A program made the translations under genes and the position numbers. Source: a virus. Taken from it: a DNA stretch of 23,843 nucleotides. The notes below the pieces were generated by a model. The model had not been told where the DNA came from and made no database searches. It saw only the letters and a program-made list of their open reading frames with translations. Position 1 is the first letter of the stretch. Every line of letters begins with the position of its first letter. The stretch spans positions 1 to 23,843 of IMG/VR virus record IMGVR_UViG_3300018906_000010; one strand, 5' to 3'. Shown here piece after piece: positions 1 to 23,843 of this stretch.

Positions 1-91
1 CATCGGCAAAGGTACCAAGTTGATCCTTGAGGAGCGATCGCACCATTTGGGCTAGTTCTGATACTGCGGGTTGCTTTGGTGTTGCGTTCAC
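1..91 (-). CDS. Partial neck/tail protein, N-terminal 30 residues only
   Basis: This reading frame starts with GTG at 91-89, overlaps the TGA of the upstream gene by three bases, and stays open to the window edge. The visible residues begin MNATPKQPAVSELAQMV and continue with a helix ending LLKDQLGTF. A short Pro-rich start followed by a helix and 'LGTF' is common at the N-terminus of small neck or tail-terminator proteins of siphoviruses, but that is inference from pattern and position. It is the third gene in a leftward chain of overlapping genes and is probably translated by coupling. The remainder lies outside the window, so the function is not settled. Confidence 0.55.
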   Translation of the reverse strand, partial: MNATPKQPAVSELAQMVRSLLKDQLGTFAD

Positions 92-474
92 TCGCTCACC
101 TCGACTTGCAATGAGTCTCTGAGTGCGCCTGAATCAGAGATAGTTTTCCAGGTGGGTACGCCTTCTCTATACTGCTTGGTGTTATTGCTGGGAATCCCCC
201 AGTCATAGTGATCGATCACATCGCTAAAATCGCCTTTCATGTGATCAACGAACTTTAGAAAAGCGGCTCTCAAATCTCCTTTGTAGTTCGCCGCAAAAAT
301 CTGAGGGCAATTATTCCGAGCGATCGATACTTCTGTCCAGGGTCGAGCAATACCACGACCACCTAAATACTCAAGCCCTTCATGAACATCAATTGCCCAA
401 TCCACTTCGGCATTACCCCAACCAAAGGTTGCTGTGATGTTTTTGCTTGTGGGAGGGCTCCAAGTGAGCTTCAT
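88..474 (-). CDS. Tail-completion / HK97 gp10-like protein (putative)
   Basis: This 128-residue protein starts at ATG 474 and overlaps the stop of the upstream gene by four bases (ATGA), a sign of coupled translation. The C-terminal part contains TWKTISDSGALRDSL, which fits the 'DTGaLRdSl' signature near the C-terminus of HK97 gp10-like and related tail-completion proteins. These proteins sit at the head-tail joint. The length (about 110-150 residues) also fits. The middle has a run of aromatic and acidic residues (HYDWGIP). Its neighbours are a presumed head-closure protein upstream and another small neck/tail gene downstream, so the order is that of a normal siphovirus neck operon. The family assignment rests on one motif plus context. 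Confidence 0.6.
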   Translation of the reverse strand: MKLTWSPPTSKNITATFGWGNAEVDWAIDVHEGLEYLGGRGIARPWTEVSIARNNCPQIFAANYKGDLRAAFLKFVDHMKGDFSDVIDHYDWGIPSNNTKQYREGVPTWKTISDSGALRDSLQVEVSE

Positions 475-914
475 GACGCACTCCCTGAGAACAATTCCCC
501 TACGATTCTTTGCCCAAATTTTTTAGTAATGGCGCTCGTTCGGTTTTGTGTAGTTGGCAGAAACCGAAAGTCACCTGTGATGGTTGCGCCACTTGTCTCA
601 TCTTTTAATTCGGCATGGGCGATCGACTCTTGACTTACACCTTCAGGCAAGTATTTTGGCTCGACTAAGCGACCTTCAAGTAGCATCGTCGCAGTACCCG
701 CGCCGGGGCTTGTCTCGTCGGTGGGTTGCCGTGTTGGTTCCTTTACCGAAGCTTTGATGACTACAAAACGTCTACCTGAAATATCATTACCAGCGCTGTC
801 AGTTGTTCTTACTCCATCCGCCACGGTAAAACTCAGCGTCAAGTTAGGACGCAGATAGCTTGGTTCTGGTGATGCAGCAATAACTTGTTCGGCGCGAGAA
901 AACATAGCAGCCAT
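471..914 (-). CDS. Neck protein, possibly head-closure (unrecognised family)
   Basis: This 147-residue protein starts at ATG 914 and is first in the left-end leftward chain. It begins with a short helix (MAAMFSRAEQVIAAS), then is mostly beta-rich. It contains EGRLVEPKYLPEGVS and a C-terminal segment with GDFRFLPTTQNRTSA, and has no transmembrane segment or cysteine. I do not recognise the family. A small beta-rich protein encoded just before a gp10-like protein is normally the head-closure or tail-attachment protein, which is why I suggest that role. Within the window its transcription must start in the short divergent gap at 915-966 or read through from beyond the inverted head module, which faces the other way. 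It could equally be a minor tail protein. Confidence 0.6.
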   Translation of the reverse strand: MAAMFSRAEQVIAASPEPSYLRPNLTLSFTVADGVRTTDSAGNDISGRRFVVIKASVKEPTRQPTDETSPGAGTATMLLEGRLVEPKYLPEGVSQESIAHAELKDETSGATITGDFRFLPTTQNRTSAITKKFGQRIVGELFSGSAS

Positions 915-963
915 GAACGCTACGCTTCAAATCTAGCCACTGTGGTTTCAAAATTCGGCGTTA

Positions 964-1003
964 CTATTGATAAATGACATTAGCTATCGAAAAATGATAG
1001 TGA
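964..1003 (+). promoter_or_regulatory. Tandem operator-like dyads at the start of the regulator gene
   Basis: Two adjacent, similar 20-base units are seen: CTATTGATAAATGACATTAG at 964-983 and CTATCGAAAAATGATAGTGA at 984-1003. Each is an imperfect dyad: CTA-N-TG...CA-N-TAG in the first, and CTATC-N7-GATAG at 984-1000 in the second. They overlap both candidate start codons (TTG 967, ATG 994) of the helix-turn-helix gene and sit in the divergent gap. Autoregulation of that gene by its own product is the natural reading, but it is inferred. Confidence 0.4.
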
Positions 1004-1251
1004 CTAACTCTAGACGACGAAAGACAGGCATTAAACAACCGAATATCATTGGTAGAAACATTGCCCGTACCCGTGCTTTTTGGGACATGACACAGCAAGA
1101 ATTGGCAGATGGTATCAAGGTAAACGTGCAATATATTGCCAGGGTGGAACAGGGAAGAACCCAACTGAAAGCCGAACATCTACCACCGATCGCCCGTTTG
1201 CTGCGCTGCCTGCCTGAAGAATTGACCGATCGGCATTTAACGGAGGATTGA
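967..1251 (+). CDS. XRE (Cro/CI) family transcriptional regulator
   Basis: This 94-residue protein carries one helix-turn-helix domain of the lambda-repressor-like fold at about residues 27-85: GRNIARTRAFWDMTQQELAD, then NVQYIARVEQG, then a C-terminal helix with LLRCLPEEL. TQQELAD is helix 2 and VNVQYIARVE the recognition helix. There is no oligomerisation or cleavage domain, so it is Cro-sized. The longest frame uses TTG 967. ATG 994 would give an 85-residue protein and leaves the domain intact. It is the first gene of the rightward head operon and stands divergent to the neck genes. The two dyads over its start suggest it binds there. Whether it controls lysogeny or late genes cannot be told. 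Confidence 0.85.
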   Translation: MINDISYRKMIVTNSRRRKTGIKQPNIIGRNIARTRAFWDMTQQELADGIKVNVQYIARVEQGRTQLKAEHLPPIARLLRCLPEELTDRHLTED

Positions 1252-1652
1252 TGACTATCACCTGGGAATACAAAACGCTGCCAGATTTATTTTCCCCCTG
1301 CAACCCAGCCGATCGCCTGAACAAGGAGGGTTCACAGGGATGGGAATTGGTTTGCGCTACTACAGATTACTTCGTCTTTAAGCGCCCTAAGATAGTGCCT
1401 GACAGCCAACCAGAACCGGAAGAAGCTGCGTTAGACCCTGCACAAGAAAACTTAGTGTGTGTAGCCACTTACGAAGGACAACCGATTCAAGTTTTTGAGC
1501 TAATGCGTGATGGTGTTTGCATAGCCTATAAGTGGTTTGCCGGTGCCGATGTTGCTAGCGCTCAAATGAAAATTGTCTTTGTGGCTAGCCCTTTGGAAGC
1601 ATTAAAGCAAGCAAAAAAGGCGATCGACGAGGCTTTGGCAGCGCGTGGTTAA
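1251..1652 (+). CDS. DUF4177-like small protein
   Basis: ATG 1251 overlaps the previous stop by one base and has GGAGG four bases upstream; TTG 1248 is an alternative. The first 45 residues, with WEYKTL, LNKEGSQGWELV and FVFKRP, fit the DUF4177 pattern (WEYK... LN..G..GWELV.....F.rp), a small alpha-beta domain common in bacterial and phage proteins with no known biochemical role. The remaining residues form a second part with alternating strands and a long C-terminal helix (SPLEALKQAKKAIDEALAA). It is co-transcribed with the regulator and overlaps the next gene by eight bases. There is no evidence that it is a virion part. An early or accessory role is equally likely. Confidence 0.75.
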   Translation: MTITWEYKTLPDLFSPCNPADRLNKEGSQGWELVCATTDYFVFKRPKIVPDSQPEPEEAALDPAQENLVCVATYEGQPIQVFELMRDGVCIAYKWFAGADVASAQMKIVFVASPLEALKQAKKAIDEALAARG

Positions 1653-1953
1653 ACTAACAAAAGCTGATATTGCAAAACTCACGCCTATCGACTTAAGCAT
1701 AGAAGAAAAGTCTTCGTGGTCTTCATTCTTAGGTATTGCTGTTGAGCTTTCAAAGCTTATCAGCGACGATGCCGTAGTCATTGAATACAACAACTTTAAG
1801 GCGATCGCCTATTCTCCCTCTAGTAATACCGTTCAGCTTTGGGAATTAGAGTGCGACTATGGCGAGTGCGATGGTTCGGATGATTACGACGAATCTTGGG
1901 TATGGCAATTAGAGTCTACTTACACCCCAGCAGCAAATGACCCAAAGCTTTGA
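1645..1953 (+). CDS. Small acidic protein, unknown function
   Basis: This 102-residue frame starts with GTG 1645, eight bases inside the preceding gene, and its end overlaps the next gene by 17 bases. The N-terminal half is amphipathic (LTKADIAKLTPIDL, then a helix). The centre has a beta-hairpin-like stretch (VVIEYNNFKAIAYSPS), and the C-terminal third is very acidic with two cysteines (ELECDYGECDGSDDYDES). I do not recognise the family. The overlaps on both sides and HIP1 sites inside the frame indicate a long-resident gene of this operon. It might be a DNA-mimic or partner-binding protein given its charge, but nothing confirms that. Confidence 0.6.
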   Translation: MVKLTKADIAKLTPIDLSIEEKSSWSSFLGIAVELSKLISDDAVVIEYNNFKAIAYSPSSNTVQLWELECDYGECDGSDDYDESWVWQLESTYTPAANDPKL

Positions 1954-2185
1954 TGACCACTTAACCAACCTGCTAGTGCATCAGATGTGCTTTTGCCTCA
2001 GGTATCAATCGGCAGCGGTGTTAGGCGACACTACAGCAGGCGCTTCGTTGATAGATGCCTCTGCTACGTTGAAGAATATTTCAGAGGCGATCGCAAGCCT
2101 GAAGGAATCGGGACTTTGCGCGATCGACCTTCTCTTGGTCGATCTATTCCTCCATCGGCTTGAGTTGATTGGTAGCAATGGTTAG
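1937..2185 (+). CDS. Small protein, unknown function
   Basis: This 82-residue frame starts at ATG 1937 within the last codons of the previous gene. The predicted protein is largely helical: an N-terminal helix (DDHLTNLLVHQMCFCL), a Ser/Ala/Thr-rich linker, and a leucine-rich C-terminal helix (LLLVDLFLHRLELIG) that is hydrophobic but contains Asp, His and Glu, so a packed helix is likelier than a membrane span. It is the last of the small genes before the terminase genes, with a 52-base gap after it. I recognise no family. The overlap and codon pattern support it as real. Confidence 0.5.
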   Translation: MTQSFDDHLTNLLVHQMCFCLRYQSAAVLGDTTAGASLIDASATLKNISEAIASLKESGLCAIDLLLVDLFLHRLELIGSNG

Positions 2186-2237
2186 CGCAAAGCTTTGTAT
2201 CTAGGGCATGATTGGATAATGCGGCTTCTAAGGTTAA

Positions 2238-2885
2238 ATGGCTAAATCTAAGTACACGCCTGAAAGAGTTCAGACAATTATTGACGCGATCGCTCAGTCT
2301 GGATCAGACCGTGCAGGGTGGCAAGCAGGCAAGATTAGTGAAGACACTTTTTACGAGTGGATGAAACGCTACTCCGAGTTTTCCGAGTCCGTTTCTAGAG
2401 CTAAGGATGAATATCGTGATACGTGCCCTGAAACATTAGTAAGGCAAGCTAAAAAGGCTTTTGCTGATTACCTTTTTGGGCGCATGGAGCGAGTCACTTA
2501 TACCAAAGAAACGGGTATTAATGCACGGACTGGAGAACCCTACGAAAAAGAGATTACTCAAAGAGTACCAGTCGGTATACCAAAGTGGGCGATCGAGCGG
2601 GTGTTAGGCAAGCCCCTAGACATCCTTGAGGCTGTTCATACACTTTCAGAAGCGGGTGTTCTACCAAGATGGTTAGTACAGGCTGTAAGCGATGAAGTGG
2701 GCAACGCTAGAGAAGGGATTACAGAAGTATTTGCAGGAGTCATCCCCGATCGCGACGATCGACGGATTAGACCTGGACTCTCTGAGGAAACAGCAGCAGC
2801 GATTAGAGCACACCTTTTGGGCATCCAGCCCGCCGATGCTCCTGCCGTACCAGCGTCGGTGGCTAGCCGATCAGAGCCTAATTAA
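2238..2885 (+). CDS. terS: Terminase small subunit (TerS)
   Basis: This 215-residue protein begins with an N-terminal helix-turn-helix of the terminase small-subunit type at residues 1-50: YTPERVQTIIDAIAQSG then KISEDTFYEWMKRYSEF, the recognition helix of a homeodomain-like fold that binds phage DNA. A middle acidic/basic helical region (residues 55-90) is the usual oligomerisation zone. In the virion pathway the protein recognises the packaging site and hands the DNA to the large subunit. It lies immediately before the large-subunit gene, as in most tailed phages, and its 3' end overlaps that gene. The last 60 residues are encoded in DNA that is open in both frames, an unusual arrangement. 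Confidence 0.8.
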   Translation: MAKSKYTPERVQTIIDAIAQSGSDRAGWQAGKISEDTFYEWMKRYSEFSESVSRAKDEYRDTCPETLVRQAKKAFADYLFGRMERVTYTKETGINARTGEPYEKEITQRVPVGIPKWAIERVLGKPLDILEAVHTLSEAGVLPRWLVQAVSDEVGNAREGITEVFAGVIPDRDDRRIRPGLSEETAAAIRAHLLGIQPADAPAVPASVASRSEPN

Positions 2886-4149
2886 GATCGCAGAGAAGTC
2901 ACGCCGGATTGGATTTAGCTGGGCAGATGCCGCTGACTCTGCACTAGAAGCAGCCAAAATAAACGGTGTGGATACTTTTTATATTGGCTACAACATTGAG
3001 ATGGCGCAGCAGTACATCAAAGATGTAGCGTACTGGGCGAAAGCTTATCAGTTAAGTGTGAGCGATTTTGAAGAGTCCGTAATTGAAGAGAACGGTAGAA
3101 ATATCTTCACCTACACCATTCATTTTTTGAGCGGTTACAAGGTTGCCGCATTGTCTTCCAGACCTGCCAACCTGAGATCTAAGAAGGGACGCTTACGGAT
3201 TGATGAAGCGGCTTTTCATGAAGACTTAGCAGAACTGGTTAAGGCAGCTTTAGCAGTGGTGATGTGGGGAGGCTCGGTCGGCATTTGGAGCACCCACGAT
3301 GGCGAAGACAATGATTTTAACAAGCTCATTGAAGCGATCAGGACTGGCGATCGTCACTACAGTCATCATCGCGTTTCTTTGGATGATGCGCTCTCAGAAG
3401 GTTTTTATCAGCGTATCTGCTTAGTGCAGAATCAGGTTTGGACATTAGAAGGTGAACTTGCATGGCGATCGCAGATGTACCAAGACTATGGCGATGCTGC
3501 TGACGAGGAGCTTGGCTGTATCCCTAAGAAGAAGCAGAATGGCGACTTGGTTTACCATCGCTTCGATCGTGCCTTGAATACTTGTACAGATATTGTGCAG
3601 ATGGGCGATCGCTTGCATATTGGTATGGACTTTAACGTGACAAACATGAACGCTGTTGTTCATGTCCTTCGCAACAATCAACCCCGTGCTGTTGATGTTT
3701 TGACAGGCATCGAAGACACGCCTGCCATGATTGCAGCAATCAAAAAACGTTACCCACAGCATTTGTCCTTAATCTCAATTTACCCTGACGCTTCAGGGCA
3801 AAGTCGCAAATCAACTAATGCTGCTTCTTCTGATGTCGCTATGCTCAGGCAGGCAGGGTTTAAGGTTGTGGTTGATGGTTCCAACCCAGCAGTTAAAGAT
3901 CGCATCAATGCCATGAACACAGCCTTTTGCAATCCTAACGGCGATCGTCCATATTTGGTCAACATTGCTACTTGCGAACCGTATGTAGAAGCGTTAGAAA
4001 AACAAGGCTGGAAGAATGGCGAACCTGACAAGTCGAAAGGTTTTGACCATCTACCAGATAGCGCGGGCTATTTCATTGCCAAACTACTACCAATCAAAAC
4101 GCAACGTATTAACAGACCGATCGCCGCTGTTTCTTACGCCACTTATTAG
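2836..4149 (+). CDS. terL: Terminase large subunit, Mu gp28-like (TerL)
   Basis: This is the packaging motor ATPase and nuclease. From the chosen ATG 2836 the protein opens MLLPYQRRWLADQ, then a Walker A-type loop KSRRIGFSW as in Mu gp28-like terminases, and Walker B GRLRIDEAAFHED. The C-terminal RNase H-like nuclease shows HIGMDFNVT (first Asp), IYPDASG (second) and KGFDHLPDSAGYF (third). The frame is open back to ATG 2692, which would add 48 residues and overlap TerS by 194 bases. I prefer 2836 because gp28-like proteins usually begin close to the 'PYQ.RW' motif, leaving a 50-base overlap. The portal gene follows 20 bases later. Confidence 0.9.
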   Translation: MLLPYQRRWLADQSLIKIAEKSRRIGFSWADAADSALEAAKINGVDTFYIGYNIEMAQQYIKDVAYWAKAYQLSVSDFEESVIEENGRNIFTYTIHFLSGYKVAALSSRPANLRSKKGRLRIDEAAFHEDLAELVKAALAVVMWGGSVGIWSTHDGEDNDFNKLIEAIRTGDRHYSHHRVSLDDALSEGFYQRICLVQNQVWTLEGELAWRSQMYQDYGDAADEELGCIPKKKQNGDLVYHRFDRALNTCTDIVQMGDRLHIGMDFNVTNMNAVVHVLRNNQPRAVDVLTGIEDTPAMIAAIKKRYPQHLSLISIYPDASGQSRKSTNAASSDVAMLRQAGFKVVVDGSNPAVKDRINAMNTAFCNPNGDRPYLVNIATCEPYVEALEKQGWKNGEPDKSKGFDHLPDSAGYFIAKLLPIKTQRINRPIAAVSYATY

Positions 4150-4169
4150 CACCAGAGTAAAATTACATC

Positions 4170-5762
4170 ATGAAGGCAAAAAAGTATTGGCGGAAGGACT
4201 GGAGACAAGAGAATCTAGATTTATATAACGGCGATCATTGGGATTTTTGGATTGGCCCCAAGGTTGACGAGAACGAACCTAACGCTCAAGAGTTTAATGC
4301 GGCAATCGAGCGGGTATTCCAAACAAACAACCTGATTCGCAACTGCATCGATCGCCATGTCCGTGCGCTGATTGGTCGCTTCCCTAACTGGTTTTTTAAG
4401 GACGAAAGCGGCGATCGGGTGGAGGCTGACCCTAAAGAAGGTGATGAAGCAACGCCAAACTCAGCGGCAACTGAAGCCGAGTTATTGATACAGAGGTGGA
4501 TCGATCGCATTCAGTCCTTGAGTCAAACTCAAGAAGCAGACATGGGCGATCCCTTTAAGAAAGCTGTCAAAGATTTAGCAGTGGCAGGTGAAGCATACCT
4601 GCGAATCTGGACTCCGAAGCGGTTTGAGAATGCCGATGATCCGATCCGGCGTGTTGCCATTCACTCGCCTGATATGGGGGCGATCGAGCTTATTTATGAT
4701 GCTGATAAGTTTCTAGAGAAAATTTACTACCGCTACCAGATAGACAACGTTGACTATATTGAATCTCAATTTATTGATGAGATAACAGGAGAGACTGTAA
4801 TCCAGACTCTAGACTCAAATGAGAAACAGCTTTTAGATGATGAAGAGATCCGCTTGAATCTGGGCGGGCGCTATACCGTTTATAAGATGTCAGCGCCATC
4901 GTTAATTACTCAATCAGCGAGAGACGCACAGAGCGCCGTTAACTTTGTCCTCACGATGCTCATGCGGAATCTGGAACAGGCAGGCTTTTTAGAGCGAATC
5001 ATCCTGGGCGCTCAACCACCGGGGCACTGGGATGAAGTGAATGGTGTTAAGACTTTCGTGCCTGACAATAACTTTAAGATCGGCGTGGGTCAGACCGCCT
5101 TTATCCAGGGCACGCCGAACTTTGATGCTGAAGATAATATAACGGGCTACTCTAACCCCTCGGTAAATTATCGAGAACCTGTGAACGTTGAAACGTTTGA
5201 GCGATCGCACGTTCTCGCCACCTCCATCATTTATCACCAGATGGGACAAGGGCATCTGTTAGCCACCGACCTCAACATGAGCGGTATTGCCAGAGTGCAA
5301 TCTAGACAGGACTTTGACACGACGCTAGAGGAGCATCGGAACACGGTACAGAGCGCGATCGGTGGAATTCTAGGCGCTGCCCTGATGCTGATGGCGGATA
5401 ACCCAGAAGCCTACGTAGGGTTAGACGTAGCGGTACAGTTGCGCCTGAGTACGTCTAGCCCACTGCCTGAGGAAAGGAGAGAGAACCGAGAAGATTATGC
5501 TGCTAAACTACGATCGCGCTCCACGGCAATGTCAGCAGCAGGCATAGAAGACTCGGATGCCGAAATCGCACTTATCCGCGATGAGGCGATGGAGAATAAC
5601 GCACTGGCAACGGCTTCGACGCTGACATCATTAGGCTTACAGGATGGTGAAAGCGCGATCGCCATGCTCCAAAGTTTAGGTGTCGTACCACAAGGGACAA
5701 GAGCAACAGTCGATCCAAGCCAACCACTGAACCCTGACAATAATGGAAACACAAATAACTGA
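4170..5762 (+). CDS. Portal protein
   Basis: This 530-residue protein is in the position and of the size of a phage portal (450-550 residues): directly after the large terminase and before head genes. It forms the dodecameric ring through which DNA enters. The N-terminal part has the usual helical entry, with RVFQTNNLIRNCIDRHVRAL followed by an acidic loop. Around residue 140 is a GEAYLRIW strand common in portals. The centre has long helices (FVLTMLMRNLEQAGFLERI, a stem-like segment), and the C-terminal part has another long helix (ENREDYAAKLRSRSTAMSAAG). The last codons (LNPDNNGNTNN) overlap the next gene and are copied at the end of that gene. The assignment rests on these patterns and context. 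Confidence 0.8.
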   Translation: MKAKKYWRKDWRQENLDLYNGDHWDFWIGPKVDENEPNAQEFNAAIERVFQTNNLIRNCIDRHVRALIGRFPNWFFKDESGDRVEADPKEGDEATPNSAATEAELLIQRWIDRIQSLSQTQEADMGDPFKKAVKDLAVAGEAYLRIWTPKRFENADDPIRRVAIHSPDMGAIELIYDADKFLEKIYYRYQIDNVDYIESQFIDEITGETVIQTLDSNEKQLLDDEEIRLNLGGRYTVYKMSAPSLITQSARDAQSAVNFVLTMLMRNLEQAGFLERIILGAQPPGHWDEVNGVKTFVPDNNFKIGVGQTAFIQGTPNFDAEDNITGYSNPSVNYREPVNVETFERSHVLATSIIYHQMGQGHLLATDLNMSGIARVQSRQDFDTTLEEHRNTVQSAIGGILGAALMLMADNPEAYVGLDVAVQLRLSTSSPLPEERRENREDYAAKLRSRSTAMSAAGIEDSDAEIALIRDEAMENNALATASTLTSLGLQDGESAIAMLQSLGVVPQGTRATVDPSQPLNPDNNGNTNN

Positions 5763-5763
5763 C
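5727..5763 (+). repeat. Junction repeat J1 (portal end / next start)
   Basis: This sequence holds the portal's last codons (LNPDNNGNTNN, stop) and, in another frame, the ATG 5743 of the next gene (METQITDL). Its first 22 bases differ from J3 at three positions. The core, CCTGA-Y-AA-Y-AATGG, is shared with J2 and J3. Confidence 0.8.
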
Positions 5764-6072
5764 CTGACCGCAGATCCCGTTGATTTGGATTTTGTAAAGC
5801 TAATGTCTAGAGCGCTGTCAATCAAAGCAGATATTTCTGCTTTGATTGAGCCATTTGATTATTATTACGGTCATCTTTTTAGACCCTACACAGAAGTTCT
5901 GGAGCCAAATCTAAAAGAAGAAATAGAAAATTTAAGAGAAGCACTTTTTACGATCGAGAGAATTTACCATTTACTAGAAGCCCGTAAGCTCTTGCATGGC
6001 AGCGATGAGACGCAATCCGAACCCACTCTGAACCCTGATAACAATGGCACAGCAGCAACCGGAAACAACTAA
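5743..6072 (+). CDS. Accessory gene A, unknown function, with portal-like tail
   Basis: This 109-residue protein starts at ATG 5743 inside the portal gene (20-base overlap). It is mostly helical: SRALSIKADISALIEPF, a Tyr-rich turn (DYYYGHLFRPY), then a long charged helix (LKEEIENLREALFTIERIYHLLEARKL is its extent, residues about 58-84). The last 14 residues, LNPDNNGTAATGNN, repeat the portal's own end, while the body has no similarity to the portal that I can see. That tail marks the gene as an insert placed in the junction. I recognise no family. It may be a phage accessory (moron) gene or an auxiliary head factor. Confidence 0.65.
   Translation: METQITDLTADPVDLDFVKLMSRALSIKADISALIEPFDYYYGHLFRPYTEVLEPNLKEEIENLREALFTIERIYHLLEARKLLHGSDETQSEPTLNPDNNGTAATGNN
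6028..6072 (+). repeat. Junction repeat J2
   Basis: The first 20 bases, CTGAACCCTGATAACAATGG, match J3 with a single difference and J1 with two. The repeat contains the tail codons of gene A (LNPDNNGTAATGNN, stop) and the start of gene B at ATG 6044 (MAQQQPETTK), whose beginning resembles the start encoded at J4 (MAEQPEPQPTIK). Confidence 0.8.
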
Positions 6073-6274
6073 AGCTAAATGGATACCTGTAGAGGAGCAA
6101 AGCCCTGAACAGGGGCAAAGAGTTCTAATTGCATATCGCGATGGTGAAAAAGTGAAATGCGTCTCTGGCTATTTTGAACTGGGTTTTGCAAAATATCCCA
6201 ATGACTTTGTACCAGACGATCGCGACTGGGAGATTGACGCGATCGCATGGATGCCACTACCAGAGTATCCCTAA
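6044..6274 (+). CDS. DUF551-like small protein (accessory gene B)
   Basis: This 76-residue protein starts at ATG 6044, 29 bases inside the upstream gene. After a short Gln-rich start it has WIPVEEQSPEQGQRVLIAY, then a central strand region (CVSGYFELGF), and ends DAIAWMPLPEYP. This 'WI.v.e..P..g..Vl.......W..WmPLP..P' layout is the DUF551 domain, common as single-domain proteins in phages and prophages and without known function. The domain is complete. The stop overlaps a possible start (TAATG, 6272-6276). It is the second insert in the repeated-junction array, and its first codons copy those of gene D. Confidence 0.75.
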   Translation: MAQQQPETTKAKWIPVEEQSPEQGQRVLIAYRDGEKVKCVSGYFELGFAKYPNDFVPDDRDWEIDAIAWMPLPEYP

Positions 6275-6299
6275 TGCCAAACGAACCACAGCCAACAAA

Positions 6300-6336
6300 C
6301 TGGACCCTGATAACAATGGAACACAGATCACCTGAC
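6300..6336 (+). repeat. Junction repeat J3 with adjoining relic start (6274-6299)
   Basis: This is a third copy of the junction, with ATG 6316 in its core. In the frame of the portal tail it still reads LDPDNNGTQIT and a stop, though no gene now uses that frame. Just before it, 6283-6298 is identical over 16 bases to 6698-6713, in the start of gene D. This junction therefore holds remnants of both halves of the ancestral overlap. Confidence 0.75.
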
Positions 6337-6717
6337 GAAGTTATGGCTGAAAACTTAGCCTCTGATATTTTTGCTAGAGGTAATTACAAAGTAGATAAAG
6401 CGATCGAGAAACAAATTCATGATGCTGTCTTTGCTTTCAACAATCGTTATGGTAAATACCCTAGCTCACTACTTTTGGGTTGGGGTACTTACCTGGTTGT
6501 TTGCCTTAACGCCGCCGCTGATCGTGGTTGGTCAGTGCGTGACCTGCCAATGCAGATGACATCGTATGGAGGCATAGATCTTCTGATTGACCCTAGCGAA
6601 GAATTCAAGGTTGCTTGCTGTCTTCCAGAAACACCCTGGGCTTCTGCCGTGCAATATTCTTTTAATCATTTTGTGACGAACAATGGCGGAACAACCGGAA
6701 CCACAGCCAACAATTAA
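6316..6717 (+). CDS. Accessory gene C, unknown function
   Basis: This protein has 133 residues from ATG 6316; the frame is open from ATG 6274, which would add MPNEPQPTNWTLIT. I choose 6316 because it occupies the same place in J3 as the start of gene A in J1 (MEH against MET). The N-terminal half is helical (MAENLASDIFARGNYKVDKA), followed by a hydrophobic strand/helix around LLLGWGTYLVVCLNAAADRG and a C-terminal beta part (GGIDLLIDPSEEFKVACC). The protein ends TNNGGTTGTTANN, a diverged version of the portal tail. I recognise no family. The HIP1-type sites suggest long residence in cyanobacterial hosts. Confidence 0.65.
   Translation: MEHRSPDEVMAENLASDIFARGNYKVDKAIEKQIHDAVFAFNNRYGKYPSSLLLGWGTYLVVCLNAAADRGWSVRDLPMQMTSYGGIDLLIDPSEEFKVACCLPETPWASAVQYSFNHFVTNNGGTTGTTANN
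6675..6717 (+). repeat. Junction repeat J4
   Basis: The most diverged copy. It keeps AACAATGG with the start codon ATG 6683 and encodes the tail TNNGGTTGTTANN of gene C in one frame and the start MAEQPEPQPTIK of gene D in another. It carries the 16-base GAACCACAGCCAACAA shared with 6283-6298. Confidence 0.7.
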
Positions 6718-6862
6718 GCCAGTGGGTCAACCTATCTCACTCACCAAGTCGCAACCGACGAACGATCGCGGCGAAGTCATCCTGACTCAGGGCGATGTGA
6801 ACCGGGCGATCGCTGAAGGCGACAAAGAAATAGTGAAATACATTGATGCGGCGAATCGTTAA
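6683..6862 (+). CDS. Small protein D, probable original neighbour of the portal
   Basis: This 59-residue protein starts at ATG 6683, overlaps gene C by 35 bases, and ends just before the next gene (two-base gap). It is Gln/Pro-rich at the start (MAEQPEPQPTIKPVGQP), then continues with LTKSQPTNDRGEVILTQGDV and an amphipathic C-terminal helix (NRAIAEGDKEIVKYIDAANR). I recognise no family. Copies of its first codons are found at the start of gene B and, as a relic, at 6274-6298. The simplest reading is that this was the gene directly after the portal before the other genes were inserted. It may be an accessory head or packaging protein. Confidence 0.6.
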   Translation: MAEQPEPQPTIKPVGQPISLTKSQPTNDRGEVILTQGDVNRAIAEGDKEIVKYIDAANR

Positions 6863-6864
6863 CT

Positions 6865-7125
6865 ATGACTCAAGCTGAAAAATATATTCAAGAGAAGAAT
6901 ACTGAGAACAAAACCTTCGTGATCATTGAAGGCTGGGGCGAGTCTAGCTATCTTGCTAAAAGTAAGTACGGGCTGAGGTCAAACCCGTATAAAGCTGTAA
7001 ATCACTCGATCGCTCTTGAGAAGGCAATCATGGTCTGCCCTGACCATGATGAGGTAGAAACCATTCACTTCAATGGAGAGTGTATCTATGCCCGCACCGT
7101 ATGGCCTTTTAACTTGTTGCTATGA
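6865..7125 (+). CDS. Small protein E, unknown function
   Basis: This 86-residue protein starts at ATG 6865, and its stop overlaps the start of the minor head gene (ATGA at 7122-7125). The sequence is mixed alpha-beta: a charged N-terminal helix (MTQAEKYIQEKNTENKT), a strand (FVIIEGWG), a helix around KAVNHSIALEKAIMV, and a C-terminal strand part with HFNGECIYARTVWPF. There is no signal peptide or membrane span. I do not recognise the family. Unlike genes A-C it shows no copy of the junction repeat at either end. It may have arrived by a different route or be an older resident. Confidence 0.6.
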   Translation: MTQAEKYIQEKNTENKTFVIIEGWGESSYLAKSKYGLRSNPYKAVNHSIALEKAIMVCPDHDEVETIHFNGECIYARTVWPFNLLL

Positions 7126-7796
7126 CAGGACAACTCATTGGTGGCACTCGCACGACACTGGAATACGTCAAGACTCTAGGGCAATTCCGCAACGCTCAGA
7201 ATAAGCGGTTTGTCGATCGCGCCACCGTCCTGCAAGTCGTTGACACAGAGGCACAGCGCACAGCGCTCCAACTGCAAGGGCACACACGGTTGATGGCATC
7301 GGGCAAAATCAGCCTCTCTGAATGGCAAGAACGGATGGCAGCTAGCGTCAAGAGTAGCCACTTAAGGCAAGCCCTTATGGGCAGTGGTGGCAAGCTCCAG
7401 ATGACCCAGCAGCAGTATGGTTTTGTCGGTAGTAGGTTGGCGAAAGAGTATCAGGCGATCGACCAGTTTGCACAGGCTTTAGCCAGAGGAGAAGTTACCG
7501 AGAAGCAAGCTTTGGCGAGGGCAGCACAGTACGGGCGATCGACCGCGCTATCATTCCATCAAGCTGAGAAAGTGACACGGATTAGAGATGGCTTTGTGGG
7601 TAAGCGCAGTCTCGATCCACAGGCTAGGCACTGCGAGGAATGCCCCATCTACAGCACACAGGGTCAATTCGTACCTGCTGCTGAGATTGTACCAACTGGC
7701 ACCAACTGTAGCTGCTCAGGACGATGCCGTTGTCTTGTGGTCTGGAAGAAACCGCGATCGCTTAATATTGATAGCAGCAATCTTTTAGCAGGTTAG
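7122..7796 (+). CDS. Minor head / head morphogenesis protein
   Basis: This 224-residue protein lies in the slot usually filled by a minor head (SPP1 gp7 or Mu F-type) protein, between portal and scaffold. It is helical for most of its length, with many Arg/Gln residues. From residue 168 it has a cysteine-rich end: ARHCEECP, and later NCSCSGRCRC (Cys 171, 174, 196, 198, 202, 204), likely to bind zinc. Minor head proteins often end in a small Cys/His cluster of this sort ('P.G..C.C...CRC'). It is typically a low-copy factor binding the portal inside the capsid. The start at ATG 7122 is fixed by the four-base overlap with the previous stop. Family membership is inferred. Confidence 0.6.
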   Translation: MTGQLIGGTRTTLEYVKTLGQFRNAQNKRFVDRATVLQVVDTEAQRTALQLQGHTRLMASGKISLSEWQERMAASVKSSHLRQALMGSGGKLQMTQQQYGFVGSRLAKEYQAIDQFAQALARGEVTEKQALARAAQYGRSTALSFHQAEKVTRIRDGFVGKRSLDPQARHCEECPIYSTQGQFVPAAEIVPTGTNCSCSGRCRCLVVWKKPRSLNIDSSNLLAG

Positions 7797-7798
7797 CA

Positions 7799-8185
7799 AT
7801 GAACGACACCCCTGAGCCAAGCCTAGCTAGTGAAGTGTTAAGAGAGGAAGGTTTTGGGCTACCATCCAAGCCAGAGAAAGCACCAACTTTAACAAATGAA
7901 GATGCTAAGGTATGGCTCATTCAACATCTCGCCGATCGCTTCAGTTTGGATGGCGACACTGTCAAAGCGAAGATTAAAACATGGCAAGAAGAAAGAAACG
8001 CTGAAGCCAAAGCCCATCTTTTAGAGTACGGGAAAAGTATTCCTGGTGGCATTCCTGATTCTGTGACCCGTGAATTAGAAGCCATAAATCATGAAGATTC
8101 ATCGGCTTGGATAGTGAGTTTAGTCAGAACTGGTCAACGTGAATTTTACTTGGAAGGCGAAAGGTTATACGATCGCTGGATTTAA
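7799..8185 (+). CDS. Unknown protein between minor head and scaffold genes
   Basis: This 128-residue protein starts at ATG 7799, two bases after the previous stop. It opens with a Pro/Glu-rich segment (MNDTPEPSLASEVLREEGF), then has helices (DAKVWLIQHLADRF; GDTVKAKIKTWQEERNAEAKA) and a C-terminal part ending REFYLEGERLYDRWI. It is acidic, without membrane segments or cysteines. I do not recognise it. Its position inside the head operon suggests an assembly factor. An 80-base spacer follows before the scaffold gene, so it may end a transcription sub-unit. Confidence 0.6.
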   Translation: MNDTPEPSLASEVLREEGFGLPSKPEKAPTLTNEDAKVWLIQHLADRFSLDGDTVKAKIKTWQEERNAEAKAHLLEYGKSIPGGIPDSVTRELEAINHEDSSAWIVSLVRTGQREFYLEGERLYDRWI

Positions 8186-8265
8186 CAAGCGATCGCGCTT
8201 AAGATCGCCATCTCATAGCGCTTAGGGCATAATATTGCTATAGCTCTTGACAACTTACCCGACAC

Positions 8266-8970
8266 ATGGATCTTCAAGCCGCTCTTGCCGCGATTCAAAA
8301 CTGTGATGCTTTGCCTAACCGTGCCGATATTTATGCTGCTGTAAGTAGTGAAATTGGCAAACTGAAGCCGCTTGAAGAGGAGCGCACAGCCGTTCTAACT
8401 CATAAGGCTGAAATCTTAAACGAGAAAAAGAAGCTGCAACAAAAGTTTGAGCAACTTCAAAAGCTGCTTGAAGAAACAGTGTCAAACGTGGCAGAAGGCG
8501 AGACAGTTGAAGAGAAACTGAGCAAGATAAAAGATCTCACCACTAAGTTGAGTGAGGCAGAAGCAGCGCGTACTACCGCAGAAACAAAACTGGCTGAAAC
8601 TGAAGCCAAGATGAACGACTTTGAAAAAGGTCTAACTTATCAACGTGTTGCTGCCAAAGTTGGAACGAATGCAGATGCATTGGCAACTTTAATCAATCTA
8701 CCGAGCGATCGGTTCCTGATTGAAGACAATGATGTTTTTGTTCTTGATGAGGCGAAAACAAATAAAAAGCCTTTAAGAGAACACGCTCAAGGGCTAGGTA
8801 GTTGGGTCGAAAACGCTTTGTTCCCTGCGGCACCTACACCAACTGGCAACGATCAGCCTCCACGTAGAACACCGTCAGCGCCACCGACATCAAGTGAGAA
8901 ACCTACTGTTAACGCTAACACCATTTTGGCTAGCACCTTTACTGGCCCACCTAAAAAGAAAACAGCATAG
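8266..8970 (+). CDS. Scaffolding protein (putative)
   Basis: This 234-residue protein has a long coiled coil (about residues 30-125, with KLQQKFEQLQKLLEE and KLSEAEAARTTAETKLAETE), a short folded segment, and a disordered Pro/Thr-rich C-terminus ending GPPKKKTA. A coiled coil plus a basic C-terminal tail is the layout of many capsid scaffolds, whose tail binds the inner capsid surface. The gene lies two genes before the major capsid protein, the standard position. No maturation protease was seen in the window. Its ATG 8266 lacks a clear Shine-Dalgarno sequence. TTGACA at 8247-8252 resembles a -35 box, but no matching -10 is evident. Confidence 0.65.
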   Translation: MDLQAALAAIQNCDALPNRADIYAAVSSEIGKLKPLEEERTAVLTHKAEILNEKKKLQQKFEQLQKLLEETVSNVAEGETVEEKLSKIKDLTTKLSEAEAARTTAETKLAETEAKMNDFEKGLTYQRVAAKVGTNADALATLINLPSDRFLIEDNDVFVLDEAKTNKKPLREHAQGLGSWVENALFPAAPTPTGNDQPPRRTPSAPPTSSEKPTVNANTILASTFTGPPKKKTA

Positions 8971-8998
8971 TTGCGCTTTTCTAAACTTGGGTTACATT

Positions 8999-9014
8999 AG
9001 TCTCAGATGAGACT
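8999..9014. promoter_or_regulatory. Dyad symmetry in the scaffold-decoration gap
   Basis: AGTCTCA-GA-TGAGACT is a 7-base perfect dyad with a two-base centre, 29 bases after the scaffold stop and followed by the A/T-rich GTATTAAAAAAC. It has no T-run, so it is not a terminator on the plus strand. It could be an operator or a small mRNA hairpin. I found no convincing promoter boxes around it. Confidence 0.3.
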
Positions 9015-9073
9015 GTATTAAAAAACTTAAGGTTACTGTGTAGCCAAGCACTTTGCTCCGTGAGCGCCACCAG

Positions 9074-9126
9074 ACCCTTTGTGAGGGGAAGGATTCAACC
9101 CCTATCCCACACAAAGGGTTTCTTTT
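9074..9126 (+). terminator. Terminator-like hairpin ending at the decoration gene start
   Basis: ACCCTTTGTG (9074-9083) pairs perfectly with CACAAAGGGT (9110-9119), and inside it AGGGG (9084-9088) pairs with CCCCT (9099-9103). TTTCTTTT then runs to the ATG at 9127. This is the shape of a factor-independent terminator. The 3' arm also contains the only Shine-Dalgarno-like bases (AAGGG, 9114-9118) before ATG 9127, so the hairpin may instead, or also, control translation of the next gene. Confidence 0.6.
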
Positions 9127-9801
9127 ATGCGTCCTCGCGTTTTAGCCAAGTCATTCGATCGGGTGTCGCCTGCATGGTCAGGCACACCGCAACATCAACC
9201 CAAAGTACTCGTCCCCGGTGGCGCATTTCTCAATGCTGCTGCTTTTACTGCGTCCAGTAATGCGATCGTCGTTACCGTTAGTGCCAATGCCGCTGCCAAT
9301 GCAACCTCTGTCACCGTCACGGCATTAACTGACAATAGAGCCGAGACGACCAATACAAGCATTCTGATTCCGGCTGGTACGCTCCTTGACTTCACAGGTG
9401 CGGGCAAGTACGCCAAGCTCACCGCCAACGCCATGAAAGGCGCAACCACGATCGCTGTTGAAGCCTTGCCACAAGCTTTAGTCGCTACTGACAGCGCTAG
9501 CTATAACCCATCCGGTAGCCGATCGCTCTATGTGGAAGCAGGCACTTTGATTGGTCGCACTTATGCCGAACGTGAGGCGGGCATAGGTTATGGTCCTGCG
9601 GATGTAACGACACCAGACGACGAGATCCATCTGCTGTTCTTTGACGTACATAACGCCTTTGACGATCCAGAGTGCGAGATGTACATGGCGAAAGCTGGGA
9701 ATGTTCTTTACGAAAACTTTCTACCGAATTGGGCAAGTCTTCCTACCCCTCAAAAGACTTGGATTCGAGCAAATTACAACTGCCTTAAAGGGCAAGCATA
9801 G
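9127..9801 (+). CDS. Capsid decoration-like protein (putative)
   Basis: This 224-residue protein lies immediately before the major capsid gene (13-base gap). An N-terminal arm (residues 1-35) leads into a Thr/Val/Ala-rich beta region with ANAAANATSVTVTAL and LIPAGTLLDF. The second half has VEAGTLIGRTYAEREAG, DDEIHLLFFDV and a C-terminal helix after ENFLPNWASLP. The 'aGtliGRty.er....GyGP' and 'ENfLP.W' segments resemble small head-decoration-type proteins encoded next to capsid genes in siphoviruses and cyanobacterial prophages, but I could not confirm the family. ATG 9127 directly follows the T-rich tail of the hairpin, and its ribosome site lies within the hairpin arm. Confidence 0.55.
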   Translation: MRPRVLAKSFDRVSPAWSGTPQHQPKVLVPGGAFLNAAAFTASSNAIVVTVSANAAANATSVTVTALTDNRAETTNTSILIPAGTLLDFTGAGKYAKLTANAMKGATTIAVEALPQALVATDSASYNPSGSRSLYVEAGTLIGRTYAEREAGIGYGPADVTTPDDEIHLLFFDVHNAFDDPECEMYMAKAGNVLYENFLPNWASLPTPQKTWIRANYNCLKGQA

Positions 9802-9814
9802 GAGGACTTGAACA

Positions 9815-10945
9815 ATGGCAGATATTTGGAGTTTGATGCGCGAACTGATCGAGTCGGATGAACCGATGGCGATCGCTCGTAATCCAATGGTGCAATTCGG
9901 TACAGAACAGAGACGCTACTTAGGATCTACGCTGCTACCAGAGCGCCTAGTACCGGAAAACGAATTTACTGAAGATCGGATTGTTTACTTTAGCGTGGTA
10001 GCAAACGACGCTACCCGTTACTCAGAACCGCAACTGAAAAAAGGTGAGTTGATCGGTAGTTTCTCCGTGAGACTGGGTGAGATTGATATTGCCCGCCAAC
10101 TGACAGGGAAAGATTTTGATAATATCCGCAGAGTTGCCGCTGACAATCCTGACGCTGCCAAGCGATCGCTGATTAATTGGCTCAACATCGCTTGCAATTT
10201 GGCACTGGTGGAAAAAGCGGAAGCGCAACGCTGGCAAGCAATGTGTAAGGCAACAATCACGATTTCTCAGTTGGATGAGGAACCTTACGATATTGCCATT
10301 TCTAATCCTGAAGGGCATCGCATCACCGTACCGGGTGGAACAGTCGGCAACCCTGCGGGCTGGTATGAAACTGATGGCACTTACGATCCGTTTGACGACA
10401 TCTTTAAGCAGGTGACATTGCTAGCTGACAAAGGCTACCAAGTCAATCGAATGATCGGCGACACCCAGATTCTCTCAGCGCTTGCTAACAACCCTGCTGT
10501 GAAGCAGCGAGTGGGGATGCTGAGTATCAACAATGGCGGGCTAACGTCTCGCGTCGGTCTAGCTGATGCCGCTTCCATCAATGCTTATTTGACAGGAAAC
10601 ATGGGTTTACCAGCAATGGAGATCTATGACACGACCTATCGAACTCAGTTGGGTACTCAGTTCTTTAAGCCACGCGGCTCGTTGGTCTTGTGTGCTGCAA
10701 CAGGTCGAACTGAAGAGTTCATGACCGGGACAGATGGCGGTGAGTTTGAGATTGTGGAAAACACACTGGGCTACTACGCGATCGGTACTGCCGTTGGCGA
10801 AGATCGCCCCGGTCGTGTGATTCGGGCACGCTCTAGCAATATGAAACCCGTGGGGATGGATGCTCAAGGCTTCGCGACGGCGCTAGCCGTCATTCAAGAA
10901 CCAGAAAGTTTAGCTGTCATTAACGTCAGTAAGCCCACACCATAG
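9815..10945 (+). CDS. Major capsid protein (HK97 fold, lambda E-like)
   Basis: This 376-residue protein forms the icosahedral shell. ATG 9815 follows a strong ribosome site (AGGAGG). Length and order fit the lambda gpE-like family of HK97-fold capsid proteins: an N-terminal segment with LIESDEPMAIARNPMVQ, an E-loop/P-domain region with NDATRYSEPQLKKGELIGSF (about residues 64-83), a spine helix (DNPDAAKRSLINWLNIACNL), and a late A-domain part with GDTQILSALANNP, IYDTTYRTQLGTQFFKPRG and a C-terminal RPGRVIRARSSNMKPVG. There is no N-terminal protease-delta domain, consistent with a separate scaffold gene. A GTG-started gene follows nine bases later. Confidence 0.85.
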   Translation: MADIWSLMRELIESDEPMAIARNPMVQFGTEQRRYLGSTLLPERLVPENEFTEDRIVYFSVVANDATRYSEPQLKKGELIGSFSVRLGEIDIARQLTGKDFDNIRRVAADNPDAAKRSLINWLNIACNLALVEKAEAQRWQAMCKATITISQLDEEPYDIAISNPEGHRITVPGGTVGNPAGWYETDGTYDPFDDIFKQVTLLADKGYQVNRMIGDTQILSALANNPAVKQRVGMLSINNGGLTSRVGLADAASINAYLTGNMGLPAMEIYDTTYRTQLGTQFFKPRGSLVLCAATGRTEEFMTGTDGGEFEIVENTLGYYAIGTAVGEDRPGRVIRARSSNMKPVGMDAQGFATALAVIQEPESLAVINVSKPTP

Positions 10946-10954
10946 GAGTGCTAA

Positions 10955-11341
10955 GTGAAAACAACCTTAGACAAAAGCTACGGGTGGAAAGGTCAGTTTT
11001 ACCCAGAAGGTGAGGCTGACATTCCTGACGATTTGGCAGAAGCGCTAGGGCTAACGGTACAACCGATCGCGCCAATCGAAAACCCTACAACTGAGGAGGT
11101 AACGCCATCCATCGAGGGGCAGGGAGAAACAGAATCGCCGTCACCGCAAACCATCGCGATCAATACGGCTACGGCTGAAGCGATCGCTGATGGTTTAAGT
11201 GGCGTTGGGCTAAAGGTGGCAAGGCAACTTGTCATGCTACGAAATACCCGACCCGATCAACGCTTCACTAGTATTGATGATTTGAAAACCATCAGTCGTG
11301 TTGATTGGGATGCGTTAGCCCCTCAAATCTCTTTTGACTAA
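10955..11341 (+). CDS. Helix-hairpin-helix protein after the capsid gene
   Basis: This 128-residue protein starts at GTG 10955, with TAGGAG eight bases upstream. Residues 1-35 are a short domain (SYGWKGQFYPEGEADIPDDL) of a type seen in small phage head proteins. An acidic Pro/Ser/Thr linker follows. Residues 69-125 form a helix-hairpin-helix unit of the ComEA type: INTATAEAIADGLSGVGLKV with the G-V-G hairpin (83-85), then a second helix and SIDDLKTISRVDWDALAPQI. This fold binds the DNA backbone without sequence preference, so the protein may contact packaged DNA at the neck. It is the last rightward head gene and meets the convergent connector-like gene with a four-base overlap (CTAA). Confidence 0.75.
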   Translation: MKTTLDKSYGWKGQFYPEGEADIPDDLAEALGLTVQPIAPIENPTTEEVTPSIEGQGETESPSPQTIAINTATAEAIADGLSGVGLKVARQLVMLRNTRPDQRFTSIDDLKTISRVDWDALAPQISFD

Positions 11342-11781
11342 GAAGTGATGCGATGGGTGAGGCTTTGAGTGCTAAACAGGGGCGAGCGGCGTGAGTTAGG
11401 GAAAATCAAAGCTCTTAAAGCGGCGATCGTCTGACTAAGTGCCTGTTGCACCGACGCAACGCTACCACCCGATCCATAGGTCACACTGTACTCACCATCG
11501 ACATTCGTAGAAACAACATTGCCACTACCGTCAGCCTGTCCTGTTTTGATCAGCTTCTCATATTTGGTAATGTCTTCAAGCATGGTTTGAATGCGACTGA
11601 TAAAGTTTGAGCCTTTAGTCAGGTCGATCGCTGCCAAAGCTTCGACTCTAGTGAAAACAGCGTCGAAACTGGTTTCAGGATCGAGCCTTAACACTGAAAC
11701 AATTTGGGTGATTTCGTCGGTATCAAGCATAGTTTGAAGTTCTTTTGTTGATGCGATCGTAACCGCTAATGACCTTCCCAC
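11338..11781 (-). CDS. Head-tail connector-like protein (putative, gp6-like)
   Basis: This 147-residue frame starts at GTG 11781. An internal ATG at 11730 (MLDTDEITQIVSVLRLDP) may be the real start, giving 130 residues. The sequence follows the pattern of small gp6-like head-tail connectors: N-terminal helices that contact the portal, a middle helix (SRIQTMLEDITKYEKLIKTG), then a strand motif DGEYSVTYGSGG and a C-terminal helix (QQALSQTIAALRALIFP). Such connectors normally follow the capsid gene on the same strand. Here it is reversed and converges on it. It reads toward the left-end neck genes, though 10.4 kb away. The family call is by pattern only. Confidence 0.5.
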   Translation of the reverse strand: MGRSLAVTIASTKELQTMLDTDEITQIVSVLRLDPETSFDAVFTRVEALAAIDLTKGSNFISRIQTMLEDITKYEKLIKTGQADGSGNVVSTNVDGEYSVTYGSGGSVASVQQALSQTIAALRALIFPNSRRSPLFSTQSLTHRITS

Positions 11782-11881
11782 TCATTAATCTAGCCACAGC
11801 CGATCGCCTCTGCCCATGCAGCAGGAGAGTTAACGGGATGGGCTTGCAGGTGAGTCGGTTGAGCGCGATCGAGGCTTACTA

Positions 11882-14059
11882 ATGTCATATACAGGGCTAA
11901 CGGTTGATAGCACAACGAACGGTGTAGATTTTATTGCCTCCCATAAAACGGGGTTGGTGGCAACAATTTCGGGTGAAGTTTTACAAGTGGCTGGCGGCGG
12001 TAAGTTAATGGGCACGATCGCGATCAGCTATTCACAAATTAGCCTTCTAAATACTCCAAGCACTGTAAACGACTCTGAGTCAGTTTTTTCTTACGGAAGT
12101 TCGCGGTTCAACACGTCGGATCTTTTAAGCATAAGAAATCAATCACACATCCTGCTGTTAAACCCCTGGAACGAAGCCAGGATTTTTATTTCCGAGCTTT
12201 CCGATAGCGCGATCGCTGAAGAAAATAGTATGCCCAGCGCTTTGGTTTATTCGCAAGCAAACGCGATCTTGCGATCGGCTTCTTTTCGAGGCATTAAAAC
12301 GCTTGAGTTTGTCGCTCCACCATCAGTTTTTAGTGATGTATCGCTGCTGAATTGTGGGTTCGGCTTTCTGAATTGGGAAGCCGGAAGGCTAGATCTAATT
12401 GGGATCAATATCCCATCAACCACATCAGGCTATCTAGGGACGATCGGGCAGGGGGCGACCAATAACAGAATTTATCTGTGGAATCCTGCTGCCTATGATT
12501 TCACAAAAACACTCATTACCGAATCAAATGGGGTCGCGTATTTAGGGTACTCCGTATCTTGGAAATTTAAGGATAGTAATGGTGCAGCAGTAAATGACGC
12601 TTTAGTTATTTACCGTGACGATCGCGCTAACATTGGCGGTTCTAAAACGGAACTAGGTCGTTATACGACTAATAGCTCAGGCATTTTAACAGGCACCTAC
12701 GACAGTCAACTTGATACAACTGGCAGTAACATTGCCCGACCGTCGCTTTGGGTGAGGGCAAAGCAAACCTTACAGACAGGTGCTACGGTTGCCCAAAACC
12801 CTCAAGTTATTTATACATTCGATAATGTGGGGGGGATCTATACAGAACGTCCCTATACCGTCCAAAACGTTTCGACTGAGATTGAATTTAGGAGCTATTT
12901 ACACCTAAAACCCTCGCTGCAAGGGACTCCAACGGAGCAAATTGGCAAGATCAATAGCGATAAATCAATCAACTTTTACGTAGACTTAATTTTTATCGTT
13001 GATACAGGCGTTACTCAAACCAACACAACAACCGTTAGCGGCTACTCAGGCGTTGCTCACGCAGCCAACCTGATCACACTTTCGGGTAGTCTGTCGTTGG
13101 CTCAGGCTTATGACTCTAGGAAGCTCTACTGGCGCAACAACGACAATATCACGGCACCTTTGCGAGTCGGTCAGCTAGCCGACTTCGGCTCAACCAATCT
13201 CACGATCGCTTCTGGTGGTACGCTCACGGCTAGCACAGCCAAGTTTAGTGATGGTATCAAATCGAATGGTACCCTGACGCTACTCAGTCCCTCCAGTCTT
13301 ACGGCCTTCTACCAGACTGATAGCGGCTCGATCGCGCTTCAGGCAGCAGGCAACTATAGTGCCATTAAAGGCGTTGTGGGAGCAACGGCGATCGTCACTG
13401 TAGTGGCAGGCACAACCAACCTTAGCGGCTGGACATTCGCCAGTGGTGCAACCATTAACCGAGTTTCTGGTAGTGCCACGGTGATCGTGGATAGTACGAC
13501 TGGTATCACGGCGGGCACAGGTGTTACGGTCATGGTCGCGCCGTCTTCCATTCAGGTCGCAGTGCAAGGTGCCCCAGTCGGGTCTGCGATCGGGGTCTTC
13601 AAAAGTCTCGGCACGGGGAGCATTATCGCCGATCGCGCTCAATTTTTACTCGCTAGTGGCAACAATTCAGGCAACTCTACCCTTGTCTTGAACGCAACTA
13701 TCCCGCTCGATACACCAGCAGCAGGTTTCGTGCGCGTGGTGAGAGCGTCTGGCGTTGAGGATCGTCTAGCCTATACCAGTTATGCAGGCTCAACCTTTAC
13801 ACTCTCAGGGACGCTGCCCGCACCCTACGCAGCAGGCGACGGTGCTTATGTGGGCTACCTGGACGTGCTGGGTTCTGCTACGGGTAGTGAATCCAACACG
13901 ATCCAATACATAGCTGATCGTGATTGTGTGCTGGCAGTGCGTAAAGGGTCAGGCACCGGACGGATTAAAGATCTGCGTCAAGCCTTTGTCATCGTCAACA
14001 GCAGTCAGGTGATTCCGGTATCTGGCATTCTCGATTCGATCAACAACGCTACCGTATAG
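11882..14059 (+). CDS. Large surface / tail-fibre-like structural protein
   Basis: This 725-residue protein is rich in Ser, Thr, Gly, Asn and Val, with almost no cysteine, the composition of beta-rich tail spikes, fibres or virion surface proteins. An N-terminal domain (residues 1-200) resembles a strand-repeat or beta-helix fold. The middle contains a carboxypeptidase-like loop pattern (SWKFKDSNGAAVNDALVIYR). Residues about 455-570 are low-complexity beta repeats (SGSATVIVDSTTGITAGTGV). From residue 591 comes a module with NNSGNSTLVL, GFVRVVRASG and EDRLAYTSYAG that recurs at the end of the 580-residue protein downstream. It starts at ATG 11882, divergent from the connector-like gene. Host contact is a likely role, but no enzyme motif was seen. 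Confidence 0.65.
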   Translation: MSYTGLTVDSTTNGVDFIASHKTGLVATISGEVLQVAGGGKLMGTIAISYSQISLLNTPSTVNDSESVFSYGSSRFNTSDLLSIRNQSHILLLNPWNEARIFISELSDSAIAEENSMPSALVYSQANAILRSASFRGIKTLEFVAPPSVFSDVSLLNCGFGFLNWEAGRLDLIGINIPSTTSGYLGTIGQGATNNRIYLWNPAAYDFTKTLITESNGVAYLGYSVSWKFKDSNGAAVNDALVIYRDDRANIGGSKTELGRYTTNSSGILTGTYDSQLDTTGSNIARPSLWVRAKQTLQTGATVAQNPQVIYTFDNVGGIYTERPYTVQNVSTEIEFRSYLHLKPSLQGTPTEQIGKINSDKSINFYVDLIFIVDTGVTQTNTTTVSGYSGVAHAANLITLSGSLSLAQAYDSRKLYWRNNDNITAPLRVGQLADFGSTNLTIASGGTLTASTAKFSDGIKSNGTLTLLSPSSLTAFYQTDSGSIALQAAGNYSAIKGVVGATAIVTVVAGTTNLSGWTFASGATINRVSGSATVIVDSTTGITAGTGVTVMVAPSSIQVAVQGAPVGSAIGVFKSLGTGSIIADRAQFLLASGNNSGNSTLVLNATIPLDTPAAGFVRVVRASGVEDRLAYTSYAGSTFTLSGTLPAPYAAGDGAYVGYLDVLGSATGSESNTIQYIADRDCVLAVRKGSGTGRIKDLRQAFVIVNSSQVIPVSGILDSINNATV
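13652..14059 (+). repeat. C-terminal module, copy 1
   Basis: This stretch encodes the last 135 residues of the 725-residue protein and is clearly similar, in protein and in DNA, to 17043-17441. Shared landmarks are GNNSGNSTLVL, IPLD-P-GFVRV, EDR-AYTS and LSGTL, followed by a diverged part ending with a D-IN-N segment. Confidence 0.75.
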
Positions 14060-14068
14060 GAGTTTCTG

Positions 14069-14443
14069 ATGCCTTTTCTTGCCGATCGTGTTCTCGATAG
14101 CGGGTTAACAATTCTCACGACAGAAGTTAATCGGCTCGATATTTGTTCCGCAGAACCCACAACCTACGCGGCGGCGACATCGACCAATACGTTGGGCAAT
14201 AGAACGGCACCGTCTGTTGGTTCACCCGCTGCACGATCGCCCAGTGGTCGCAGAGTGACGGTAGCGGCGATCACATCAGGCGGGACGGTGACGGCGAACG
14301 GGACAGCGACCCACTGGGCACTGAGCGACACCGTTAACTCAAGGCTACTGGCGACAGGCGCTCTAAGTTCGAGCCTAGCCGTTACCACCAGTTACTCTTT
14401 TACCACGGCAGCGTTTGACATTGGGATACCAGGAGCGGTTTAA
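14069..14443 (+). CDS. Small structural protein, unknown family
   Basis: This 124-residue protein starts at ATG 14069 with GGAG seven bases upstream. It opens with a helical part (LADRVLDSGLTILTTEVNRL), then a Thr/Ala/Ser-rich region. The C-terminal half is beta-like with VTVAAITSGGTVTANGTATH, TATHWALSD and ALSSSLAVTTSYSFTTAAFD. Short proteins of this layout are frequent among tail or baseplate genes of siphophages and prophages, next to fibre genes. I could not name the family. It is directly followed, without a gap, by the GTG start of the next gene, so the two are probably translationally coupled. Confidence 0.6.
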   Translation: MPFLADRVLDSGLTILTTEVNRLDICSAEPTTYAAATSTNTLGNRTAPSVGSPAARSPSGRRVTVAAITSGGTVTANGTATHWALSDTVNSRLLATGALSSSLAVTTSYSFTTAAFDIGIPGAV

Positions 14444-15475
14444 GTGCCCTGGAATACTGAACTACTCGGAGCGACAGCAGAAGTAGCATCAGGCAACCTG
14501 ACGCTCACAGAACCCGCTGGTGTGCAGGTAGGCGATCTCCTGATTGCCTGCATCAGCTATCGCTCTAACGCAGCGTTCACAAGACCATCAGGCTGGAACG
14601 ACGCAACTAGCCAGAATACAGGCAACACAACAGCCAACAACACGACATCGATCGGCTCTGGCTTCATGGCGTACATCGTGCGTGGCACTAGCGCCCCAAA
14701 CCTGACATTCGCCAGAACGGGGGGCGATGTCGCGCTAGGTCGAATCATTTCTTATCGGGGCGGCGCTCCAGGTGTGTCGCTGACGGCTACTGGCAGCACG
14801 ACGATGGGTGCCACCGGAACAGCCATCAGTGTCGCTGGCGTTACGACCATCACCCCGCGTGATCTGATTGTGGTTGCTGCCTGTGGTGCCCGTGCCAACA
14901 CTTTCTCAGCGTTCGCTGCCACCAATCCCGCAACATCATCCGGTACGAACTCAGCCCAAACAGCCGATCCGCTTGAAGGTACATGGCAGGAGCGATCGGA
15001 TAACAGCACGACAACAGGAGCCGACTGTACGCTAGCGATCGCGGATGCCGTGCGCTCAACTGCTGGCGCGACAGGCAATATCACGGCAACCGCCTCTGCT
15101 TCAGCCCGTCACGTTGTCCTGATTGCTGCATTTCGCGAAGATATTCCGGTGGCGCTCACACCCACAGGTATCGCCACGGGTGCCCCTGTGGTGGGCAATC
15201 CTACGATCGCACTGCAATGGCGGCTCGTCCCCACAGGCATTACAGCTACGCCTGTCGTAGGCAATCCGAAACTTAGCTTAATTGCCCTCTTCGTTCCCAC
15301 GGGCATTACTGCCACTCCCGTTGTTGGCAGTCCTGCGCTTAGTTTAATCGCTCTCTTCACTCCCACGGGCATCACTGCTACACCTATCGTGGGGAGTCCA
15401 ACCGTTTCACAGCCTCTACCCCCGGCACAGCCAACAACAGATTATGTCATCACGCTACGGATCACGAAACTATGA
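14444..15475 (+). CDS. Structural protein with four C-terminal 22-residue repeats
   Basis: This 343-residue protein starts at GTG 14444, adjoining the previous TAA. Residues about 1-225 form a beta-sandwich-like domain seen in phage surface proteins: EPAGVQVGDLLIACISYRS, RPSGWNDAT, then a strand series with LTFARTGGDVALGRIISYRG and a closing ARHVVLIAAFRED. A repeat region follows at residues 240-328, with units such as PTGITATPVVGNPKLSLIAL, probably an extended stalk or linker. The end (DYVITLRITKL) is a short strand. It lies between other host-contact genes, so a role in adsorption or virion decoration is plausible. No catalytic motif is visible. The stop overlaps a 42-residue gene (ATGA). 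Confidence 0.65.
   Translation: MPWNTELLGATAEVASGNLTLTEPAGVQVGDLLIACISYRSNAAFTRPSGWNDATSQNTGNTTANNTTSIGSGFMAYIVRGTSAPNLTFARTGGDVALGRIISYRGGAPGVSLTATGSTTMGATGTAISVAGVTTITPRDLIVVAACGARANTFSAFAATNPATSSGTNSAQTADPLEGTWQERSDNSTTTGADCTLAIADAVRSTAGATGNITATASASARHVVLIAAFREDIPVALTPTGIATGAPVVGNPTIALQWRLVPTGITATPVVGNPKLSLIALFVPTGITATPVVGSPALSLIALFTPTGITATPIVGSPTVSQPLPPAQPTTDYVITLRITKL
15161..15427 (+). repeat. Tandem 66-base coding repeats (about four copies)
   Basis: Units start with CCCAC(A/G)GG(C/T)AT at 15161 (69 bases), 15230, 15296 and 15362 (66 bases each) and encode PTGI(A/T)-(G)A-P-V/I-VG-N/S-P followed by a hydrophobic strand (LSLIAL in copies 2 and 3). Copies 2 and 3 are nearly identical in protein but differ at many third positions, so the repeats have been kept under selection. 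Confidence 0.85.
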
Positions 15476-15600
15476 AGGCATTGGAAAAAGCTGAAAAAAA
15501 AGGAGGAGAGGCTAAGATTAGGTTGTTGCTAATTACGGTCAGGCGCGCCCTGTTGATGATTGCCGCCGCGATCGAAGACTATTTGAAAGAAGCTAGCTAA
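15472..15600 (+). CDS. 42-residue helical protein
   Basis: ATG 15472 overlaps the previous stop (ATGA), and the frame ends with TAA at 15598-15600. The protein has a charged start (MKALEKAEKKGGEAKIR), then a hydrophobic helix (LLLITVRRALLMIAAAI) broken by two arginines, and a charged end (EDYLKEAS). The arginines make a membrane span unlikely, and an amphipathic helix is a better description. The first part contains eight A's followed by GGAGGAG (15494-15508). I recognise no family. The tight overlap is the main support that the gene is real. Confidence 0.5.
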   Translation: MKALEKAEKKGGEAKIRLLLITVRRALLMIAAAIEDYLKEAS

Positions 15601-15612
15601 ATTTTTATCGAC

Positions 15613-15644
15613 CAATCAAGTCGCCATTTTTGCCCACTTGATTG
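15613..15644. other. Hairpin in the gap before the 580-residue gene
   Basis: CAATCAAGT (15613-15621) and ACTTGATTG (15636-15644) form a perfect 9-base stem with a 14-base loop. No T-run follows on either strand, so a classical terminator is not indicated. It may be an mRNA processing or stability element between two structural sub-operons. The rest of the 98-base gap holds only the ribosome site AGAGGA before ATG 15699. Confidence 0.45.
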
Positions 15645-15698
15645 ACCTGGATTCCCCTTATGGTGCATCCCTTTGAACTAAACAGAGGATGATGCCCG

Positions 15699-17441
15699 AT
15701 GGCTTTAATCGACGATCTACAGATCAATTTGCCGAACCAGCGGCTCAATATTAACGCGACACTATTCACGGTTTATCAGTGCGTCGATTTTTACTCGCTC
15801 CTGCAAAACCTGTTTGATGAAATTGGCGCGATCGCACTCGCTGGCTCGATCGCCTACCCAACACCATTAACCGCTAGTACGAAAACGGACTACACGCTAG
15901 TACAAGGCTGGTACTTAACCCAGGCTTCGTACAGATTCCTCCAAGGTGGTTCGATTCAAACCAGCGGCTTCGCCAATACCATTTATTTGCTGACTCTGGC
16001 GAGCGGTGGCTACACCAGCGCTATAACGGGCGACCTTTACAAAACGGTTGTCGGTGGCACTTCAACTGCCACGGGCAGGTTACTCGACTATGACAACACG
16101 GCCCGTAAATGGTGGGTGCGTAGAGTGACGGGCACCTACGCAAACTCTGAAGCCATTACCATCACGACGGGTACGGGGGCAGGTAGTACGATCGCCTCTA
16201 CTGGTTCCCAGACGGGTGAAGAAGGCTCTGCCAACGCCTATACACTCGGCACCCTGAATCACGGTGGTACTTATTTTGCGCAAGGCTCAACGGTAACGGA
16301 TGGGACTGGCTGGTACGGTAACAGCAACATCACCGGAAACCATATTGATATTTTGATCAAGGTGCGCGAAGCCGGAAACCTTATCAGTAGTGGTAGCGTT
16401 ACATTCTTTAACCGTACTAACCGCGATGCCGCTAATGCGCTCGATGGGGCAACGGTAGGCGATACTTACGATTGGTATAACGCCGATCTAAGCGGCTTTG
16501 GGCGTACTCCGATACCTTTGAACACCAAAGCGGATTTGGCTGATACACTGACGAATGCTCAAGCGCTCAATCTGACCAACGGGACGACGGCAACGATCGC
16601 GCTCACGATTGGCTCGTTTACCGCTGACGTGGATCAGGACGGCAGCACCGAGTCCTACACAGGCAGGGTTGATCAGTCCAGCCAGACCAACGCGATCCTT
16701 TACTCTGTCCTGAAATACATTTTCCGCAAAGGCAACACGACAACGATCAACAGTGTCCAGGCGCAATTGTTCCAGTTCCTCAACAGCGCCTATACGGTTG
16801 TTAAGGATTCACCGATCGCAGCGATCGCGGGTGGCAAAATCTTCTATGCCCGTGGCTGGTATCCGATCAATGTGGTATCGTCCGATGCTTCTAATTACCA
16901 GACGATCGGCACTGGCTCCACCACGCCGATCAACCCTCCTGTGTTTTATCTAAGAGCGAGAACAGGCGTACCAGTAGGGGCAAAGGTGATTCTGGCTCGT
17001 AGCTCTAGTAGCAACTTCTTACTGACCAGTGAGTTTGCACTTGCGGCTGGTAACAACTCAGGCAACTCTACTCTAGTACTAAGCGCTGCCATTCCGCTCG
17101 ATAAACCCTCTAGTGGCTTTGTACGGGTATTCGACAATAGCGGCAACGAGGATCGTTACGCCTATACCTCGTTTTCAGGTGCAACCCTAACGCTTTCCGG
17201 CACCCTCAGTAAAACCTACGCTGCTGCCAATGCCGCTTACATCCCCTACCTGGACACCACGGCAGGCAGTTCTAATGTATCGGTTGCCTTACGCTATGTA
17301 GCCGATCGCGCCGTCGCCTCGTTTGTGCGGCTGGGTAGTGGTGCTAGCAAGATTCAGGGGGATAGCTCAAATTACACGCTGACCGCTGCTGACAGTTCCG
17401 TGCCTGTGACCGCGATCGCTGACACTATCAACAACAACTAA
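15699..17441 (+). CDS. Large virion surface / tail-fibre-like protein with shared C-terminal module
   Basis: This 580-residue protein starts at ATG 15699, preceded by AGAGGA. A helical N-terminal segment (residues 1-50) reads LIDDLQINLPNQRLNINATL then CVDFYSLLQNLFDEIGAI, a likely virion anchor. Beta-rich domains follow: YKTVVGGTSTATGRLLDYDN resembles a phage surface strand repeat, and SYTGRVDQSSQTNAILYSVL is a mixed segment. The last 132 residues copy the C-terminal module of the 725-residue protein. This architecture suits a host-contact or baseplate-associated protein that shares one binding or assembly domain with its upstream partner. No enzymatic site was seen. Four bases separate it from the next gene. 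Confidence 0.65.
   Translation: MALIDDLQINLPNQRLNINATLFTVYQCVDFYSLLQNLFDEIGAIALAGSIAYPTPLTASTKTDYTLVQGWYLTQASYRFLQGGSIQTSGFANTIYLLTLASGGYTSAITGDLYKTVVGGTSTATGRLLDYDNTARKWWVRRVTGTYANSEAITITTGTGAGSTIASTGSQTGEEGSANAYTLGTLNHGGTYFAQGSTVTDGTGWYGNSNITGNHIDILIKVREAGNLISSGSVTFFNRTNRDAANALDGATVGDTYDWYNADLSGFGRTPIPLNTKADLADTLTNAQALNLTNGTTATIALTIGSFTADVDQDGSTESYTGRVDQSSQTNAILYSVLKYIFRKGNTTTINSVQAQLFQFLNSAYTVVKDSPIAAIAGGKIFYARGWYPINVVSSDASNYQTIGTGSTTPINPPVFYLRARTGVPVGAKVILARSSSSNFLLTSEFALAAGNNSGNSTLVLSAAIPLDKPSSGFVRVFDNSGNEDRYAYTSFSGATLTLSGTLSKTYAAANAAYIPYLDTTAGSSNVSVALRYVADRAVASFVRLGSGASKIQGDSSNYTLTAADSSVPVTAIADTINNN
17043..17441 (+). repeat. C-terminal module, copy 2
   Basis: Second copy of the module at 13652-14059: GNNSGNSTLVLSAAIPLD, GFVRVFDNSG, EDRYAYTSFSG, LTLSGTL, YLDTT and a C-terminal ADTINNN. 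The DNA is still visibly alignable, which indicates a duplication within this element or acquisition from a close relative. Confidence 0.75.
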
Positions 17442-17445
17442 ACCA

Positions 17446-18033
17446 ATGGCAACCAAACCCGCTCCACCTAAGCCTGTCGCTACAATCTCGGACATCAAAC
17501 CACAAGCGCGTCAAATTCAGCAAGCCGTTGCAAGTTTGCAAGCCGTTTTGCTTGGCGTGGAATTGGTTGAGCATTTCAAGCAGCATCCCGATGTGGTGCA
17601 AGTCATCCTGGGGCAGACAGATACAAGCCGATCGCGACGATTGGTGCTGAACGGGCTGGCAGAGGCATTGAGCAGCCAGGTTTTGCCCAAACGTGATCAG
17701 CTTCTGGAGCGTCAGCAAGACTGGTTAGAGCCAGGTGATCTGATTGTCGGGTGGGCTGGTGAGTTAATTGAATCCCCTACTTCTCAACATCCATCAGCGC
17801 GAATCGTTACCAGCGTTGAAACTGATGGCTACAAATGGCGCTATGCCGATGACGAAGAATCAATCAGTCGTGATCCGGTCAAGCTCGACCCCTGGTTTCA
17901 GCATATTGGCTGGGAGCAGATTGAAATCGGCGACGATGCGGTAGGGGCGATCGATGCCGTACAGCAAGAAGAATTAGCAATCCTCTCAACAAAGTTAGAA
18001 TACTTTCAATCCCACGCTTATAAAGCCGAGTAA
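17446..18033 (+). CDS. Unknown structural-operon protein
   Basis: This 195-residue protein starts at ATG 17446, and its stop is immediately followed by the ATG of the next gene. A Pro/Lys-rich start (MATKPAPPKPVATI) is followed by helices (QIQQAVASLQAVLLGVELVE; GLAEALSSQVLPKRDQLLER), then a beta part with DLIVGWAGELIESP and TSVETDGYKWRYADDEES, and a C-terminal helix. There is no signal peptide, membrane span or cysteine. I do not recognise the family. Its place between fibre-like genes suggests a chaperone or a connector for the host-contact complex, which is inference only. Confidence 0.55.
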   Translation: MATKPAPPKPVATISDIKPQARQIQQAVASLQAVLLGVELVEHFKQHPDVVQVILGQTDTSRSRRLVLNGLAEALSSQVLPKRDQLLERQQDWLEPGDLIVGWAGELIESPTSQHPSARIVTSVETDGYKWRYADDEESISRDPVKLDPWFQHIGWEQIEIGDDAVGAIDAVQQEELAILSTKLEYFQSHAYKAE

Positions 18034-18681
18034 ATGCCCCCTAGCTACACCGTCACGACAGGAGACGTTGCCAGCGTTGCCGCTGATTCCAAATTAACGG
18101 CAGGCACCGTCTTTGATTGGGGTAGCCAAACGATTACGATCCCTGTTTCCACTAGCGTCGTTGATGCCCAGTGGCTTGCTGATGCCGCTCGGTTCGCTGA
18201 GATGACAACGATCGGCTATGCGCGACCCAACATCGTCTCACCGCAGGGAAAATACAAAAAGGGCATTGATCCCGCCACAGGCTTAGATCTTTTGGCAGGA
18301 GTGGAGGTAATCTTGCTCGATCAGTGGATTATCCGTACCGCCAAAACCTCTGGGTTTTTTGTGGTGCGGGACATCTACAAGGTAGACGGGGGCTATCCGA
18401 TCGCGTCCAACCCGCTGGTGAACCTGCAATATCAAACGGCTCAGGGGGTTTCGTTGGTGCAGTTAGCGTCAGGTGGCGGCGGTAGCGATGGCTTTACGAA
18501 CACGGATCGAGCGGTTCTAACAGCAACGAGGGCGATCGTCGAGGATATAGCGGATCTCTCTGGCTATACCGAGGGTGAACCGATGACGGCAAATGCTACC
18601 GCTGGCACGGTGACAGCCAATGGTAAGACGGTAACGGTGACACAACCAACACCGACAACGAAGGTCTATAGCCGTGATTAA
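18034..18681 (+). CDS. Unknown structural-operon protein with beta-rich tail
   Basis: This 215-residue protein starts at ATG 18034, directly abutting the upstream TAA. The first half is mixed (SYTVTTGDVASVAADSKL; DAQWLADAARFAEM), the centre has strands with DLLAGVEVILLDQWIIRT and FFVVRDIYKVDGGYP, then a Gly-rich hinge (ASGGGGSDG), and the end is Thr/Val-rich (TAGTVTANGKTVTVTQPT). A glycine hinge followed by a helix and a thin beta tail resembles small phage tip or fibre-attachment proteins. I cannot name the family. Its stop overlaps the GTG start of the next small gene by eight bases. Confidence 0.55.
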   Translation: MPPSYTVTTGDVASVAADSKLTAGTVFDWGSQTITIPVSTSVVDAQWLADAARFAEMTTIGYARPNIVSPQGKYKKGIDPATGLDLLAGVEVILLDQWIIRTAKTSGFFVVRDIYKVDGGYPIASNPLVNLQYQTAQGVSLVQLASGGGGSDGFTNTDRAVLTATRAIVEDIADLSGYTEGEPMTANATAGTVTANGKTVTVTQPTPTTKVYSRD

Positions 18682-18844
18682 CCCAGGTTCAATCTTTGAC
18701 TATGCCGATCGCGGTATCTTTGGTTCTCTAACTGCCTATAGCTCGCGTGGGCTGTTCCTGGATTTAGAACTTAGTGGTACGAAATATCGCCCCCTTTGCC
18801 TGATCACACTTGACCCTAGACCGATCGCCGTTGCTAAGCTATGA
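18674..18844 (+). CDS. 56-residue protein, unknown function
   Basis: GTG 18674 lies eight bases inside the previous gene, and the stop at 18842-18844 overlaps the next ATG (ATGA). The protein reads MINPGSIFDYADRGIFGSL, then AYSSRGLFLDLELSGTKYRP, ending LITLDPRPIAVAKL. It looks beta-rich and moderately hydrophobic with no clear membrane span. No family is recognised. Support comes from the overlaps on both sides, the open frame, and the match to the coupled style of this operon. Confidence 0.5.
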   Translation: MINPGSIFDYADRGIFGSLTAYSSRGLFLDLELSGTKYRPLCLITLDPRPIAVAKL

Positions 18845-18999
18845 ACGCCCCGACCACTATTACAACAATAGCCCCACAGCCGATCGCACAGATTGGCGTT
18901 GATGCTCAACCTGTAACTCTAGTGGTATTAATGGCATCACCGACAGCAGCGATCGCATTCAACATCCAGCCTTTAGCAATGGTGACGATCAATGAGTAG
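18841..18999 (+). CDS. 52-residue low-complexity protein
   Basis: ATG 18841 overlaps the previous stop, and its own stop region overlaps the next ATG 18992. The protein is Ala/Pro/Ile/Thr-rich: NAPTTITTIAPQPIAQIGVD, then QPVTLVVLMASPTAAIAFNI and QPLAMVTINE. The recurring 'P-x-hydrophobic strand' spacing is reminiscent of the repeats in the 343-residue protein, but the match is loose. No charged core or signal peptide was seen. No family is recognised. It is probably translated by coupling. Confidence 0.45.
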   Translation: MNAPTTITTIAPQPIAQIGVDAQPVTLVVLMASPTAAIAFNIQPLAMVTINE

Positions 19000-19384
19000 T
19001 TTAGATGGCTATGAGCTAATCAGGGGCGACTATTACACAGCAACGGTTAACTTCACGAACCAGTCTGATCTGATTGCATCCCATCCACTCAAGGTGTCAG
19101 GCTTTCAGACCGCTGGTTATGAACCTCGTTTCACGGTCAAAAAAGCGCTCAACTCTGACGAGGCTCTAATCGAGAAAGTCCTAGGGAGTGGGATTGAAAT
19201 TATCAATGCGACAACTGCCATCCTAGAAATTTATCCAGCCGATACCAAAGATCTTAAAGTCCCCCTAGACGGACTGACACTGTATTACGACTTTCAGTTT
19301 GCCTCTACAGATGGCATCAGGGTTTACACGATGGAGCGGGGCAGTTTTGCTGTTACCTTAGATGCGTCGATCGCAGCACCCTAA
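18992..19384 (+). CDS. Small beta-rich structural protein
   Basis: This 130-residue protein starts at ATG 18992 inside the previous gene's last codons. It is almost entirely strand-like: YELIRGDYYTATVNF, EPRFTVKKALNSDEALIEKV, TTAILEIYPADTKDLKV, LTLYYDFQFAS and VYTMERGSFAVTLDASI. The repeated alternation and the 'RGD.y.....f......i' opening resemble small N-terminal domains of phage baseplate or fibre-support proteins (BppU-N-like), a tentative comparison. It is the last gene of the distal structural operon, and a 141-base gap separates it from the recombinase gene. Confidence 0.6.
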   Translation: MSSLDGYELIRGDYYTATVNFTNQSDLIASHPLKVSGFQTAGYEPRFTVKKALNSDEALIEKVLGSGIEIINATTAILEIYPADTKDLKVPLDGLTLYYDFQFASTDGIRVYTMERGSFAVTLDASIAAP

Positions 19385-19525
19385 CTCATGCCTTGGTGGA
19401 TACCACTGGTTGAGCGATCGCTGTTTTTATTCTACGCCAGACGAACGCGATCGTTGTGTTATCTCCTCTGTTAACTACCGCTTATGGTAATGTACAAAAG
19501 CTGCAAGTAAAAACTATGCTTTGCT

Positions 19526-20935
19526 ATGGACTTATCGTGGTTGGGTCAGTTCGATCGCGTTTATTGTTATGCGCGGGTCAGCAGCACCGATCAAGCAGAC
19601 AAAACCCGATCGATTGAGACGCAACGGGCGCGGTTAAGTGGTATTAAGCCCAAGCTTGATCGCTTGTATGAAGATGTGCAACCAGGGGACGAAGCCGATC
19701 GCCCTGATTACAAATTGCTAATGGAGCAAGTGCGGACGGATGCCACCGCAGGGCTGAAAGTGTTGATCGTCATCACTGAATTATCGCGCCTTAGTCGAGA
19801 TAAGAACGTAACTGACACAATCGAATACCTGGAAGCCTTACAGATAGTTTTGTTTGCCCTAGACGGTGGCAATATTACGGTGATTGAGCCGCATAACTGG
19901 TTAGCACGTAGCCAGGAGGCAATGTTTAACCAATATTTTCTGAAGCAGCTAAGGCGGAACCTGCGATCGTCCAAGGCGCAAAAACGGGTCGAACGTAGGC
20001 CACTTAGTCCTAGACCACCTAAAGGCTATTTGTGGAGCAAAGAAAAGTATCTCATTGATGAGTCGATGTTTGCCACTATGCGGCAACTGGTGTTGCACTA
20101 CTTGCCGCCACCGACCGGATCAGGTTGGTCGCTACGGCAATGCTCAGAATGGGCGATCGCCAATGGTGTAGAGCTTAAAGTGGGCAGTTTGCGAGCGTGG
20201 TTTCTGAATCCATCGATCCGAGGGCACCTCTCTTATTCGATCGGTGGGTACAACCGAGAGGAGCAAAAGCGGGGCATCCACAATAAGCCAAAAGAAATCG
20301 CGTATAACACCCACGATCCGATTATCTCAGAGGCAGAATATAGAGCGATTAAACGGAGGCTTCAGGACAATCGGGACTACGCCCGCAATGGCACCAACAA
20401 GCCACGCTACCCGCTCTCTGGTCTGGTCTACTGTGGGTACTGTGATGAGAGGATGACCTACCATGCAACGATCGACAAACGCTATGGAAGGCGGTATGGC
20501 AACTATCTTTGCCGTAATCGGCTTTGTAACCGTCAGAACGTCTCAGAGCGGGCAATCGAGACGAAAGTACAGGAAGCACTAGCAAGCCAAGCTCAGACAC
20601 TCGCTACGTTGCAAGCGGAACCAGTAGAGGATGCAATTAACCCTGCTCTGCTAGAAGTTCAACGGCAATTGATAGAGCTAAGGGCGCTCTACGATCGCAG
20701 TCCACTGGCAGGGATTAGGGACGCGATCGCAGAGCTTGAAGCACAGGCGCAACGATTGGAAGCAGAGCCTACCGTTTCAACCGTTGTTGACTTGAGTGAT
20801 CTCATTGCACTGTTTGAGAATCCTAGCAACTTTAACCTGCTGAGTTTGGCAGAAAAGCGGACGGTGTACCATGAATTAGTTGCCAAAGTAACAGTGAAGC
20901 GATCGCAGGACATTGTAGTTAAGCTGCTGTTTTAG
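19526..20935 (+). CDS. Large serine recombinase (phage integrase type)
   Basis: This 469-residue protein has all the landmarks of a serine integrase. The resolvase domain has YARVSSTDQ with nucleophile Ser19, then ADRPDYKLLMEQV, and ELSRLSRD with Arg88 and Arg91. A recombinase domain spans about residues 165-300 (KGYLWSKEKYLI; NPSIRGHLSYSIGG). A zinc ribbon with Cys303, Cys306, Cys329 and Cys334 (CGYC...C....C) is followed by a coiled coil (about 350-415) and a C-terminal segment ending VKRSQDIVVKLLF. It would integrate or excise the element at short att sites. The upstream 141-base gap shows no clear att repeat. Its last 17 bases overlap the convergent 344-residue gene. Confidence 0.9.
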   Translation: MDLSWLGQFDRVYCYARVSSTDQADKTRSIETQRARLSGIKPKLDRLYEDVQPGDEADRPDYKLLMEQVRTDATAGLKVLIVITELSRLSRDKNVTDTIEYLEALQIVLFALDGGNITVIEPHNWLARSQEAMFNQYFLKQLRRNLRSSKAQKRVERRPLSPRPPKGYLWSKEKYLIDESMFATMRQLVLHYLPPPTGSGWSLRQCSEWAIANGVELKVGSLRAWFLNPSIRGHLSYSIGGYNREEQKRGIHNKPKEIAYNTHDPIISEAEYRAIKRRLQDNRDYARNGTNKPRYPLSGLVYCGYCDERMTYHATIDKRYGRRYGNYLCRNRLCNRQNVSERAIETKVQEALASQAQTLATLQAEPVEDAINPALLEVQRQLIELRALYDRSPLAGIRDAIAELEAQAQRLEAEPTVSTVVDLSDLIALFENPSNFNLLSLAEKRTVYHELVAKVTVKRSQDIVVKLLF

Positions 20936-21953
20936 CCTTCTCTAATTCAGCATTATGCATCCGCTCATACTCACCAGCCCAATCTACATAAATTAATTTA
21001 TCAAGAATTTCTTTCGCTACACTCTCGAAAAGCTTCTGCAACTCCTTTTTGTCCATGTCAAACATTTGTCTGACATGGCTTATTATTGCATCTCTAGATG
21101 ATGCGTGATTAAGACAAATATTGCGATACAAAAAGGCGCGATCCGATGAATATTCATCTTTATCAAGACCTCTAAGCATTCTGTCTATAGTTATCCACCA
21201 TAAAGAACTTTCAATTAATTCTGAAAGGATAGGCTTTTGACGCGGCTGACACAAAAAGTCAAGCATCTCAGAAATTATTAATGAATGTATAGACGCATCT
21301 AAACTATTGCCTAATGTTTTGGCAAAAACCCAAAAATCTTTTTTCTTCGTGCTGGCAGAATTGATGTTTTCAATGTCAACATCTTTAATTTGCGGAACAA
21401 GAGTATTTATTATTGTCGGTATCTGCTTTTTGAATGTGCTTACATTCTTCTTGATGTTATCTATTATTATGTCAATCAAAATCTCATATAGTTTTTGCGT
21501 TCTGTATTTATTCATCACGCTGGATTCAAACCAATAAAGCCTTATCAGTTGAACGTTTCTATTATGTTCTTCAATCTCACCAGGGCAAGGGCTATGCAAT
21601 ATTTTCCAAAAGTGAGAGTGTAGCACTTTAAGCAGTTGCTTTCTAGACTGCGCCTTTATTAAATGCTTTTCAGATTCACTCATACTCCTCACCCGCAACT
21701 CGCAAGCCTCTACAGCCGATTGGCTAGTATCAGGGTGATGAGCGAAATAAGAATCAACAACTGAGCCTTTAACCTGAGTAGTGCGATCGCCCTTTAGCTT
21801 GCGAAAATGCGGCTCAACTGTCTTTGCACCTACGAGGAAGACTGATTTTTTGCAGTTCGGACAGAGTAAATGTAGATGCTTAAAGCTTGTGTAGTCGCAC
21901 TCAGAAGACTCTACCAAGAGTCCACCATAACGAACTGATAATGCTTGTCTCAT
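20919..21953 (-). CDS. CoiA-like zinc-finger protein, probable inserted accessory gene
   Basis: This 344-residue protein starts at ATG 21953 with AGGAG eight bases upstream. The N-terminus has CPNC (Cys31, Cys34), EPHFRK (His49), YFAHHP (His72-73) and Cys84, then SESEKHLIKAQSRKQL (about 92-107). This is the 'CP.C ... HF.H ... ES..H...K' layout of the CoiA-like N-terminal zinc finger. CoiA itself continues into a nuclease domain, which I cannot see here. The remainder is helical, rich in Ile, Lys and Ser. The gene is much more AT-rich than its neighbours and almost free of HIP1 sites. It lies between 13-bp direct repeats, and its last codons (KTAA) copy those of the upstream gene. A defence or host-takeover role is possible but unproven. 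Confidence 0.7.
   Translation of the reverse strand: MRQALSVRYGGLLVESSECDYTSFKHLHLLCPNCKKSVFLVGAKTVEPHFRKLKGDRTTQVKGSVVDSYFAHHPDTSQSAVEACELRVRSMSESEKHLIKAQSRKQLLKVLHSHFWKILHSPCPGEIEEHNRNVQLIRLYWFESSVMNKYRTQKLYEILIDIIIDNIKKNVSTFKKQIPTIINTLVPQIKDVDIENINSASTKKKDFWVFAKTLGNSLDASIHSLIISEMLDFLCQPRQKPILSELIESSLWWITIDRMLRGLDKDEYSSDRAFLYRNICLNHASSRDAIISHVRQMFDMDKKELQKLFESVAKEILDKLIYVDWAGEYERMHNAELEKAKTAA
20923..20935. repeat. Direct repeat flanking the inserted gene, copy 1
   Basis: GCTGCTGTTTTAG covers the last codons and stop of the recombinase on the plus strand and, on the minus strand, codons KTAA just before the stop of the 344-residue gene. It is identical to 21968-21980. Confidence 0.75.
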
Positions 21954-21963
21954 TTTTATTCTC

Positions 21964-22140
21964 CTAGGCTGCTGTTTTAGGTAGAAGCTGATTTACTTTT
22001 TTATGAATGGCGGCGATCGTCTGAGCATCGTTTGGATCGCTTTCGGCGAACTGCTGCATGAGGGCATCCAACCGATTGCGGCGATCGTGCATCTTGCCAA
22101 GTATGTTTTTTGTTTCTGGTGTGAGCTTGGTAATTTTCAT
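21964..22140 (-). CDS. 58-residue helical protein
   Basis: ATG at 22140-22138 and stop TAG at 21966-21964. The protein reads MKITKLTPETKNILGKMHDR, then RRNRLDALMQQFAESDPNDA and QTIAAIHKKVNQLLPKTAA, two or three amphipathic helices with a basic start. A compact helical bundle or small DNA-/protein-binding role is plausible. The family is unknown. It belongs to the leftward accessory operon, downstream of the two membrane proteins. Its stop codon overlaps the ribosome site (TAGGAG) of the 344-residue gene, and its last codons contain repeat copy 2. Without the insertion it would meet the recombinase tail to tail, sharing the same 13 bases. Confidence 0.6.
   Translation of the reverse strand: MKITKLTPETKNILGKMHDRRNRLDALMQQFAESDPNDAQTIAAIHKKVNQLLPKTAA
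21968..21980. repeat. Direct repeat flanking the inserted gene, copy 2
   Basis: GCTGCTGTTTTAG, identical to 20923-20935 and 1045 bases from it. On the minus strand it encodes the KTAA end of the 58-residue protein. The interval between the copies holds exactly the CoiA-like gene and its ribosome site. Confidence 0.75.
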
Positions 22141-22189
22141 CAATCTTGCTCCATCTCTAAACCGTTTACTTAATTTCTCTGTCTAAAAC

Positions 22190-22426
22190 TCAACTACTGC
22201 CATCTCTCAGCAGTGCCAGAATGATTGCCAGCTTCGCCCTCATTGCCTGTGGCGTTGCCTGCCCGATCGCCCACTGATTGAGCAAGTCAGTAAAATCCGC
22301 TTCGGCTTTGCTGTAACCGTGGAGAAACCCTTCCTTGTACGCCCGTTCCGGTGAGTAACAACGCTCAAACCAGGCAAGACCGCAGACGGCAAGGGCACAA
22401 AGGACAAGGGCGAGGAGGATTAGCAT
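22190..22426 (-). CDS. Small membrane-anchored protein
   Basis: This 78-residue protein starts at 22426 and overlaps the upstream gene by seven bases. Residues 1-19 (MLILLALVLCALAVCGLAW) are a hydrophobic membrane segment or uncleaved signal anchor. The rest is soluble and helical: FERCYSPERAYKEGFLHGY, KAEADFTDLLNQWAIGQATP and RAKLAIILALLRDGSS. Paired with the next upstream membrane protein it could belong to a lysis module (holin/spanin-like), since such genes are often small and adjacent. No endolysin is visible nearby, so this is only a possibility. The family is not recognised. Confidence 0.6.
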   Translation of the reverse strand: MLILLALVLCALAVCGLAWFERCYSPERAYKEGFLHGYSKAEADFTDLLNQWAIGQATPQAMRAKLAIILALLRDGSS

Positions 22427-22611
22427 GGGCGATCGCCCTCCTGTCTCAAACCAAGCCGATCGCGTCTGTCACGAAACTCCCAGAGTGCGAGTAGCAAAAC
22501 GATGCCACCATAAACAGCGACGGCAATGATAAAAGCGATGCCAATCGCGATCGCTGCCAGAATCACTGTGAGGATGGCGTGGAAGAACAAGTGGAAAATC
22601 AACATCGGCAT
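22420..22611 (-). CDS. Small membrane protein
   Basis: This 63-residue protein starts at ATG 22611. Residues 4-43 are strongly hydrophobic (LIFHLFFHAILTVILAAIAI, then AFIIAVAVYGGIVLLLALW) and form one long or two short membrane spans. The C-terminal 20 residues are highly charged (EFRDRRDRLGLRQEGDRPC), so the tail is cytoplasmic by the positive-inside rule. Size and layout would suit a holin or a membrane accessory protein of a phage, but there is no family match to support it. It is translated upstream of, and overlaps, the other membrane protein. Confidence 0.6.
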   Translation of the reverse strand: MPMLIFHLFFHAILTVILAAIAIGIAFIIAVAVYGGIVLLLALWEFRDRRDRLGLRQEGDRPC

Positions 22612-22626
22612 GGTTAAATGCTCTCC

Positions 22627-22896
22627 TTAAAGTGGGTTATGCCATTGATCAACAATCGACTGAGCGATCGCCCCTACTCCCAAATCCTCGACCGTTGCTA
22701 ACAATTCCAAGAAAGCGACGATCGCCCGTTTATCGGTCAACCTGGCATCAGGATTAGTGAGGAAAGTACTAGCAGCTTCGAGGTGCGATCGTTTCTCCTC
22801 TGGCTCCAGATTGGTGAAGTTGTGAAGGCACAACTTTTGGCGGAGGGCAGCGGCGATCGCGCTTTGGATTTCGGTCGGTGTTTCGGTTCTTAGCAT
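22627..22896 (-). CDS. Small helical protein, unknown function
   Basis: This protein has 89 residues from ATG 22896 (MLRTETPTEIQSAIAAALRQ). An upstream ATG at 22929 would add MGKSQTLTLII and overlap thyX by 28 bases. I prefer 22896 because it removes the overlap and the extra residues look like chance coding. The rest is helical: LEPEEKRSHLEAASTFLTNP, DKRAIVAFLELLATVEDLGV and AIAQSIVDQWHNPL. It has no cysteine cluster or membrane span. No family is recognised. It sits between thyX and two membrane proteins in the leftward operon and is probably co-transcribed with them. Confidence 0.6.
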   Translation of the reverse strand: MLRTETPTEIQSAIAAALRQKLCLHNFTNLEPEEKRSHLEAASTFLTNPDARLTDKRAIVAFLELLATVEDLGVGAIAQSIVDQWHNPL

Positions 22897-22901
22897 GATG
22901 A

Positions 22902-23738
22902 TTAAGGTGAGAGTCTGGCTTTTTCCCATCTATTTGTTTCGTACCATTCGGCAAGGGACGGTACCCATTTCTTGAAGTGAGGAAAGATTAATTGACACAA
23001 TTGCTGACATTCTAATTGAGCATTTTTGGCAGCTCTTAAATCAAGTAGGTGCATGAGCGATCGCACGTTAAAAGACATCACCCAATGCTGTCTAGTATCC
23101 ATTGGCAAAAGTCCAGCAGCGTGTTCCTCTGAGTATCCCATTCCCATGCGTCGTGCATAGTATTGAATGCTGTGAGCGGCAAAAGCTAAATCATTTTCGC
23201 GTTGCTGTGGCGTGTAATCGTAGCGCTTGCCTTGCCTATCTGTATAAGCACCGACTGGGCGCAAATAGATTAGAGCTTCTAGCATTTCGACATCCTCACG
23301 ACTCAGATTTAACACCCCTGGTATATACTCATCGCCCCTAGATTCTTTGGAAAACTGAACGAAGCGATCGCTTGTGTAACGCAGACTTTGCACTGAGTAA
23401 TGAACACCAATACGATGTGTGCGAATCTGCTGCATTGTACGGTGGTTGAAACCTGAAACATTGAAGCTAATTTGTGGCGCTTCTAATGGGGAGTAATGAC
23501 CTCTGTGCCCAGCTAACAAATGTTTTACAACGTACTTGCCTGCGTCTTCTTCGGATGGCGAAGGATCATCGATCGCTATACCTTCACAAACGCATTGATG
23601 AGCCGATAGCCAAACAAGTTGCTGTGGGTTGGGTGTTTTAGCAACTACTTCAACTCTAAAATGAGGATCGATCGCCTGTTCAACTGTTTGCATTGCTAGA
23701 CCTATCGTATTTTTCGGTTTCATTGTTTGCTGCTTCAT
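22902..23738 (-). CDS. thyX: Flavin-dependent thymidylate synthase ThyX
   Basis: This 278-residue enzyme methylates dUMP to dTMP using methylene-tetrahydrofolate, FAD and NADPH, and phages carry it to supply thymidine for replication. Visible motifs are GHYSPLEAPQISF (residues 80-92, the H..SPLE..Q.SF substrate region), QQIRTHRIGVHYSVQSLRY (residues 103-121) corresponding to the ThyX signature, and NVRSLMHLLDLRAAKNAQLE near the C-terminus. The signature reads R-T-H-R then eight residues then S, not the textbook R-H-R-X7-S. The start ATG 23738 lies 59 bases inside the upstream gene; ATG 23723 is an alternative. Together with the DUF3310-like gene it forms a nucleotide-metabolism pair typical of phages. 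Confidence 0.9.
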   Translation of the reverse strand: MKQQTMKPKNTIGLAMQTVEQAIDPHFRVEVVAKTPNPQQLVWLSAHQCVCEGIAIDDPSPSEEDAGKYVVKHLLAGHRGHYSPLEAPQISFNVSGFNHRTMQQIRTHRIGVHYSVQSLRYTSDRFVQFSKESRGDEYIPGVLNLSREDVEMLEALIYLRPVGAYTDRQGKRYDYTPQQRENDLAFAAHSIQYYARRMGMGYSEEHAAGLLPMDTRQHWVMSFNVRSLMHLLDLRAAKNAQLECQQLCQLIFPHFKKWVPSLAEWYETNRWEKARLSP

Positions 23739-23843
23739 ACTGCTGAATCAGGCGATCGACATACCATCTCGCTTTCTTCAGGTCTTCTAGTGGCGATCCT
23801 TTGTAAGGCGATCTAACAATATACTTGACGGCGTTTCCAGCGC
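23680..23843 (-). CDS. DUF3310-like protein, C-terminal part (runs off the edge)
   Basis: This open frame enters from the right edge and stops with TGA at 23682-23680. The visible 53 residues read AGNAVKYIVRSPYKGSPLED then LKKARWYVDRLIQQYEAANN and a polar end. The 'GNavKYi.Ra..KG...eDLkKA.wYl.rLI' pattern is the core of DUF3310, a small domain common in phages and tied by context to nucleotide metabolism. Its biochemical role is not established. It overlaps the thyX start by 59 bases, which suggests coupled translation. The N-terminus is outside the window. Confidence 0.65.
   Translation of the reverse strand, partial: AGNAVKYIVRSPYKGSPLEDLKKARWYVDRLIQQYEAANNETEKYDRSSNANS

Follow-up and report, generated by a model that had tools for sequence, protein, structure and literature searches.

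Fossil gene borders between the portal and head genes of a cyanobacterial virus suggest stepwise gene gain by recombination

The entry of small accessory genes into the tight and essential operons of phages is usually inferred from gene content alone. The portal-to-head interval of a cyanobacterial virus, included in a stretch of 23,843 nucleotides that was analyzed as a whole (the window), raises the question of how a series of extra genes came to lie between overlapping structural genes and in which order they arrived. Fossil borders within the interval have living counterparts in sister loci, which makes the individual steps readable and testable; the scars give the probable order of gene gain, and sisters that still carry the original borders provide a check on it. 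The features of the interval are listed in table 1. Based on the scars, their living counterparts in the sister loci, a switch of the portal 3' end, the presence and absence of genes, and a second array in a more distant relative, the accessory array probably arose through a succession of out-of-register recombination events among related phages with different genes in the slot between the portal gene and gene D.

Table 1. Features of the portal-to-head interval (positions within the window)
Feature	Position	Strand	Remarks
Portal protein gene, conserved upstream anchor	4170..5762	+	Follows Mu-type terminase; weak PHROG 21 portal match
Portal 3' end, changes with the portal-proximal extra gene	5555..5762	+	Divergence jump, p<0.001 by permutation
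J1, living portal end overlapping the A start	5708..5762	+	
Extra gene A, 109 aa	5743..6072	+	L005 homologue A' (28% identity); not in L004
J2, fossil portal end, 88% identical to L004 living portal end	6015..6072	+	52/59
Extra gene B, 76 aa, DUF551	6044..6274	+	PF04448, E 1.2e-5, above cut-off
Fossil gene D start after B (MPNEPQPTN)	6274..6298	+	16-bp repeat with 6698-6713; matches L005 living B-D junction
J3, fossil portal end to old stop codon, fused to D-start fossil	6282..6335	+	
Extra gene C (ATG at 6316, 133 aa), in a frame open from 6247	6316..6717	+	Not in L005
J4, C/D overlap	6675..6717	+	Weak similarity
Gene D, for a small conserved protein; lies between the portal and head genes	6683..6862	+	HMM matches in relatives
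Extra gene E, second slot (D-head)	6865..7125	+	L004: unrelated gene; L005: related E plus further gene
Minor head protein gene, downstream anchor	7122..7796	+	PHROG 24776, E 2.7e-48

The portal-D-head block in other cyanobacterial phages

The window portal has homologues among the portals of cyanobacterial genomes and of viral contigs, and the relatives point to a cyanobacterium as the host. Gene D represents a real family, with HMM matches in L131, L132, L133, L134, L051, L054, L035, L168, L169, and L173. The first-pass annotation had proposed that the portal gene and D were once neighbors, which agrees with five loci in which the portal directly overlaps D (L131, L133, L134, L051, and L168) and with cyanophage S-CBS4, where a D-like segment forms the portal C-terminus (as it does in L055, L058, L130, and L135). 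The portal, D, and head genes are adjacent without any insert in L131, L133, L051, and L168, and the same arrangement with a more divergent D-like gene is found in L138 and cyanophage Cr-LKS4. One or both junctions carry inserts in L132, L134 (a D12-class adenine methyltransferase), L054, L141, L169, and L017. Overall, portal-D-head is a conserved block with none or differing genes at its two junctions, and the variable inserts indicate that both the portal-D and the D-head junction are hot spots for gene gain.

No portal relatives were found among 50,697 phage records, and a portal query against GTDB contigs returned no relative; an alignment of the terminase identified Tildeniella nuda only. 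Genes A, C, and E gave no convincing Pfam or PHROG family match and no match in the phage records, where B had a single match, and none of the slot genes matched a defense family in PADLOC. In distant relatives, a small conserved protein family (NFxIPGC...NPDAKVDFWIKV) is encoded next to the portal or the head gene, either replacing D or beside it (L134 6667-6873, L027 1962-2201, L028, and L037).

Junction repeats and their living counterparts

The junctions J1 (5727), J2 (6028), and J3 (6300) constitute one family of direct repeats in the window. J2 and J3 are identical at 19 out of 20 bases and J1 differs from J3 at 3 out of 22; the local-alignment scores, compared with dinucleotide shuffles, were 28 for J1-J3 (null maximum 19.5), 20.5 for J2-J3 (null maximum 20), and 18.5 for J1-J2 (p=0.001), a similarity far above chance expectation. 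The earlier description of four junctions as versions of one sequence thus stands for these three, whereas J4 is a weak match (p=0.0025 against J2 and p=0.03 against the portal end of the sister locus L004) that is possibly an older portal-end fossil. As had been described, each of the copies spans a gene border, with the upstream gene ending in one reading frame and the downstream gene starting in a different one; the overlaps measure 20 bp for portal/A, 29 bp for A/B, and 35 bp for C/D. The bodies of A, B, and C share no similarity, again in agreement with the earlier description, and the only resemblance of A to the portal lies in its last ~11 residues (LNPDNNG); the last ~17 residues of A derive from a portal tail. 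No further copy of the repeat core was detected in the rest of the window. A comparison of the window junctions with the portal overlap of L028 gave p~0.02-0.05 only and deep homology is therefore not claimed. A 66-bp tandem repeat of 2.6 copies is located at 15230-15399 within a tail-region protein (PTGITATPVVG... repeats).

The closest sister loci are located on an IMG/VR contig of 107,563 bp that contains two full head modules and one partial module (portal protein 86-100% versus the window). The gene order is portal-B-C-D-E'-head in L004, which lacks A, and portal-X-A'-B-D-E-F-head in L005, which lacks C. The alignments between the window and its sisters end exactly at the junctions, and the expectation that relatives would differ in gene number at precisely these positions was thereby borne out.

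Positions 7356-7376 of L005 align twice to the window, with the end of 6005-6298 and with the start of 6692-6861, which places C between two copies of one stretch. An exact 16-bp repeat (GAACCACAGCCAACAA), which the first-pass annotation had missed, is found at 6283-6298 and 6698-6713. The sequence that follows B (TAATGCCAAACGAACCACAGCCAACAA) is a gene D start (score 16.5, null maximum 14) with the register and length of the living B-D junction of L005 (ATGTCAACCGAACCACAACCAACAA); the window's own D has a longer start that begins ATGGCGGAACAACCGGAACC. Since the 16-bp repeat is shared with the start of D, J3 is a composite in which a copy of the D start is fused to a copy of the portal end. The portal-end part scored 27 (null maximum 17) and reaches 6335, the position of the portal stop codon. 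The transition between the two parts falls within AGCCAACxA, a stretch that the D start shares with the window's living portal end. A D-start fossil that runs into a second portal end suggests that J3 records the joining of a portal-B-D to a portal-C-D arrangement. Both arrangements would once have existed irrespective of whether the window gained C or L005 lost it, and L005 may have lost C through recombination between the 16-bp repeats. No phage with the portal directly before C was found, so the portal/C junction is known solely as a fossil.

J2 resembles the living portal end of L004, which lies directly before B, more closely than the portal end of the window itself (52/59, score 44.5 with a null maximum of 18, versus 35/54, 65%), and the A'/B junction of L005 matches the same L004 portal end at 50 out of 57 positions. 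A D start was not recognizable at the A/B joint, and a D-tail remnant in L005 was weak (p=0.025). Scars were observed in four close loci (the window, L004, L005, and L035), two of them on one contig, within a thinly sampled clade. A search for scars in L131, L132, L133, and L051 found none and gave a borderline result in L134; L132 and L134 are thus relatives with inserts but without clear scars.

These borders bear on the model of the first-pass annotation, in which foreign genes were inserted in place into the portal-D overlap, each insertion duplicating the overlap and leaving a repeat that serves as a landing site for further genes. Repeats do flank each gene and the 16-bp repeat around C resembles a target-site duplication, but J2 copies the portal end of another phage instead of the local one, J3 combines two different gene ends, and the portal 3' end has been replaced (see below), none of which fits a duplication of the local overlap. 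The exact 20-mer core, which had been suggested as a query for phage genomes, was found in IMG/VR only on the sister contig; the junctions have no special fold, there is no recombinase gene within the slot, and the joints in L035 use an unrelated sequence. In-place insertion is therefore considered unlikely, and a role of the repeat as a landing site is not borne out.

A number of further differences were observed in the sister modules. The 107-kb contig (G001) carries its related head modules at 1-13 kb, 71-98 kb, and 103-107.6 kb (L013, L014, and L015); two of them are in reverse orientation and one is forward, phage tail-like, methylase-like, and other genes lie between them, and they represent either neighboring prophages or a mis-assembly. 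The terminase large subunit of the L004 module (L018 8001-9460) and the beginning of the L005 head gene (8468-9094) contain frameshifts, which reflect either prophage decay or errors of assembly. In L005 (6843-7352), the loss of 1 nt at the junction (AACAAT-GCACAA) fuses A' and B into one 169-aa frame, and a gene overlap can thus turn two genes into one. The terminase of L005 (3400-5000) has no DNA similarity to the Mu-type terminase of the window, lies upstream of a near-identical portal body, and appears to be a clean module swap. In L004, a 259-aa ORF with a zinc-finger-like start and no Pfam match (8343-9122) is inserted after the head gene, is missing from the window, and looks like an insert of the homing-endonuclease type.

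Exchange of the portal 3' end and the order of gene gain

The portal genes of the three sisters are closely related over most of their length and then diverge abruptly. The divergence between the window and L005 is 7.6% up to ~5555 and 51% thereafter, and that between the window and L004 rises from 8.9% to 31% at ~5455; both jumps exceed all permutations (p<0.001). The last 200-300 bp of the portal gene switch together with the first extra gene, which differs in all three sisters (A in the window, B in L004, and X in L005). Such a combination is expected if the portal 3' end travels with the new gene, and is not expected under insertion or simple deletion, while fast evolution of portal C-termini might be an alternative cause.

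The switch also speaks to the possibility that a long ancestral array once held all of the genes and that the sisters lost A or C by recombination between repeats. The 16-bp repeats would indeed delete C and yield a B-D junction like that of L005. However, a deletion of A between J1 and J2 predicts a window-like portal end in L004, at odds with the divergence found over its last ~300 bp, X is an extra gene in L005, and the composite scars still require a prior joining event. We consider loss from such an array very unlikely.

Under successive recombination, the incoming segment would consist of a portal end, a new gene, and a D start. It would pair by portal homology on one side, and on the other side a few matching bases would join it to the resident portal end. 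Each event would seat the new gene, together with its own version of the portal end, beside the portal, and the previous portal end would remain as a scar before the older genes, in some cases together with an additional D start. The likely route would be homology-facilitated illegitimate recombination, with joints in the low-complexity tails of the overlapping genes, where a hybrid would still provide an upstream stop and the next start. This would make C the oldest gain, followed by B, with A as the newest. The gene set of L004 fits the state before A, and X of L005 adjoins a different portal end. Provided that the assembly of the 107-kb contig is correct, its three head modules show that suitable recombination partners can occur within a single DNA molecule.

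Translation signals at the junctions were screened as well. A and B start within the upstream gene and lack a Shine-Dalgarno motif; AGGAG or AGGAGG is present at MCP, 10955, 14069, and 14444. Translation is probably coupled across the overlaps without ribosome-binding sites, and such coupling would demand that a usable joint brings stop and start together. This suggests why overlaps of structural genes tolerate insertions, as a sloppy joint in low-complexity ends still gives a working stop and start. Two promoter-like sites were found in the region, equal to the shuffle mean and none of them at J1-J4, terminators showed no excess at the junctions, the junction folds were no better than those of shuffled sequences, and an Rfam search of the junctions gave no match. 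The position of the repeat at gene starts and the missing Shine-Dalgarno motifs of A and B could be explained by a functional translational or regulatory start element carried by each gene. Such an element is nevertheless highly improbable, because the similarity is not a compact motif but spans the portal coding tail to the stop codon, is missing from E, the head gene, and the genes of L035, occurs at no other place in the window, and comes without promoter, terminator, fold, or Rfam match.

A second array and comparison with known systems

A second array was identified in L035, whose portal is 45% identical to that of the window. A single gene separates the portal from D, and a long series of genes lies between D and the head gene, an array of the same topology at the other junction and with an unrelated joint sequence. 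A repeat search identified three copies of a 95-nt stretch. The first copy is D itself, and in the two internal copies a head-gene start (ATGACAGCGCAACTGATTGG, MTAQLIG) is fused across AGCGATCGC to a D tail; this recurring unit gave scores of 37.5 (null maximum 16) and 20 (null maximum 15). The D-tail copies were independently recovered by the D HMM, and a further (third) copy of the head start is located at 7859. One gene of the array encodes a DUF2513 protein in which the family match covers residues 2-99 of 124 and is followed by a D-tail-like extension. The same topology with a different sequence argues against a specific landing site. In L005, a remnant of the head-gene start lies between E and F; window positions 6907-7149 align to L005 7757-7999 without gap opening and enter the head gene by 28 nt.

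The closest known parallel is found in the T6SS immunity-gene arrays of Vibrio cholerae, in which a conserved upstream gene varies at its 3' end, new modules are added beside it, as proposed through homology at one flank and illegitimate joining at the opposite one, and older modules move downstream, in one instance carrying along the displaced gene's 3' end (PMC5361080; Kirchberger et al. 2017). In both systems, fragments of the anchor gene lie between modules (J2 and J3 as portal-end fossils here), the anchor exchanges its 3' end with the newest module, and joints have little homology (J3 within AGCCAACxA, L035 at AGCGATCGC). The differences are that the anchor here is a phage portal gene (D in L035), that whole small genes of mostly unknown function accrue, and that the scar is an overlapping stop and start with a copy of the downstream gene's start also left behind. 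Phage recombinases act on DNA with 22% divergence and leave joints in very short identical blocks (PMC2327257). The joints described here likewise fall in short blocks shared by diverged phages, as in the mosaicism of temperate phages by homeologous or illegitimate recombination (PMC2327257), but that work describes module replacement, whereas the present interval gains modules and retains the superseded border as a fossil.

Other repeat-associated systems differ more clearly. The start-associated sequences of cluster K mycobacteriophages, a 13-bp GGGATAGGAGCCC in part accompanied by 17-bp inverted repeats (ESAS), lie immediately upstream of gene starts (PMC3203893) and are similar in that a short repeat marks gene starts; the repeat of the window, however, consists of the upstream gene's coding tail, with neither dyad nor stable fold. 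In T4-type phages, promoter-stem-loop (PeSL) cassettes are a repeated intergenic sequence that has been tied to gene shuffling (Arbiol 2010 and Comeau 2014, cited in PMC4503421); compared with the cassettes as outlined in that source, the window junctions lack a promoter and a stem-loop. Unlike integron gene cassettes, the junctions have no attC-like fold and the sole recombinase observed is a serine recombinase 13 kb away. Unlike classical morons, the extra genes have no promoter or terminator of their own, and A and B overlap the upstream gene.

A tentative generalization is that overlapping low-complexity tails in phage head operons could act as general joints for a ratchet of gene gain, in which displaced recombination between related phages would add accessory genes at every conserved structural-gene overlap, each gain swaps the C-terminus of the essential upstream gene, a stack of fossils records the order, and the HIP1 octamer GCGATCGC can be the joint in cyanobacterial phages; we regard this as possible but doubtful. 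The L035 joints at 6799, 7476, and 7881 coincide with this octamer, which is frequent in cyanobacteria and may have provided recombination microhomology or may lie at the joints by coincidence.
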